From Lentibacillus sp. Marseille-P4043 (lineage in GTDB: Bacteria; Bacillota; Bacilli; Bacillales; Amphibacillaceae), in contig NZ_LT984884.1 in NCBI RefSeq assembly GCF_900258515.1, positions 3,860,820 to 3,924,819 on the forward strand: a DNA stretch of 64,000 nt, given 5' to 3'. The notes beneath the pieces were generated by a model that saw only the letters and a program-made list of their open reading frames with translations, ran no database searches and was not told the origin of the DNA. Shown here piece after piece: positions 1-64,000 of this stretch. Made by a program: the position numbers and the translations under genes. Each line of letters begins with the position of its first letter. Within the stretch, counting starts at the first letter, position 1.

Positions 1-895
1 AGGAAATTATATCTTCATAGTCATCCGCCCTGATAATACCTGTCTGTTGGAAAAATCCATCATAGATTTTATCCGAGCCTGCCAATGATCCAGTGTGTGA
101 CGCTGCTGCCCTGCTACCTGCTGAACTCCTCCCAGATTTCATAACGATAATTGGTTTATTTTTAACTAGAGCCTGATCTGCAAGTTGCCGCAATTTATTT
201 GGATTTTTCTCTCCCTCCAAATATCCGCTTATGACACTTGTATCTGAATCATGAATCATATACTCCATGATATCGGAAAATTCCGTTTCCACTTCATTAC
301 CTACACTTACAAAGTAATTGAAGGTTAATCCATTTTGGGCAGCCGCTATATAGGTCAGCACGCCAAATGCTCCACTTTGTGTAATAAATCCGACTTCCCT
401 TTTGTCACTTAATGGAAGTTGGGTAAGACCTGGCGAAAAAGTTCCTACTAAACCGTTAGTAGTGTTCACTAATCCAACACAATTAGGTCCAATAATTCGG
501 ATACCATTTTCTCGGGCTATCTGTTTCATACGCTGCTGCGCTTTCATTCCTTCTTCTCCAATTTCAGAAAAACCGGAAGCGAAAATTATTGCTGCCTTCA
601 CATTATTTTGACCGCATTCTTCAAGGCAATCCTCCACTTTGTCAGCGCTTACACAAAAGATCGCCAAATCTACATTCTTAGGTGTTTCACTTAAGGACGG
701 AAAGCAACGTAACCCTGTAATCATCTCCGATTTAGGATTGATGGGATAAATATCCCCTTGGAATCCGCCATCCAATAAAGCTTTCACCTGTAAATAGCCT
801 AGTTTACTTTTTTTTGCAGATGCTCCTAGGACTGCTACAGTTTTTGGCTTTAACAATGGTTCAATGGTCAAATAAGATGCTTGTTCATCAGCCAT
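1..895 (-). CDS. Acyl-CoA synthetase of the ADP-forming acetyl-CoA synthetase family, CoA-binding part (cut by window edge)
   Basis: The frame is open from an ATG at 895 down to base 1, so about 298 N-terminal residues are visible and the C-terminus lies outside the window. AGGTG lies six bases upstream of the ATG as ribosome site. A Rossmann-type CoA-binding domain comes first (VLGAS near residue 20), followed by GPNCVG near 135 and the ligase domain (ITQSGAFG near 175). Further on, SHTGSLAG carries the histidine that is phosphorylated in the ADP-forming (NDP-forming) acyl-CoA synthetase family. Members convert acyl-CoA, ADP and phosphate to acid, ATP and CoA, or run in reverse. The substrate cannot be read from this part. 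It may be an alpha subunit alone or the front of an alpha-beta fusion. No neighbour gives context. Confidence 0.85.
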   Translation of the reverse strand, partial: MADEQASYLTIEPLLKPKTVAVLGASAKKSKLGYLQVKALLDGGFQGDIYPINPKSEMITGLRCFPSLSETPKNVDLAIFCVSADKVEDCLEECGQNNVKAAIIFASGFSEIGEEGMKAQQRMKQIARENGIRIIGPNCVGLVNTTNGLVGTFSPGLTQLPLSDKREVGFITQSGAFGVLTYIAAAQNGLTFNYFVSVGNEVETEFSDIMEYMIHDSDTSVISGYLEGEKNPNKLRQLADQALVKNKPIIVMKSGRSSAGSRAAASHTGSLAGSDKIYDGFFQQTGIIRADDYEDIIS

Positions 896-1143
896 TTTAA
901 TCACCTCATCTTTTTATTCTTTTATTATTTATAACTTGGGAATAATTTTACAATATACATTTGAATTTTCTAAAAAAATAATTTACTTTAAGTAATTTGA
1001 TTATTAGGTTGTAAATTTTTATAAAAAGTCCCATAAACTCCTGTATATAAGGCAATTAAAAACATCAAAATTAATTTATGAACGGAATAAACACGACTAT
1101 GGTACACGACAACCTCGACTTATGATGTGGATAATCTCCAAAT
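896..1143. other. Intergenic, promoter side of the acyl-CoA synthetase gene
   Basis: AT-rich, with no supported gene on either strand. It separates the acyl-CoA synthetase gene, which starts at 895, from the terminator of the next minus-strand gene. Its promoter should lie here, but no convincing -35/-10 pair was identified. Confidence 0.5.
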
Positions 1144-1187
1144 AAAAAAACCCGGCATGCGCCTTGTCCTATATAGCGAATGCCGAA
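1144..1187 (-). terminator. Intrinsic terminator of the XRE-domain gene
   Basis: Read on the minus strand, CGGCAT...ATGCCG arms enclose an apical region and are followed by a run of seven T. It lies about 90 bases past the stop at 1278. Confidence 0.65.
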
Positions 1188-1277
1188 GTTTTCTTATACT
1201 GTACTCCTTAAAATTTTCAGACTTTCCTAATAAAAAAACTCATGCAATCTGTGAAATGACACGAGGTTTTTTATATT

Positions 1278-3353
1278 TTATAGAGAGTCTTCATAACGCT
1301 GCAGCCAATTTATTATCCGGTTATTAATTTTATTTGACGGTGTTTTAATGTCTCTCTCAATATTACTTAAATATGAAACAGATACTTCCAAATCATCAGC
1401 TACTTGCAGTAAAGTGAGTCCAAATCTTTTTCGTATAGCTTTCATTTGCTTCCCTAATTTGTCCTTTTTTTCTTCCCCACTATGATTTCCAATGTATCCT
1501 GTAGTGGTACTTCTAACACTTTTGGCTCTTGTAATGGCACTGTATTTTTCCTTGATTACCTTAGGAGGATCAATAAGAATAGTTGAATTGGCCCATATGC
1601 GAGCCCAACCATTAGACGAAACGATAGATTCATCCCATTTCTCATACTGCCACGAAGCAATTAGGCCAGCTTCCGTTAAGCTGTCAAGCGCATGTTCTAA
1701 TCTATCTCTTGTACGGGACGGTGTACGTATATTCATTTTCTTACCAATTGCATCTAGCAAACTGCTTATTTTATGTGGCTGTAGATAATCTCCCTTCCTA
1801 GCCTGTGTCCTCCATCTCCAACTTAAGTATCTGATAAGCTTTTTTTTCCACACTTCTTGATATGGGTTGTATTGCAATGCTTGTACTGGAAGCATTGCAA
1901 CTTGTCTCCCCGAACCATTTAGATATTTAGCAAAGACTTCATCTACAGTAAATCTGAATAATTTTTCCAGTGGTTGTTTACTTATATCATATTCTTTGTA
2001 ATCTTGATTAAAAAAAACAAACGTGCGTCCTTTAAGCGTTTTTTGCATTGGTTTCCCTTTTTCATATACAACAGCCTTTTCCAAGTCAATCCACAAATTC
2101 TGTATCCTTGATAACGCTTTCAAAATTTGGCTACGTTGCTCATTTTCATATCCCCCTCGGCGGCCACTCCCACTAAGCTTTGGTTTTAAGCCACGAATGG
2201 ATAATAAATCATCAAGATATATTTCTACAATATCTTGGTGGTGTGTTGAATTTGCTAGATAAAAACTGCAAAGCGCATCCAATACGTCTGCGTCTAATTC
2301 TGACATTTCCTTTGCCTGTCGCCAGGATTCACTAATTCCTGTCTCATCAACCGTTAAATCGTGTTTGTCGAGACTGTATGGTTTAATTTGTACTATTCCT
2401 TCAATGGTATTTTTGCTTATTTGTGCTGTGGGAAATGGGCTATGACTTGATCTATCAAAACGTTTGTTGGAAATTGTCTCTCTTACCGACTGATAGGCTA
2501 CGTTACTCATCACAAGTAAATTCCCCTTGTCAATTAGTGTAAATGTTATATCGTTTTTTACCGACTTGGCATTGTTAATCGGTAGAGAACTATTATTAAG
2601 GTCCAAAAAATTGTTGATCTCGCTTATTGTGAGATTTTCTACGTCAAGATTGGATATAATTTTTTTAATCCAATTCTGGACACGATATTCAACAACCTTT
2701 CTAAAGTTAACCATAAATTGACCATTAGCTTTTAAGTGTTTTGTAAGGTAGTTATAAAATAACTCATTTAGCTTGGTCGGATCTAATTTTACTAGTTTTG
2801 TATAGCCCGTCTTTTTCACCATATCATCAAGCACCCAATCGGTTAGGTATGATTTAAACCAGCCACAAAAATTTTCCCATACTGTATCATCAGCCAGAAA
2901 CGTTTCATTCCTTAACAGCAATTCTATTTTTTTTATCGCCTTATCTAATAAGGTCTTATCTTTTAACTTAGGATGACGATACATAGAAATCCCAATTATA
3001 TTCTTATATTCCTCTAAGAAATCAGCTACAATTATAGTTGCTATCCGAATAATAAGGTTATCCCTTGCCACAAATCTTAGTTTAAGAAACAGATCCTTAT
3101 TTTCTTGATAGGATTGCTCCCAAATAATAAATGTATCGGTTTCTGTTCTATCCCTAAATATTGGTATATTAGCCTTTTGTCCCCTTACTATATCTTTGGA
3201 AAAAACTTTTAGAATATTTCTGCTATCGTGTGTTTCTTTAGTGTTATTAATATAAAGCACATGAAAATTACAGATCTTTTCTACAAGATAGCCGAATGAA
3301 CCCACAATATTATCATCAGAAATGACACCCTTTGCTATATCAGTATTATTCAA
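1278..3353 (-). CDS. Large DNA-binding protein with C-terminal XRE helix-turn-helix (replication-initiator-like?)
   Basis: A 691-residue protein I do not recognise as a named family. The last ~55 residues are a clear XRE/Cro-type helix-turn-helix (LLQVADDLEVSVSYLSNIER). Residues ~520-630 look like a winged-helix region (RYLSWRWRTQARKG...DRLEHALDSLTEAGLI), reminiscent of plasmid replication initiators. The long N-terminal half has no motif I can name. The start chosen is TTG at 3353: GGAGGTG stands six bases upstream, while an earlier in-frame TTG at 3368 overlaps that ribosome site and is unlikely. The gene stands alone with its own terminator and no plasmid, recombinase or phage gene beside it. 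It could be a relic of an integrated plasmid or a large regulator; the replication idea is inference. Confidence 0.6.
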   Translation of the reverse strand: MNNTDIAKGVISDDNIVGSFGYLVEKICNFHVLYINNTKETHDSRNILKVFSKDIVRGQKANIPIFRDRTETDTFIIWEQSYQENKDLFLKLRFVARDNLIIRIATIIVADFLEEYKNIIGISMYRHPKLKDKTLLDKAIKKIELLLRNETFLADDTVWENFCGWFKSYLTDWVLDDMVKKTGYTKLVKLDPTKLNELFYNYLTKHLKANGQFMVNFRKVVEYRVQNWIKKIISNLDVENLTISEINNFLDLNNSSLPINNAKSVKNDITFTLIDKGNLLVMSNVAYQSVRETISNKRFDRSSHSPFPTAQISKNTIEGIVQIKPYSLDKHDLTVDETGISESWRQAKEMSELDADVLDALCSFYLANSTHHQDIVEIYLDDLLSIRGLKPKLSGSGRRGGYENEQRSQILKALSRIQNLWIDLEKAVVYEKGKPMQKTLKGRTFVFFNQDYKEYDISKQPLEKLFRFTVDEVFAKYLNGSGRQVAMLPVQALQYNPYQEVWKKKLIRYLSWRWRTQARKGDYLQPHKISSLLDAIGKKMNIRTPSRTRDRLEHALDSLTEAGLIASWQYEKWDESIVSSNGWARIWANSTILIDPPKVIKEKYSAITRAKSVRSTTTGYIGNHSGEEKKDKLGKQMKAIRKRFGLTLLQVADDLEVSVSYLSNIERDIKTPSNKINNRIINWLQRYEDSL

Positions 3354-3635
3354 TGTAAACACCTCCAAATGGATAACTTATGCATATATCGTATCATACC
3401 TCTTGTTAAGATTCTATATTTTCTGAATTTATATTTGACGAATTCTGAGTTATTAATTAAAACCTTTTCACTTAGAATAAAGATATAATTTAAGCGATAC
3501 TAGCGTTACATACATAGATGTAGTCAATGTATTCTGTAAACATCATTCCTGTAATTTTAGCCAAAAAGGAAAAGTTTAATCAAAGGTGGTTCCATCATTT
3601 GTTGGGTTTCCAAACCGACCCACCTATATTTTATC

Positions 3636-3667
3636 TGCAAACCATTTCTTCGTGTTACAATAAATAT
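3636..3667 (+). promoter_or_regulatory. Conserved promoter of candidate small RNA, copy A
   Basis: GCAAAC, then TTCGTGTTACAATAAA, matches the promoter block of copy B at 19651-19680 almost base for base. The -10 is TACAAT here and TATAAT in copy B, with TG one base upstream as in extended -10 promoters. The element at 3683-3957 now separates it from the RNA body. Confidence 0.5.
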
Positions 3668-3682
3668 AAAAAAAGAAAAAGA

Positions 3683-3957
3683 TGTATTTTGCAATTTAAA
3701 TTTGAGCCACTTGAAATTAGAGGAATTCACAAACTTAGATAATATATTTTATAACTGCGTACGATTGACTTGGAGCCTCTAAGGGCATGATTACATTGCG
3801 AAAGCGTGCGGTGGAAAAGATTTCGCACCCATAATCAGGGTATCATGCCCGCCTCTCCATATAAATCCAATTAAGTTTTGCGGTAAATAAAATTCACAAA
3901 CTTATAGTGGCTCAATATTGAGTTGTCATGTGGCTCATTTTTCGATTGCCATATACA
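3683..3957 (+). mobile_element. 275-bp non-autonomous IS21-like element (MITE-type), copy 1
   Basis: The left tip TGTATTTTGCAAT and the right tip CCATATACA correspond to the ends of the IS21-family element at 59083-61531 (TGTATTTCGC / CCATATACA). The repeated GAGCCAC motifs of the IS ends occur at both ends here as well. Flanks are AAAGA and AAAGG, a 5-bp target duplication with one change. There is no transposase frame. The centre (about 3772-3864) holds a folded core: GGAG/CTCC, then GGGCATGAT/ATCATGCCC, then GCGAAA/TTTCGC, ending in GGTATCAT. The same core with different bases occurs in the element at 15251-15465. The element lies inside a candidate small-RNA gene, between promoter and body. 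Confidence 0.7.
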
Positions 3958-3962
3958 AAAGG

Positions 3963-4103
3963 CATAACTAATAAAGACCGAAGATACGCCAATATCTTCG
4001 TCAGCAATGGGTCACTCCCTTTCTAGAAGAGGAAACGCTGGCAAGAATAGACTTTATCAGGCTGGTAAACTAAGAATGGTCCATTTTTTATGGGAAAAGT
4101 ATA
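3963..4103 (+). ncRNA. Candidate small RNA, copy A (cut off from its promoter)
   Basis: The segment aligns with the intact copy at 19682-19831. Stem 1 is GAC-c-GAAGATA paired with TATCTTCGTC. Stem 2 is built on TCCCTTTC/GAAGAGGA. The final stem around the conserved loop CTGGTAAACT leads into a run of six T. Compared with copy B, both arms of stems differ in ways that keep pairing, though the last stem carries mismatches here. The promoter lies at 3636-3667, on the far side of the inserted element, so this copy is probably silent or transcribed only by read-through. I do not recognise the family. Confidence 0.5.
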
Positions 4104-4212
4104 ATGGCTAGAATTCTTACAATGTCTATGTCTACCGCATGCCACGTTCAGATCTTGAAGCTCTAATCCCCCCCGACATAAAATTCGCACCATCCCTGCA
4201 GGAGGACTAACA

Positions 4213-4797
4213 ATGATTAAAAACCTTATCTTAGCATCATCATCACCAAGAAGGCAGGAAATTTTAAATCAGGTTAAAATTCCCTTTACTATTCAAAAAC
4301 CAAACGTAGATGAATCCCAAATCAAAAGCCGTGATCCTTTAGAAAAAGTGAAACAGTTGGCATTACGAAAAGGTCAAAACGTTCCTATTGAACACAAGGG
4401 TGAAGTTATCCTTTCTGCTGACACCGTTGTTTCCTTCGAGCAAAATATATTCGAGAAACCGAAGAGCAAGGTTGACGCCTTACAAATGATAACTACATTA
4501 AGCGGCAACGTACATGAGGTTTTTACCGGTGTCATGATTCGCTCTTTTGATCATGAGATTATATTCGTAGAAAAAACAAAGGTGGAATTTTGGCAGCTAT
4601 CAAAAGATGAAATAGATTGGTATATATCTACGGATGAACCGTACGATAAAGCAGGCGCATATGGAATTCAAAGTCTTGGGTCTATGTTTGTAAAACAAAT
4701 TATTGGCGATTACTACACTGTCATGGGATTGCCAATTTCGCGGGTGGTTAGAGAGTTGAGGAAGTTTCATGTGTATCCGAAAATAGATAACGAATAA
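4213..4797 (+). CDS. maf: Maf family nucleoside triphosphate pyrophosphatase
   Basis: A 194-residue cytoplasmic house-cleaning enzyme of the Maf/HAM1-like fold. It hydrolyses modified or non-canonical nucleoside triphosphates to monophosphates and pyrophosphate; in Bacillus it is linked to septum formation and cell-division arrest. The family signature SSSPRRQEIL is at residues 9-18, LSADTVVSF lies near 75-83 with the acidic active-site residue, and GSMFVKQIIGDYYTVMGLP near the end is typical. Length matches the family. AGGAGG sits eight bases before the ATG. It is usually next to radC/mreB in bacilli; here it stands alone between a candidate small RNA and a tRNA cluster on the opposite strand. 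A decayed second copy lies at 12120-13572, so maf sequences bracket the rRNA operon. Confidence 0.93.
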   Translation: MIKNLILASSSPRRQEILNQVKIPFTIQKPNVDESQIKSRDPLEKVKQLALRKGQNVPIEHKGEVILSADTVVSFEQNIFEKPKSKVDALQMITTLSGNVHEVFTGVMIRSFDHEIIFVEKTKVEFWQLSKDEIDWYISTDEPYDKAGAYGIQSLGSMFVKQIIGDYYTVMGLPISRVVRELRKFHVYPKIDNE

Positions 4798-4884
4798 GAA
4801 CCAAAAAGTTTCTTCCCTGATACATCGATATTACTGGTGCTTGATAGCGGTAAAGTTAAACGGGGTATAAAACAATGAACAAGA

Positions 4885-4912
4885 AATCTACACAAATGAA
4901 CTAGATTTTTTA
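4885..4912 (+). terminator. Weak terminator-like hairpin after maf
   Basis: AAATCTA pairs with TAGATTT across 12 bases and is followed by T residues. The stem is short, so this is tentative. Confidence 0.4.
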
Positions 4913-4952
4913 AGAAGCTGCTGCTTTTAAGTTTATATTATAAAAGGAACAA

Positions 4953-4989
4953 AAAAAGATTACAATATACTATATTGTAATCTTTTTTT
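4953..4989 (-). terminator. Terminator of the rRNA-tRNA operon (bidirectional)
   Basis: A near-perfect hairpin (AAAGATTACAATAT / ATATTGTAATCTTT) is flanked by A7 and T7. It lies after the last tRNA in the minus direction; cluster 2 has the same hairpin at 62090-62124. Confidence 0.8.
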
Positions 4990-5063
4990 CAGAGCCTTTG
5001 CTAAACGAAGGCTTTTATATTATATTTAACAAACTAAAAATCTGATAAAACATCTCGCAGTAA

Positions 5064-5137
<74 letters not shown>

Positions 5138-5148
5138 ATATATGGTAA

Positions 5149-5222
5149 TGGAGCGGGTGAAGGGAATTGAACCCTCGACATCAGCTTGGAAGGCTGAGGT
5201 TTTACCACTAAACTACACCCGC
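5149..5222 (-). tRNA. tRNA-Gly (TCC)
   Basis: Acceptor GCGGGTG pairs with CACCCGC. Anticodon TCC, CCA encoded. A second copy of its first 31 bases lies upstream at 5348-5378 beyond a 125-bp spacer. Confidence 0.95.
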
Positions 5223-5378
5223 ATATAATAAATTGCGTTTAAAAATGATGACTCTCGCGAAAGGCATGCCTCTACATCTGCTAGCGTACTCAGGGATGTA
5301 TATGCTTCGAGGCAACTCGTAGCTTATTCGGTAGAAGTAACGCTCGTGGCTGAGGTTTTACCACTAAACTACACCCGC
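5223..5378 (-). repeat. tRNA-Gly 5' fragment plus 125-bp spacer element
   Basis: In the direction of transcription, bases 5378-5348 repeat the first 31 nucleotides of tRNA-Gly up to the anticodon stem. They run straight into a 125-bp spacer beginning CGAGCGTTACTTCTACCG, and then the intact tRNA-Gly follows at 5222. The spacer is related to those before tRNA-Thr and tRNA-fMet: all carry a CGAGC/TTCT.CCGAATAAGCT or TTGCAACA.GACGAGCA motif. The truncated piece cannot fold as a tRNA. Confidence 0.75.
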
Positions 5379-5414
5379 AATTAATTTGTCATGTGAGTAA
5401 TCTAATTAATCTGA

Positions 5415-5497
5415 TGGAGGGAGTAGGACTCGAACCTACGAACCCAATGGGAGCGGATTTACAGTCCGCCGCGTTTGGCCAACTTCGCTATCCCTCC
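5415..5497 (-). tRNA. tRNA-Tyr (GTA)
   Basis: 83 nt with a long variable arm, acceptor GGAGGGA/TCCCTCC and anticodon GTA. CCA is not encoded. Confidence 0.95.
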
Positions 5498-5511
5498 ACT
5501 ATTTTAAAGAA

Positions 5512-5587
<76 letters not shown>

Positions 5588-5686
5588 ATGTAAGTTTTTA
5601 AAAGTAGTATTGTTCTCGTATTTCATGTTGGTTTCGAAGCATATTCTAGGATATGTTTCGAAAATTTTATTTCCTGATATTATGTA

Positions 5687-5779
5687 TGGAGGAGGTAGAG
5701 GGATTCGAACCCCCGCGCGGTTTGACCCGCCTGTCGGTTTTCAAGACCGATCCCTTCAGCCAGACTTGGGTATACCTCC
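5687..5779 (-). tRNA. tRNA-Ser (TGA)
   Basis: 93 nt including CCA, long variable arm, anticodon TGA, acceptor GGAGGTA/TACCTCC. Preceded in transcription by tRNA-Ala only 13 bases away. Confidence 0.95.
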
Positions 5780-5792
5780 GTACGTAATTAAA

Positions 5793-5868
5793 TGGTGGAG
5801 CCTAGCGGGATCGAACCGCTGACCTCCTGCGTGCAAGGCAGGCGCTCTCCCAGCTGAGCTAAGGCCCC
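5793..5868 (-). tRNA. tRNA-Ala (TGC)
   Basis: Anticodon TGC, CCA encoded. The acceptor GGGGCCT/AGGCTCC contains non-Watson-Crick positions that are the same in the cluster 2 copy. Confidence 0.95.
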
Positions 5869-5879
5869 ATGTAATGTTT

Positions 5880-5916
5880 GAGAAAACAGAATTTGTACTG
5901 CGACCCCATAGTCCCC
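5880..5916 (-). pseudogene. Remnant of tRNA-Pro 3' half
   Basis: The plus strand reads ACAGAATTTGTACTGCGACC then CCATAGTCCCC. This aligns with the T-arm, variable loop and anticodon stem of tRNA-Pro at 63118-63194 with several changes. The acceptor and D-arm are gone. It lies exactly where cluster 2 has Pro, between Ala and the upstream genes. Confidence 0.6.
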
Positions 5917-5925
5917 TTCTATGAA

Positions 5926-6010
5926 TGGTGCGGGTGAAGGGAGTCGAACCCCCACATCCGAAGATACTAGATCCTAAGTCTAGCGCGTCTGCCAATTCCG
6001 CCACACCCGC
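5926..6010 (-). tRNA. tRNA-Leu (TAG)
   Basis: 85 nt including CCA, anticodon TAG, long variable arm, acceptor GCGGGTG/CACCCGC. Matches 63476-63560 with a small change in the variable arm. Confidence 0.95.
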
Positions 6011-6048
6011 ATGATGGGTCTTTTGATAAATTCATTGATAAAAGTCAG

Positions 6049-6121
<73 letters not shown>

Positions 6122-6274
6122 ATATTAATTTTAGGCTTTTTTATCTTACATGTATGTTCATCAAGTGTGCTCGTCATGTTGCAAGTTTATTCGCAGATGT
6201 CAATGCATCGGGGTTACTCGCAGCTTATTCGGCAGAAGAATTGCTCGTTGCTCTACCAATTGAGCTAAACCGGC
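6122..6274 (-). repeat. tRNA-Thr 5' fragment plus 125-bp spacer element
   Basis: Bases 6274-6247 (minus) repeat the first 28 nucleotides of tRNA-Thr, with acceptor GCCGGTT instead of GCCGGCC. A spacer beginning CGAGCAATTCTTCTGCCG follows, then the intact tRNA-Thr. In cluster 2 the corresponding place (63760-63765) has no fragment and no spacer, so the two clusters give filled and empty states. Confidence 0.75.
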
Positions 6275-6280
6275 ATTTGA

Positions 6281-6357
6281 TGGCGGTCTGGACGGGACTC
6301 GAACCCGCGACCTCCTGCGTGACAGGCAGGCATTCTAACCAGCTGAACTACCAGACC
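6281..6357 (-). tRNA. tRNA-Asp (GTC)
   Basis: 77 nt with CCA, discriminator G, anticodon GTC, acceptor GGTCTGG/CCAGACC. Confidence 0.95.
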
Positions 6358-6361
6358 ATTT

Positions 6362-6438
6362 TGGTTGCGGGGGCAGGATTTGAACCTACGACCTCTGGGT
6401 TATGAGCCCAACGAGCTACCAGACTGCTCCACCCCGCG
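6362..6438 (-). tRNA. Initiator tRNA-fMet (CAT)
   Basis: Anticodon CAT with the initiator hallmark of an unpaired C1-A72 at the top of the acceptor stem (CGCGGGG / CCCCGCA). CCA encoded. Identical copy at 63847-63923. Confidence 0.95.
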
Positions 6439-6591
6439 ATATAATTAAAATATTAAAATTTCCCCTGCTCTTTAAATAACTTCCACCGTGAATGCTCGTC
6501 GTGTTGCAAGCTGTTTCGGTGATGTTGCACTCCTCGCAAGCCTGCACATAGCAGCTTAATCAAAGATGCTAACGGCTTGCTCCGCCCCGCG
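6439..6591 (-). repeat. tRNA-fMet 5' fragment plus 139-bp spacer element
   Basis: Bases 6591-6578 (minus) repeat the first 14 nucleotides of tRNA-fMet (CGCGGGGCGGAGCA, one change). A spacer with TTGCAACACGACGAGCA follows, then intact tRNA-fMet. The part next to the tRNA recurs unchanged at 63924-64000, so cluster 2 carries this one too. Confidence 0.65.
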
Positions 6592-6618
6592 ATATAAGGA
6601 TATTTATTTTTAATTTAA

Positions 6619-6694
6619 TGGTGGAGGATGCAGGGCTCGAACCTGCGACCCCCTGCTTGTAAGGCAGGTGCTCTCCCAGCTGAGCTAATCCTCC
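6619..6694 (-). tRNA. tRNA-Val (TAC)
   Basis: Acceptor GGAGGAT/ATCCTCC, anticodon TAC, CCA encoded. Confidence 0.95.
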
Positions 6695-6700
6695 ATTTAG

Positions 6701-6775
6701 TGGTGACCCGTACGGGATTCGAACCCGTGTTACCGCCGTGAAAGGGCGGTGTCTTAACCACTTGACCAACGGGCC
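6701..6775 (-). tRNA. tRNA-Glu (TTC)
   Basis: Acceptor GGCCCGT/ACGGGTC, anticodon TTC, CCA encoded. First tRNA after the 5S gene in transcription order. Confidence 0.95.
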
Positions 6776-6888
6776 AATTGATTTTTCACAAATAAATAGC
6801 TCCACAGATAGACTCCGTGTCTATGACCGCTAATAGCCAAATGTTTGGCCATCAAGGTACTGTGGAGCGATTTAAAATTAAATTGATT

Positions 6889-7005
6889 GCCTAGCGGCGT
6901 CCTACTCTTGCAGGGGCAATGCCCCAACTACCATCGGCGTTGGAGAGCTTAACTGCTGTGTTCGGCATGGAAACAGGTGTGACCTCTCCGCTATTGCTAC
7001 TAGGC
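6889..7005 (-). rRNA. rrf: 5S ribosomal RNA
   Basis: A 117-nt match to the Bacillus 5S: the terminal helix GCCTAG/CTAGGC, the conserved AAGAGGTCACACC-like 5' domain (AGAGGTCACACCTG) and GAGAGTAGGACG-like 3' domain are all present. It follows the 23S gene by about 67 bases. Ends were set by pairing of the terminal helix. Confidence 0.95.
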
Positions 7006-7072
7006 CTTTATGAGGTAACCTATGTACCTTCAAAACTAGATAAGATTTACCTAAGACATAAACATAATTGTA

Positions 7073-11737
<4,665 letters not shown>

Positions 11738-11847
11738 AGATGAGCTTTCTTGCTCTAAACTTGACTAGCATTTCGTTCTTGACATAATGATTGTTTTGTT
11801 CAGTTTTCAAAGATCAAGTCATCGCCGTCTTTCAGCGACAGTTATTT

Positions 11848-11876
11848 ATTATAGCAAACTATTTCGTCTGCGTCAA
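11848..11876 (-). promoter_or_regulatory. rRNA operon promoter P2
   Basis: Minus-strand TTGACG, 17 bases, TATAAT: a near-consensus sigma-A promoter about 110 bases before the 16S gene. Confidence 0.85.
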
Positions 11877-11932
11877 TAACTTTTTTACTGATTTATTTTC
11901 GATCAAAATCACTTCTTTAAGCGACAAGAAAT

Positions 11933-11962
11933 ATCTTACCACGTTATTGAACTTAAAGTCAA
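11933..11962 (-). promoter_or_regulatory. rRNA operon promoter P1
   Basis: Minus-strand TTGACT, 18 bases, TAAGAT, 86 bases upstream of P2. Tandem promoters are the rule for Bacillus rrn operons. Confidence 0.65.
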
Positions 11963-12119
11963 CCATTTTTTAAATTCCCTAGATTTCCTTCAGTCAGTTG
12001 TTTGCGGTAGATATATAATTTAGCACAAAGTAGATAAATAATGCAATACCATAACGCTACCAATTATTTCCTTATATTTGATATTTATAATTAACATCGA
12101 CGTATTTTACATTAGAAAG

Positions 12120-12450
12120 CAGGAAAAGGAAATCCCCGTGTTCATTTTTAATTTCTAAATCAACCGTAGATGAGTTACAGATTATGCAACCGGATCCATT
12201 AAAAAAGGTAAATCAACTAGCCTAACGAAAAAGCCAAAACGTCTCTATTGAACATAAGGATGAAGAAATCTTATCTGCTGATATCGCTGTTTCCGACAAG
12301 CAAACAGTATTAATAACTTAAGATTAAAGAAGATACTGCGCAAATAACTGTTATATTAACGACAACATCAACAAGGTTTTTATCGGCAGCATGATTCACT
12401 CCCTTTGATAATGAGAATGAACGAACGGAGATTGAATTTTAAATCGTTAG
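12120..12450 (+). pseudogene. Decayed maf copy, 5' part
   Basis: Aligns by eye with codons ~15-135 of the intact maf at 4213. For example, CAAAACGTCTCTATTGAACA here corresponds to CAAAACGTTCCTATTGAACA there. In-frame stops (TTA to TAA in the Leu-Arg-Lys stretch) and small indels abolish the frame. The 3' part continues at 13461-13572 after about 1 kb holding two minus-strand genes. Confidence 0.8.
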
Positions 12451-12637
12451 CTGAGCGCTTTTGTTCTTCTTCGTGATCAACTGTAAAACTGAATGATTTT
12501 TCAATGTTCAACAATGCAGCGTTTGCTTTGTGCGTTCTGTTAACAGAGGGTGGGCTTTCACAAACTTTTGAGAAGTATTACGTCGATTGTATCTTGATAA
12601 CGTTTATCTAAGGGTCATCTCACCTTTCGTATATAAT

Positions 12638-12672
12638 AAAAAAGACACCCGTTAGGATGCCTTGAGTGTTTA
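12638..12672 (-). terminator. Terminator of the lipoprotein gene
   Basis: Minus-strand ACACTC...GGGTGT hairpin followed by T6, directly after the stop at 12675. Confidence 0.65.
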
Positions 12673-12674
12673 AT

Positions 12675-13013
12675 CTATTTTTTCTTGTATGAGACCATGT
12701 AAGAACCTAATGCGCTTTTAACACTTTCCACCTCAACGATGATCTCATCACCTGCTTTTACATCTGGGTTGTCACTTGATATGAAGTTCAAATGTTCACC
12801 CGCTTGTATGTTGTAACCAAAAGCGCTGTCTGGCACAAATTTATTAACCTTTACAGAGACAATCTTTCCTTCTAGGTTCTCGCCCTCGTTTAAAGCAGCT
12901 TCAAATTCCTCGGCTGTGTAATCCGGTTCTACTTTTGTGTCGCCACAACCAGCCAATGTAACCACTAACACAACCAAAAACATAATCCCAACACCTAATA
13001 TTCGTTTCATCAT
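12675..13013 (-). CDS. Small exported lipoprotein, OB-fold-like, function unknown
   Basis: A 112-residue predicted lipoprotein. Residues 1-20 form a signal peptide with hydrophobic core (ILGVGIMFLVVLVVT) and lipobox LAGC, so the mature protein is anchored to the outer face of the membrane. The mature part (EGKIVSVKVNKFVPDSAFGYNI...GDEIIVEVESVKSALGSYMVSYKKK) has alternating beta-strand character, suggesting an OB-like barrel. No catalytic motif is seen. The start chosen is ATG 13013, with GGAGAG five bases before it; an ATG 15 bases upstream has no ribosome site. It lies inside the split maf pseudogene, on the opposite strand. Confidence 0.75.
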   Translation of the reverse strand: MMKRILGVGIMFLVVLVVTLAGCGDTKVEPDYTAEEFEAALNEGENLEGKIVSVKVNKFVPDSAFGYNIQAGEHLNFISSDNPDVKAGDEIIVEVESVKSALGSYMVSYKKK

Positions 13014-13074
13014 TGCACTCTCCATCATATGTATTTAATATAAGTATACGATAAAGGATGGATAAAGTTTCAAG

Positions 13075-13197
13075 TTATTTGTATTCTTTATTAGAAACAT
13101 ATCTAACCGGTCCCCTGCACCTATCACAAACTAACTTATCCTGTTTCCTGTGTAGTGTTCCTGTATATTCTTTGCATTGTTGACATTTAAATATCAT
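13075..13197 (-). CDS. 40-residue zinc-ribbon protein
   Basis: A short frame not usually called by gene finders: ATG at 13197, AGGTGGGG seven bases upstream, 40 codons, stop at 13075. The product has two CxxC pairs (CQQC near residue 5 and CDRC near residue 24), spaced as in a single zinc ribbon, and is rich in Lys/Arg. It lies 61 bases upstream of the lipoprotein gene on the same strand and may share its transcript. Function unknown; RNA or DNA binding is a guess from composition. Confidence 0.6.
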   Translation of the reverse strand: MIFKCQQCKEYTGTLHRKQDKLVCDRCRGPVRYVSNKEYK

Positions 13198-13460
13198 CAC
13201 AGTCCCCACCTACATGCAATATTCCCGCAAACGCTATCCAAATAATAAAACACCCACACGATCCGTAGTGAGTGCCTTTCAAGAGAGGATAAAGTTTCTA
13301 TACTACTAGAATAAACGATTTTAGGACATCAAAAGTGACATGATAGTGACATGTTTTAATCCATTATTTTTATCAACATTGATTGTCTGAATTCCTCTTT
13401 CCGTTATCAAATGGAAAACTATCCCCACAACTGACCGTGCGACAAGACACGTATTTTTAT

Positions 13461-13572
13461 GGAAGTTTAACTCTGGGCTCGTTTGTAAACAATTATCGGG
13501 ATTATTACACTGTCATGAGATGGGCTATTTCACATATTAGGGAACTAAGGAAGTCTTCTGTATACCCGGATG
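13461..13572 (+). pseudogene. Decayed maf copy, 3' part
   Basis: GATTATTACACTGTCATG and the following Ile-Ser-x-Ile-Arg-Glu-Leu-Arg-Lys-Ser codons align with the last ~35 codons of maf at 4676-4785. No start or ribosome site belongs to this piece. Confidence 0.75.
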
Positions 13573-13651
13573 AAAATAATTGGGGCGAAAAAAGGATCGT
13601 GTTCCTATTATTCAATCACTTTAGCGTAATTGGAACCAACACCTGATTCCA

Positions 13652-14590
13652 TCAATTCATCAATAAATTCACAACAAAATAAAGGAATGGAATGGTAAAG
13701 ATACATAACAATGTAGTTAATAGTACGCCTAACGATGCAAAGAGTGTATCAGCTCCATATTTTTGTGAATAAAGTGAGATCGTTGGAGCGGAAGGCATTC
13801 CAGAAACTATAACGGCAATTACAAGGATTGGAAATGATACAGGCAAAGCAACAAATGGGAGAAATAATAGAGGAATTAGAATCAGCCTTACTATTGCTAA
13901 TTTCCAAAGGTACGTATTTTTGAACAATAAAAAGAGATCTTTATATTTTACGTCCGCTATTAAACATCCTATCAGCATCATTGACAGAGGGATGGTCATT
14001 TTTCCAATGCTTTCAAGTCCTTCTGAAATCATGTCCGGCAAGCTTATCGGAAGCAGAAAAATGACCAAGCCAGTTAATGTGGAAAGGATTCCTGGATTCA
14101 ATAAAATAATTTTCCAATTAATTGTATCCATATCCCTGCTAAAAAGGTAAATTCCATAAGTCCATATTAGAATCAGGTAACACAAATTAAACATGGTTAA
14201 ATAGACAATTCCTTGTTCCCCTAAAAGAATAAAACTTACCGCGTAACCAATAAATCCCTGGTTACCAAAAATAATCAATCCTTCATATACACTTTTTTGT
14301 TTTTTTGGAAGTTGTGATCCTCTTTTCATCCATATAGCTAAAAAAATGGAAGCTATGAGCACATAAACAGACATGGAGACGAGCCATATAAACTCTTTTA
14401 CCATGGCACTAGAAAAAGAAATGTCCAATGAAAATAAAATAAGTGCAGGTAACGTAATATACAGTATAAGTTGGGTTAGAACATCGTTGGCATTCTCCTT
14501 TAAAACCCCTATTTTCCTCACGACAAATCCCAGCAATGCAATGCCGTATAGAACCAACATTTCCTGAAAAAATGCACTTGCAGAACCCAT
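13652..14590 (-). CDS. AEC (auxin efflux carrier) family transporter
   Basis: A 312-residue inner-membrane protein with about ten hydrophobic segments in the two-bundle arrangement of the AEC/BASS-related permeases. The N-terminus (ILYGIALLGFVVRKIGVL) and the C-terminal half (GMPSAPTISLYSQKYGAD near residue 268) are typical of the family. Bacterial members export or take up small organic acids such as malate or malonate; the substrate cannot be read here. GAGGGGGG lies before the ATG. It is monocistronic and convergent with the maf remnant. Confidence 0.85.
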   Translation of the reverse strand: MGSASAFFQEMLVLYGIALLGFVVRKIGVLKENANDVLTQLILYITLPALILFSLDISFSSAMVKEFIWLVSMSVYVLIASIFLAIWMKRGSQLPKKQKSVYEGLIIFGNQGFIGYAVSFILLGEQGIVYLTMFNLCYLILIWTYGIYLFSRDMDTINWKIILLNPGILSTLTGLVIFLLPISLPDMISEGLESIGKMTIPLSMMLIGCLIADVKYKDLFLLFKNTYLWKLAIVRLILIPLLFLPFVALPVSFPILVIAVIVSGMPSAPTISLYSQKYGADTLFASLGVLLTTLLCIFTIPFLYFVVNLLMN

Positions 14591-14739
14591 GATTATCCCC
14601 CCTCAGTTACGATATGAAACCGTCGCTTGGATGGTTAATTCTTTTAACGGGCTGTCTTCGTAAACTTTGTTGCTTTTTAACTTCGTATATGAAGGATTAT
14701 GTGCAATAACTAGAAATCAAGTTCGGAGCTTTGACAACC

Positions 14740-14890
14740 GCTACGGGAAAACACTACGCTTTCCGCGGGCACGGCTTCAGCCTCCGAAGCGGAAAACCGC
14801 CGCTTCGAGGTCTTCAGACACGTGCTGGGGCTGCGCTAACTCGCCCCACCGAAAACCATTGTTCCCGCAGGAGTCTACGTGTTTTCCCTT
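14740..14890 (+). repeat. REP-like GC-rich interspersed repeat, copy I
   Basis: Contains GGGCACGGCTTCAGCCTCC, then GGTCTTCAGACACGTGCTG, then AGGAGTCTACGTGTTTT. The same blocks occur in inverse order on the other strand at 14964-15133. It is far more GC-rich than its surroundings and not coding. Repeats of this appearance are common between genes in halotolerant Bacillaceae. Confidence 0.65.
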
Positions 14891-14963
14891 CGCTAGTAGG
14901 TGCTATTACTTGATATACATGCTATATCTACACAAAAATTAGGGAACTTCTACTAGCGGAGTC

Positions 14964-15133
14964 AGAATACGTAGACTCCTTGAAAATACAGTTCGATTTT
15001 CTGCGTGCGATGTAACGCTGCCGAAGCATCCCTTGTCCTATGGGAACAGCACGAGTCCGAAGACCCCGCAGGAAGCGCTCTTTGCTTCCGAGGAGGCTGA
15101 GGCCGTGCCCATGGAAAGCGAAGTATTCTGACG
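14964..15133 (-). repeat. REP-like GC-rich interspersed repeat, copy II (inverted)
   Basis: The minus strand reads GGGCACGGCCTCAGCCTCC, then GGTCTTCGGACTCGTGCTG, then AGGAGTCTACGTATTCT. Together with copy I it forms a long imperfect palindrome with about 70 bases between the arms. Confidence 0.65.
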
Positions 15134-15250
15134 GAGCGAATCCAAGCACTCATATACCATTGGAACGGGAAGAAAGTGTCACCAAAGAGAGCTTCATTAC
15201 TGCGCATTATATAGCTTATGTGTCATAAACAACAAATGTTTTCGGTGGGA

Positions 15251-15465
15251 TGTATTTTGCAATGCGAGTTCTTAGAAAATTGCAATCACAAATCGAGAAT
15301 GTTGCAACTTGACACGGAGCCTCTGTGAGCATGAGTGATTAGCCAAGAAGCCAGCTGTAATAAGGCTTGGCTAAGTTGATCATGGTATCATACTCACTTC
15401 TCCGTATAAAGTCGCAACGGCTTAACCCCCTTGCAATACTCTCGACTTTTACTTTGCACTAAACA
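15251..15465 (+). mobile_element. 215-bp non-autonomous IS21-like element (MITE-type), copy 2
   Basis: Tips are TGTATTTTGCAATG and, inverted, TGTTTAGTGCAAAG. Flanks are TGGGA (15246-15250) and TGGGA (15466-15470), a perfect 5-bp target duplication. TTGCAAT-type repeats occur several times inside both ends. There is no coding frame. The core at about 15308-15406 has the same plan as copy 1 with different bases in both arms: CGGAG/CTCCG, GTGAGCATGA/TCATACTCAC, and AGCCAAG/CTTGGCT. GATCATGGTATCAT is nearly constant. Confidence 0.7.
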
Positions 15466-15513
15466 TGGGACGAGTAATCGCAGTCCCAATCCTTTAGAAA
15501 ACAGCCTAACAAA

Positions 15514-15547
15514 TAAAAAAAGCCATACAAGCTGTATGGCTTTTTTT
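15514..15547. terminator. Bidirectional terminator after the DUF378 gene
   Basis: AGCCATACA/TGTATGGCT hairpin with A7 before and T7 after, five bases past the stop of the minus-strand gene. Confidence 0.85.
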
Positions 15548-15551
15548 CTGT

Positions 15552-15860
15552 TCATTCCTTATTTCTTGGGTCATCTTCATTTGAGAAGTTTCTCTCTTCA
15601 CCAAACTCAGTACCATAATTTATTCTGTTTGTCTGGATAGAGCTACCTCTAATTGTACTTTCATTTTCAACTGGATTAAACAATAAGCCTATACAAAATA
15701 AACCACTTATGCCAACAAGTGCATAGACAACCCTTGATAAAGGAGCAGCCTGACCACCAAAAATTGCGGCAACCAAATCAAATTGAAAAAAACCAATTAG
15801 CCCCCAATTAATTGCACCAATGATTACTAAGGCTAGCGCGATTCGCTTTAAGACATCCAT
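15552..15860 (-). CDS. DUF378 family small membrane protein
   Basis: 102 residues. Two membrane segments (about residues 6-27, LALVIIGAINWGLIGFF, and 43-63, YALVGISGLFCIGLLF) carry the NWGLIGFFQFDLVAAIFGG signature of DUF378 (YuzA-like). The ~40-residue hydrophilic acidic tail is longer than in the short family members. AGGTG lies upstream of the ATG. Function unknown. A single gene with its own terminator. Confidence 0.85.
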   Translation of the reverse strand: MDVLKRIALALVIIGAINWGLIGFFQFDLVAAIFGGQAAPLSRVVYALVGISGLFCIGLLFNPVENESTIRGSSIQTNRINYGTEFGEERNFSNEDDPRNKE

Positions 15861-16096
15861 ATTTTTTCACCTCCAAACCCTTTTAAGGGACCTATCCCAC
15901 TTCTGGAGTTACAGGATAGAGTCAATCTTATCTTTTGCTATTGCTAATTTATTAATACTGATGATGGAAATATAATTTGGGGGTTCATGAAATGTTTAAA
16001 AAGGCAAGGCCAGAACGCTCTAGTATTTACCTTCACATGAAGTGATTTAACAGCAAATAACTAAATAAAACAACACGTAAATGGATATATAAAATA

Positions 16097-16399
16097 CTAA
16101 AGATCTACACCCGTTGATTCTTCTAAGGTTATTCGTAACAGTCGATAAAGGATATATATTCCTATATAAGAACCAGTAATTAGAAAAAAGGGATTTAAGA
16201 AAATAGCGTGAATGGTAGTCATAAAAACCATATTATCTTTAATGATTTGATGAATGGATAGAGAGGCAATATTTCCAAATATAAGCGCAGATATGATTGC
16301 AGCTAAATTAAAAACGAATCGAAACTTTATCCAGCGCTTTTGTAAATAGAACATAATAATAGGTGTTGCAATACTTCCGGCAACCAATAAAACCCTCAC
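16097..16399 (-). CDS. 100-residue membrane protein, function unknown
   Basis: GTG start at 16399 with GGGGAG seven bases upstream. The protein has three to four hydrophobic segments (residues ~2-18, 29-47, 60-88) and ends in a short charged tail. I do not recognise the family and no partner gene is close; the DUF378 gene lies 236 bases downstream on the same strand. Confidence 0.65.
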   Translation of the reverse strand: MRVLLVAGSIATPIIMFYLQKRWIKFRFVFNLAAIISALIFGNIASLSIHQIIKDNMVFMTTIHAIFLNPFFLITGSYIGIYILYRLLRITLEESTGVDL

Positions 16400-16535
16400 A
16401 ATATCACTCCCCTTCAGGAACTAGTATGAACATCATGTGAAAATCCAATCTTGTTCATTGATGGAAATATCTTGGTATTTTATTGATTGATAAGTAAATA
16501 ATACCAATAACCATAGTTAAAAGGAGTGAATGTTG

Positions 16536-16952
16536 TTGATCGAATTACAAACAGAACTTGAAGGAAAGAAAACCTATTACCGTAACGTGCTGAAGCATTC
16601 GAAACGTCTTGATTATACTTTAGGTGGGTGCTGGGATTACCATAAGGGATGCTTAGATTCGATTTTGTGGCGTGAAGCGGGAGAAACAATTTATCTAAGA
16701 CTCCCTTTTAAAGTATTAGAAGGAGAATTGGATCGCCCTAATGCCTTAATTGAATTTGAAAAACCGTATGTCATCAAGCATGTAGTCAATACCGGATTAG
16801 ATAAGGATGTCAACGCTTTGGCTACCGTTTCCGGGTTTAGCCAATTTCAAGATCCATTGGACCAAGACGGACGTATAAAAGATAAAAATGAATGGGAAGA
16901 AAATGGTGAACAAGCTGTAGATCAAATAGTGGATCAGGTTAGTTTTTTGTAA
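16536..16952 (+). CDS. yugN: YugN-like family protein
   Basis: About 138 residues, soluble, matching the YugN-like family: LGGCWDYHKGCLDS near residue 28, YLRLPF near 50, GELD near 63, and IKHVVNTGLD...FNQFQDP-type (FSQFQDPLDQDG) near 105. Function unknown in Bacillus. The start is uncertain. AAGGAG ends at 16526, so ATG 16530 is too close, whereas TTG 16536 has the usual spacing and gives the family-typical beginning Met-Ile-Glu-Leu; TTG 16533 is also possible. Confidence 0.85.
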   Translation: MIELQTELEGKKTYYRNVLKHSKRLDYTLGGCWDYHKGCLDSILWREAGETIYLRLPFKVLEGELDRPNALIEFEKPYVIKHVVNTGLDKDVNALATVSGFSQFQDPLDQDGRIKDKNEWEENGEQAVDQIVDQVSFL

Positions 16953-16997
16953 GAATAAATATTTTTCATTTTAAGCAAAAAAAGATATATAAATGAA

Positions 16998-17029
16998 GAA
17001 GGGATGAAGCAAAAAAGCGACATCCCTTC
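16998..17029 (-). terminator. Inverted repeat after the DUF3243 gene
   Basis: GAAGGGATG pairs with CATCCCTTC around a 14-base loop. It lacks a good T tract on either side, so it is only a possible terminator for the two converging genes. Confidence 0.45.
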
Positions 17030-17034
17030 CTGTG

Positions 17035-17286
17035 TTATTTGGAATTTTTGACTAAGTTTATCATTGTACTTGCCAAAGCTTGCTTTTGATTTTCATCAGC
17101 TGAATTCCAAAGATCACTCAATAATCGTTGCTCATCATTTTTTGGATCAACATTAGCTGCCAAATAGTCTCCAACCTCAGTAGCAATACTATTCATCGAT
17201 TCTCCATCCATGCCTTTATTTTGTGCGTCTTGAAGGCGGCTACCAAGAAATTCCTTCCATCCGTCAAAATTGTCTAATACTGACAT
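17035..17286 (-). CDS. DUF3243 family protein (YmfJ-like)
   Basis: 83 residues, all-helical, starting with the family block SVLDNFDGWKEFLGSRL and ending LASTMINLVKNSK. Resembles YmfJ of B. subtilis, a small cytoplasmic protein of unknown role. GGAGGG lies before the ATG. Single gene. Confidence 0.88.
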   Translation of the reverse strand: MSVLDNFDGWKEFLGSRLQDAQNKGMDGESMNSIATEVGDYLAANVDPKNDEQRLLSDLWNSADENQKQALASTMINLVKNSK

Positions 17287-17590
17287 AGCTATCCCTCCAT
17301 AAATTTATTTACGGGTTTCCATCTTACCAACAATTTAGACCTCTCAAGAAAAGGGAATTTGAAATCCTCCCCTTGCGTTTTTATTATGTAAGTAATTTAA
17401 ATATATATACAGGTGAGATCTAATAAAAATATGTCAATAAAAGTGTTAAAAGATTAATGATCATTTCACAACTAAGCACCGGAATATGGTGAAATTTGTT
17501 ATTGCGTAATCCGCATTTATCTACAAGAGGAAGGAAATAATATGATAGATGTCGGTATAGCGGCATAACAATAAAATTGGAGGTATTAGC

Positions 17591-17749
17591 ATGGATTTCT
17601 CTAATAACAAACAACAAAACAAACAATCCATTTCGGCTAAAAGCAATCAAGCCTTTTTAAATTCTTTAGATGATGCAGAAAAAGCATTGGCTGGAGATCC
17701 TTTACAAGAAGCTGTCAGAAAGAAAAAAAGCGGGCAACAATATAAATAA
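17591..17749 (+). CDS. sspJ: Small acid-soluble spore protein, SspJ-like
   Basis: A 52-codon frame with GGAGG seven bases before the ATG. The C-terminal half (SLDDAEKALAGDPLQEAVRKKK) matches the conserved part of SspJ (ALEDAGSALKDDPLQEAVQKKK in B. subtilis, from memory). SspJ is a minor spore-core protein made in the forespore; the call implies an endospore former. The N-terminal part is Asn/Gln-rich and differs from B. subtilis. It has its own terminator. Forespore sigma control is expected, but no clear sigma-G promoter was picked out. Confidence 0.75.
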   Translation: MDFSNNKQQNKQSISAKSNQAFLNSLDDAEKALAGDPLQEAVRKKKSGQQYK

Positions 17750-17755
17750 TCGAAA

Positions 17756-17783
17756 TAAGGAGCTCAGAATTTGAGCTCCTTAT
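17756..17783 (+). terminator. Terminator of sspJ
   Basis: AAGGAGCTC/GAGCTCCTT, a perfect 9-bp stem seven bases past the stop, then TATAATTTT. Confidence 0.75.
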
Positions 17784-17879
17784 AATTTTGAGAATTGTGT
17801 CCTTAACTTATTCCAAATGTTTCCGACCCTTTTGCTAAAAAACACTAGACATCCACCAAAAATATTGTTAACCTATTAA

Positions 17880-17912
17880 AGTTACCCAAGATAACTGTTA
17901 CCTATGATAACT
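17880..17912 (+). promoter_or_regulatory. Tandem palindromes, probable MarR operator
   Basis: GTTACCCAAGATAAC and GTTACCTATGATAAC are two copies of GTTA-N7-TAAC one after the other, just upstream of the ribosome site of the marR gene. The placement fits autoregulation of the marR-MFS pair; binding is inferred. Confidence 0.55.
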
Positions 17913-17922
17913 ATTTTAGGAG

Positions 17923-18351
17923 GTGTTTCTCATAAAGTCTACGCAACAGTTTTTCCATCAACTGATCATGTTGTATCGCCCTTTTGAAAATCGACTTAAT
18001 GTGCAACTAAGCAAACATAACCTGCATCGGGCACAGTGGACCATCTTGTACTACTTACACAATTATGGCCCTGCAACACATGTAGAGATTTCCCATTACC
18101 AAGGTGTAGAGAAGCCCACCATAACTAGGACCTTTACTCGTTTAGAAGAATTAGGTTATGTCGAAAAATCACCAAGTAAGGATAGGCGCGAAAAACGAAT
18201 GCGGCTTACAGAACATGGTAAAACCGTTTATGAGAATGTCCGTGTTACCATCGATCAATTTGAACAAGAAATTTTGGAAGGAATATCAGAAGAGGAACAA
18301 TTAGAGATTATCCGGATTATGGAAGAAATCAGAAATAATATTATGAAGTAA
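17923..18351 (+). CDS. MarR family transcriptional regulator
   Basis: A winged-helix regulator of about 140 residues. The recognition-helix region reads ATHVEISHYQGVEKPTITRTFTRLEELGYVEKS, followed by the wing DRREKRMRLTEHG. It probably controls the MFS gene 12 bases downstream and itself through the palindromes at 17880-17912. The start is odd. GTG 17923 overlaps the strong AGGAGG ribosome site and cannot be read from it. The codon at the right distance is ATA at 17932, giving Ile-Lys-Ser-Thr. The next standard start, ATG 17968, would remove part of the first helix. I list the longest frame; a non-standard AUA start is the likely reality. Confidence 0.85.
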   Translation: MFLIKSTQQFFHQLIMLYRPFENRLNVQLSKHNLHRAQWTILYYLHNYGPATHVEISHYQGVEKPTITRTFTRLEELGYVEKSPSKDRREKRMRLTEHGKTVYENVRVTIDQFEQEILEGISEEEQLEIIRIMEEIRNNIMK

Positions 18352-18363
18352 GGAGCTAGTTTC

Positions 18364-19575
18364 GTGAATCAAGCAAAATCTAAATTATGGACAAAAGACT
18401 TTATCATCGTCTCATCTGCAAATTTTTTCTTATACTTAGTTTTTTATTTGTTATTAGTAACCATGGCTGTCTACGCGGTAGAAGAATTTAATGTTTCCGA
18501 AAGCCAAGCTGGGCTTGTAACCGGGATTTTTATTATTGGAACGTTAATCGGACGGCTTTTTATTGGACGGATGATTACATCAGTCGGTAATAAGAAAATG
18601 TTATACTTTGGCCTAATCTTTTTTATTTTAACTTCGCTTTTGTATTTTATAAATGGCGGAATCACTTTTCTACTTATTACCCGCTTACTACATGGAATTG
18701 CCTTAGGTATGGCAAGTACAGCAACAGGAACCATTATTGCCGAAGTTATACCTGAAGAACGAAAAGGTGAAGGAATCGGTTTTTACAGCATGAGCATTAC
18801 ACTGGCAACCGCAATTGGTCCTTTCATTGGATTATATATGAGTCAACAGACCAGTTATCAAGCAATTTTCATTTTTTGTCTAGCACTCGGAATCATTAGT
18901 TTCATCATCTCCATTTTTGCAAAAATACCAGTAATGGAAAAGCCAGCAAAAAGCGATAAACCAAATAAGTTGAAGCTTTCTGACTTTATTGAACCAAAAG
19001 CATTGCCAATCGCAATCGTTGTCCTTATCATATCCCTAGGTTACTCTAGCGTCCTATCATTTATTAATTTCTATGCCATTGAAATTGATCTAGTCGATGT
19101 GGCAAGTCTATTCTTCGTTGTCTATGCAGTGGCAATATTGGTATCACGCCCGTTCACAGGTCGCTTAATGGACATGAAGGGCGCAAACTCGGTCATGTAT
19201 CCTGCATTTGTTCTATTTACAGCGGGGTTACTGCTTTTAAGTACAGCAGAAAATAGTATAGTCCTATTATTAGCTGGTGTTCTGATTGGTTTTGGCTTTG
19301 GTAATATGCAATCAACCACCCAAGCAATTGCGGTTAAGGTCACACCACCGCAGCGAATTGGACTTGCAACGTCAACATACTATATCGCACTCGATGCTGG
19401 ACTTGGATTCGGGCCATATGTTCTCGGCTTCATCATCCCATTAACTGGATACCGTAATTTATATATCATAATGGGAGTGGTAGTACTCGTAACAACTATC
19501 CTTTATTACTTTATGCATGGAAAAAAGGAAAGCTCCGTTACAACCATTGATTCCATGGCATCAAAAGCAAATTAA
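18364..19575 (+). CDS. MFS transporter (drug efflux type)
   Basis: 403 residues with twelve predicted membrane segments. The loop 2-3 motif GRLFIGRMITSVGNKK and RLLHGIALGMASTATGTIIAEVIPEERKGEG (motif of the DHA1 proton-antiport drug pumps) are clear. Start GTG 18364 has AGGAG upstream. It is co-transcribed with the marR gene that ends 12 bases before, so it is probably induced by a toxic ligand of that MarR. The substrate is unknown. Confidence 0.88.
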   Translation: MNQAKSKLWTKDFIIVSSANFFLYLVFYLLLVTMAVYAVEEFNVSESQAGLVTGIFIIGTLIGRLFIGRMITSVGNKKMLYFGLIFFILTSLLYFINGGITFLLITRLLHGIALGMASTATGTIIAEVIPEERKGEGIGFYSMSITLATAIGPFIGLYMSQQTSYQAIFIFCLALGIISFIISIFAKIPVMEKPAKSDKPNKLKLSDFIEPKALPIAIVVLIISLGYSSVLSFINFYAIEIDLVDVASLFFVVYAVAILVSRPFTGRLMDMKGANSVMYPAFVLFTAGLLLLSTAENSIVLLLAGVLIGFGFGNMQSTTQAIAVKVTPPQRIGLATSTYYIALDAGLGFGPYVLGFIIPLTGYRNLYIIMGVVVLVTTILYYFMHGKKESSVTTIDSMASKAN

Positions 19576-19576
19576 A

Positions 19577-19604
19577 GTGGGACATGGGGCGTCCCTTGTC
19601 CCAC
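19577..19604. repeat. GGGACA-type hairpin after the MFS gene
   Basis: GTGGGACA/TGTCCCAC arms around an internal GGGGCGTCCC. A close relative follows the other MFS gene at 45979-46009. There is no T tract, so it is more likely an interspersed hairpin than a classical terminator. Confidence 0.45.
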
Positions 19605-19650
19605 CTCATGATACGGGAAAGCTTACAAAAAATTTCATCTATTTTTTGTT

Positions 19651-19680
19651 TGCAAACTGTCTTTCGTGTTATAATAAACA
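19651..19680 (+). promoter_or_regulatory. Promoter of candidate small RNA, copy B
   Basis: TGCAAAC, then TTTCGTGT, then TATAAT at 19670-19675 with an extended TG. A possible -35 TTGTTT lies 18 bases upstream. The block is shared with 3636-3667. Confidence 0.55.
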
Positions 19681-19681
19681 T

Positions 19682-19831
19682 AGAGACAAGAAATTAGTCA
19701 TAAACTAATAAAGACCGAAGATACGCTAATATCCCCGGTCAGCAATGAATCGCTCCCCTTCAAGAGGGGTCAGCACGAGTAAGGAATAGACCTCACTAGC
19801 CTGGTAAACTCAGGGAGGTCTATTTTTTATG
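19682..19831 (+). ncRNA. Candidate small RNA of about 150 nt, copy B (intact)
   Basis: It has its own promoter and ends in a strong terminator, AATAGACCTC paired with GAGGTCTATT then T6, whose loop contains CTGGTAAACT. Upstream stems are GACCG-aa-GATA paired with TATC-cc-CGGTC, and CCCCT/AGGGG. Copy A keeps the same three stems with changes in both arms. There is no open frame of note inside. It is convergent with lrgB. I do not recognise it as a known riboswitch, T-box, 6S or SRP RNA. Confidence 0.6.
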
Positions 19832-19848
19832 GTCTACTATGAAAATCC

Positions 19849-20541
19849 CTATACCAAGAACGCATTTATAACCGGTGTCAGGATTAATGCCCAAACAACT
19901 GTAATGATAGCAGTCAAAATATAGGATACACTCGAGGCGGTCCCCTCTAACTCCCCTGTTTTAAAAGCTTTTGCGGTTCCAAGTGCCTGTGCACCTAAGC
20001 CGTACATCATGCCAATAGATAATGGATGCTTAATCGAAAAGCGTTTGATAATGTGTGGCCCCAGGAACACGCCAACAAAACATGTCATCATACTAAAGAG
20101 GACCGTTATGGTAGGAATGCCGCCAATTGATTCGGACAAACTGACAGCAACCGGGATAGTCACGATGCGCGGGATGATACTGATAACATAATCTTGCCCC
20201 ATTTCTAGCCAATAAGTAGTTAAAACACCAGAAACAACCGCAATCAATGAACCAGCTGAAAGACTAAATAAAATAACACGCCAATTCTTAGCAATAAAAG
20301 ACCAATTGCGATATAACGGAATAGCCAACGCAACCGTAACAACATCTAACAATTCATTTAGCGGAAATGTGCCATTCGCATAGTCTTCATAAGGCAAATC
20401 CAACACTAAAAGGAGAACAATCAACATGACAGGAGTGAGGATAATTGGTGAAAATAACAAGCCTGGCTTCTTCCGGTTGATTTTTTTCGCTAAAAAGTAA
20501 AAAAGAACGGTGATGATTAAATAAAATATCTTGGGAACCAT
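19849..20541 (-). CDS. lrgB: LrgB/CidB family antiholin-like membrane protein
   Basis: 230 residues, about seven membrane segments, with the LrgB block (SIGGIPTITVLFSMMTCFVGVFLGP near residue 140 and GLGAQALGTAKAF near 185). Paired with LrgA it forms a holin/antiholin-like system; in bacilli related pairs act in pyruvate or overflow-metabolite transport. ATG 20541 overlaps the end of lrgA by 25 bases, which points to coupled translation. Confidence 0.9.
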   Translation of the reverse strand: MVPKIFYLIITVLFYFLAKKINRKKPGLLFSPIILTPVMLIVLLLVLDLPYEDYANGTFPLNELLDVVTVALAIPLYRNWSFIAKNWRVILFSLSAGSLIAVVSGVLTTYWLEMGQDYVISIIPRIVTIPVAVSLSESIGGIPTITVLFSMMTCFVGVFLGPHIIKRFSIKHPLSIGMMYGLGAQALGTAKAFKTGELEGTASSVSYILTAIITVVWALILTPVINAFLV

Positions 20542-20912
20542 CGTCTTACTTCACCGCTCTTTCTTGCTAGTATCTTTTCTGAGATAACACCTGTCGATAT
20601 CATCATAAGAGCCGTGCCACTAACAACAATAAATAGGATAACGAGCCCTTTGATGCCAAACATCCATGAATATTGCATAAATCCCACTACTGCCGGAATA
20701 AAGAATAACAACATCTCTGAAATGAGAAGCGCTGCACCTGCTTCAACCCAACTTAGTTTAATCCAGCCTGATTGAAGACCGAAAAATAATAAAACCATAC
20801 CGATAATGCTTCCTGGAATAGGGATATGGGTAATTGCTACGATCCCTTTGCCAATCCAGGTAAAAGCAATAATTAAACTGATATTCAGTAAAATCGTTAG
20901 CCACTTTTTCAA
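20517..20912 (-). CDS. lrgA: LrgA/CidA family holin-like protein
   Basis: 131 residues, four membrane segments, with IPGSIIGMVLLFFGLQ near residue 33 and FIPAVVGFMQY near 70 as in the LrgA/CidA family. The start is TTG 20912, with GGAGGTG seven bases before it. First gene of the lrgA-lrgB pair; the LysR gene ends 107 bases upstream on the same strand, the same gene set as ywbI-ywbH-ywbG of B. subtilis. Confidence 0.9.
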   Translation of the reverse strand: MKKWLTILLNISLIIAFTWIGKGIVAITHIPIPGSIIGMVLLFFGLQSGWIKLSWVEAGAALLISEMLLFFIPAVVGFMQYSWMFGIKGLVILFIVVSGTALMMISTGVISEKILARKSGEVRRWFPRYFI

Positions 20913-21019
20913 GCAGCAACACCTCCGAGATAAATGTATAATATATTCTTCATTTTACTCGGACTATAACGATTCATAAAATACATAAATGTAATCAAAA
21001 CTATTCCATAAAGTTATAG

Positions 21020-21898
21020 TTAAGGTTTTTCCTTCTGAACATATGTAATAAACTCCCGGGCCGCAAAAGAAAGATACTTATTCTTTTTGTAAATTAATCC
21101 CAGTTCCCAATCAATTTGCGGCGAGGTGATGGAAACAACTGAAATTCGATCCTTAAACCGATTGGCGACCGACATCGGAACAACAGATATCCCAAATTGT
21201 GCAACTACCATCTCACCAACGATGTCCCATAAAGAACTTTTATAGACCACATTTGGTTCAAATCCGGATTGCATACAGGCCTGCTTGACCACATCATGAA
21301 GAACATAATCTTCAGTAAAAATGATAAAAGATTCCTTCTTTAAATCGGATAATGGCACAGATTTTCTTCCTGACAGCCAATGTTCTCTATCTGCAATAAC
21401 AACGAGTTTTTCCGATAATAAAGGGATGGAACCAAACAATTCGGAGTGAACCGGCAATACGGTAATCCCCAACTCAACTTCTCCTTGTTCTACCTTCTGT
21501 TCTAATAGTTTTCCACTATATTCGACCATTTGCAGATCAATTTGCGGATAGTTCTTCCTGAAGCCAGCAAGCACATAAGGAAACAACATCACACCCAAAG
21601 TCGGCATTAGTCCCATTTTGATGGTTCCTGTTCGCACATGAACCAGCTCGTTAACAGATGAATGTAAATCCTCTACCATGTCCAAGATCTTCAATGTCCG
21701 TGCAAATACCACCTTCCCAGCATCTGTCAGTTCCACAATTCGTTCTGAACGATCCAACAGCGTTACCTGCAGTTCCTCCTCCAAGCTTTTTATCATTTTG
21801 CTGATCGAAGGCTGAGATACATGCAATACTTGAGATGCCTTCGTAAAATTTTTTTGTTTCGCTACTTCTGCAAAATATGTAAGATGTTGAATATCCAT
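21020..21898 (-). CDS. LysR family regulator (CidR/YwbI-like)
   Basis: 292 residues: an N-terminal helix-turn-helix (residues ~1-60, FTKASQVLHVSQPSISKMIKSLEEEL) and a periplasmic-binding-fold effector domain from ~90. It sits directly upstream of lrgAB, so control of that pair is likely. In B. subtilis and Staphylococcus the homologue CidR responds to acetate or overflow metabolism (family knowledge). The region between it and ddh (21899-22135) should hold both promoters. Confidence 0.88.
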   Translation of the reverse strand: MDIQHLTYFAEVAKQKNFTKASQVLHVSQPSISKMIKSLEEELQVTLLDRSERIVELTDAGKVVFARTLKILDMVEDLHSSVNELVHVRTGTIKMGLMPTLGVMLFPYVLAGFRKNYPQIDLQMVEYSGKLLEQKVEQGEVELGITVLPVHSELFGSIPLLSEKLVVIADREHWLSGRKSVPLSDLKKESFIIFTEDYVLHDVVKQACMQSGFEPNVVYKSSLWDIVGEMVVAQFGISVVPMSVANRFKDRISVVSITSPQIDWELGLIYKKNKYLSFAAREFITYVQKEKP

Positions 21899-22135
21899 TT
21901 TTTAACTCCCCACAGCTTGATTTATATTTTTTATCAACTGTTATATAAAGTTTACCTAAGATTTGACTGGATAAAAAGCGGTTTGTGAGAATAGCTTACT
22001 ATTTGATTTTAATGCAGTTTGTTAAAGGCTGTTTTCGCTGGTAAAATGGCAGTATTCCAAATTTGAATTCTCCCTTAAAATTCTTTAAAGTAATAGAAGT
22101 AAATAAAAATCTTCAAAAAATAAGGAGTAATGTAT

Positions 22136-23122
22136 ATGAACAATAAGATTAGGCTAGGAATCGTTGGCTACGGAAACTTAGGTAGAGGTGCAGTAGAAGC
22201 AATAAAACAAACTCCTGATCTAGAATTAGTCGCAGTTTTCACTAGGAGAGAGCCTAATACGCTTGATCTAAATGTAACTGGTGTGAAAGCTTTACATATA
22301 TCAGAGGCAAGTAATTATCAAAATGAAATTGATGTTATGTTGCTTTGTGGAGGATCAGCAACAGACTTACCTGAACAAACCCCACACTTTGCCAGCATGT
22401 TCAACACGGTAGATAGTTACGACACACACGCTAAAATCCCTGAATTTTATCAATCTGTAAATGAAGTAGCAACCAAACACAATACAACTTCTATTATCTC
22501 AGTAGGTTGGGATCCGGGTTTATTCTCTATCAACCGTGTGATGGCTGATGCGGTTTTACCTAATGGTGAAAACTATACATTCTGGGGCAAAGGCTTAAGC
22601 CAAGGACACTCTGATGCTGTAAGAAGAGTTAATGGCGTAAAAAATGGGGTTCAATACACAATCCCATCTGAACCGGCAATTGAAAAGGTCCGCAGTGGTG
22701 AAAATCCAGAATTAACAACTTCTGAAAAACATCGTCGCGTATGTTATATTGTTGCAGAAGAAGGGGCAGACCAAGCCGCAATCGAAAATGAAATCAAAAC
22801 CATGCCAAACTACTTCGCTGATTATGAAACAGAAGTGAACTTCATTACAGCAGAAGAATTAGAACGTGATCACTCCAAAGCACCACATGGCGGATTTGTT
22901 ATACGAGGCGGAAATACTGGCGATAACAACAAACAAATTTACGAGTTCTCTCTTAATTTAGACAGCAATCCTGAATTTACTGCTAGTGTTTTAGTCGCAT
23001 ATGCAAGAGCAGCACACCGATTAAGTCAAGAAAAGCAGTTCGGTGCAAAAACGGTGTATGATGTCGCACCAGGTCTTATTTCACCGCGTTCACCAGAAGA
23101 ATTAAGAAAAGATCATTTGTAG
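22136..23122 (+). CDS. ddh: meso-Diaminopimelate D-dehydrogenase
   Basis: 328 residues. The Rossmann NADP site GIVGYGNLGRGAVEAI begins at residue ~7. DVMLLCGGSATD near 75 and SVGWDPGLFSINRVMADA near 130 are diagnostic of diaminopimelate dehydrogenase. The enzyme makes meso-DAP directly from tetrahydrodipicolinate, NADPH and ammonia, bypassing the acetylase or succinylase branch of the lysine and cell-wall pathway. Start ATG 22136 is eight bases from AAGGAG; an in-frame ATG six bases earlier is too close. It has its own terminator. No other lysine gene is near and no lysine riboswitch was seen upstream. Confidence 0.93.
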   Translation: MNNKIRLGIVGYGNLGRGAVEAIKQTPDLELVAVFTRREPNTLDLNVTGVKALHISEASNYQNEIDVMLLCGGSATDLPEQTPHFASMFNTVDSYDTHAKIPEFYQSVNEVATKHNTTSIISVGWDPGLFSINRVMADAVLPNGENYTFWGKGLSQGHSDAVRRVNGVKNGVQYTIPSEPAIEKVRSGENPELTTSEKHRRVCYIVAEEGADQAAIENEIKTMPNYFADYETEVNFITAEELERDHSKAPHGGFVIRGGNTGDNNKQIYEFSLNLDSNPEFTASVLVAYARAAHRLSQEKQFGAKTVYDVAPGLISPRSPEELRKDHL

Positions 23123-23149
23123 GATTTTGTAGGATATTAATGCAATTAG

Positions 23150-23185
23150 AAAAGCACCCCCTTTCGTAGATGAAGGGGGTGCTTT
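23150..23185. terminator. Bidirectional terminator between ddh and the YitT gene
   Basis: AAAAGCACCCCCTTTC pairs with GAAGGGGGTGCTTTT around a six-base loop, with T-rich ends on both strands. Confidence 0.9.
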
Positions 23186-23197
23186 TGTTTTATGTAC

Positions 23198-24070
23198 CTA
23201 ATGAATATTCTGCTTCCTAAAATTACCGCCCCTCACTTCTGATACATCATATACCGTCACAAAGGCAGTTTCATCAATTTCTTGGATGATTTCTTTTATT
23301 TTGCTATCTTCCAAGCGGTTAATAACACACGTGATTTCTATAAATTTTTCTTCGGAATAACCACCGTAAGCTTCTTTATACGTTGCACTTCTACCTAAGC
23401 GATCGCGTATGGTCTCTACCATTAATAAGGGTTGATCCGTGATAATTTTAAACGTTTTCGAGCCGCTTAAACCTTCTTCAACGATATGAATCACTTTAGA
23501 TGCAATATAGTAAGCAATTGCCGAGAGAATTGCCCCTTGAAGGCCGAAAACGGTTGAAACGAAAATAAACACAAATGCGTTTAAAAAAAGAATAAAATCA
23601 CTTGTCCCAAACGGTAATTTTCGGGAAAGCAATACGGCTAGCATATCAATTCCATCTAATGCCCCACCATTACGCAAGGCTAACCCCATCCCAAAACCAA
23701 GGATAATACCGCCAACAACGGTAACTAACATGGTATCTCCTTCAACAATCGCCGGGATATGGTGCATGATGCTTGTACCAAAGGCTAGTGAAGCTATGCC
23801 GAGAATCGAATAAATAGCGAAACTTTTACCAATTTGTTGATATCCTAACCAAATAAAAGGGATGTTAATGACTACAATTAGAACGCCTAATGGTAATCCA
23901 AATAATTGTGACCCAACGATACTAAGTCCCGTCACACCCCCGTCAGACACATTGTTTGGGATTAATACCGCTTCAAGTCCGTAAGCTGCTATAAATCCCC
24001 CAATGATAATTATTAATCCTCGTAAAATCATTTTCAGTCTATTGGATCTGCGCTTTTTTGTTGTGTTCAT
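23198..24070 (-). CDS. YitT family membrane protein (DUF161/DUF2179)
   Basis: 290 residues: five or six membrane segments in the first two thirds (GLIIIIGGFIAAYGLEAVLIPNNVSDGGVTG at the start is typical) and a C-terminal DUF2179 domain (residues ~205-285) that is a small ligand-binding module. B. subtilis has several paralogues of unknown role. Start ATG 24070 has GAGGA five bases before it; the longer frame from 24103 has no ribosome site. Convergent with ddh. Confidence 0.88.
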   Translation of the reverse strand: MNTTKKRRSNRLKMILRGLIIIIGGFIAAYGLEAVLIPNNVSDGGVTGLSIVGSQLFGLPLGVLIVVINIPFIWLGYQQIGKSFAIYSILGIASLAFGTSIMHHIPAIVEGDTMLVTVVGGIILGFGMGLALRNGGALDGIDMLAVLLSRKLPFGTSDFILFLNAFVFIFVSTVFGLQGAILSAIAYYIASKVIHIVEEGLSGSKTFKIITDQPLLMVETIRDRLGRSATYKEAYGGYSEEKFIEITCVINRLEDSKIKEIIQEIDETAFVTVYDVSEVRGGNFRKQNIH

Positions 24071-24420
24071 ATAATTCCTCGCTCTAAATAATTTATTTCT
24101 CATTAAAGCTTACCATAAAAATTGTTTTTTTAACCATTACGGCATCTTGGCATACGAATTTTTCACGGCAGATCAACATTAAACGAAAATATATCGGCCT
24201 TAGCACAAAAAAGATACAAATTCCCTTTTCTATTGCTTGCTTAACAGGCGTCGTTCCAGTGAAATAAGCATACTCAGAACGGTCGCTAAAAACAGAAAAT
24301 TTTCAACAATAATTTTAACTAGCATTAGTAATCAAAAGTAGTACAATGGCAGTAAAGGCTTTCATTATACTAATTATTATTTTTTATTATTCAACATTAC
24401 ATTAAGGGAGAGGACCTCTT
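24071..24420. other. Divergent promoter region of the YitT gene and aspA
   Basis: 350 bases, AT-rich, no supported gene. Both genes start outward from here. I saw no operator palindrome or riboswitch. Confidence 0.5.
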
Positions 24421-25872
24421 ATGAACAACAATGAACACCGTGTAGAAAAGGATTTTTTAGGGGAAAAGGAAATACCAATGAATGCTTATTATGGTATTCA
24501 AACAATGCGGGCTGTTGATAATTTCCCAATAACAGGATATCCAATGGACGAGGCTTTAATTAAAGCGTTTGCCATCGTTAAAAAAAGTGCAGCATTAGCG
24601 AACAATGAAGTCGGACAATTGGATAGAAAAATTGCCGATGTAATTGTAAAAGCATCAGATGAAATTATCGAAGGCAAATTACATGATCAATTCATTGTTG
24701 ACCCAATTCAAGGCGGCGCGGGTACATCCATTAATATGAATACAAATGAGGTCATCGCAAACCGTGCATTGGAATTAATCGGTGATCAAAAAGGCAATTA
24801 TACATTCATAAGTCCAAACTCACACGTCAATATGGCGCAATCAACCAATGATTCATTTCCAACAGCGATTCATCTTTCCACACTAGCAAAATTAGACCAA
24901 TTGCTGCTAGTAATGGAAGACTTGCATGCAGAGTTTCTTAGAAAAGCAACAGAATTTGACGAAATCATCAAAATGGGTCGCACGCATTTACAGGATGCTG
25001 TACCAATTCGATTAGGTCAGGAATTCAAAGCCTATGCACGTGTGCTTCGCCGTGATATTAACCGCATTAGTAAAACTCGCGAAAATCTATATGAAGTGAA
25101 CATGGGTGCAACAGCAGTAGGTACAGGCTTAAATGCCGATCCAGATTATATCGAAAAAGTCGTCGATTACCTTGCACAGTTTAGCGGACAACCAATCAAA
25201 GGCGCAGAAAATCTAGTTGATGGCACACAAAATACAGATTGCTATATGGAAGTATCATCTGCACTGAAAAACTGTATGATGAATATGTCGAAAGTTGCAA
25301 ATGACTTACGAATGATGGCTTCCGGTCCACGTGCTGGCTTAGGAGAAATCAACTTACCTGCAGTTCAACCAGGGTCATCCATCATGCCAGGTAAAGTAAA
25401 TCCAGTAATGGCAGAAGTGGTAAACCAAAGTGCCTTCCAAGTAAATGGTAATGATTTAACAATTACTTCAGCTTGTGAAGCAGGACAATTTGAATTAAAT
25501 GTCATGGAGCCAGTTATTGTCTTCAACTTACTGCAATCCATTAAAGTTATGACAAACGTATTTAACGTATTCCGCGAATATTGTTTACGTGGCATTACAG
25601 CGAATAGTGATCGAATGCAAGATTATGTGAATAATAGTGTTGGTATTATTACTGCGATTAACCCGCATGTTGGTTATGAAACAGCTGCAGTTATTGCAAG
25701 AGATGCCATCCGTACGAAACGACCAGTTCGTGAAATCGTATTTGAAAAAGGCATACTAACAGCCGAGGAACTTGATACAATCCTGCAACCAATCGAAATG
25801 ACACATCCAGGTATTGCAGGAAAAGAGCTCTTAGATCAAAAACGTAAGGAAAAAGAATTAGTAACTAATTAA
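24421..25872 (+). CDS. aspA: Aspartate ammonia-lyase (aspartase)
   Basis: 483 residues of the fumarase/aspartase superfamily. The signature loop GSSIMPGKVNPVM lies near residue 318, with the active-site serine at its start. NTNEVIANRA near 107, TNDSFPTA near 140 and GRTHLQDAVP near 187 are the other conserved blocks. It converts L-aspartate to fumarate and ammonia, feeding the citric-acid cycle; it is cytosolic and tetrameric in the family. AGGGAGAGG lies before the ATG. In B. subtilis the gene follows ansA; here it is single with its own terminator. Fumarase itself is excluded by the aspartase-like N-terminal block. Confidence 0.92.
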   Translation: MNNNEHRVEKDFLGEKEIPMNAYYGIQTMRAVDNFPITGYPMDEALIKAFAIVKKSAALANNEVGQLDRKIADVIVKASDEIIEGKLHDQFIVDPIQGGAGTSINMNTNEVIANRALELIGDQKGNYTFISPNSHVNMAQSTNDSFPTAIHLSTLAKLDQLLLVMEDLHAEFLRKATEFDEIIKMGRTHLQDAVPIRLGQEFKAYARVLRRDINRISKTRENLYEVNMGATAVGTGLNADPDYIEKVVDYLAQFSGQPIKGAENLVDGTQNTDCYMEVSSALKNCMMNMSKVANDLRMMASGPRAGLGEINLPAVQPGSSIMPGKVNPVMAEVVNQSAFQVNGNDLTITSACEAGQFELNVMEPVIVFNLLQSIKVMTNVFNVFREYCLRGITANSDRMQDYVNNSVGIITAINPHVGYETAAVIARDAIRTKRPVREIVFEKGILTAEELDTILQPIEMTHPGIAGKELLDQKRKEKELVTN

Positions 25873-25917
25873 ATTAGATATGGTGCCAGTCCCCACTGCT
25901 GCATTTCTAGAATAATG

Positions 25918-25951
25918 AAGAGCAACGCAGATTTATTAACGTTGCTCTTTT
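25918..25951. terminator. Terminator between aspA and a converging small gene
   Basis: AAGAGCAACG/CGTTGCTCTT stem with a T run. Confidence 0.8.
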
Positions 25952-25991
25952 GAATTTAGCACGCAATAATGTAATAACAAATTGAAGTAGG

Positions 25992-26165
25992 TTAACCTCC
26001 CCTAATATTTTCTCCCATCGAATGATGTTTTCTAGGTTCCGTATCTGTATTAGATGATTTATGTTGGTCAGGATTTGAATTAGCTCTTTTTCTGCGTTTT
26101 GAATCTGTGAATGCACCAATAAGTACCATTGGTAACAAGAAGATACCAATTATTAACCAAAACAT
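25992..26165 (-). CDS. 57-residue small membrane protein
   Basis: ATG 26165 with AAAGGA eight bases upstream, 57 codons. One hydrophobic segment at residues 2-18 (FWLIIGIFLLPMVLIGA) is followed by a Lys/Arg/Ser/Asn-rich hydrophilic tail. The layout resembles the 37-residue product of 49283-49396. Function unknown. It shares the terminator with aspA. Confidence 0.6.
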   Translation of the reverse strand: MFWLIIGIFLLPMVLIGAFTDSKRRKRANSNPDQHKSSNTDTEPRKHHSMGENIRGG

Positions 26166-26446
26166 ATAATCAATCCTTTTTATTATTATTCATTATGAAC
26201 AACAAATGTCCCTAATACTTCTTTATGCTTTTTCCGCTATTCTGCTCTTTTAATGTAGCCAGGTCCAATTATTGATAAATTATGTTTAAGGTGTTGAAAC
26301 AATCTAGATCTATACCATCTCTTAAGCAGTTCCTAACACTTATAACCACAAAAATTAAACTATAGACAAACGAACCTGTCCTTTTTAGTAACACAAAACC
26401 CCATCCCACATACAATGCTTCTAGGCAACTGTTTGGAGGTGTTTAT
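26166..26446. other. Intergenic, nothing recognised
   Basis: 281 bases between the small membrane-protein gene and the next plus-strand gene. It must hold both promoters; no convincing motif was found. Confidence 0.4.
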
Positions 26447-26962
26447 ATGGTTGAATACATTAATCAAATCCTAACCAATTGGAAAGGCAAACCTTTAGAG
26501 AGCGCAAAAAAGCTAATTAAAAAGTACGGACATCCCCAAGAAATAACAATGAACAGACTTATTTGGTATCATAATGGGCCATGGAAGCGGACAATCATTT
26601 ACCGAGAGACGATCCCACATAATTTTCCTCACCCGCATCCCGATTTTTTAGAGCAAGTGATTGACTATCGGGTACCACTCCACTTATATGATGATATAGC
26701 CGCATTTGATGGAAGTACTACCATCTATCGCACAAAAGGAGAAATCTCAGCAATGTGCGATATGGAAGCAATGAATCTATTATCGCTGAATGTGCTAAAC
26801 GATATTGTTATGGGGCGTTGTGATGTAGAACAAGCAAAAATATTTCTAGCACGCACAGCATATATGTATCTTAAGATGGACGTAGCTTCACCATATACAG
26901 AGGGACTCCTTTTTCAAAAACAACACAATACCGGAGATCCTGGTATTATTTATTTTGAATAA
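26447..26962 (+). CDS. Conserved-looking 171-residue protein, unknown family
   Basis: Start ATG with GGAGGTG five bases upstream and own terminator, so almost surely real. Soluble, no signal peptide. It is rich in His and aromatic residues in the middle (NFPHPHPDFLEQVIDYRVP near residue 60), which might bind a metal. The second half is mostly helical (GEISAMCDMEAMNLLSLNVLNDIVMGRCDVEQAK). I do not recognise the family. It does not form an operon with its neighbours. Confidence 0.7.
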   Translation: MVEYINQILTNWKGKPLESAKKLIKKYGHPQEITMNRLIWYHNGPWKRTIIYRETIPHNFPHPHPDFLEQVIDYRVPLHLYDDIAAFDGSTTIYRTKGEISAMCDMEAMNLLSLNVLNDIVMGRCDVEQAKIFLARTAYMYLKMDVASPYTEGLLFQKQHNTGDPGIIYFE

Positions 26963-26984
26963 ATTATCCATAGCCAAAAATTTA

Positions 26985-27018
26985 AAAATCACCTTTCCGC
27001 TGAAAAAGGTGATTTTTC
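26985..27018 (+). terminator. Terminator of the 171-residue protein gene
   Basis: AAAAATCACCTTT pairs with AAAGGTGATTTTT; the 3' arm is itself the T tract. Confidence 0.85.
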
Positions 27019-27114
27019 ATTACCAAACTGTATTAAATGAATATTGTTCTTTCTAAAAAAGGACAATTCACCTCAATTGGCGAATTGCCTTCCATTAAAA
27101 AGTTTCTTTTCAGC

Positions 27115-27765
27115 TTAGATTGAATCAACAGCTTCCTTAATCGGTGTCGCCCCAGTCACAACCTGAAATTCCTTCCCAATCGCTTTCTCATTTTCTAAGC
27201 TAGCAACGATAACGCTTGCCACGTCTTCTCTAGGAACCTCATCTCTATCCACTTCGACTGCTGCCGTGACTTGACCGGTTCCTTTATTATTTGTTAACAG
27301 GCCGGGATGGATAATCGTATAATCCAAATTTGCCCGTCGCAACCATTCATCTGCATAATGCTTTGCTGCAACATATGGTGCAAATGATGAAGGTGCAGCC
27401 TGAATTGCTTCACGTGTGGTGTCAAACGAACTAATCATAATGAACCGCTTCACACCAGCAACCTTGGCAGCCTCAATTGTTTTTACAGCACCATCCAAAT
27501 CCACCATAATGGTTTTGTCTTTCCCCGTGTGTCCGCCAGAACCTGCCGTGAATACGATCGCATCGACTCCCTCAGCAGCCTTTGCAATCGGCTCGATGTC
27601 CTGTTCCAGATCCGCCATTACAGTTTCCGCACCTAAATTTTCAAAGAAGGACGCTTGCTCCTGCTTCCGAATCAGTGCCCTCGCTTCCAAGCTATCACTA
27701 TCCTGAATAAGTGATACAAGATGTTTTCCAATTTGGCCATTTGCCCCTACTACGAGAATTTTCAT
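27115..27765 (-). CDS. yhfK: NAD(P)-binding atypical SDR (YhfK-like)
   Basis: 216 residues. The N-terminal Rossmann motif VVGANGQIGKHLV is at residues 5-17, DAIVFTAGSGGHTGKDKT near 68, RFIMISSF near 105 and YVAAKHYADEWLRRANLDYTIIHPG near 130. The Tyr-x3-Lys pair of the SDR active site (YVAAK) is kept. It matches the YhfK/YwnB group of NmrA-like reductases, with unknown substrate. Single gene, 91 bases after the larger minus-strand gene upstream. Confidence 0.85.
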   Translation of the reverse strand: MKILVVGANGQIGKHLVSLIQDSDSLEARALIRKQEQASFFENLGAETVMADLEQDIEPIAKAAEGVDAIVFTAGSGGHTGKDKTIMVDLDGAVKTIEAAKVAGVKRFIMISSFDTTREAIQAAPSSFAPYVAAKHYADEWLRRANLDYTIIHPGLLTNNKGTGQVTAAVEVDRDEVPREDVASVIVASLENEKAIGKEFQVVTGATPIKEAVDSI

Positions 27766-27856
27766 TTTTGCTCCACCCTTTCTAAATATGATCGATTCTT
27801 TAGCCTAACTATACCTTCTATTGTAGCAATTATTTTCCTAAGCAACCAACCTATTC

Positions 27857-29227
27857 CTACTTCTCCACCTTCTCCAATTCACTCACAAATGCTGGCTTCC
27901 GCTGATAGGTTTGCTTTAGTTCATGAACCATGTCACAAAATTTTGATTCCCCACACGCCTCTTCATATGCTTTCAATTTGCGGCACACGTGACGGTACTC
28001 CTTCCTTTCCGACGCTTCCTCCGCTTCCCATTTAATATACCCTGTAAACATATCCTCAACCTTATCCTTATAATCGTCCAACAAGTACGGATAAAGTTCT
28101 AGAATAGTAGATGGTGATTGTTCGCAATATTTAAGAATTTTATCGCTCTGATTTTCAGCTTTTGCGATGTATTCATATACATGTGGCAAGTAGCCGGATT
28201 TATTTTCAAACTCAGCAAATATTCCCTCAATGACAGGCTTCCATTCGTCTGGAGAATATAAATCTTTCAACTTACCATATGCTTCATATTGATTATCATA
28301 AACAAACTCGATTAGGACTTCTTTTTGTTTGTCAACATCTTCTAGCGCTTCATATACCTGCAACCGATATTCTTTCCACTTTTTAATGAGGCCAGGGAAG
28401 TTGCTGTCGTTTTCCTCTCCATCCTCACAAATTTTTAATGCAGATGCATAATTTCCATTGGCCATTTCTTTTTCAATCGCCTTTTCCCTAAACTCATCAA
28501 AATCCATATTGTCCCTAATAAGCTGTTCCGCCTTCTCTGACTCGCCATTTCGCTCCAAGATTTTCAATTGCAGTTCTTTAATTGACTGTTGATCGTCATC
28601 CGATGACCAAGATGAGCTCGTTGAAATTTCCCTTAAAAGCTTATCCAGTGTCTCCTCCAGCTTCTGTCTGGCGGTGGACCGGGCAGAATAAATCGTACAC
28701 ACATCCAGTAGTTCATAACGCGTATCGTCCCAGCCGTCATATCGCTTGTGTGTTGCTTCCTTTAAGATCAGTTTAAACATATTATCTTGTACACGGTGAT
28801 TTGTAGATAGAAGTGCCATAGAAGATGCGTCTTTTAGAAGGGTAATGCTTTGATTAATGATATAACCGATATCCCCACCGGAGTCATCCGCATATTGAAA
28901 CATGTCAATCGCAATAGAAACTACCGCAATGCCCAGACGAATCGCAGTCTCCTCTTCCCCATTGACAAGCTTATCCCGGCCTTTATCAAGCACCATTTCC
29001 GCTCCCTGAAGTGCAGCATGAACATTTCGCCAGGAGATGAACCCTCGTCTCTTATTCTCATTTATGTACTGTCGAATTAATTGTTTACTAGCCTTCACTT
29101 CATCGTTAGGGCTGATTAGTTTAAATTCCACTTTCTTCTCCACATTCTCATCCCCATCGATCAAATCCATGACTAATTCAACCAATTCTGCTTTTGTAAG
29201 CTTCGAAACTTTTTTATGTAAATCCAA
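27857..29227 (-). CDS. 456-residue helical-repeat protein (TPR-like), function unknown
   Basis: Long, acidic, almost wholly helical. From residue ~210 the helix pairs are typical of TPR-like repeats (KAEQLIRDNMDFDEFREKAIEKEMANGNYASALKICEDGE). The C-terminal ~80 residues (EYRHVCRKLKAYEEACG) resemble the tail found behind SWIM zinc-finger domains in related proteins, but no SWIM motif (CxC...CxH) is present here. TTG start with AGAGGAG upstream. Likely a scaffold or regulatory protein; not identified further. Confidence 0.7.
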   Translation of the reverse strand: MDLHKKVSKLTKAELVELVMDLIDGDENVEKKVEFKLISPNDEVKASKQLIRQYINENKRRGFISWRNVHAALQGAEMVLDKGRDKLVNGEEETAIRLGIAVVSIAIDMFQYADDSGGDIGYIINQSITLLKDASSMALLSTNHRVQDNMFKLILKEATHKRYDGWDDTRYELLDVCTIYSARSTARQKLEETLDKLLREISTSSSWSSDDDQQSIKELQLKILERNGESEKAEQLIRDNMDFDEFREKAIEKEMANGNYASALKICEDGEENDSNFPGLIKKWKEYRLQVYEALEDVDKQKEVLIEFVYDNQYEAYGKLKDLYSPDEWKPVIEGIFAEFENKSGYLPHVYEYIAKAENQSDKILKYCEQSPSTILELYPYLLDDYKDKVEDMFTGYIKWEAEEASERKEYRHVCRKLKAYEEACGESKFCDMVHELKQTYQRKPAFVSELEKVEK

Positions 29228-29389
29228 ATTACCGGACTCCTCTCCAGAAAAAACGGTTTATTCCTTAGTTTACCATAATATATAGAATGTTTTGAAGGGA
29301 CAGAGGATGGAAAGGTTGCCCACGGACTTATAGATGTATAAAACATCTCCAGTGAGGGAAGCTTGAGAAAATAAGTTAGGAGTGATTTT

Positions 29390-29599
29390 GTGGAGGAAAG
29401 CAACTCAAATGAATTGTTCAACAAAAAGCAAATAGAGCCGAGTGATGATCGAACCGCCTACAACATTTATCAAGGTGAAATGCTGGTTGCAGAGGTTCGA
29501 GGAACAGATCCATCCAACCAAACCATTATTCCAAAACGTGTGTTATCCGACTATGAGGAATCAAAGCTTTTTGAATATGCTAGCAATATAGGGAGTTAG
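29390..29599 (+). CDS. 69-residue hypothetical protein
   Basis: GTG start with TAGGAG eight bases upstream. Soluble and acidic, with YNIYQGEMLVAEVRGTDPSNQT in the middle suggesting a small beta sheet. It lies between a divergent gene and the 20-bp repeat array. Function unknown; the ribosome site and normal composition support it. Confidence 0.55.
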   Translation: MEESNSNELFNKKQIEPSDDRTAYNIYQGEMLVAEVRGTDPSNQTIIPKRVLSDYEESKLFEYASNIGS

Positions 29600-29706
29600 T
29601 AAGAAACATGGACAAAGTTTTACTTTCTAAAAGATTATTTGTTTTGGCACAAAATCTATAAACTGCGACGTAACTATAGAATCGCTCTCCGCCGAACTCT
29701 TGATCA

Positions 29707-30455
29707 GGTTGATGTTTCGCGTTTCGGGTTGATGTTCTCGCGTTCGGGACGATGTTTTCTCGCTCGCGCCGATGTTCTCGCGCTCGGGACGATGTTTTCT
29801 CGCTCGCGCCGATGTTCTCGATCTCGCGCCGATGTTCTCGGATTCGCGCCGATGTTTCGCGTTTCGCGCCGATATTCTCGATCTCGCGCCGATGTTCTCG
29901 CGCTCGCGCCGATGTTCTCGCTCTCGCGCCGATGTTCTCGCGTTTCGGGCCGATGTTCTCGCTCTCGCGCCGATGTTTTCCCGCTCGCGCCGATGTTCTC
30001 GCGTTCGCGCCGATGTTTCGCGTTTCGCGCCGATATTCTCGATCTCGGGACGATGTTTTCTCGCTCGCGCCGATGTTCTCGCGCTCGCGCCGATGTTTTC
30101 CCGCTCGCGCCGATGTTTTCCCGCTCGCGCCGATGTTCTCGCTCGCGCCGATGTTTTCCCGCTCGCGCCGATGTTCTCGCGTTCGCGCCGATGTTTCGCG
30201 TTTCGCGCCGATGTTTTCCCGCTCGCGCCGATGTTTTCCCGCTCGCGCCGATGTTCTCGCGCTCGGGACGATGTTTTCTCGCTCGCGCCGATATTCTCGA
30301 TTTCGTGCCGATGTTTTCCCGCTCGCGCCGATGTTCTCGCGCTCGCGCCGATGTTCTCGGATTCGCGCCGATGTTTCGCGCCGATATTCTCGCTCTCGCG
30401 CCGATGTTCTCGCTCTCGCGCCGATGTTTTCTCGCTCGCGCCGATGTTGCCTAGC
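29707..30455. repeat. Array 1: about 37 tandem 20-bp GC-rich units
   Basis: Consensus unit CGATGTTCTCGCGCTCGCGC. Most units are exactly 20 bp, a few are 21, 18 or 13. The CGATGTT end and the CGC end are nearly fixed, while the middle varies (TTCTCGCG, TTTTCCCG, TTCTCGAT, TTTCGCGT). The variants recur in the same order, for example the run GCGTTCG / TTTCGCGT, suggesting block duplication. All forward frames are open because no unit contains a stop and 20 is not a multiple of three, so openness is not evidence of coding. GC content is much higher than the flanks. Confidence 0.85.
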
Positions 30456-30575
30456 TTGGGTTCAACCACTCAACCCACATTAAAGTGAAAGAAAGCGTCA
30501 CAACAGGAATTTTCACTGTGTCGCATTTTTCTATCAACTACGAGGTTAAATAGCGACAAAAATTTACAAGTGACC

Positions 30576-30608
30576 AAAAAAGGCACCTTGTTCAAGGCGC
30601 CTTTTTTT
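30576..30608 (-). terminator. Terminator of the gbsR-binding protein unit
   Basis: AAAAAAGGC...GCCTTTTTTT hairpin immediately after the stop at 30614. Confidence 0.85.
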
Positions 30609-30613
30609 AGTCT

Positions 30614-31501
30614 TTATTTTTCTAGCCACTCATCAACCAATTCCTGATTTTTCTCCACCCATTTGGCTGCACCATCTGCTGGGTCGTTTGCTTCGTTGAC
30701 CATACTCATCAGCTCGCCAATTTGGTCATCATTCAGTTTCCAGTTTTTCAGCCATTTGTCCACCTTAGGAAAATCGTCAGCAAATCCATGGCGGGTAGCA
30801 TGATAGATCTTTTCTGCCTCGCCATACGTTTTTTTCGGATCATCCAAATACTTCAAATCCATTTCCGAAAATACGCGGTGCGGACTCCAAAGCGGTGCAA
30901 CAATAGGCTTGTTATTATCTATTGCCTTGCCGATTGACGCAATCATCGCCGATTCAGAACTTTGGATCAATTCAAAGTCAAGATCATACTCATCTATCAT
31001 TTCACCGGTTACTACCATTGTTCCAGCTCCAGGTTCAAATCCTGTTATTTCGCCTTCAAATTCATCCTTATGGGCATTTAAATCCTCAATACTATTAATA
31101 TCTTCCATGTATTCAGGCACAACCAAACCGACTTTAGCATTATCATACCAGGATTCTTCAGAGAAGTTGGCTTCATCTTGATAGCGCTCTAAATAACTGG
31201 CATCCTGTATTGGCAACCATACCTCAGGACTGACATCAAGGTCACCATTCGCAACACCTGCCATCTGTGCTCCCATGTCCAATAATTTTAACTCCAAATC
31301 GTAGCCTTCATCTTCTAAAATGACCTTCCACATGTTTGTAACAGCGACATTCTCTGCCCAATTGATTTGTCCCATTTTAATCGTTTGCACTTCATCTGTT
31401 TCACTTGAATCCTTTTCCTCTCCATTACTTGTACTTCCACATGCCGTGAGCACCACTAACAAAATAAACAGAATACCCACGTTCAGCTTTTTAAAAAACA
31501 T
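30614..31501 (-). CDS. Glycine betaine/choline-type ABC substrate-binding lipoprotein (orphan)
   Basis: 295 residues. Signal peptide with lipobox LTAC at residues ~17-20, then an OpuAC/ProX-type binding fold: INWAENVAVTNMWKVILEDEGYD, GDLDVSPEVWLP, FEPGAGTM and PIVAPLWSPHRVF carry the tryptophans and acidic residues that form the aromatic cage for quaternary amines in this family. Start ATG 31501 gives a signal peptide of normal length with AGAGG ten bases before it; upstream ATGs at 31510 and 31522 lack a usable site. It follows gbsR by 26 bases, so it is probably induced with choline. No ATPase or permease gene is adjacent, so it must serve a transporter encoded elsewhere. Confidence 0.85.
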   Translation of the reverse strand: MFFKKLNVGILFILLVVLTACGSTSNGEEKDSSETDEVQTIKMGQINWAENVAVTNMWKVILEDEGYDLELKLLDMGAQMAGVANGDLDVSPEVWLPIQDASYLERYQDEANFSEESWYDNAKVGLVVPEYMEDINSIEDLNAHKDEFEGEITGFEPGAGTMVVTGEMIDEYDLDFELIQSSESAMIASIGKAIDNNKPIVAPLWSPHRVFSEMDLKYLDDPKKTYGEAEKIYHATRHGFADDFPKVDKWLKNWKLNDDQIGELMSMVNEANDPADGAAKWVEKNQELVDEWLEK

Positions 31502-31527
31502 TAAATTCATACCTCTTTTCATGTTGG

Positions 31528-32100
31528 TTATTTGTCTTCTTTTTCCGGATTTTTCGGTAAAAATTCAAAAATATCCCCTGTACGTATGCTGGACGTTAAT
31601 CGTTCCAGCCAGCGATAATACACCTTTGACGATTCAAGCAATTCATAATCCGCTTTTACTTCTTCTCGTATATCTCCTGTAACGGTATCATCGTCCAAAA
31701 TTTCCTGAAGATCTGCCTCAGCATGACTGATCGCTTCCATGTTCATATTTACCTCTCGCTCCCACATCTGACAATAGAATGACATAAACGAGCGGAAAAA
31801 GTCCTTCTCTGCTACGTACGTATGTTTTCTAGAACCCCGCTGAAATGTTTTTTTCACCATCCCATTATCCTGAAGTTTACGGACGCTTGTACTCATGCTT
31901 GGTTTACTCATCCCGAGCTCTTGGCGCATTTCATCCAGATTCATTTGCTCTTTAAAATACATCATCGCATACAATTTCCCAGCGGATGGCGTCACTCCAT
32001 ATAAGTCCATTGTTTCAGAGATGGCACCAATCACTTGATCTTTTGCTTGTTCAAGTTTTTGTCGTACTTGTTCGTCATGCTCTTCTTGCTCATCCAGCAT
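31528..32100 (-). CDS. gbsR: GbsR, choline-responsive repressor of betaine synthesis
   Basis: 190 residues, MarR-like winged helix (residues ~35-100, LDEMRQELGMSKPSMSTSVRKLQDNGMVKKTFQRGSRKHTY) with a helical dimer/ligand part. GbsR family members repress choline oxidation and choline uptake genes until choline is bound. The gene is divergent from betB-betA, with a strong GGGGGTG ribosome site. Its promoter region and the betB leader carry two copies of the same 34-bp sequence. Confidence 0.93.
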   Translation of the reverse strand: MLDEQEEHDEQVRQKLEQAKDQVIGAISETMDLYGVTPSAGKLYAMMYFKEQMNLDEMRQELGMSKPSMSTSVRKLQDNGMVKKTFQRGSRKHTYVAEKDFFRSFMSFYCQMWEREVNMNMEAISHAEADLQEILDDDTVTGDIREEVKADYELLESSKVYYRWLERLTSSIRTGDIFEFLPKNPEKEDK

Positions 32101-32135
32101 TTCTTCACCCCCATATCGTTAAATAAATTAAAATT

Positions 32136-32169
32136 GTTAAATTTTTTCTTTACGAACTTAATATTAACG
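32136..32169. promoter_or_regulatory. Operator-like repeat 1 (gbsR side)
   Basis: GTTAAATTTTTTCTTTACGA then ACTTAATATTAACG. It matches repeat 2 at 32307-32340 at about 28 of 34 positions and overlaps the -10 of the gbsR promoter. Confidence 0.6.
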
Positions 32170-32188
32170 TTTTAAAAATTATTGTCAA
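32161..32188 (-). promoter_or_regulatory. Probable gbsR promoter
   Basis: Minus-strand TTGACA, 16 bases, TAATAT. Repeat 1 overlaps the -10, which fits autoregulation. Confidence 0.55.
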
Positions 32189-32261
32189 ATCTTGACCTGC
32201 AATAGATACATTCACATTCTACGTGATGATAGGATTCAAGAGAATTTTAGGATTTTTCTTT

Positions 32262-32289
32262 TTGACAAATAAAAATTATCATGTTACAT
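32262..32289 (+). promoter_or_regulatory. Probable betB-betA promoter
   Basis: TTGACA, 16 bases, TTACAT. Repeat 2 starts 18 bases downstream of the -10. Confidence 0.6.
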
Positions 32290-32306
32290 TTTATTTTGTT
32301 CAAAAC

Positions 32307-32340
32307 GTTAAATTTTTTCTTAACAAAATTAATATAGAGA
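32307..32340. promoter_or_regulatory. Operator-like repeat 2 (betB side, downstream of the promoter)
   Basis: GTTAAATTTTTTCTTAACAA then AATTAATATAGAGA. Its place after the promoter and before the ribosome site fits the roadblock mode reported for GbsR at gbsAB in B. subtilis (family knowledge; binding here is inferred). Confidence 0.6.
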
Positions 32341-32356
32341 TTTAGGAGGGGTTACT

Positions 32357-33826
32357 TTGACCATGAAGCAACAATATATTAATGGTCAATGGGTCGATTC
32401 CATCTCAAAAAAAACAAGAGAGATTATCAATCCATTTAATCAAGAAGTTATTGCAGTTGCAGCAGAAGGAGATATAGCGGATGCACAAATGGCAATCGCC
32501 GCTGCCAGAAAAGCGTTCGATCTCGGTCCTTGGCCGACAACGCCAGCTACTGAACGTGGCAGGATCGTTGGCAAAATTGCTGATTTCATTGAACGCGATA
32601 AAGAGGAATTAGCAGAGCTCGAGTCCCTAGATACCGGAAAAACAGTCGAGGAAAGCCGTGGGGACATGGAAGATATTGCTGGCGTCTTCCGCTATTATGC
32701 CGAAATAGCAGATAAAGATGGTGGAGAAATTATTGATTCCCCAATACCGAATTCCGTTAGTAAGGTGGTTAAAGAACCGGTTGGTGTATGCGGACAAATC
32801 ACACCATGGAATTATCCATTACTGCAAGCGTCCTGGAAACTTGCACCAGCACTGGTTACCGGCAACACGTTAGTGATCAAGCCAAGTGAAATCACACCGC
32901 TTACCCATGTGAAAGTGTTTGAATTAATTGAAGAAGCGGGCGTACCAGCAGGCGTTGCAAATCTAGTTCTCGGAGCGGGAAATACAGTTGGTGCCGAACT
33001 TTCCAATCATGTTGATGTCGATCTTATCTCATTCACTGGCGGGATTCAAACCGGGAAAAAGATCATGCAGGCTGCAAGTGTTAATGTGAAAAAACTTGCA
33101 TTAGAACTTGGCGGAAAAAATCCCAATGTTGTCTTCGCCGATGCTGATTTGGAAACAGCCATTGACCAAGCAATGAATGCGGTCTTTTTCCACGCCGGGC
33201 AAATTTGTTCAGCTGGCACTCGATTGATTGTGGAAGAAAGCATCCATGATGAATTTGTTCAGCAATTAGTAGAGCGGGTCAAAAACATCAAACTTGGCAA
33301 TGGTTTTGATGAAACAACCCAAATGGGACCGCTTATTTCTCAGGAACATTTAAACAAAGTAACCAATTATGTGGAAGCAGGCATCAAGGAAGGTGCAACT
33401 GTTGCCGTTGGTGCCAAGCGTCCGAATGATCCAGCATTGCAAAATGGCTTTTTCTACTTGCCTACCATTCTAACCAACTGTACAACTGACATGAGCGTTG
33501 TTCAGAATGAAGGGTTTGGTCCTGTCATTACGGTAGAGAAATTTACGACAGAAGATGAAGCTATCAATCTAGCAAATGACTCGATTTACGGGTTGTCCGG
33601 CGGGGTTTGGACAAAAGACATAGCCAAAGCAGAACGCTGTGTGGCCAAGATGCGAATGGGCACGGTCTGGATCAATGATTTTAACCTGTACTTCCCGCAT
33701 GCACCTTGGGGTGGTTTTAAACAATCCGGCATTGGCCGCGAATTAGGAAAAACCGGGCTGGAAGAATACCAGGAAACGAAACATGTCTTCCATAATCTGA
33801 AACCAGAGCCAATTAATTTCTTTTAA
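32357..33826 (+). CDS. betB: Betaine-aldehyde dehydrogenase
   Basis: 489 residues of the NAD(P)-dependent aldehyde dehydrogenase family. The general base lies in LALELGGKNPNVVF near residue 249 and the catalytic cysteine in FFHAGQICSAGTR near 284. PWNYPLLQ...KPSEITPLT binds the cofactor. It oxidises betaine aldehyde to glycine betaine, the second step of osmoprotectant synthesis from choline. Start TTG 32357 is seven bases after AGGAGG; ATG 32363 is a possible alternative with longer spacing. betA follows after 45 bases in the same operon. Equivalent to gbsA of B. subtilis. Confidence 0.93.
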   Translation: MTMKQQYINGQWVDSISKKTREIINPFNQEVIAVAAEGDIADAQMAIAAARKAFDLGPWPTTPATERGRIVGKIADFIERDKEELAELESLDTGKTVEESRGDMEDIAGVFRYYAEIADKDGGEIIDSPIPNSVSKVVKEPVGVCGQITPWNYPLLQASWKLAPALVTGNTLVIKPSEITPLTHVKVFELIEEAGVPAGVANLVLGAGNTVGAELSNHVDVDLISFTGGIQTGKKIMQAASVNVKKLALELGGKNPNVVFADADLETAIDQAMNAVFFHAGQICSAGTRLIVEESIHDEFVQQLVERVKNIKLGNGFDETTQMGPLISQEHLNKVTNYVEAGIKEGATVAVGAKRPNDPALQNGFFYLPTILTNCTTDMSVVQNEGFGPVITVEKFTTEDEAINLANDSIYGLSGGVWTKDIAKAERCVAKMRMGTVWINDFNLYFPHAPWGGFKQSGIGRELGKTGLEEYQETKHVFHNLKPEPINFF

Positions 33827-33871
33827 TGACTTTTTTTAATATAAACATAGATTTTCAAGGAGGTATTACAG

Positions 33872-35557
33872 ATGAAACAAACATATGATTATGTAATCGT
33901 TGGTGGCGGTAGTGCAGGGTCTGTACTCGGCAACCGTCTAAGTGCAGATAAATCGAGCAGTGTTCTTGTCTTGGAAGCAGGGCGCAGTGATTATCCATGG
34001 GATCTGTTTATTCAAATGCCAGCAGCTTTGATGTTCCCGTCAGGCAATCGTTTCTATGACTGGATTTACGCTAGTGATCCTGAACCTTACATGAATGGAC
34101 GACGTGTCGCTCATGCTCGGGGGAAAGTACTCGGAGGATCGAGTTCCATTAACGGGATGATTTACCAGCGCGGTAACCCAATGGACTATGAACGATGGGG
34201 ATCTGTTCCAGGTATGGAAACGTGGGACTATGCCCATTGCCTGCCATATTTTAAACGACTAGAATCCACTTTTGGAGCAGATTCATCTGATGAGTATCGT
34301 GGTCACCACGGTCCAATTAAACTAAAGCGCGGACCTGCCACGAACCCTCTATTTCAAGCCTTTTTTGATGCTGCTGTAGAGGCTGGTTACTCAAGAACAC
34401 CCGATGTGAATGGTTTTCGTCAAGAAGGATTCGGACCATTTGATAGTCAAGTGCATAATGGCAGACGAGTCTCCGCTTCACGTGCATATTTGCGTCCTGC
34501 AATGCGACGCAAAAACCTTACAGTGGAAACACGTGCTTCTGTTACCAGTATCGACTTTGATGGCACCCGAGCAAATGGTGTGACATACCAAAAAAATGGG
34601 AAAACATATCATGTTCGAGCAGGAGAAGTTATCCTTTCTGGTGGTGCGTTCAACACGCCACAACTCCTTCAGTTGTCGGGTGTGGGAGACGCTGACCATC
34701 TGCGCTCTCTTGGCATCGAACCAGTCGTTGACCTTCCTGGTGTAGGTGAAAATCTCGAGGATCATCTTGAAGTATATATTCAGCACGCTTGTCCGCAGCC
34801 TGTTTCAGAACAGCCTAGCCTAAATAAAGCAAAAATGCCTTGGATCGGCTTACAATGGCTACTCGGACGTACTGGCCCAGCAGCATCTAACCATTTTGAA
34901 GGTGGCGGTTTTGCCCGTTCGAATGATGATGTTGATTATCCGAATCTGATGTTCCATTTCCTTCCGCTTGCGGTTCGATATGACGGACAAAAGGCGGACA
35001 CGGAACATGGATTTCAGGTGCACGTTGGACCAATGTATTCCAACTCTAGAGGAAGCCTGAAGATTCGTTCACGTGATCCTTTTCAGCACCCAAGTATCGT
35101 ATTTAACTATCTGTCTACCGAGAAAGATCGCCAGGAGTGGATTGAAGCAATACACGTTTCCAGAAAAATCCTTTCGCAGTCGGCGTTAGCGCCCTACAGC
35201 ACAGGCGAAATTTCACCTGGTCCTTCTGTTCAAACGGATGAGGAAATTTTGGAGTGGGTAGCGAATGATGCTGAAACTGCACTCCATCCGTCCTGCACGG
35301 CAAAAATGGGCCCTGCTTCAGATCCAATGGCTGTCGTAGATCCGCTAACCATGAAGGTTCATGGACTAGACAACGTACGGGTAGTTGATGCTTCTGCTAT
35401 GCCACATACGACCAATGGAAATATCCATGCACCGGTATTGATGCTGGCAGAAAAAGCAGCAGACATCATCCGTGAACAAAAACCGATGAAGCCGGAGTAT
35501 ATGGATTACTACCGTCATCGAGTGCACCCAGCGGAAGCAGGCACAGCAGTAAAGTAA
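33872..35557 (+). CDS. betA: Choline dehydrogenase, GMC oxidoreductase type
   Basis: 561 residues. The FAD-binding [15 protein letters not shown] begins at residue 9. GMC signature 1 is [18 protein letters not shown] near 88; signature 2 is [16 protein letters not shown] near 256. The active-site region HPSCTAKMG near 472 and [12 protein letters not shown] near 510 carry the two catalytic His/Asn positions. It oxidises choline to betaine aldehyde. B. subtilis uses the unrelated iron alcohol dehydrogenase GbsB for this step, so the pairing of GbsR with a GMC enzyme is a mixed arrangement. AAGGAGG precedes the ATG. Confidence 0.93.
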
Positions 35558-35738
35558 GTCAAAGATAACATGTTAGGACTAGCCCTCCAGCATTATGAAT
35601 AATTTAACGCATTATGGTTACTTTAAAAAATGAAATTGTTGTATGGGAAAAAGGTATTTAACTTATGTTTACCCAATATCCTTACTTTAATCTATTTAGC
35701 AACAATTTAATGTGTCAAAATGTATACTGGAGGGAATA

Positions 35739-35885
35739 ATGTGGTTAAAGATTCATATGCTCCAAAGAAAAAGAATAATAAGGCTAAAAGATCCGATGAA
35801 CACAGAAGAAACAAGGGAAAATCTAATGCAAGAAATACAGAGTCTTGATGTGAACCATGGAGACGGGTACATCAAACTCTCGTAA
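35739..35885 (+). CDS. Small frame of 48 codons (or overlapping 35 codons), uncertain
   Basis: A clear GGAGGG stands four to six bases before two overlapping starts. ATG 35739 gives 48 residues ending KLS; GTG 35741 in another frame gives a 35-residue very basic peptide ending at 35848 (KKKNNKAKRSDEHRRNKG). The strong ribosome site and following terminator suggest one of them is made; composition does not decide which. Function unknown. Confidence 0.45.
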   Translation: MWLKIHMLQRKRIIRLKDPMNTEETRENLMQEIQSLDVNHGDGYIKLS

Positions 35886-35903
35886 TAATGAATGACAGAT
35901 CAC

Positions 35904-35946
35904 AAAAAAGGGAAGTCCAGTTAAAAACTGCTGACTTCCCTTTTTT
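35904..35946 (+). terminator. Terminator after the small frame
   Basis: AAAAAAGGGAAGTC...GACTTCCCTTTTTT hairpin, strong and bidirectional. Confidence 0.85.
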
Positions 35947-36024
35947 GTATCTAACATTTTGATAAATGCTTTCACACTCATCGACATGTGTTTTTTCATA
36001 GGCGTATATTGTCATATCGGGCTA

Positions 36025-37134
36025 TCATAAATGTGTTTTGTATAGTTCGATAACTTCTAAAGCCGCGCGCTCTGCTGACCGAAGCGCCCCTTCAAGGTGT
36101 CCTCCATGACCAGAAGATGTTTCTGTACCAGCAAAAATAATCTTCTTTTCCCACGCACCAGTATTTGCCGGTAGACCATAGTTTGGAAAATCGTTAAGTG
36201 GTTTGCAATCATCGTCAACCGCAGTTTCGGGATCGCAGGACCAATCCTTGTATAGAAGGGAAATCGGTTTTTCAGCGGTTGGACCAAAGAGACGAGTTAA
36301 TTGGTCAATGACAAGTTTGAGAACCTTTTCCTCCCCCAGCTCATGGCGTATCTTTGCAGGGATTCCGAAAAAACCAAAGAGTGCACCATTACCTGTATCT
36401 GGTGATGCATCATGGATCTCTTGCAAAGGACCACACCAACTAGTTACTTGGCCAGAAAGTCCATCTTCTCGCCAAAAGGGACGATTATAAACCGCAACTG
36501 CCTTGGCCTGTCCCGCCATCCATGTGGGCTTATTTACCAAGCTCGTCATAAGTTTGGAAGGAAGAGAAGGCGAAAATGCTATGTGATGTGCCACTATTCG
36601 AGGTGGCAGTGCTAAGATAACAGTTCCAGCAAGTACACTTTTCTTCGTTCCATCCTTGATGTCTGCTTCAAGGGTGATCGTTCCATCTTCATTCATCCGA
36701 ATTGCTGTTACACGTGTATCCAATTCCACTGTCCCAGTAGGAAGTGTTGCTGATACGGCGTCGATGAGGGACTGAACCCCACCGGCGAGCCGAACCGATT
36801 TCTCCATAGCACCTTCTGGAAGAATATGCCGCTGTATGGGGGCATTTGGGGATTGTTCAAGAAGCATTGCTCCTTTCGTATGCTGCACGAATGTCTGTAA
36901 TCCGAGTTCGCTAATAAGGCTAGAGATAACAGGCTCATGTTGCGGCCAGAACCATGTTGGTCCCAGATCATACTTGCCGAAGTCAGGTCTTTCATCTGCA
37001 GTCTTACTTAAAACCCTACCTCCGATTCGCCCTCGCGCCTCAAGAACTTTACAATCGATGCCCTTTGATATAAGCATAGATGCCGCACGAAGGCCGCTTA
37101 AGCCAGCCCCAACAATTATAATGGGATCATTCAT
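36025..37134 (-). CDS. Flavin-dependent amine oxidase family protein
   Basis: 369 residues. The dinucleotide site IIIVGAGLSGLRAASML at residue 5 and EARGRIGGRV at 33 define the flavin amine oxidase (MAO/polyamine oxidase) family. The C-terminal FAD contact is FAGTETSSGHGGHLEGALRSAERAA. It is shorter than typical monoamine oxidases (about 450), mainly in the substrate domain, so the substrate could be a small amine or a protoporphyrinogen-like compound. No signal peptide. Single gene, head to head with nothing close. Confidence 0.85.
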   Translation of the reverse strand: MNDPIIIVGAGLSGLRAASMLISKGIDCKVLEARGRIGGRVLSKTADERPDFGKYDLGPTWFWPQHEPVISSLISELGLQTFVQHTKGAMLLEQSPNAPIQRHILPEGAMEKSVRLAGGVQSLIDAVSATLPTGTVELDTRVTAIRMNEDGTITLEADIKDGTKKSVLAGTVILALPPRIVAHHIAFSPSLPSKLMTSLVNKPTWMAGQAKAVAVYNRPFWREDGLSGQVTSWCGPLQEIHDASPDTGNGALFGFFGIPAKIRHELGEEKVLKLVIDQLTRLFGPTAEKPISLLYKDWSCDPETAVDDDCKPLNDFPNYGLPANTGAWEKKIIFAGTETSSGHGGHLEGALRSAERAALEVIELYKTHL

Positions 37135-37281
37135 ATTCTTATCTCCAATCTAAAAATTTACTTTGTCCAAATCATTTGATTAGCATTTTAGCAAGTATAA
37201 GTAGCCACTAACTAGCTTCAAACCATAACTACAAAGAGACAGGTTCCTTTTCCAAACTTCCTATCCTACTATTTACACCAA

Positions 37282-38472
37282 TCAGTCTTCCTCGTCTTCC
37301 GCTTTTTGAAACAAAGCTTCCGGTATCATTTCGAATCCCTCAATCACTGTATTTTCTTCCACTTCAATCATTAAGAAACGTTTTCCGTTGAAATGAACCT
37401 GGCGTACATATCTTAAGTCTTGTGGGCTAATGGAAACATTCGCTGCTTTCGTCTCGATTTTGATAGACTTTGACGTATATTTCGGTACGACGTTACTTGC
37501 TTTTAATTCATATGATTCATCATCAATCACCGTTTTAAAAGCAGATTCAACCTTTTCTGTATCGACATCTTCTACCCCACTCACTTTTAAAACTTTTTCC
37601 ACATCTTTGTAGTCTAATTTCGGTACCTCTTCCTCTTCATTCTCCTCCACGACACGATGAATTTCATCATACACATTCGAAAGGGTGGATGTATTGATTT
37701 GGTCACCTGCAACATGCTTCACAATTTCCTCAAATACAATTTTATCCTCTGCAGCAGTCATCGTTTCTTCTGCATTTAATACTTCCTCGATAAAATGATA
37801 ATTCAGTTCATACTTTTTTCCCGCCGAATAAAGGACATGGTTAACATCTGCAGCATTTTCCGTGAAACAAGGGAATAGAAATCCGGATACTGGAGCTTTC
37901 AGATTGATAATTGGATCAACGACAATATTGTACTTAAACTCCTTTTCAACATAGTCAAACAGTAATTCCTTTTTCGGATCTTGCGTTTTATTCATACTGC
38001 AAAGAATAAAAGAATGGGAATAAACGGTATCTCGTTCACTTTCCTCAGCCTCTTCATTGCGGGCCTTCATCGGTTTCATATATTCTCCCCGAATAAAGGT
38101 TACGACAATATCCATTTCATACTGCTTATCTTTTAGCATTTTTTCTACAAGACGAAGCATATGACCTTTCCACTCTTCTGTGTCGTTACTTAGCAGACCT
38201 TGATGAAGAATGAGCTGACTGCTATCCTCTACATCACGTTGAAATTTAAATTCAAATAATTTTTCGTCCAGTTGGCCTGTTAGCACTTTTTTAAAGTTGT
38301 TCATAAATAACTCTTTCTGCTCCTCTTCCAGCATGTCAAAAGGTAAACTTTCATGATGATAAATCTCACTCGACTCTTTCATGATGTACACATTAAAGAT
38401 TTCATTGATTTTTAATAGATCATTATTTAATTTGAATTGTTTTCGAATATCGGCTATGTCTGTTTTATTCAA
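37282..38472 (-). CDS. DUF4317 family protein
   Basis: 396 residues, acidic and soluble, matching DUF4317 from its first block (DIADIRKQFKLNNDLLKINEIFNVYI) onward; ELFMNNFKKVLTGQLDEKLFE near residue 55 is also characteristic. Common in Firmicutes; role unknown. TTG start with AGGAG upstream. It lies 182 bases downstream of yhaN on the same strand. Confidence 0.85.
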   Translation of the reverse strand: MNKTDIADIRKQFKLNNDLLKINEIFNVYIMKESSEIYHHESLPFDMLEEEQKELFMNNFKKVLTGQLDEKLFEFKFQRDVEDSSQLILHQGLLSNDTEEWKGHMLRLVEKMLKDKQYEMDIVVTFIRGEYMKPMKARNEEAEESERDTVYSHSFILCSMNKTQDPKKELLFDYVEKEFKYNIVVDPIINLKAPVSGFLFPCFTENAADVNHVLYSAGKKYELNYHFIEEVLNAEETMTAAEDKIVFEEIVKHVAGDQINTSTLSNVYDEIHRVVEENEEEEVPKLDYKDVEKVLKVSGVEDVDTEKVESAFKTVIDDESYELKASNVVPKYTSKSIKIETKAANVSISPQDLRYVRQVHFNGKRFLMIEVEENTVIEGFEMIPEALFQKAEDEED

Positions 38473-38654
38473 TCTCGTTCCACTCCTAAGTCGGTTATCA
38501 ACTTGTTTTCTTTGTCTATATATTTTATCATAGATGCATCCTATATCATTACCGAATGTTTCCCCTGGTGCTTGCTTGAATTAAATTCGTTCAACCCAAA
38601 AAGTATCAGTCCCTAAATTAGTAGGAACTGACACCAAATCATAACCACTCCACA

Positions 38655-41600
38655 TCAATTCATCACATAATCCCCAGCACTCTCTATTTCCTCTTGCTGA
38701 AAACTATCTTCCACCGTCACTTCTTTCATTAACTCAATAAGTCGAGCGTGGTGGGTAAAGAAGATAACTTGCGTTTGTTTCGATAGCTCTAGTAAAATTT
38801 TCAACGTTTCTTTTGACCTTTCGTCATCAAAATGAACAAGTATATCATCGACGATTAGTGGAATGGGTTCATTTTCTATTACGGATTTTTCAATGCTTGC
38901 TATTCTTAGTGCTAGGTATAGTTGATCGGTCGTTCCGTCACTCATACCAGACACTTTCACTTTATCATTGCCGTTGCGAATCCCCATGATAACAGGTTGA
39001 TCCTTTTCGTCAAAATCAACCGTAATGCCGTCAAATGAATGTAATGTAAGACGTTGAAAAATTTGACTCGCACGATTCATGATTGGACTCTGATTTTGTT
39101 CACGATAAAACTCAATACCTTTTTTAAGTAACAAGGAGGCTAATTTATAGTTTACATATTGGTCGGTGTAGTGTGTAATTTTTGCTAATACACTTTGCTT
39201 TTCTTCAGCTGCTTGAACTGATGCAAAGTTTGCTCCTTCAATTTTATCTTCGTATTCCTTTTTTACGACACCATGCTCTTGTTCGATAACCGATCTATTA
39301 TTGTCTAAGTCATCTCGTTTTCGACTAAGCTCTTCTAACTCATTATCAATTAAGTCATTATTTGCACTCTTGGCCTCTTCTAGTAATTTATCCAACGTTA
39401 GGCCGTTTCCCACTTCGAGCAATTGTTCTTCTAATTGCACGATTTTTTCCGAATACAACTTTTTCTGTTTAAAGGCTGCTTCTACCTTTTCCAGTTCTTC
39501 TAATGTGTCACAATTTGCTTGCTCCATCAAATTGTTTAGTTTCGTATTTGCCTCTTTTATTTCGTTTTCGGCTGCTTGTTTATCCTGTTCATGTTGTTGT
39601 GCTTGCTGTTGTAAATGTTTAAGCTGCAAATTATCTTCTTTGGCTTGGTTCAATGCCTTGTATACGTTTGTTACGATCACATCCATTGCCATATCATCTG
39701 ATGCTTGTATAAGGGAATGATCGAGACTGTTTACCTTTTCTTTAAATAGATTCATCCGCACTTTTGTTGATTTAATTTCTTTTTCAACCCGTTTCATTTC
39801 ATCAAAACTACGAACACAAGCATCATACGTCTCTAATAATTCCTTTACAACAGTTGGGGAAGTATCAACAGAAAGCGTGAGTCCACGTAATGCGTTTTCC
39901 CATGCCTGCTCCCATTGTTCGATTTGCTTGATTGCCTCATTTTTTCGGTCGATTGCATATTCTAGCTTATTCTCTAAGTCATTAATGGAGTCTTGTAAAT
40001 GGCTTCTGCGACTCTTTTTTTCTGTTAAATCTTTTCTCGTTTTTTCAGCCTGGTTAACAAGCTCTGTAAGTGTTGAATCATCAGAAACCACTTCAAGTTC
40101 GGCTAGTGTCGCTCTTAATGAAGCTTTTAACTCATCTCGCTTCTCTTCTAGTCTGTTGACTTCTTCCTGTCCCTTTTTAAATTCAGTTATGAGTGACAGG
40201 ATGTGCTCATGTTTCTCCAGCCATTCTGTCATTTCTTCTGGTGTTAATGGTTCAATGTTAGCCGGACGCCATTCGTTCTTCCAGTCTTCATTCCATGTCT
40301 GTAATGTTGCTTCAACATGAGCATAATCCGTTTCTAATGTAGCTAGCGTCTTCTTACTTCCATCGATATCAGAAATGAGTTTATTTTTCTCCCCAAGCTT
40401 TTCCGCTTCTCTGCGCATCATGTCGGCAGTATCATCTGATTCACCCATGCTTTTTTCAAACGCTAAATCGAGTGGGAGTCCGTTAGTAAATGCCACGAGC
40501 TTTTCATCATCGATCGTATCATCGTTCAATTTGTTTCGGATGACTAACCACCCAGCATCACGATGGTTTCGTAATTGTTGCAAAACATCTTCGGTTGGAA
40601 TATCTGCAAGTGATTCAAGTTCGCGAATCCGCGCCTCATTTACTTTAATTTTTTGTTTTTCCGCAAAGATCTTATCCTTCAATTGTTTAAGATCTTGGGC
40701 TAACTCCTGTTGTTTCTTCCCATATTTCTTTACAGTATTTGTTAAACTAGGAACCTTTAATTGCGTAATTTCTTCACTTGTTCCATTCCATAAAGAAAGC
40801 CGACGAATAGATTCATTGATTTCTTGATGCAAATGTTTCAGTTGGATCTGTTTTTCGTTTAGTTGTTCTTCCAATTTCCCTTCATTCTTCACGCGATTAA
40901 TTGCCTGTTCCAATGCATCCACATCAACGGCATCACCGAGTTCAGCTAATGCAGTTGTTTGCTTGTTGAGGTCTTTGTTAATTGTAGCAACATCCGACTC
41001 AACGTTTTTCCGTTCTTGTTCTAGTAGTGGATAGTTATCACTTAGCTCTTGGATCGATTTCTTTTTTACTGCAGAAATACGATATTGATCAATACGATCC
41101 ATGCTATCATTCGTTGCATCAATTTCTTTTAAAGCAGCAAGAACACGTTGCTCTAGTTGTCTCTGTTCCCCTTGTAAAGTTGGAAGCTGCTTGCAATCCT
41201 TTTGGTAGCCATCTACTTCCCGATTTAATGCTTCAATTTTAGCCTCTTGTTCGATGAGCCCCTCTGGGATTGATAGATTTTCTAGATCTTTTTCAACCTC
41301 CTCGATGTTGTCCACCGCATTTTTCTTCTTGGTTTGGGCCGATTCTAACCGTTCCAGATATTCTTTCCTGGTCTCTTCCGCACGTTCAGACAGATCTGGA
41401 ACATGTTCTAGTTCATTACGTTTATCGATCATTTCTTGGCGTAGTGCTATTTTGGGCAATGTTTGTTTTAGGCGCCGATACTTCATTTCTTCCGTAGCTA
41501 TTGTTTGAACTTCCTGTCTCAACGCTTCAATTTTCTTTTCCCCGTCCAGGTATCTTTGTTCCAGATCTTTCCATGCTTGTACCTTCAGTTGATTTTCAGA

Positions 41601-42185
41601 AATTTGTTTACTGAGGTCTTTTTCCTCTTTTATCGCTTGATTAATTGTTGGCTTTGATCCACTTTTTAAATAAAGGCTACGAGACGAGTTTTCTAACTCT
41701 TCCAACACATTCCGAAGCACACTGATACCTGATGCTGCGGAAAATAAACTCTCCCCAACATTTCCATCACTTTGAAGCAAACTTTCGCCACCCTCACGCA
41801 AGCGAACATGATCAAGAGCAAACATATTAAGGAACTGAGACTCCGTCATCCCATTTAGAAACATTTGTACAATATTTTCGTCCAATGGCTGTCCATCCAT
41901 ATCCAATACCGTATTTTTGCGACCTTTACGACGGATGAATGGCAATGTTTCCCCTTGCTTATTTTTCAACTGACCGCCGATCCTTAGTTTCTGATTGCTA
42001 TGGAGAAACGAGTCATCTGTTTGTTGTGGAAATCCATATAAAAAGTTGGACACTGAACGTAGTATGGTACTTTTCCCTGCTTCATTTGGTCCATAAAGAA
42101 TATGAAAGCTCTTATTGTCATCAAACAATAACTTATAATCCGTAAAATGTCCGAATGCTTCTAAGTGTAAATAGTCAAACCTCAT
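38655..42185 (-). CDS. yhaN: YhaN, SbcC/Rad50-like AAA ATPase
   Basis: 1176 residues. Walker A GPNEAGKST is at residues 32-40 and Walker B IVDDILVHFDDE near 1110; between them are long coiled coils (residues ~190-900) broken near the middle, the plan of SMC/Rad50 proteins. With YhaO it resembles the SbcCD/Mre11-Rad50 nuclease pair and is expected to process DNA ends or hairpins. The start ATG lies three bases after the yhaO stop, so the two are translationally coupled. Confidence 0.9.
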   Translation of the reverse strand: MRFDYLHLEAFGHFTDYKLLFDDNKSFHILYGPNEAGKSTILRSVSNFLYGFPQQTDDSFLHSNQKLRIGGQLKNKQGETLPFIRRKGRKNTVLDMDGQPLDENIVQMFLNGMTESQFLNMFALDHVRLREGGESLLQSDGNVGESLFSAASGISVLRNVLEELENSSRSLYLKSGSKPTINQAIKEEKDLSKQISENQLKVQAWKDLEQRYLDGEKKIEALRQEVQTIATEEMKYRRLKQTLPKIALRQEMIDKRNELEHVPDLSERAEETRKEYLERLESAQTKKKNAVDNIEEVEKDLENLSIPEGLIEQEAKIEALNREVDGYQKDCKQLPTLQGEQRQLEQRVLAALKEIDATNDSMDRIDQYRISAVKKKSIQELSDNYPLLEQERKNVESDVATINKDLNKQTTALAELGDAVDVDALEQAINRVKNEGKLEEQLNEKQIQLKHLHQEINESIRRLSLWNGTSEEITQLKVPSLTNTVKKYGKKQQELAQDLKQLKDKIFAEKQKIKVNEARIRELESLADIPTEDVLQQLRNHRDAGWLVIRNKLNDDTIDDEKLVAFTNGLPLDLAFEKSMGESDDTADMMRREAEKLGEKNKLISDIDGSKKTLATLETDYAHVEATLQTWNEDWKNEWRPANIEPLTPEEMTEWLEKHEHILSLITEFKKGQEEVNRLEEKRDELKASLRATLAELEVVSDDSTLTELVNQAEKTRKDLTEKKSRRSHLQDSINDLENKLEYAIDRKNEAIKQIEQWEQAWENALRGLTLSVDTSPTVVKELLETYDACVRSFDEMKRVEKEIKSTKVRMNLFKEKVNSLDHSLIQASDDMAMDVIVTNVYKALNQAKEDNLQLKHLQQQAQQHEQDKQAAENEIKEANTKLNNLMEQANCDTLEELEKVEAAFKQKKLYSEKIVQLEEQLLEVGNGLTLDKLLEEAKSANNDLIDNELEELSRKRDDLDNNRSVIEQEHGVVKKEYEDKIEGANFASVQAAEEKQSVLAKITHYTDQYVNYKLASLLLKKGIEFYREQNQSPIMNRASQIFQRLTLHSFDGITVDFDEKDQPVIMGIRNGNDKVKVSGMSDGTTDQLYLALRIASIEKSVIENEPIPLIVDDILVHFDDERSKETLKILLELSKQTQVIFFTHHARLIELMKEVTVEDSFQQEEIESAGDYVMN

Positions 42186-42188
42186 TTC

Positions 42189-43451
42189 CTACACACCTGC
42201 CTTCGTTTGGATATGATACAAAATTAAATCCTCTACTTCTTTTAACCGATCCTTGACCGTAGACGTGTCTGAAAAATCCAATGCGTCCTCACCATTCTTC
42301 AATTCATATGGCAATGCATTGTGAATGTCAGTCAATTCCTCTAGTAGCAATTGTAACGCATCATCATCATACTTTACGTTTTCTAGAAATTCTAAGATGG
42401 TTGCAATAGGGGTGTGCTGTTCTTGTAGTTCATCCATATTAAGTAAACGAGTAGTTTTTATCTTTACTTTTTCGATCCAGATGTCTCCCATTTCTAAAGC
42501 TAGCGACCTGAGGTTATTGATTACATGGTCCTTCTGAACGATTAATTGTTGGTGTGCAGGACTAGAACCTGTGATATGAAAACGCACAGCCAAAAATCTC
42601 CCATCGGCCTGTTGTTGCAATTGTTCTAAGTGAGTTCTTGCTGCCTCGATGACGTCATCGATCGTTTCTGACATGGATGCATCAACTTCGCAAACCTCCC
42701 ACCTTAGTACATCTAATGATTGATGTTCATAAGAATCAATATGTCCGTCTTTCACATGGACAATTGTACAGCCTTTATCGCCAGTCTCCCGAATATGTCT
42801 TCCTTGAATGTTACCCGGAAATAAAATGGCAGGATTTTGCTCATGCAATACCTCGCGTAGGTGAATATGTCCTAATGCCCAATAGTCATAACCCTTGGCT
42901 ACGAGTTCCTCGACAGAACATGGCGCATAATTCTCATGTCCCTCCCGGCCAGTCGCACTCGTGTGTAAAATACCGATGTTTACGTATCCATCAAGCTTCC
43001 CAGGATATTCTTTTGCTAGGTTGTCCGTTACCGACCTTGAGGCAAACCCTTGTCCATGGATAGCTACTTTTAATTCCTCATCCACTTCCGTTGTTGCTTG
43101 ATCCACAGGAAATGCCACGACATTATCAGGTAACTTTAATTCTTTTGTAATTAAACTTTGCGCGTCATGATTTCCTCGAATCAAATACACTTTTATATTC
43201 TCTTTTTGTAAGCGCGTCATTTGGCTGACAAAAAATAATCCTGTATTATAATCCTTCCAATCACCATCATAAAGATCGCCCGCAATAATAAGAAAGGAAA
43301 CCTGTTGCTCAATCGCTTTATTAACTAAATTTATCAACGCTTCCCTTGTTGCATTACGAATTTCTTCAACTGGAGCACCTTCATACTTTTCTAGACCTCT
43401 TAACGGACTATCCAAGTGAATATCTGCTGCATGTATAAACGAAAAAGCCAT
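42189..43451 (-). CDS. yhaO: YhaO, Mre11/SbcD-like metallophosphoesterase
   Basis: 420 residues. Calcineurin-like phosphoesterase motifs in order: HAADIHLDS (residue 6), AGDLYDGDW (~59), RGNHDAQS (~95), HTSATG (~165) and ALGHIHLRE (~200), which bind two metal ions. Predicted nuclease partner of YhaN. Start ATG 43451 follows GGGAGGAG by four bases; an in-frame start 18 bases earlier lies before that site. In B. subtilis the next gene is yhaM; it is not in this window. Confidence 0.92.
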   Translation of the reverse strand: MAFSFIHAADIHLDSPLRGLEKYEGAPVEEIRNATREALINLVNKAIEQQVSFLIIAGDLYDGDWKDYNTGLFFVSQMTRLQKENIKVYLIRGNHDAQSLITKELKLPDNVVAFPVDQATTEVDEELKVAIHGQGFASRSVTDNLAKEYPGKLDGYVNIGILHTSATGREGHENYAPCSVEELVAKGYDYWALGHIHLREVLHEQNPAILFPGNIQGRHIRETGDKGCTIVHVKDGHIDSYEHQSLDVLRWEVCEVDASMSETIDDVIEAARTHLEQLQQQADGRFLAVRFHITGSSPAHQQLIVQKDHVINNLRSLALEMGDIWIEKVKIKTTRLLNMDELQEQHTPIATILEFLENVKYDDDALQLLLEELTDIHNALPYELKNGEDALDFSDTSTVKDRLKEVEDLILYHIQTKAGV

Positions 43452-43746
43452 AATACTCCTCCCTAACAATCTATTAACTCTAGTTTAATTGTAACAAATT
43501 ATCCTTTTTCATCTAGCAAGAAGTGATCTATTCTTATTACCTATAAAGTAACTATTTGACATCATATCAAATTAATAAGTTTATTATTATTTTGAAATTA
43601 ATGCAATAATTTGTCAACGGAGAACTATTCTGGGGATTTTTGAAATAAAAAGTTGGATTCGTGAGACAATAAGACAAAACTATCATTATAAATGTTGCCA
43701 ACTACGAGCGACCAACAGAATAAAAACCACATGGTGACTGAAACTT
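43452..43746. other. Intergenic between yhaO and the TetR gene
   Basis: 295 bases, AT-rich, with no gene. A stretch at 43651-43685 (GTGAGACAATAAGACAAAAC) closely resembles 50991-51022 (GTGAAACAATAAGACAACTA), a short shared sequence of unknown meaning. Confidence 0.4.
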
Positions 43747-44334
43747 TCATTTTCTGTTATGAATCAAATAAAATTGTTTAGCTAAATACAGCGGTGTATA
43801 TGGCATGTCATTCCTAAGCCAAGCAATAATCACGCCGATTAGAGCAGCGGAATCATACCAAATTAGAATATCTTTCTGGATACCGGCTTTATGAATGCGG
43901 GAATCACTGCCCCTTCTCTCTACCCCGTAAATAATCCTATCTTCTAGCAACATTAATAGGCGATTTCTAAAGATTGGTATTCCTTTAGTCGAAAGGATGG
44001 TTTTATAAAAATTCGCATCTTCGGCTATATGTTCAAGAAACTCCGCCATCATTTTTTCCCAATCTAGTTTTTCCGTGGGTTGTTGGATAATCGTTGCTTG
44101 ATCCAGCACATTGGAAATATCCACAATCATATCATCTGCTAGCTTTTCCATCATATCGGTTATGTCTTGATAATGCAGATAGAAGGTAACACGATTGACG
44201 CCTGCACGTTTTGTGAGGCTATTTACAGATATTTTTTCAATATCCATTTCCTGAAGCAACTCAATAAAGGCATTTCTAAGCAATTGACGTGTTCGAATAA
44301 TGCGTGGATCTAGCTTGTCCTTGTTTTTACTCAT
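43747..44334 (-). CDS. TetR family regulator
   Basis: 195 residues with N-terminal helix-turn-helix (IEKISVNSLTKRAGVNRVTFYLHYQDITDMME, residues ~34-65) and a helical C-terminal ligand domain. Divergent from the 14-TM MFS gene, so it is its likely repressor. TGTAAACTAAT (near 44406) and TGTAAATTAGT (near 44500) in the shared region are candidate operators. Confidence 0.85.
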   Translation of the reverse strand: MSKNKDKLDPRIIRTRQLLRNAFIELLQEMDIEKISVNSLTKRAGVNRVTFYLHYQDITDMMEKLADDMIVDISNVLDQATIIQQPTEKLDWEKMMAEFLEHIAEDANFYKTILSTKGIPIFRNRLLMLLEDRIIYGVERRGSDSRIHKAGIQKDILIWYDSAALIGVIIAWLRNDMPYTPLYLAKQFYLIHNRK

Positions 44335-44440
44335 CCTATAATTCCGCCTTTCTATAACTAATTGACCCTTCTGCGAACCAAATTAAACTACACAAATTAA
44401 ATAAATGTAAACTAATAGACACTCTATAAATTATTGTATC

Positions 44441-44469
44441 TTGAAATCATTGTTTCTTAAACCTATAAT
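44441..44469 (+). promoter_or_regulatory. Probable promoter of the 14-TM MFS gene
   Basis: TTGAAA, 17 bases, TATAAT; candidate operator copies lie on both sides. Confidence 0.65.
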
Positions 44470-44528
44470 TGAACTTATGTTTTTAATTATACAACACATT
44501 GTAAATTAGTTTTGAAAGGATGTTTGGA

Positions 44529-45977
44529 TTGACAGAAAGTGCAGCAACTGAAAGCAGCTCTATAAAAAAGATCCCTATCTTAACCATTATGATTTTGGGT
44601 GCTTTTTTTACGATATTTAATCAAACGACGATGACTGTTGCCCTTCCGAAGTTAATGGAGTACTTTAACATTGAAGCTTCAACAGGGCAATGGCTTACAA
44701 CGGGATATATGCTGGTAAATGGCGTGTTGATTCCGGTTACGGGTTTTTTAATGAAACGATTTACGACACGTCAGTTATTCTTGAGCGCGATGTTTGTTTT
44801 CCTTACTGGAACGATAGTATCGGCCATCGCACCTAACTTTTCGGTACTGCTCGCTGGACGGCTAATTCAAGCAGCGTCCACTGGAATTATGATGCCATTA
44901 CTGATGAATGTCGTTTTGTCGCTTTTCCCTCCACATAAACGGGGAACTGCGATGGGTACTGTTGGACTTGCGATCATTTTTGCTCCTGCAATAGGACCAA
45001 CACTTACTGGCTATATTTTGGATGCTTTTCCTTGGCAAGTCTTGTTTTACGGCATGATTCCTTTTATCGTTATTATTATTATCTGTGCCTTTATTTTTCT
45101 AAAAAATGTTTCGGAAACATCCCAGAGCAAAATTGATATGATCAGTTTAGTTCTTTCTACAATAGGATTTGGTGGACTTCTTTACGGATTCAGTGAGGCC
45201 GGCAATAAGGGTTGGTCCAACATAGAGGTAATCGTCGCTCTCACAGTCGGCGTCATTGCAATCGGGTTGTTTACATGGCGACAGTTGATTTCTAAACAGC
45301 CATTTCTCGACCTTAAAGCCTTTAAATATAACATGTTTACCTTGACTACGATCATTAATTGTGTGATTACGATGGTCATGTATGCAGATATGATTTTGCT
45401 GCCGCTTTACTTGCAAAATGCCCGTGGATTTACTGCTTTAGAGGCCGGAGTATTGATGTTACCTGGTGCACTTTTAATGGGGTTATTGAGTCCAGCTGTT
45501 GGAAAACTCTTTGATCGCTACGGCGCAAAATGGCTGTCGATTATTGGAACAGCGATCATCTTAGCTACAACTTATACTTTTACCGATTTGACAGACGCTA
45601 CCGGCTATACGTTTTTGATTTTGCTGTATGCAGGACGACGCATCGGAATGGCGTTATTTCTAATGCCGGTCCAAACTGCAGGGCTTAACCAATTACCATC
45701 CAGCCTTCATGCGCATGGTACGGCTATCTCGAACACCGCTAGACAAGTAGCAGGTGCAATCGGTACTTCACTGCTTGTGACGATCATGACAACCAGAACC
45801 AACACACATCTAGAAGATCTCGCGACACATGGTGGATCAAATGGCCAAACACAAGCACATATGGTCATGGAAGCCTCCATCCAAGGAATTAACGACGCGT
45901 ATTTAACTATTTTTATCTTTGGGATTATCAGTTTAATCCTATCCTTCTTTATCAAACGAGTAGAACAAGAAGCATAA
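44529..45977 (+). CDS. DHA2 family MFS multidrug transporter (EmrB/LmrB type)
   Basis: 482 residues with fourteen predicted membrane segments. WLTTGYMLVNGVLIPVTGFLMKRF near residue 55 and GTVGLAIIFAPAIGPTLTGYI near 140 (motif C of antiporters) place it in the DHA2 drug:proton antiporter group. Start TTG 44529 lies eight bases from AAAGGA; the ATG at 44520 directly abuts that site and cannot be used. Regulated by the divergent TetR gene. Confidence 0.88.
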   Translation: MTESAATESSSIKKIPILTIMILGAFFTIFNQTTMTVALPKLMEYFNIEASTGQWLTTGYMLVNGVLIPVTGFLMKRFTTRQLFLSAMFVFLTGTIVSAIAPNFSVLLAGRLIQAASTGIMMPLLMNVVLSLFPPHKRGTAMGTVGLAIIFAPAIGPTLTGYILDAFPWQVLFYGMIPFIVIIIICAFIFLKNVSETSQSKIDMISLVLSTIGFGGLLYGFSEAGNKGWSNIEVIVALTVGVIAIGLFTWRQLISKQPFLDLKAFKYNMFTLTTIINCVITMVMYADMILLPLYLQNARGFTALEAGVLMLPGALLMGLLSPAVGKLFDRYGAKWLSIIGTAIILATTYTFTDLTDATGYTFLILLYAGRRIGMALFLMPVQTAGLNQLPSSLHAHGTAISNTARQVAGAIGTSLLVTIMTTRTNTHLEDLATHGGSNGQTQAHMVMEASIQGINDAYLTIFIFGIISLILSFFIKRVEQEA

Positions 45978-45978
45978 G

Positions 45979-46009
45979 CGGGACATGGGGACAGGTTAGT
46001 TGTCCCACT
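45979..46009. repeat. GGGACA-type hairpin after the MFS gene
   Basis: GGGACA...TGTCCC arms, a relative of 19577-19604; both follow MFS genes on the plus strand. Confidence 0.45.
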
Positions 46010-46036
46010 TTCAACAATTTATTTCTAAACACAAAA

Positions 46037-46083
46037 CTCCCCCTTCAGGTAAACAAGTATAATTCGCTTACCTGAAGGGGGAG
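46037..46083 (-). terminator. Terminator of the PLP enzyme gene
   Basis: CTCCCCCTTCAGGTAA pairs perfectly with TTACCTGAAGGGGGAG around a 15-base loop. Confidence 0.8.
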
Positions 46084-46096
46084 CATATTTTTCGCC

Positions 46097-47071
46097 TTAT
46101 TCACTACTAATTATATCATTAATTCTGTCCCGCATTTCCTTCGTATATCCTTGAAGTCCGCCAGTATGAATAAAGAGGACATTTTTCTGATCATCATAAT
46201 TCCCTTGCTTAATTTCGTCCACCATTCCTCTGAAAGCTTTCCCTGTATATGCAGGATCTAAAACAATTCCTTCGCTCTTTGCAAAATCGATATAAAATGC
46301 CAGCTCCTCATCAGTGGCCTTTGCATATCCAATTCCAACGTATTCATCATTAATAAATATATCGTCAAAGTTATCTATATCTTTATCAATGTCTCTCAAA
46401 ATATGGATAATGCTTTCTGTAAATACTTCTTTTGAATCATCAACAGAATAGCCAAGGATTTTCTTTTTTGAATCATCTTGCTTATTCCCATACCAAAGCC
46501 CCGCATACGTCCCGCCAGAACCAACTGCAATATTAATGGAATCAAAATGAATGTTCATGTCTTCTTCTTGTTTTTTTATCTCATCATAACAATTAATATA
46601 ACCATATGAGCCAATTGCGTTAGAAGCACCTACCGGGATGACATATACCTTTTTACCTTGACGTTCTAATTCAATTTTCAGTTCTTCCATCGCGGCTTCA
46701 CGTGAATGGCCATCACCAATCATGTGGACTTCGGCGCCAAGCATGTGATCCAAAAATAGATTGCCTTCAAATTCCTTTACTTCGCCTCTTAGAACTAAAT
46801 GACATTCTAAATTCTCCATTGCACAAACAGCAGCAGTTGCTCTAGCATGATTTGATTGAACTCCTCCAGTTGTAATGACCGTATCATAGCCCTTATCAAG
46901 TGCATCTTTTATGGAATACTCCAGCTTTCTGACTTTATTTCCGGAAATTTCGGTTCCAGTAAAATCATCACGTTTTATAAAAATATTCTTTCCGAGTTTA
47001 TGACTCGTTTTTTCTAGCTTTTGTATTGGTGTACTAAGGTTCGCTATGTTTAACTTTTGCATTTTCTCCAT
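46097..47071 (-). CDS. D-cysteine desulfhydrase / ACC deaminase family PLP enzyme
   Basis: 324 residues of PLP fold type II. The PLP lysine is in SGNKVRKLEY near residue 48. TTGGVQSNHARATAAV near 74 and the glycine loop AVGSGGTYAGLW near 185 bind the cofactor. The family breaks down D-cysteine to pyruvate, sulfide and ammonia, or opens ACC; residues visible here do not decide. Start ATG 47071 has GGAAGG upstream. The frame extends 32 codons further into the adjacent repeat array, but that part is Arg/Glu-rich repeat translation and not credible protein. Confidence 0.88.
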   Translation of the reverse strand: MEKMQKLNIANLSTPIQKLEKTSHKLGKNIFIKRDDFTGTEISGNKVRKLEYSIKDALDKGYDTVITTGGVQSNHARATAAVCAMENLECHLVLRGEVKEFEGNLFLDHMLGAEVHMIGDGHSREAAMEELKIELERQGKKVYVIPVGASNAIGSYGYINCYDEIKKQEEDMNIHFDSINIAVGSGGTYAGLWYGNKQDDSKKKILGYSVDDSKEVFTESIIHILRDIDKDIDNFDDIFINDEYVGIGYAKATDEELAFYIDFAKSEGIVLDPAYTGKAFRGMVDEIKQGNYDDQKNVLFIHTGGLQGYTKEMRDRINDIISSE

Positions 47072-47104
47072 TCTACTTACCTTCCTTTCCCCAGAAAATT
47101 TCTT

Positions 47105-47418
47105 CCGGCGCCGATGTTCTTCACGTTCGGGACGATGTTCTATATTTGGCTCCGTTGGTTCTCGCATTCGGGACGATGTTCTATATTTGGCGCTGATGTT
47201 CTTCGCGTTCGGGACGATGTTCTATATTTGGCTCCGTTGGTTCTCGCATTCGGGACGATGTTCTATATTTGGCGCTGATGTTCTTCGCGTTCGGGACGAT
47301 ATTCTATATTTGGCGCCGATGGTTCTCGCGTTCGGGACGATGTTCTATATTTGGCGCCGATGTTCTTCACGTTCGGGACGATGTTCTATATTTGGCGCCG
47401 ATGGTTCTCGCATTCGGG
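47105..47418. repeat. Array 2: about seven 41-bp units related to array 1
   Basis: Each unit is two ~20-bp halves: CGATGTTCTATATTTGGCGC and CGATGTTCTTCGCGTTCGGG(A). Both halves start with the CGATGTT of array 1. Variants alternate (GCTCCGTTGG against GCGCCGATGG). It lies right upstream of the PLP enzyme gene, separating it from its promoter side, and abuts an antitoxin remnant. Confidence 0.85.
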
Positions 47419-47490
47419 TTTAGGGGGGCTACTATTATCAAAATAACGATTAAATAACTTATTGAGTAATTTGATTTCACCATTATTCAT
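47415..47490 (-). pseudogene. Truncated second copy of the MazE-like antitoxin gene
   Basis: From 47490 the minus frame reads Met-Asn-Asn-Gly-Glu-Ile-Lys-Leu-Leu-Asn-Lys-Leu-Phe then ...Tyr-Phe-Asp-Asn-Ser-Ser-Pro-Pro-Lys. This matches residues 13-35 of the antitoxin at 61619-61780. It then runs into array 2, where the toxin gene would be expected. A matching TTGTATAATT promoter piece lies upstream of both copies. Confidence 0.65.
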
Positions 47491-47585
47491 TTTATCTAAT
47501 TATACAATAACATTTTCTCGAAATAATGAAGTATCACATGGTCCCCCAGTTGACAATCATACAATGGATTTATGTAGCCGCTTTA

Positions 47586-48173
47586 TCACACCTTCCGAAA
47601 TGGACTATTGATAGATAAAATTGCTATAAGCTGATGATTCAATTCTTGGGTTGACGTCTCATATCCTTGCCGATGCCATTCAATCAAAATTCCTAGGATA
47701 GCATTTGTCTGATAGCTAATCAGATAGTCCAAATTTATGTCACGCTCAACTTCCAAGAATCCTTCATCCACGGAATCCTTCATAAACGAACGTATTGTGT
47801 CAAAAAGTAAATAATAGTACATCATCGGAATCCGTTCATCAAAGATAATTTGATAAAAATCTTGATAGTTTTTCACATGATGAAATATCTTAATCATGTC
47901 CGCTTCGATATTCTGAACAATGAAGTTCGTTTTATAATAAGGCTCCTCATATGATCGTCTTAAATCTTCCACAATAACTTCTAAGTAATGTTTTAAAACC
48001 TCATGAACATCTTTATAGTGCAAATAGAACGTTCCACGGTTAATTTTTGCCATGCGACACAGCTCAGCAATTGTAATTGATTCCAAAGGTTTCGATTTTA
48101 GCAAGGTTAATAATGCATGGCGTAAACTTTCTTGTGTTTTAATAATTCGTAAATCTTTTTTCACATTTTTCAC
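47586..48173 (-). CDS. TetR family regulator
   Basis: 195 residues; helix-turn-helix at ~28-60 (ITIAELCRMAKINRGTFYLHYKDVHEVLKHY), C-terminal helical domain with TetR_C (YQDFYQIIFDE). Divergent from the SDR gene and presumably its repressor, through the inverted ACAG-TGTTCAATA motifs at 48179-48287. Confidence 0.85.
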   Translation of the reverse strand: MKNVKKDLRIIKTQESLRHALLTLLKSKPLESITIAELCRMAKINRGTFYLHYKDVHEVLKHYLEVIVEDLRRSYEEPYYKTNFIVQNIEADMIKIFHHVKNYQDFYQIIFDERIPMMYYYLLFDTIRSFMKDSVDEGFLEVERDINLDYLISYQTNAILGILIEWHRQGYETSTQELNHQLIAILSINSPFRKV

Positions 48174-48178
48174 CCCTT

Positions 48179-48287
48179 ATTGAACACTGTTTTAACTAAG
48201 TGTCGATTACTCAACATGAAGTGTGTTTTCCGTTGTTTGTGCTTAATTTTCTTGTCCATTATAATAGTTAATGTACAGGTGTTCAAT
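48179..48287. promoter_or_regulatory. SDR promoter with inverted TetR half-sites
   Basis: ATTGAACACTG at 48179-48189 and CAGGTGTTCAAT at 48276-48287 are inverted copies of one motif. Between them TTGTGC (48237-48242), 17 bases and TATAAT (48260-48265) form the SDR promoter. One site abuts the TetR start, the other lies just past the SDR -10. Confidence 0.6.
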
Positions 48288-48318
48288 ATTTTTATTGATT
48301 AATTTGGAGGGGAAGATA

Positions 48319-49080
48319 ATGAAACTAAAAGACAAAGTGGCTATTGTTACTGGTTCTGCTTCAGGTATGGGCAATGAAATCGCAAAATTGTATGCTAAGG
48401 AAGGTGCAAAAGTGATTGTTGCTGACCTTAACCTAGAAGGTGCCGAAGCAGTAGTTAAAGAAATCACGGAAAATAATGGGTTGGCAAAAGCTGTTCAAGT
48501 AAATGTTGCAAAACAAGCGGACATTGATAACATGATTGATACAGCAGTAAATGAATATGGAACGTTAGATATTCTGGTTAATAATGCTGGAATTATGGAT
48601 GGATTTGAACCTGTCGGAGATATTCTTGACGAGCGCTGGGACTTACTTTTTGATGTTAATACAAAAGGCGTTATGAGAGCAATGCGCAAAGCAATGCCTA
48701 TTTTCTTAGAAAAAGAAAATGGCGTAATCATTAATACTGCCTCGACTGGCGGATTGAATGGAGCTCATGCGGGGGCAATATACGGAGCATCCAAACATGC
48801 GGTCATCGGCCTCACGAAAAATACCGGTTATATGTATGCACAGAAAGGTATCCGTTGTAATGCCATTGCGCCAGGTGGTGTCGCAACAAATATCGCATCT
48901 TCCATGAAAAATGTTAGTGAATTTGGTATGGAGCGCACTAAAGCAGTACAGAGTGTGATGCCAAGAGTCGGGCAACCCGAGGAGATCGCACGAGTAGCGT
49001 TATTCCTAGCTTCAGACGATTCAAGCTTTGTAAACGGTACTGTTGTTACTGCTGATGGCGGATGGACTGCCGCGTTTTAA
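48319..49080 (+). CDS. Short-chain dehydrogenase/reductase
   Basis: 253 residues, classical SDR. The NAD(P) motif TGSASGMGNEIA is near residue 12, NNAG (VNNAGIMDGF) near 88, the catalytic Ser in NTASTGG near 139 and YGASKHAVIG with Tyr/Lys near 153. The C-terminal DGGWTAAF is family-typical. Start ATG 48319 is six bases from GGAGGGG; the frame is open further up but without a ribosome site. Substrate unknown; TetR control suggests a xenobiotic or signal-induced reductase. Confidence 0.9.
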   Translation: MKLKDKVAIVTGSASGMGNEIAKLYAKEGAKVIVADLNLEGAEAVVKEITENNGLAKAVQVNVAKQADIDNMIDTAVNEYGTLDILVNNAGIMDGFEPVGDILDERWDLLFDVNTKGVMRAMRKAMPIFLEKENGVIINTASTGGLNGAHAGAIYGASKHAVIGLTKNTGYMYAQKGIRCNAIAPGGVATNIASSMKNVSEFGMERTKAVQSVMPRVGQPEEIARVALFLASDDSSFVNGTVVTADGGWTAAF

Positions 49081-49187
49081 ATAATGTTTTTTAACAAAAA
49101 AGGCTGTCCCAAACGGCGTTATGCTTTTTGGGTAACGGGTTCAGTTTTGGCAGAGAAAATGCTAACAACAATGTAAATAACAAGCAG

Positions 49188-49214
49188 AAACGCTCAGAAA
49201 TTTGAGCGTTTTTT
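49188..49214 (+). terminator. Terminator after the SDR gene
   Basis: AAACGCTCA/TGAGCGTTT hairpin with T6. Confidence 0.75.
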
Positions 49215-49282
49215 ATCGTAATATATAATTTTCACTCCGTCTCAATGAAGATAGTAATAACTATAACCTTCATTACTTTTAA

Positions 49283-49396
49283 TTATTTATCGTCATTTTC
49301 CTTAATGCTATTTTTCTTTTTCTTCTTTTTAAAATTGGAATCTAAAACCCCACCAAACAAGGCAATAAATATCGCAACCCAAACCCAAAAGTTCAA
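49283..49396 (-). CDS. 37-residue small membrane protein
   Basis: TTG 49396 with GAGGGGA seven bases upstream. Residues 3-18 (FWVWVAIFIALFGGVL) form one membrane segment followed by a Lys-rich tail. Same layout as the product of 25992-26165. Function unknown. Confidence 0.5.
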   Translation of the reverse strand: MNFWVWVAIFIALFGGVLDSNFKKKKKKNSIKENDDK

Positions 49397-49509
49397 AAAT
49401 ACATCCCCTCTTTTAAATTTAAGATTTCAGCATAAAAACAAAACTTCTTACTTAAACACAACTGCCACGTTAGAATGAAATAGTTCCTCACATTTTTTCT
49501 CAAAAGCCG

Positions 49510-49553
49510 TAAAAATTCCCACAAACGTTGGCATTACATTTGTGAGAACTCTA
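49510..49553 (-). terminator. Terminator of yfkAB
   Basis: The minus strand reads AGTTCTCACAAATGT...ACGTTTGTGGGAATTTTT. A near copy serves the next minus gene at 51674-51719. Confidence 0.6.
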
Positions 49554-49616
49554 CTTTACTTAATTGAACCATATTTTTATTATATAAAGATAGAAGACTT
49601 ACCTTCCATCATAAAA

Positions 49617-50743
49617 TTAAATATTGATTCGTGCTTTCCTTTTTTTGAAATCAACATCCGAATAATAGGTGTTCTTTACAAGCAGGTTCGGTCCGAGACA
49701 CTTAACTGCCGGACAATGACAATTCAGGCTTTTGGCTGTTGGTGTATCTATCCATTTTGAATATGCATCAGGAAGTGACGTATCCTGTATATTTCCAAGT
49801 GTTGATTCGTCTCCAAAATCGGTTACGATAATGTCACCTGTAAAGATATTAACATTCAATCGGGAACGGCCATCTGGGTCATTCCGCACACTCACATTGT
49901 CCTTACTATATAGCCTTTTTAATAAATCTAAATCTTCCTGTGAAGAACTGCACGGATAAAAAGGCAACGTTCCAAACATCATCCACAAATCTTCGTGTTG
50001 ATGATCAAGCAGCCTGTTAATCGCAATACGAATATCATCCAATTCCAGCGTTTCTAATTCGCTCGCAAAATCTACTGGGTACATAGGATGAATCTCATGC
50101 CGTGCACAGCCCATTTCGCGTACCTGATCATGAATATGCTCTCCAAATATGGAAAAGTACGTTTGTTCAGCATCGTTTCCGCTGAAACCATTACACCCTC
50201 CTTGGCAAGCCGCTGTGAATTTTCTATCATACGGTCAAAAAACTTTTTACGATTATCTTCAGAAGGCTTCCGCTCCATATTAGCAAAACCGATTTCCGTA
50301 AATTCTTCAACGGTTCCCCAATTATGGGAAATATGTAATACATCTAAAAATGGAATAATAGATTCATATCTATCATAAGGCAATGTTAAATTTGAATTCA
50401 TCTGTGTTTTTACACCACGGCTGTGTGCATATTTCAATAGTGGAAGCACATGATTGCGAATGGACTTTTTATTCATCATTGGCTCCCCACCAGTAATGCT
50501 TATGGTGCGGAGATGCGGTATTTCATCCAGTCTTTCCAATATAAGATCCATTGGCAATGAATCGGGATCCACTGGTTGAAGGGTATAACCGACAGCACAA
50601 TGTGCACAGCGCATATTGCACATTGTCGTAGTCGTAAATTCAACATTTGATAACGTCATTTCCCCATGTTCCTCAACATCCATATATGCTTCCCACGGAT
50701 CATTGGTTGGCGAGATGGTTCCTATGTTTGTTCTTGTAGTCAA
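49617..50743 (-). pseudogene. yfkAB: Radical SAM protein YfkAB, broken by a frameshift
   Basis: The first ~200 residues are a radical SAM domain: CNMRCAHC near residue 42 (CxxxCxxC cluster motif), ISITGGEPMMNK near 95 and QMNSNLTL near 125. The second part (GCARHEIHPMYPVDF to the end, with CHCPAVKCLG, an auxiliary-cluster-type cysteine set) is in another frame. The frames meet at 50139-50144, where GGAGAG would read through with one more G (GGAGGAG). Either a true one-base deletion or a sequence error. TTG start at 50743. Function of YfkAB is unknown. Confidence 0.8.
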
Positions 50744-51033
50744 TTAAGAAAACTTCCTTTCCATATAAGTAATTCTATTTACCATTTTACGGGGTGCCTG
50801 CCATAAAAATGAATCCATATTTATTTTAGCATATAAAAATCGGAAACCTACAAACAATTAAAGACAGCTTTTAAAGAGTCTGTTTGTACATAATTAAACT
50901 TAATCCGAATGGCAAGTCCGTTTAACAAATCATTTTCCCGCCAACTCTCATACGCTTTTGCACTGCTTTCATTTTCTATTAGCTATAAAAAATCGGATTT
51001 GTGAAACAATAAGACAACTATTTTTTAAGGGAG
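50744..51033. other. Intergenic, divergent region of yfkAB and the broken glycosylase gene
   Basis: 290 bases with no gene seen. It contains the ATAAGACAACTA stretch shared with 43651-43685. Confidence 0.4.
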
Positions 51034-51606
51034 ATGACAGGATTAATGTCCGATTTTTGTCCAAGTATATGGCCGGAAGAACCAACTCCTAGTACAGTTA
51101 AAAATTGCGGTGAGTGCGGTCTAATCGAACATGGGTCACGTATGATTTGGGGAGAAGGGAATCCAACCGCTCCGATTATGGTCATCCTAGACAACCCAGG
51201 TGCACGTGAAAATCGTAATAGTGATCCATTCGTTTGCGGTACAAGACAGACATTACAAAAAGCCACGACAACCGTTGGATTAAATGCTAACGATCTATAT
51301 TTTAAAACGAAAACCAACCCGCGCATACGATAAAGAAATGACTAGAGAAACCTGCATGATGCACTTGAATCAACAACTACAAAATAAAAAACCTACATTT
51401 ATCCTTTGTCTTGGAAATGTAGCCGTCCAATCCTTTTTCAAGATGAAGAAACGGATGTAAAATCATTACGAGGCAAAATGTACGATGTAAGAGGTATCAA
51501 AACAACAGTGGCATATCATCCTTTAGCAGTTAGAAGGCGACCTAATTTGTGGTCTCTGTTTATCGAGGACTGGCAATATGTTGCTGAACAGTATTTTAAG
51601 AGATGA
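51034..51606 (+). pseudogene. Uracil-DNA-glycosylase-like gene, broken in two places
   Basis: Pieces in three frames read as one protein: NCGECGLIEHGSRMIWGEGNP and ILDNPGARENRNSDPFVCGT first, then RAYDKEMTRETCMMHL...PTFILCLGNVAVQSFF, then FQDEETDVKSLRGKMYDVRG...VAYHPLAVRRRPNLW. This is the order of a UDG-superfamily protein. The first break (about 51298) looks like a loss of several bases between two TAT repeats; the second (about 51431) is a T5 run that needs T6. Two independent lesions favour a real pseudogene. Confidence 0.75.
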
Positions 51607-51673
51607 GCGTTGAAAAAATTATTACTTGGTATAGTAGGAAACTGCCTCTTTTTCAATCTTTTTCTCGGAATTC

Positions 51674-51719
51674 AAAAAAGTTCCCACAAACGTTGGTGTA
51701 TACACATTTATGAGAACTC
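51674..51719 (-). terminator. Terminator of the second betaine-binding lipoprotein gene
   Basis: Minus-strand AGTTCTCATAAATGT/ACGTTTGTGGGAACT with G-U pairs, then T6. Confidence 0.7.
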
Positions 51720-51876
51720 TAACTTTATTTAAAAGAACTATTTTTTTATTATATAAATATATGGAAGGATTACATTTTTTCCTTTTAAGCGGCCTTAAAA
51801 GGAAATCGGAATGAGTACAGTCACCCTTCTTTGTAATAGCCATTTTAGTGTACTACACAAACGGTGAACACTCGGC

Positions 51877-52809
51877 TTATTTTACACCTTTCGTCCATTT
51901 ACTTACTTTATCCGGATGATTTTTGACCCACTTTTTCCCTGCTTCATAAGGATCCATCCCATCTTGAATCATAACCATGACTTCACCCATATCTTTAGCT
52001 GTCCAATGAAACTGTTTCAAAATCTTATTTGCTGCGGGTGCATCCTTTTTCAAGCCTTGACGAGCCACAGCATGTAAACTGTCCGGTTCACCGAATAGAT
52101 TATTGGGGTCTTTTAAATATTTTAAATCCCATTCCAAGAAGGCCCAATGCGGTTCCCAAAGCGTTACAACAATAGGATCATGAGAATCGATTGCTTTTTT
52201 TAGCGCAGCAGTCATTGCCGGGCCGGAACTGGCTTGCAGATTCCACTTGTTTAATCCATAGTTGGGCATCACGTTATTCTTTGTAATTTTCATTTGTCCT
52301 GCCCCAGGATCAATTCCAGTGATTGTCCAATCAAGTTTGTCACCAATATCATTCGTATTCTTTTTTAGATCTTCAATTGAATCGATATTTACATAAGAAG
52401 GAACCGCCAAACCGATTGTAACTTCATTTTTAATTGATGTACTGAGATCTACAATTTGATCTTTATATTTTTTCCAATAGTCAGCATGTGTGTTTGGAAG
52501 CGTGACAGTACCAACTGAAATATCCGCTGATTGATCAGCAAGACTGGCGAACACAACCCCAGGTGATACCTGTTTTAATTCAATGTTATACCCTACGTCT
52601 TCAAGAACAGCTTTCACGACATTAACCCCGGCAACCGCTGAAGCCCAGGAAACATAGGGCATAGTTAGTTCTTTTTTGCCAAGTTCAGTATCTGTTTTAC
52701 TATCCGCACTGCTTGTGGAACTATTGTCTGCACCGCTTCCACAAGCAGATAAGATAATAAAGAACATTACGACAACAACTGAACCAATTAAATGAAATTT
52801 CTTCAACAT
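51877..52809 (-). CDS. Glycine betaine/proline-type ABC substrate-binding lipoprotein (second, orphan)
   Basis: 310 residues. Signal peptide and lipobox LSAC (Cys ~23), then an OpuAC-type fold: PYVSWASAVAGVNVVKAVLEDVGYN, DISVGTVTLPNTHADYW, TGIDPGAGQM and PIVVTLWEPHWAFLEWDLKYL, with the tryptophan-rich ligand site of betaine binders. It differs clearly from the protein at 30614-31501. No permease or ATPase is adjacent. AGGAG lies 15 bases before the ATG, which is unusually far; no better in-frame start was found. Confidence 0.85.
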   Translation of the reverse strand: MLKKFHLIGSVVVVMFFIILSACGSGADNSSTSSADSKTDTELGKKELTMPYVSWASAVAGVNVVKAVLEDVGYNIELKQVSPGVVFASLADQSADISVGTVTLPNTHADYWKKYKDQIVDLSTSIKNEVTIGLAVPSYVNIDSIEDLKKNTNDIGDKLDWTITGIDPGAGQMKITKNNVMPNYGLNKWNLQASSGPAMTAALKKAIDSHDPIVVTLWEPHWAFLEWDLKYLKDPNNLFGEPDSLHAVARQGLKKDAPAANKILKQFHWTAKDMGEVMVMIQDGMDPYEAGKKWVKNHPDKVSKWTKGVK

Positions 52810-53161
52810 AATGTTAACATTTCACTCCTCTTTCTACTAAATACAAACAAGGATAATGTTACTGTGCTTTTGTTCTATTTACAAACTTCATAAAAGCCAA
52901 TTTACTTTGATATATAGTGGATAAGAGTCCCAAGCACCATATAAAAGTCTCTTCTTTAAAAATGTTCCCTTTTATCTCTATTATGTAGGTTTTAAAAATA
53001 TCCCGTATCACTTTTATCATGATACGGGATATTTTTAGTTCAGCTTGCATAAATTTTTTAGCTTGGTCTATTGTTGATTAACGTTCAATCAAAATGGGCC
53101 GTAATGGATTAAATCCTGGTTTTGTTATGGATTGGAACTGACACTATAGCCATCAACATAA
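52810..53161. other. Intergenic with racemase terminator
   Basis: 352 bases. Besides the terminator at 52994-53037 nothing is supported; a 63-codon minus frame here has no ribosome site and reads across the terminator. Confidence 0.5.
52994..53037. terminator. Strong bidirectional terminator after the racemase gene
   Basis: AAAAATATCCCGTATCA pairs with TGATACGGGATATTTTT. Confidence 0.85.
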
Positions 53162-53854
53162 TTATCTTTCTAACGCCAAACTAACCGCTTCAATCGCATG
53201 GATTATAGTTGTATCAAATACCGGAACCTCTGAATCCCCCGGTTTTACCAATAATCCAATCTCCGTACAACCTAAAATGATACCTTCAGCTCCGTCATCT
53301 ATTAAGCTTTTGATTACCTTTTTAAAATAATTCCTTGATGTTTGCAAAGTTTTCCCTAAACATAGTTCATCAAAAATCACTTTGTTTATAGCTTCACGAT
53401 CAATGCTTTTGGGTACGATAACCCTTGTACCATTGGACTTCAACCGTGATCTATAAAAGTCCTGTTCCATCGTATATTTAGTTCCAAGGAAACCTACCGT
53501 ACTAATTTTTGACTTTTTAATTTGTTTTGCTACTGCATCAGCAATATGAATAACGGGTAAATCAACCCTATTTTCTACATGCCCAACAACTTTGTGCATC
53601 GTATTTGTACCTATTACGATAATGCTTGCTCCAGCTCTTTCCAATGCCTCGGCAGCATCGCCCACTATTTTTCCAGCACTTTCCCAATCACCCGTTGATT
53701 GATATCGTTCAATTTCCGCAAAGTCGACACTATATAAAATGCACGCTGCGGAATGCAAACCGCCTAATCTATATTTTACTTCTTCATTAATGATTCGATA
53801 ATATTTTTCCGATGATTCCCAGCTCATTCCGCCTATTAAGCCGATGATTTTCAC
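53162..53854 (-). CDS. Aspartate/glutamate racemase family protein
   Basis: 230 residues. IGLIGGMSWESSEKYY at the start, IVIGTNTMHKV near residue 82 (first catalytic position; Thr-Asn-Thr with no Cys in this motif) and GIILGCTEIGLL near 195 (second catalytic Cys) define the family. The family normally has a Cys pair; one position is a Thr here, as in several YgeA-type members, so activity as a true racemase is uncertain. nagA lies 114 bases upstream on the same strand. Confidence 0.85.
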   Translation of the reverse strand: MKIIGLIGGMSWESSEKYYRIINEEVKYRLGGLHSAACILYSVDFAEIERYQSTGDWESAGKIVGDAAEALERAGASIIVIGTNTMHKVVGHVENRVDLPVIHIADAVAKQIKKSKISTVGFLGTKYTMEQDFYRSRLKSNGTRVIVPKSIDREAINKVIFDELCLGKTLQTSRNYFKKVIKSLIDDGAEGIILGCTEIGLLVKPGDSEVPVFDTTIIHAIEAVSLALER

Positions 53855-53903
53855 GATTCCTCCCCCTACCTCAATAGTAGAATACAGTTCCTAATTTACT
53901 TAT

Positions 53904-53930
53904 GAAAAAGAGCCTATCGCAAGCTCTTCT
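53904..53930 (-). terminator. Terminator of nagA
   Basis: Minus-strand GAGC...GCTC hairpin followed by T5, embedded in a longer ACTTATGAA palindrome. Confidence 0.55.
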
Positions 53931-53968
53931 TCATAAGTCTGTACAAGGCCCTGGTATCATTGTCCATT

Positions 53969-55111
53969 TCAATGTATGATTTGACCCTCTATCATCGTCC
54001 ACAGTACATTACATTCAGAATCTATCAATACTAGATCGGCATCTGCTTGAGGTGATATTCTACCTTTCCTTTGAAGCCCAAGAATATTCGCAGGCGCTGT
54101 AGATGCCATATATACTGCTTCTGCTAATGGTATTCCGCTATCAACCGCTTTTCGTAAGGCCTCATTCATCGTAACTGTACTTGATGCTAGTGTACCATCT
54201 GCCAAACGGGCCTCTCCATTACGAACTGTCACTTGGTGTCCGCCAAATTCATAATCACCATCTCCCATGTACATGGCTTGTAATGCATCGGTAATCAAAA
54301 CAACTCCCTCCGCACCCTTAATTCGATGCATGAGCCGAACGATGGCAGGGTGTAAGTGAATATGATCGACAATGGCTTGGAGGCTCACATGAGATTCTTC
54401 AAATGCAGCAACTACAATTCCAGGATCCCGATGATGAATTGGTCGCATCCCATTAAAACAATGGGTGACATGGCTCGCTCCTTTAGAAAAAGCTTCCTTT
54501 GCTTCTTCATATGTAGCATCAGAATGGGCAATAGAAACGATGATTCCCCTTTCTTTTAAAAACTCGACCATCTCCATTCCACCTGGCAGCTCAGGCGCGA
54601 TTGTAACCATCTTGACGAGTGAACCTGTCTCTTTTAGAACCTCTTCCATTTCTTCTATATTTGGATGCCGCAGATACAACTCATTTTGCATCCCTTTTCG
54701 TTTCACGTTTAGGTACGGGCCTTCTAGATGAATACCTTCAATTTTGGCACCTGACTCACTACCAATCGCTTTTTTAACGTTCTGAATCATATCCATTAAA
54801 TCTTCTGTTGACGAGGTTACAGATGTAACAAGAAAAGATGTGCAACCTGTCTTTGCGCAGGTTTTAGAGACCTCAAGAATACTTTCTACAGTACCGTCCA
54901 TCATATCAGCACCATGCGCACCATGAATATGAACATCAATCATTCCTGGTATTAACGTTTGCCCTTGCGCATCTATTACTTGATAATCTTCTGGAATCTC
55001 TGAATTCATGTGACTATCAATCTTTTGAATTTGTCCATCTTCTATCCACACAGCACCTGATATGATTTCATTCTTTGTGATGACCTTGGCATTAAGAATG
55101 ACCTTTTTCAT
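53969..55111 (-). CDS. nagA: N-acetylglucosamine-6-phosphate deacetylase
   Basis: 380 residues of the amidohydrolase TIM-barrel family: GMIDVHIHGAHGADMMDG near residue 55 (metal-binding histidines), HLEGPYLN near 128 (metal-ligand Glu), AHSDATYEEA near 195, HVTHCFNGMRPIHHR near 215 and VLITDALQAMYMG near 275 (catalytic Asp). It removes acetate from GlcNAc-6-P in amino-sugar and cell-wall recycling. GAGGAG lies before the ATG. The usual partners nagB and the nag regulator are not beside it. Confidence 0.93.
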   Translation of the reverse strand: MKKVILNAKVITKNEIISGAVWIEDGQIQKIDSHMNSEIPEDYQVIDAQGQTLIPGMIDVHIHGAHGADMMDGTVESILEVSKTCAKTGCTSFLVTSVTSSTEDLMDMIQNVKKAIGSESGAKIEGIHLEGPYLNVKRKGMQNELYLRHPNIEEMEEVLKETGSLVKMVTIAPELPGGMEMVEFLKERGIIVSIAHSDATYEEAKEAFSKGASHVTHCFNGMRPIHHRDPGIVVAAFEESHVSLQAIVDHIHLHPAIVRLMHRIKGAEGVVLITDALQAMYMGDGDYEFGGHQVTVRNGEARLADGTLASSTVTMNEALRKAVDSGIPLAEAVYMASTAPANILGLQRKGRISPQADADLVLIDSECNVLWTMIEGQIIH

Positions 55112-55223
55112 TAATCTTTTCTCCTCTCTATTTTAAACAATTAGCCCATCAATTATGGGGGCATTTAGTGTAGGAAGAGACTGACTCTTTTTCTAAAAAG
55201 GGACTGCCTCCTAGTTCTGCCCC

Positions 55224-58200
55224 TCACCCCAACAAATCCCGTATATCCTCTTCCGTTAACCGGTTGAGTCGTTCGTCTTTTGGATCGATGACTTGCTCGA
55301 TCAAATGCCGCTTCCTTTCTTGTAATTCATTCATCTTTTCCTCAATTGTCCCTTTGGCTACCAACTTGATAACCTGAACCGCTTGCTTTTGACCGATACG
55401 ATGGGCGCGGTCAGCTGCTTGCTCTTCGACGGCAGGATTCCACCAGCTATCATAAAAAATAACGGTGTCTGCCCCAGTTAAATTAAGCCCAGTCCCACCC
55501 GCTTTTAAGGAAATTAGAAAGATATCCCGTTGACCGGCATTATAACTGTTACATAATGCCACTCTTTCCGCTGCCGGCGTCTGTCCATCCAAGTAATAAT
55601 ATGGGATTCCTTGAAAAGCGATTTTCTGCCCAATAAGCTGCAGCATCTTGGTAAATTGGGAAAAAATCAACACGCGTCGTCCAGTTTGCCTCGCTTCTTC
55701 GATAATCCGCATCAGCTGTTCAAATTTTGCCGAAGACCCTTCATATCCATCGACAAATAATCCTGGATGACAACATATTTGACGCAGCCGAGTTATTCCG
55801 GCTAGAATTTTAATGCGATTTTCTCGTATTGTTTCCTGGTCCAAATGCTTGAGGGTTTTATGGCGCAACTTGGCCAAATAACTGGCATAGAGTGTCTTCT
55901 GCTCTGGCAGTAATTCAGTCGCTTCGATTACTTCCCTTTTCTCTGGTAATTCACCAAGCACATCCTTCTTGACCCTGCGCAGCATAAATGGATGAATCCT
56001 CCGGGCGATCTGTTTATTCGTTAACTCACTGTACTCTCTTAACCCTAAGAATAATTCAGGAAACACGACATGAAAGATTGACCAGAGCTCCTCTAGCGCA
56101 TTTTCCATTGGTGTACCTGTTAAAGCAAAACGGTGGGTTGCCTGCAATTGTTTCACCGCTCGGGCAGTTTGGGTGAGGGCATTTTTAAACATCTGTGCTT
56201 CATCGAAAAATACGACATGAAATTCCTGTTTCTCATACCAGCGCAAATCACTGCGTAGTAATGGATAGCTCGTGATGATGACGTCCATATCTGCTTTATC
56301 CTTTTGCAACTGCATCCGCTCTGACTTGTTTCCATCTAAGATCATTGCTTGAATCTCTGGTGCGAATTTCATGATTTCACTTTGCCAGTTATACGTAACA
56401 GATGAAGGACACACAATCAATGCCGGCTGTCCTTTTTCACGAATAATAGGAAGTTCGGATAAAATAAATGCAATGCTTTGAATGGTTTTTCCAAGTCCCA
56501 TATCGTCCGCTAAAATGCCTCCAAACCCATAACTAGCAAGGGTTTTCATCCAGTTATATCCCTCTTTTTGATAGTTTCGCAACACTCCTTCTATCTGTGC
56601 TGGAATTTCAAACTGTAAGCGTTCTGGATGTTGAAGCTTCTCTAAAAACGCACGGAATGATGCCTCCATTGAAACGGCATCACGATCCTCAAAATAATTG
56701 ATGAGCCTTAGCCCTTCGACAACAGGGACTTTAAAACGCGTTTCCCACTCCTCATCTTGAACAGGAGCAGCATGCAAGAAACGCCTGATCTCTTCCATTT
56801 CCCTCGTCTCCAAGGATAGCAACGCACCATCCTGCAGCCGGTAATACTTCCGCTTCTCTTCTAATGCTGCTAGCAGTTCTTTGATCTCCGTCTCTGGAAT
56901 ACCATCCATCGTAAACGTAAACTCAAGCCAATTTGTCCGCTCCTTATAATGCCTCACCTTGATTTTCGGGATTGTTGTTTTTGGTAAAATTCGCAGGCGT
57001 ACAGCAGTTGTCGCATACACTTGAACCAATTTCTGCAATTTCGGCAATTCATGGTACAAAAAATTATATTCTAATTCCTCATTTTGCAGGTAATAGCCAC
57101 TCTCTGTTTGGGTAAACTCGCTCTCTTCCATCAACTGAAGAATCGTTTCTTCCTTCTCCATATCCCGAATAATCATTGAACCTACTTTCGGTTGCCGATA
57201 ATCAAGCGGATTGATGACCACTCCTTCATAATGGAATTCCAGTCCAGCGAGCAGTCGATTGTTCACGCGATCTACAAAAAGCTTCGCCTGAAGGGGTGTT
57301 TTATGCAGCTGGTCGGTAATCTCTCCAGATAAATGGACCTCCCCTATTTTTCGTAAATGTGGCAATAGCTGTTCCATAAAATATTTCAATTGATGAGCCG
57401 GTATGGTAATTTCATTCGATTGGGAACGCTCCAGCATCCGCTTTAATTCATAGAGACGCTGGGCTTCCTCGCTTTTTACGACAACAACCTTCCCAGCCGA
57501 TAGAACCGTGTCATATTCTTTTAAAATCATCATTTCGCTTAACCCGTTAATAATCAGTTGATATCCGCTTTCCTCTGTACCAGTAAATTCAAATGTTAAA
57601 GGTAACGGTTCATCGGATACATGAAAATGATGATAGCTTTTCCCAGCGTATTGTAAGATCACTTTTGGTGCACGTGCCAATAAAGGTTCGACTCTCTTCC
57701 AGAAGGATGCTGGAACAAGCAACATCCCTTTGTCCCAATGAGACTTCCCGGGTATTGCTCGACGATACATTTTTTCATCTTCCATCACAAGAATGAGCTG
57801 CTGCACAATGTCATCCGTCACACTGTCAAAACAATACTTGGTTGGATCGTATCGGAATTCATCTGATAGGGCATGAATTCTGCCTTCCTTAACGCTCTCC
57901 AAAAATTCACGGATATCCGCTATTCTGTTTGATGCGATGGAAATTTCGATACCGAACCGCTCATTCCCTCTGGCAGTAACACCCTTACAGAAAAACGTCG
58001 TATCCAAGACTTCTCGATTTTCAAAATGGATTTGCTGGCCACTTCTAGGAGTTGATCCCGACTCAAATAATCGCAACAACCCTTCCGACAGCTCTCCCTC
58101 CGTTTGGTCAAAGGCCCACTCATCCGGGTTCTTCTCTGGCTGGTAATGTTGCCACGCAATCAATACTGCAGCAACATGTTGGCAGTCCTTTTGAACAGAC

Positions 58201-58415
58201 GAAAGCGACGGACAGCTGCAATGCGCCTTGAATCCTTTAGAATGTTTCTCGAGGTGTACATGAAAATCCTCCGCTCCTTTGACTGCAGCATGTAAGGAAT
58301 TGGGAGTTACTTCTTCTACTGTTACTTTTCCATTACGATAAAAGGCTTCCCCTCGTTTAAAGGAGGCAGCCCCACACCGATCTTTGATGATTTTTTGATT
58401 AAGTTTGATTTCCAT
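55224..58415 (-). CDS. SWIM-domain SNF2-family helicase (YwqA-like)
   Basis: 1063 residues. An N-terminal SWIM zinc finger (HCSCPSLSSVQKDCQH, residues ~64-80), a bacterial SNF2-associated middle region, then the helicase core: ADDMGLGKT near 638 (Walker A), FDEAQMFKN near 736 (motif II), ALTGTPMEN near 765 (motif III), LISLKAGGTGLNLTGA near 965 (motif V) and DRAHRIGQ near 1005 (motif VI). A DNA-dependent ATPase of the Swi2/Snf2 group, role unclear. GGAGG lies just before ATG 58415. Confidence 0.92.
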   Translation of the reverse strand: MEIKLNQKIIKDRCGAASFKRGEAFYRNGKVTVEEVTPNSLHAAVKGAEDFHVHLEKHSKGFKAHCSCPSLSSVQKDCQHVAAVLIAWQHYQPEKNPDEWAFDQTEGELSEGLLRLFESGSTPRSGQQIHFENREVLDTTFFCKGVTARGNERFGIEISIASNRIADIREFLESVKEGRIHALSDEFRYDPTKYCFDSVTDDIVQQLILVMEDEKMYRRAIPGKSHWDKGMLLVPASFWKRVEPLLARAPKVILQYAGKSYHHFHVSDEPLPLTFEFTGTEESGYQLIINGLSEMMILKEYDTVLSAGKVVVVKSEEAQRLYELKRMLERSQSNEITIPAHQLKYFMEQLLPHLRKIGEVHLSGEITDQLHKTPLQAKLFVDRVNNRLLAGLEFHYEGVVINPLDYRQPKVGSMIIRDMEKEETILQLMEESEFTQTESGYYLQNEELEYNFLYHELPKLQKLVQVYATTAVRLRILPKTTIPKIKVRHYKERTNWLEFTFTMDGIPETEIKELLAALEEKRKYYRLQDGALLSLETREMEEIRRFLHAAPVQDEEWETRFKVPVVEGLRLINYFEDRDAVSMEASFRAFLEKLQHPERLQFEIPAQIEGVLRNYQKEGYNWMKTLASYGFGGILADDMGLGKTIQSIAFILSELPIIREKGQPALIVCPSSVTYNWQSEIMKFAPEIQAMILDGNKSERMQLQKDKADMDVIITSYPLLRSDLRWYEKQEFHVVFFDEAQMFKNALTQTARAVKQLQATHRFALTGTPMENALEELWSIFHVVFPELFLGLREYSELTNKQIARRIHPFMLRRVKKDVLGELPEKREVIEATELLPEQKTLYASYLAKLRHKTLKHLDQETIRENRIKILAGITRLRQICCHPGLFVDGYEGSSAKFEQLMRIIEEARQTGRRVLIFSQFTKMLQLIGQKIAFQGIPYYYLDGQTPAAERVALCNSYNAGQRDIFLISLKAGGTGLNLTGADTVIFYDSWWNPAVEEQAADRAHRIGQKQAVQVIKLVAKGTIEEKMNELQERKRHLIEQVIDPKDERLNRLTEEDIRDLLG

Positions 58416-58750
58416 GGGGTAGCCTCCTTTCTGTATAACCGGTCGTTAATCTTCTTCTATAAATTTATCATGAAGAATATTTTCTTGCCATATAAACGGA
58501 TCTTGGTGGGATCGATGGTAGGGCGGGAAATTTATAGGGATGCAAAAGTTGGTGGGTAAATATATGAAGTAATTTGGGTAAATGGTAATTTCGATGAGTG
58601 AAGGAAACTATTTGATTATTTGCGGATAGCGGAAAAGGAAAACGCGATCCATTGCATAATATTGGTTAACATGGAAGTTGTTAAAGCAAGGTGGGAACCC
58701 TTTGTCAAACAAATCCAACTCCTCATTTGCCCCTGCGTCCTAAAAACCAA
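58416..58750. other. Intergenic, nothing recognised
   Basis: About 330 bases with no supported gene, upstream of the SNF2 gene. The composition is ordinary. Confidence 0.4.
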
Positions 58751-58751
58751 T

Positions 58752-58795
58752 AACACTCACAAATATTGATGTGTATCAACATTTGCGAGTGTTTT
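58752..58795. terminator. Hairpin after the broken toxin gene
   Basis: ACACTC.CAAAT.TTGAT pairs with ATCAACATTTG.GAGTGT; short T stretches on both sides. Confidence 0.5.
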
Positions 58796-58857
58796 AAAAT
58801 AAACTCGTTTTTACCTAAAATACCGGTGGGCCGTTCTCTACATCATACATACAATAT

Positions 58858-59077
58858 TTAAAAGTAGTTTCGTATTGTTGTCAAAACTCTCTTCAAATCA
58901 TGTTCATGTAGCTTTCCTATTTTAAATAGCAACTCTTTAAAATGCACAGTATTTAGTTTGGAGCATCTGACAACGGACGGTTTGTCTAAGCCCGCTTCTT
59001 CCCAGTATTCTACTGCAACATCAAATTCATTTCTTGCATGTTGACTTGTAACTGTTGCGATTAAGTGATCTAATTCA
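58858..59077 (-). pseudogene. MazF/PemK-type toxin, 3' part (split by IS21 element)
   Basis: Codes for VELDHLIATVTSQHARNEFD, then VRCSKLNTVHFKELLFKIGKL near the end, the C-terminal half of the PemK/MazF fold. With the piece at 61532-61626 (95 + 220 = 315 bases) it restores a 104-codon frame across the insertion point. Confidence 0.8.
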
Positions 59078-59140
59078 ACAACTGTATTTCGCAAGTGAAA
59101 ATTGAGCCACATCGCAATTTAATTTTGAGCCACTTACTTT

Positions 59141-59887
59141 TTAGTTATTTTTAATCCAATCTTCTGTTTCTCTCATTCGATAAGAAGTACCATTCATATT
59201 TAAAACGTGTGACTTATGAGTTAAACGATCCGTTAATGCTGCTGTTAATACGGCATCGTGGAAGATCTCTTGCCACTTTAAAAATGACAAATTACTGGTG
59301 ATGATCGTTGACTTTCGATCTGCCCTTAAGGATAGATGGGAAAACAGTAATTCAGCTCCTTCTTTATCAAATGAGATATATCCTAATTCATCCAATATTA
59401 CGAGATCATACTTTTCAAATTTTAATTCAAATGATCGTAATGTGCGTTCCGAGCGATGTTCCTTCAATTGATTAATAAAAGAAGGCACTGTCGCAAAGAA
59501 AACACGATATCCGGCTAAACATGCTTCCATTCCTAACCCAATAGCTAGATGCGTTTTACCGGTTCCAGGAGGGCCTGTCAAAATGACATTCCGGCCCTCT
59601 TTAATAAAGGATAGGGTTTTTAGGTCTGGTAGTTTTTGTTGCGCTGGCTTTGGTAATGCTTCTTCTACTAATTCATCTAACAATTTCTTTTGTGGAAAAT
59701 TCGCAGCCCTAATTCGGTTTTGCTTTGCGCGAATTAATCGATCTGCTTTTTCCTGTGTTAATACTTGAAGTAATACATCATATGCCCGTTCTGGATGTTT
59801 AAAATTGCTAGAATCCTGAACCATTTTTCGAATGCTTGGTAGTCTTAAATCCTTACATAACTCAATTAGCTTTGTTTGTTGTTCCAT
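59141..59887 (-). CDS. istB: IstB, IS21 transposition helper ATPase
   Basis: 248 residues, AAA+ DnaC-like. Walker A GPPGTGKTHLA near residue 104, Walker B LVILDELGYISFD near 160 and sensor region TSNLSFLKWQE near 200. IstB assembles on target DNA and recruits the IstA-bound ends. It starts just after the istA stop, the usual coupled arrangement. Confidence 0.93.
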   Translation of the reverse strand: MEQQTKLIELCKDLRLPSIRKMVQDSSNFKHPERAYDVLLQVLTQEKADRLIRAKQNRIRAANFPQKKLLDELVEEALPKPAQQKLPDLKTLSFIKEGRNVILTGPPGTGKTHLAIGLGMEACLAGYRVFFATVPSFINQLKEHRSERTLRSFELKFEKYDLVILDELGYISFDKEGAELLFSHLSLRADRKSTIITSNLSFLKWQEIFHDAVLTAALTDRLTHKSHVLNMNGTSYRMRETEDWIKNN

Positions 59888-59888
59888 T

Positions 59889-61427
59889 TCACACTACTCC
59901 TTCTGTTGTATAAAAAAGATCCTGATAAGCTCGTAGATTCGATTCAGCTTGTTTTGCTATATCATCATTTTCTTCGATCATTGGAGATCCGTCTGATTGC
60001 TCACATATAAACTGAATTCGCTCTGTTGAAATATAATCGAATCGGACTTGTTTCAATTGCTCAATGGCCTTTAATACTTCCTCAAGATTATCTTTTTCCT
60101 TTATAAAATGGAGTAGCTCTAGAAAATCTTTCTCTTTTCCGATATAATACTGTTGATAGATATTTTTAATATGGGTTGGTGCCTGCTTCATACATTGACT
60201 TTGATTCAGGGCACCTTTTTTCTTTTCAAATGTTTTCAAATAGTGATAGATATCCATTTCCCACTGATGAATCCCCCAATTTCGAGGATGGGCCGCCACA
60301 AATTCACCATCAATAAATATTCGAATATGCTCTGCCCCTACCTTGGCACGGATATATTTCCCCACATGTCCCTCAGGGACAGAATAGTGATTTTGTTTAA
60401 TCACAATGGTACTGTATTTATCTACTCGGCATTCAACCAATTCTGCTGCGTCAAATGGGTGAATTGTATTCTTTTTCACTGTCTTTTTCTCTTTTTTCAA
60501 CAGGTCGATATGCTTTTCCTTATATTCATGATGCAGTCGCTGGTTCAATGTTTGTAATACAGTAATTAAATGTTGATTAGCTTCTGTTATGTTTTCGAAC
60601 TTGTATATGGATGAAAATGCCTTCCGCCGTATAAACTCGACACTTCGTTCTACATGCCCTTTTTCATTTCCTTTTCTCGCTTCACATAATCGGATACGAA
60701 ATTGATAATAGTTCGAGATCTGGATCATTGGGTCCGTGATCGTTTTTGCGTTACCAATAAATGATTTCACCACTGTTCGCATGTTGTCGTAAGTAAAGAC
60801 TGCTGGTATAAAATCCAAGTGTTCGATCAGTTTCGCATGTACGTCCAATACACATATTTGAGTTTCCGATTCATATAATCTCGCAAACCGATAATTACTA
60901 TATGGCAACGTAAAAACAGCTAGCGAATAACTTCCTATCTTTCCATCTATCTCTAATTTCACTTCTCCCCAATCAAATTCAACCTCTGCACCTGGTTCAC
61001 AATACTTGCGAATAAACACTTCTCTCTTCTTCTCCGTTTCTTCATTCACATAATTTCTAACCGTTGTATAGCCGATGTTATACCCTTCGTCTCGTAATGC
61101 TTCATACATATCAATCATTTTCATTTGTTGTTTAGCCATGTAATGTTGTTTTTTCCATTCATTTTCAGCAATGAATTGTTGTAACTTCGCTTGTATTTCC
61201 TCTGTAAGGACGCGTTTTTTACTGATTCTTGGTTTATACGTTGGTGCGCTCATAATGTCTTCAGGAATCGGCAACTGTCGAATATCCTGCTGTTTGCTTT
61301 CTTCAAACTTCGCAATGTATTTCTTTATCGTATTCCTTGCGACTTTAGTTGCTTTTGAAATGCTTCTTTGGCTCTCTCCATTTAGATATCTTTTAATAAT
61401 TTCTTGTTTCATGTTCAATGTCACCAC
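59889..61427 (-). CDS. istA: IstA, IS21 transposase (DDE)
   Basis: 512 residues: an N-terminal helix-turn-helix (EIIKRYLNGESQRSISKATKVARNTIKKYI), then the RNase-H-like catalytic core with Asp in VEFDWGEV near 160, Asp in FTYDNMRTV near 215 and Glu in NEKGHVERSV near 262, then the IS21 C-terminal beta domain. First gene of the element. Confidence 0.93.
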   Translation of the reverse strand: MVTLNMKQEIIKRYLNGESQRSISKATKVARNTIKKYIAKFEESKQQDIRQLPIPEDIMSAPTYKPRISKKRVLTEEIQAKLQQFIAENEWKKQHYMAKQQMKMIDMYEALRDEGYNIGYTTVRNYVNEETEKKREVFIRKYCEPGAEVEFDWGEVKLEIDGKIGSYSLAVFTLPYSNYRFARLYESETQICVLDVHAKLIEHLDFIPAVFTYDNMRTVVKSFIGNAKTITDPMIQISNYYQFRIRLCEARKGNEKGHVERSVEFIRRKAFSSIYKFENITEANQHLITVLQTLNQRLHHEYKEKHIDLLKKEKKTVKKNTIHPFDAAELVECRVDKYSTIVIKQNHYSVPEGHVGKYIRAKVGAEHIRIFIDGEFVAAHPRNWGIHQWEMDIYHYLKTFEKKKGALNQSQCMKQAPTHIKNIYQQYYIGKEKDFLELLHFIKEKDNLEEVLKAIEQLKQVRFDYISTERIQFICEQSDGSPMIEENDDIAKQAESNLRAYQDLFYTTEGVV

Positions 61428-61531
61428 TCCCGAAACTCCCCCAATATTAAATTGTAATACTAGGGTATTTTCTAATAAGGTGGCTCAATTTTCAATTGTC
61501 ATTGTGGTTCAATTTTAAGTTACCATATACA

Positions 61532-61626
61532 ACAACTACATTATCATTGCTTACAATAACAACTGGTCTTCTTTTCCCATTTATTTCAACAGTCCATACC
61601 TCTCCACGCTTACCTGTTTTATTCAT
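61532..61626 (-). pseudogene. MazF/PemK-type toxin, 5' part (split by IS21 element)
   Basis: ATG 61626 overlaps the antitoxin stop by eight bases. It reads KRGEVWTVEINGKRRPVVIV then Ser-Asn-Asp-Asn-Val-Val up to the insertion. RGEVWxV and RPVVIVSND are the N-terminal hallmarks of PemK/MazF endoribonucleases. The frame is cut by the IS at codon ~32, so the toxin should be inactive. Confidence 0.82.
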
Positions 61627-61780
61627 CTTCCTTACCCCAAAACATTTCATCTTTTTCTTTTATAATTTGCTCTTTTGGCGGCCTGCTGTCAAAATAATTA
61701 TCAAATAACTTATTGAGCAATTTTATCCGTTCTCCGTTATCCATTTCTTCGATTGCTTTTATTATCTCATCAGCAGTCAT
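61619..61780 (-). CDS. Antitoxin of the MazF/PemK-type pair
   Basis: 53 residues, ATG 61780 with GAGGTGG six bases upstream. Short, acidic and helical (ADEIIKAIEEMDNGERIKLL), ending EMFWGKEDE. By position, size and overlap with the toxin start it is the antitoxin. It lacks a recognisable AbrB or RHH fold. TTGTATAATT upstream could be the -10. It is intact although its toxin is disrupted. Confidence 0.65.
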   Translation of the reverse strand: MTADEIIKAIEEMDNGERIKLLNKLFDNYFDSRPPKEQIIKEKDEMFWGKEDE

Positions 61781-62089
61781 TCATAACCACCTCATTTATT
61801 AATGATTTTATTAAATCAATTATACAATAGAACAAATTATTAATAAAACAATCACTAAACAAAAAGACAGCTACATAATGCACCAAGCTGTCTAACTGAA
61901 TCTAACTTTATTAAAATGTGCCGCGACTTTCTGAAATAGTATTTCCACATTAACTTTTGACATATATATTCGATTACTTGTGCTTAGCGTTGATACCGGT
62001 GGTCGGGGTCGAAGCCAACACACTGGAGAGGAACGATTAATAAACCCCATCCCCCAAGCCTTATTTTTGCCAGAAAAACAAATAAACAA
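61781..62089. other. Intergenic between antitoxin and tRNA cluster 2
   Basis: About 310 bases. Contains the antitoxin promoter region near 61810-61830 and a GC-richer stretch at 61990-62035 with no identified function. No gene seen. Confidence 0.4.
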
Positions 62090-62124
62090 AAGGATTACAA
62101 TATCAGCTATTGTAATCCTTTTGG
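62090..62124 (-). terminator. Terminator of tRNA cluster 2
   Basis: AAAAGGATTACAAT/ATTGTAATCCTTTT hairpin, the equivalent of 4953-4989. Confidence 0.8.
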
Positions 62125-62202
62125 TAGGACCTCGACTAATCCAAAGGCCTAATGATAATATTCTATTAACATACTAAATATATAAAGAAATAACGGACAG
62201 TA

Positions 62203-62276
<74 letters not shown>

Positions 62277-62287
62277 ATATATGGTAA

Positions 62288-62361
62288 TGGAGCGGGTGAA
62301 GGGAATTGAACCCTCGACATCAGCTTGGAAGGCTGAGGTTTTACCACTAAACTACACCCGC
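62288..62361 (-). tRNA. tRNA-Gly (TCC)
   Basis: Identical to 5149-5222; CCA encoded. It also has the duplicated 5' piece upstream. Confidence 0.95.
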
Positions 62362-62515
62362 ATATAATAAATTGTATTTAAAATAATGACTCTCACGAAA
62401 GGCATGCCTCTACATCTACTAGCGTACTCAGGGATGTATATGCTTCGAGGCAACTCGTAGCTTATTCAGTAGAAGTAACGCTCGTGGCTGAGGTTTTACC
62501 ACTAAACTACACCCG
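62362..62515 (-). repeat. tRNA-Gly 5' fragment plus spacer element, cluster 2 copy
   Basis: Same arrangement as 5223-5378 with a few substitutions. The fragment (62486-62515) has lost the first base match (acceptor ACGGG instead of GCGGG), a sign of drift without selection. Confidence 0.75.
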
Positions 62516-62552
62516 TAATTAATTTTTCACGTGAGTGATCTAATTAATCTGA

Positions 62553-62635
62553 TGGAGGGAGTAGGACTCGAACCTACGAACCCAATGGGAGCGGATTTAC
62601 AGTCCGCCGCGTTTGGCCAACTTCGCTATCCCTCC
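62553..62635 (-). tRNA. tRNA-Tyr (GTA)
   Basis: Same as 5415-5497; CCA not encoded. Confidence 0.95.
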
Positions 62636-62650
62636 ACTATATTTCAAGAA

Positions 62651-62726
<76 letters not shown>

Positions 62727-62749
62727 ATTTTAGTTTCTAATGTTATGTA

Positions 62750-62842
62750 TGGAGGAGGTAGAGGGATTCGAACCCCCGCGCGGTTTGACCCGCCTGTCGG
62801 TTTTCAAGACCGATCCCTTCAGCCAGACTTGGGTATACCTCC
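62750..62842 (-). tRNA. tRNA-Ser (TGA)
   Basis: Same as 5687-5779, CCA encoded. Confidence 0.95.
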
Positions 62843-62863
62843 ACGTTATAATGACCCTATAGA

Positions 62864-62937
62864 TGGACCCTGCAGGACTCGAACCTGCGACCGATCGGTT
62901 ATGAGCCGATAGCTCTAACCAGCTGAGCTAAGGGTCC
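62864..62937 (-). tRNA. tRNA-Ile2 (CAT, lysidine type)
   Basis: Acceptor GGACCCT/AGGGTCC and loop CTCATAA. The acceptor and body fit the minor Ile tRNA of Bacillus, whose CAT anticodon is modified by TilS to read AUA, rather than elongator Met. The order Ala-Met-Ile2-Ser in B. subtilis supports this, with Met decayed here. CCA not encoded. Confidence 0.8.
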
Positions 62938-62975
62938 GATTTATAATACTTCAATATGATAGATCAGTGAAAAAC

Positions 62976-63028
62976 GGATCAAAGACCTCAAGGGTATGAA
63001 CCGTATGCTCCAATAGCTGAACTACCAA
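62976..63028 (-). pseudogene. Decayed elongator tRNA-Met (CAT)
   Basis: The minus strand reads GGTAGTTCAGC, then GGAGCATACGGTTCATACCC, then TTGAGGTC. This is the D-arm and complete anticodon arm of elongator tRNA-Met, but the acceptor stem and T-arm are gone. It sits between Ala and Ile2, where B. subtilis-type clusters have tRNA-Met. Confidence 0.7.
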
Positions 63029-63038
63029 TAATTTAAAA

Positions 63039-63111
63039 TGGAGCCTAGCGGGATCGAACCGCTGACCTCCTGCGTGCAAGGCAGGCGCTCTCCCAGCTGA
63101 GCTAAGGCCCC
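63039..63111 (-). tRNA. tRNA-Ala (TGC)
   Basis: As 5793-5868 but the 3' CCA is not encoded here, while it is in cluster 1. Confidence 0.95.
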
Positions 63112-63117
63112 GTATAA

Positions 63118-63194
63118 TGGTCGGGAAGACAGGATTCGAACCTGCGACCCCATGGTCCCAAACCATGTGCTCTACCAAGCTGAGCTACTTCCCG
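63118..63194 (-). tRNA. tRNA-Pro (TGG)
   Basis: Acceptor CGGGAAG/CTTCCCG, anticodon TGG, CCA encoded. Cluster 1 keeps only a remnant at 5880-5916. Confidence 0.95.
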
Positions 63195-63204
63195 TAAATA
63201 ATAG

Positions 63205-63278
63205 CGCGCCCGAGAGGAGTCGAACCCCTAACCTCTTGATCCGTAGTCAAGCGCTCTATCCAATTGAGCTACGGGCGC
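63205..63278 (-). tRNA. tRNA-Arg (ACG)
   Basis: Acceptor GCGCCCG/CGGGCGC, anticodon ACG (inosine 34 by TadA expected), CCA not encoded. Confidence 0.95.
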
Positions 63279-63281
63279 ATA

Positions 63282-63370
63282 TGGTGCCGAGGGCCGGACT
63301 CGAACCGGCACGGTAGAAACCTACCGCAGGATTTTAAGTCCTGTGCGTCTGCCAATTCCGCCACCCCGGC
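63282..63370 (-). tRNA. tRNA-Leu (TAA)
   Basis: 89 nt with CCA and long variable arm; anticodon TAA. Not in cluster 1. Confidence 0.95.
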
Positions 63371-63381
63371 ATGGCAATTAA

Positions 63382-63453
63382 AGCGGAAGACGGGATTCGA
63401 ACCCGCGACCCCCACCTTGGCAAGGTGGTGTTCTACCACTGAACTACTTCCGC
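63382..63453 (-). tRNA. tRNA-Gly (GCC)
   Basis: Acceptor GCGGAAG/CTTCCGC, anticodon GCC, CCA not encoded. Not in cluster 1. Confidence 0.93.
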
Positions 63454-63475
63454 ATATACATTTATATTCCATAAA

Positions 63476-63560
63476 TGGTGCGGGTGAAGGGAGTCGAACC
63501 CCCACGTCGAAAGACACTAGATCCTAAGTCTAGCGCGTCTGCCAATTCCGCCACACCCGC
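63476..63560 (-). tRNA. tRNA-Leu (TAG)
   Basis: Near-identical to 5926-6010, CCA encoded. Confidence 0.95.
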
Positions 63561-63564
63561 ATAA

Positions 63565-63640
63565 TGGTGAGCCATGAAGGATTCGAACCTTCGACCCTCT
63601 GATTAAAAGTCAGATGCTCTACCGACTGAGCTAATGGCTC
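63565..63640 (-). tRNA. tRNA-Lys (TTT)
   Basis: Acceptor GAGCCAT/ATGGCTC, anticodon TTT, CCA encoded. Absent from cluster 1. Confidence 0.95.
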
Positions 63641-63686
63641 ATAAAAATTTCCGTTACTTTATTCAAGCAGTATGTTTATCTAAGTA

Positions 63687-63759
<73 letters not shown>

Positions 63760-63765
63760 ATATAA

Positions 63766-63842
63766 TGGCGGTCTGGACGGGACTCGAACCCGCGACCTCC
63801 TGCGTGACAGGCAGGCATTCTAACCAGCTGAACTACCAGACC
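63766..63842 (-). tRNA. tRNA-Asp (GTC)
   Basis: Identical to 6281-6357, CCA encoded. Confidence 0.95.
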
Positions 63843-63846
63843 ATTT

Positions 63847-63923
63847 TGGTTGCGGGGGCAGGATTTGAACCTACGACCTCTGGGTTATGAGCCCAACGAG
63901 CTACCAGACTGCTCCACCCCGCG
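63847..63923 (-). tRNA. Initiator tRNA-fMet (CAT)
   Basis: Identical to 6362-6438 with the C1-A72 mismatch; CCA encoded. Confidence 0.95.
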
Positions 63924-64000
63924 ATATAATTAAAATATTAAAATTTCCCCTGCTCTTTAAATAACTTCCACCGTGAATGCTCGTCGTGTTGCAAGCTGTT
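63924..64000 (-). repeat. Spacer element upstream of tRNA-fMet (cut by window edge)
   Basis: Identical to 6439-6515, so the same fMet spacer occurs here. Val, Glu and a 5S gene are expected just outside the window. Confidence 0.7.

Follow-up and report, generated by a model that had tools for sequence, protein, structure and literature searches.

A covarying structured core of MITEs in Lentibacillus sp. Marseille-P4043 recurs in unrelated insertion sequence families

Mobile elements of the window

The window analysed is a stretch of 64,000 nucleotides from Lentibacillus sp. Marseille-P4043 (contig NZ_LT984884.1, positions 3,860,820 to 3,924,819), and it holds two types of non-autonomous element (MITE) and an IS21 element. 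The type A MITE, an IS21-type element of 275 bp on the plus strand (3683..3957), runs from TGT to ACA between the flanks AAAGA and AAAGG, and was delimited from its copies in the same genome, from a comparison of its ends with IS21 and from these flanks. The second type, B (15251..15465, plus strand, 215 bp), also runs from TGT to ACA and lies within a 5-bp duplication, TGGGA. The IS21 element (59083..61531, minus strand, 5-bp duplication ACAAC) has ends matching those of type A and is without the core described below. It encodes, on the same strand, the IS21 transposase (istA, 59889..61427; NCBIfam NF033546, E 3.2e-59) and the IS21 helper ATPase (istB, 59141..59887; NCBIfam NF038214, E 3.6e-72).

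The right end of the type A MITE is identical to the window IS21 at 44 of 56 positions, as is the left end of its longer sister copy (L002) at 47 of 55, in agreement with the initial annotation, which had taken 3683-3957 for a non-autonomous element with IS21-type ends. The flank repeat noted with it agrees in four of five bases (AAAGA/AAAGG); the two features sought in an IS21-derived MITE, IS21-like ends and a short target duplication, are thus both found at this locus. Target duplications were perfect in six of the eight elements checked in this genome, the IS21 included: besides TGGGA and ACAAC these were AATGT (L003), GAGAT (L005), TGTGT (L023) and one of 6 bp, TCCAAT (L004). A duplication was also looked for at L002 and none was evident.

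Other copies of type A in the same genome are 94, 92, 81 and 78% identical to it, with one further remnant of 52 bp, and type B has two near-identical copies with perfect 5-bp duplications. A third and more distant core is located at G000:C1:493089-493211 (L024/L035). Three IS21 copies (L007-L009) are at least 99.9% identical to that of the window, as compared over the first 1553 bp; none of the eight matches to the core model in this genome lies near them. One remnant in this genome (L006) is also without the core.

Four other features of the window should be noted. A 31-base repeat, 97% identical between its copies, is present beside the type A MITE (3966-3996), where it overlaps a terminator-like hairpin, and again about 16 kb away (19703-19733). 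Tandem repeats were seen at 29638-30455, with a 20-base spacing beneath four long overlapping open frames, and at 47066-47459, with a 41-base spacing and seven overlapping register copies. An open frame of 696 amino acids on the minus strand (1278-3368) has a C-terminal helix-turn-helix as its sole recognised part.

Fold and covariation of the core

Both MITE types contain a structured module of about 105-120 nt built on one plan. The type A core occupies 3756..3874 (G000:C1:3864575-3864693), with a match of 123.1 bits to the covariance model (R1) on the plus strand, although, by the strand asymmetry presented below, it is probably the minus strand that folds. The type B core (15300..15420; G000:C1:3876119-3876239, 103.4 bits) is likewise entered on the minus strand with its model match on the plus. 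In the alignment used here (A4), the type A core extends from P0 to P0' at 3763..3868 and, given without strand, its P1 arm GGAG (3772..3775) is partnered by CTCC (3855-3858) and its P2 arm GGGCATGA (3783..3790) by TCATGCCC (3843-3850). By eye, the plus-strand consensus is CTTGACATGGAGCCTCTGCGGGCATGA, followed by a forked top and by TATCATGCCCGCCTCTCCATGTAAAG. Folding energy gave z-scores of -4.25 (3683-3957) and -2.92 (15245-15470), with none of 200 shuffles as low.

The initial annotation had described three stems (GGAG/CTCC, the P2 pair and the P3 arms) and had stated that the middle of the element is not leftover transposase and that its plan recurs at 15251-15465. The stems proved to be real, the middle holds a structured core, and type B has a core of the same plan. 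The outer stem P0, the hairpin P4, the doubled 5' arm of P3 and the probable opposite folded strand had gone unmentioned.

Compensatory change, first remarked between two copies, extends far beyond them. For the alignment, 100 cores were hand-picked for diversity from the 228 distinct places and fitted to the structure of the model, so that the pair counts lean towards that structure: in 99 distinct cores, 92.3% of 2933 cells are standard pairs against 79.6% after shuffling, double-sided changes are found in 25 of the 30 pairs, and double-changed cells number 380 against 121 (sd 14) in shuffles. When partners were slid by 1-3 columns, pairing fell to 33-44%. Column pairs were also ranked by a script of our own, modelled on R-scape and using a tree-based null; of 6903 pairs, the six with the highest scores all belong to the structure (three in P0 and three in P3), four of them at E <= 0.05. 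The outer stem P0 covaries strongly, and the short hairpin P4 is paired in 80.8% of its cells. Neither of the outcomes that had been set against the initial reading, a lack of further copies or stem changes without compensation, occurred.

Certain unpaired letters are conserved alongside the pairing, namely the internal loop letters CCTCT and a G.A mismatch, each kept in 89 of 100 cores. In distant copies (L376-L380) the letters of P2 are replaced and still pair, while P1 and CCTCT are retained. Pairing is thus preserved while letters change, within one conserved fold bearing conserved loop letters. The 3' arm of P3 is often able to pair with either repeat of the doubled 5' arm: in a rough test with overlapping windows, whose pattern fitted 206 of the 228 cores, both arms paired over at least five bases in 176, with mean lengths of 6.6 and 6.8 where shuffles gave 4.4 and 4.7.

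The strand that folds was assessed from mismatches that would read as G.U. These number 94 for the minus strand and 14 for the plus strand in the 99 cores, and 63 against 12 in the 68 cores kept below 80% identity. Without position 13-106 the counts are 52 against 14 by cells, and by columns 11 against 4 (p = 0.12); by carrier rows they are 7 to 5 for stems of IS3 and 7 to 1 for those of IS256. Because this asymmetry favours the minus strand, that strand is likely to be the folding one, and predicted RNA folding energy is also lower for it in 199 of the 228 cores. The folded strand may be RNA or, as the asymmetry points to the minus strand and promoters are not enriched beside the core, single-stranded DNA. 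No enrichment of promoters over a block-shuffled null was detected on either side of the core, a result by which a promoter of its own was rejected.

Distribution over genomes and carriers

A covariance model built from six cores of this genome found eight places in it. A search of the family gave matches in 77 of 146 genomes and 36 of 46 genera (E <= 0.01), often in multiple copies. In the order, 101 of 249 genomes and 67 of 106 genera match (E <= 1e-5), and in a phylum-wide draw 11 of 299 genomes, this one included (E <= 1e-6). When named genomes were scanned with a pattern, at least 120 stretches matched. Among the matches listed are Paenibacillus, Brevibacillus, Lysinibacillus, Sporosarcina and Alicyclobacillus, together with single records of Syntrophomonas and of an Avacidaminococcus MAG. 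One query of phage records returned no match to the core; of two queries of plasmid records, one returned none and the other 12 records. Among plasmids, p83_DSM_105473 of Aliarcobacter butzleri, far from the Bacillota, has a core between aph(3')-IIIa and erm(B) (L397:2420-2630) with a flank that by eye resembles an IS3 right end (that of L160), in a displayed stretch without annotated transposase. In pNe-1 of Aeromonas sp. Ne-1, a record labelled Gammaproteobacteria, the core is directly 3' of an annotated IS3 transposase (L398:2501-2599).

The carrier counts derive from clusters lying no more than 500 nt away, named by NCBIfam from ten representatives. At the 228 distinct places, a transposase gene at 500 nt or less from the core was of IS3 type in 28, IS256 in 23, IS110 in six, ISLre2 in four and IS30 in four, with 163 places having no transposase gene within that distance; a further genome added an ISL3 carrier. 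Comparison of copies at different sites placed the core inside the element for IS3, IS256, IS110, IS30 and ISL3. Relative to the core, the elements extend -1433/+378 (IS110), -1307/+79 and -1287/+47 (IS256), and -176/+1274, -75/+1256 and -82/+1197 (IS3), and the right end lies at +119 in IS30 and at +153/+155 in ISL3. The ISLre2 link is one of adjacency, with one full-length neighbour and fragments whose copy boundaries could not be compared, and IS21 is counted as a carrier by its MITE ends alone. At least five MITE-like repeat types carry the core, with another in genome G534; these MITEs were found via the core itself, so that its retention in MITEs cannot be read from them.

A further 200 of 250 neighbouring ORFs (122 and 78) were scanned, 50 having been omitted by hand as long or overlapping. 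Among the 25 commonest families, IS4-type matches were obtained in two and IS3 in two, a restriction under which a transposase family with a single ORF match could be missed. The core is not a feature of IS21 and is common to unrelated IS families and MITEs; of the initial interpretation, the structured core in an IS21-ended MITE stands, and its attribution to IS21 is too narrow, as IS3, IS256, IS110, IS30 and ISL3 have it too.

In nearly all carriers the core sits 3' of the transposase and before the right end, the arrangement being reversed in one IS3-type fragment (L100). Its orientation to the transposase varies, being antisense in nearly all IS3 loci displayed and sense in IS256, IS110, IS30, ISL3 and one IS3, and for this reason a part acting at the level of DNA fits better than a part of an mRNA. 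Among the 163 loci without transposase, 82 were usable for comparison with co-directional neighbours, and MITE orientation was near even (31 against 25), by which a benefit through the direction of host transcription was rejected.

Presence of the core also varies within families. Of 30 IS256 loci from one query, some of them fragments, two matched the model and 28 did not, and in 12 core-rich genomes 31 of 44 IS3 genes had no core within 150 bp. In genome G338, one of six IS256 copies (L352, compared with L353) has lost most of its core by a deletion joined at a 2-bp repeat within it, the transposase frame and right end being intact.

IS256 relatives without the core bear different inverted repeats at the equivalent place, some of them long near-perfect palindromes and others a second covarying structure. 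Since such relatives have other inverted repeats there, it seems that a strong hairpin ahead of the right end is of use in itself, with the core as one elaborate solution. The second structure, between the IS256 transposase and the right end, reads CTTCCAT..TCAAAGG..CCTTTGA..ATGGAAG with its inner stem exchanged (L361:1443-1543, L363:1464-1565, L367:359-461, L368:332-435 and also L362), and 13 of its 35 predicted pairs show double changes in five sequences. The palindromes, recognised by eye 3' of the transposase at eight loci (L358, L359, L360, L364, L365, L366, L369 and L370), often have a central GGTACC.

Known systems and the possible role of the core

No match at gathering score was found in Rfam (4227 families) over the window cores, nor any in eight further loci with cores or IS256 hairpins, in line with the initial reading, which knew of no described RNA of this kind. 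In a permissive search the first region matched two snoRNA-type models, both with scores far under their cut-offs, and the second region none. An intrinsic terminator was rejected, the stem-loop not being followed by a T-run and the window cores having no terminator-like site, as was a conserved small ORF, the frames and lengths of which vary by eye. Integron attC sites have the conserved feet GTTRRRY and RYYYAAC, and the core, with feet CTTGACA and TGTAAAG in A4, was by eye set apart from them. PATEs of IS200/605 type are not known to have a target duplication, and this identity was rejected as carriers in this genome have one. The IS110 bridge RNA is known only from IS110-type elements and was likewise rejected, the same core being present in IS3, IS256, IS30 and ISL3. 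Like that RNA, the IS1111 seekRNA and the IS200/605 omega RNA, the core is a structured non-coding part near an IS end; each of those three guides one transposase or nuclease and is specific to its family, whereas the core is common to unrelated transposases.

Also comparable are the bcr1 and similar repeats of the Bacillus cereus group, which are also short, non-coding, multi-copy and mobile, with a predicted fold, in Bacillales. However, bcr1 is titled B. cereus group-specific, and the core spans many genera of Bacillota inside named IS families. The mobile or repeat candidates in the available part of PMC11109978, 250 by its count, resemble the core in being covarying, in many copies near transposase genes and possibly DNA-acting; of these, MRSC-65-2 differs from the core in consisting of one long stem with UYCCGG repeats. 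The core may itself be among the 250. Bhal-1, of 74 bp and 36 copies in B. halodurans in the accessible text of PMC2267715, could also be related. No description of the module was found in the openly accessible main text of the literature searched.

A link to transposition mechanism is suggested by the identity of the carriers. The available part of PMC9333248 lists IS1, IS3, IS21, IS30, IS256, IS110, ISLre2 and ISL3 as copy-out-paste-in families, and all families in which the core was shown inside the element are on that list; seven of its eight families are carriers when IS21-ended MITEs are counted. The eighth, IS1, was not seen among the carriers. ISLre2 is included by one full-length neighbour and fragments and IS21 by MITE ends, and the locus L144, with its IS4-type gene, may be an exception. 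In 12 genomes selected for many cores, a core was within 150 bp of 13 of the 44 IS3 genes whose individual scores passed the cut-off (rows that passed it only together with neighbours were omitted), and within 700 bp of none of 109 DDE_Tnp_1 (IS4-type) genes, the nearest being at 800 bp. The count used 122 of 126 model hits, the other four being reverse-strand reads of cores already counted. The Fisher p of 2e-8 for this comparison is too small, as copies recur and are not independent (seven IS3 copies in G177 and 63 DDE_Tnp_1 genes in G310). Elsewhere an IS4-type gene is about 280 bp from a core that belongs to an IS3-type element (L057), and another is about 190 bp from a core that is possibly in a separate element (L144).

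It is tentatively suspected, from sequence comparison, that the core is an exchangeable cis-acting module the folded strand of which is used in copy-out. Under this proposal, copy-out, with its single-strand end joining, figure-eight and replication to give a minicircle, would leave a strand close to the right end single-stranded; that strand, probably the minus strand, would fold and offer a host factor a handle. Rolling-circle plasmids have single-strand origins, which are strand-specific folded hairpins whose loops are conserved and which start the synthesis of the complementary strand. The host factor would most likely start or steer second-strand synthesis in a similar way, the origins being likened to the core as a possible mode of working alone and not by sequence. 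MITEs could use the core because it would act on the element's own DNA and require no element gene.

In a rather unlikely alternative, the core would insulate transcription, an RNA hairpin 3' of the transposase stopping or slowing transcripts before the right end or the joined ends of the minicircle, where the junction promoter lies. Families that form circles would have the greatest need of this, so that the restriction by family is explained equally well, and the location of the core, in almost every carrier on the 3' side of the transposase, and the other hairpins of core-less IS256 relatives also agree with it. However, T-runs at the hairpin foot are found in 12.9% of plus strands against 15.0% of random flank 20-mers and in 4.1% of minus strands against 12.3% (194 cores), neither window core has a terminator-like site within it, orientation to the transposase varies, and a plain terminator has no need of the conserved CCTCT. 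The cis role of the folded strand is still only a possible one, and is favoured over insulation because simple tests go against both a terminator and a promoter, the core is not fixed in its orientation to the transposase and the orientation of MITEs is near even.

Core sequences sort only partly by carrier: in a tree of 120 columns with few firm branches, 29 labelled rows show nine changes of transposase label where four is the least possible, and over all groups 21 changes were counted against a shuffled mean of 27.8, with none of 200 shuffles as low. This partial sorting, and the several genomes that hold more than one type of carrier, would suit a selfish mobile hairpin that spread among IS elements and MITEs and rides on their movement. 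Such a hitch-hiker is unlikely, as no empty site with a clean and precise junction came to light, the strong covariation of the flanking stem P0 makes the flanks part of the structure, and the sole deletion seen (L352) joins within the core. The lower folding energy of minus-strand RNA, and the two alternative foldings that the doubled P3 arm would permit by the rough test above, would accord with a regulatory RNA carried as cargo, transcribed from the minus strand and acting in trans on host or transposase; the lack of promoter enrichment on either side and the near-even orientation of MITEs to their neighbours make this quite improbable. Lastly, the compensatory changes might stem from palindrome-correcting template switching and not from selection on the fold, given that such correction takes place in long imperfect inverted repeats, of which the core is one. 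This is already disfavoured and very improbable, as the unpaired CCTCT and the G.A mismatch persist, even in distant copies with wholly different P2 letters.

A broader form of the cis role, somewhat doubtful at present, is that of a general accessory to copy-out-paste-in transposition. One folded, strand-specific module would be passed between unrelated IS families, be present in their MITEs and bring host replication, or some other host factor, to the figure-eight or the minicircle, and the other hairpins of IS256 would be its functional replacements.

What is new here is the module, together with its occurrence across IS families, and not a proven mechanism. One non-coding part common to transposons with unrelated transposases would be an unusual case, and in Bacillales the core can serve as a marker for unannotated MITEs. 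The conversion of figure-eight to circle by host replication in copy-out-paste-in elements is, to our knowledge, poorly understood, and a cis module common to several copy-out families, if true, would give a direct handle on this host replication step.
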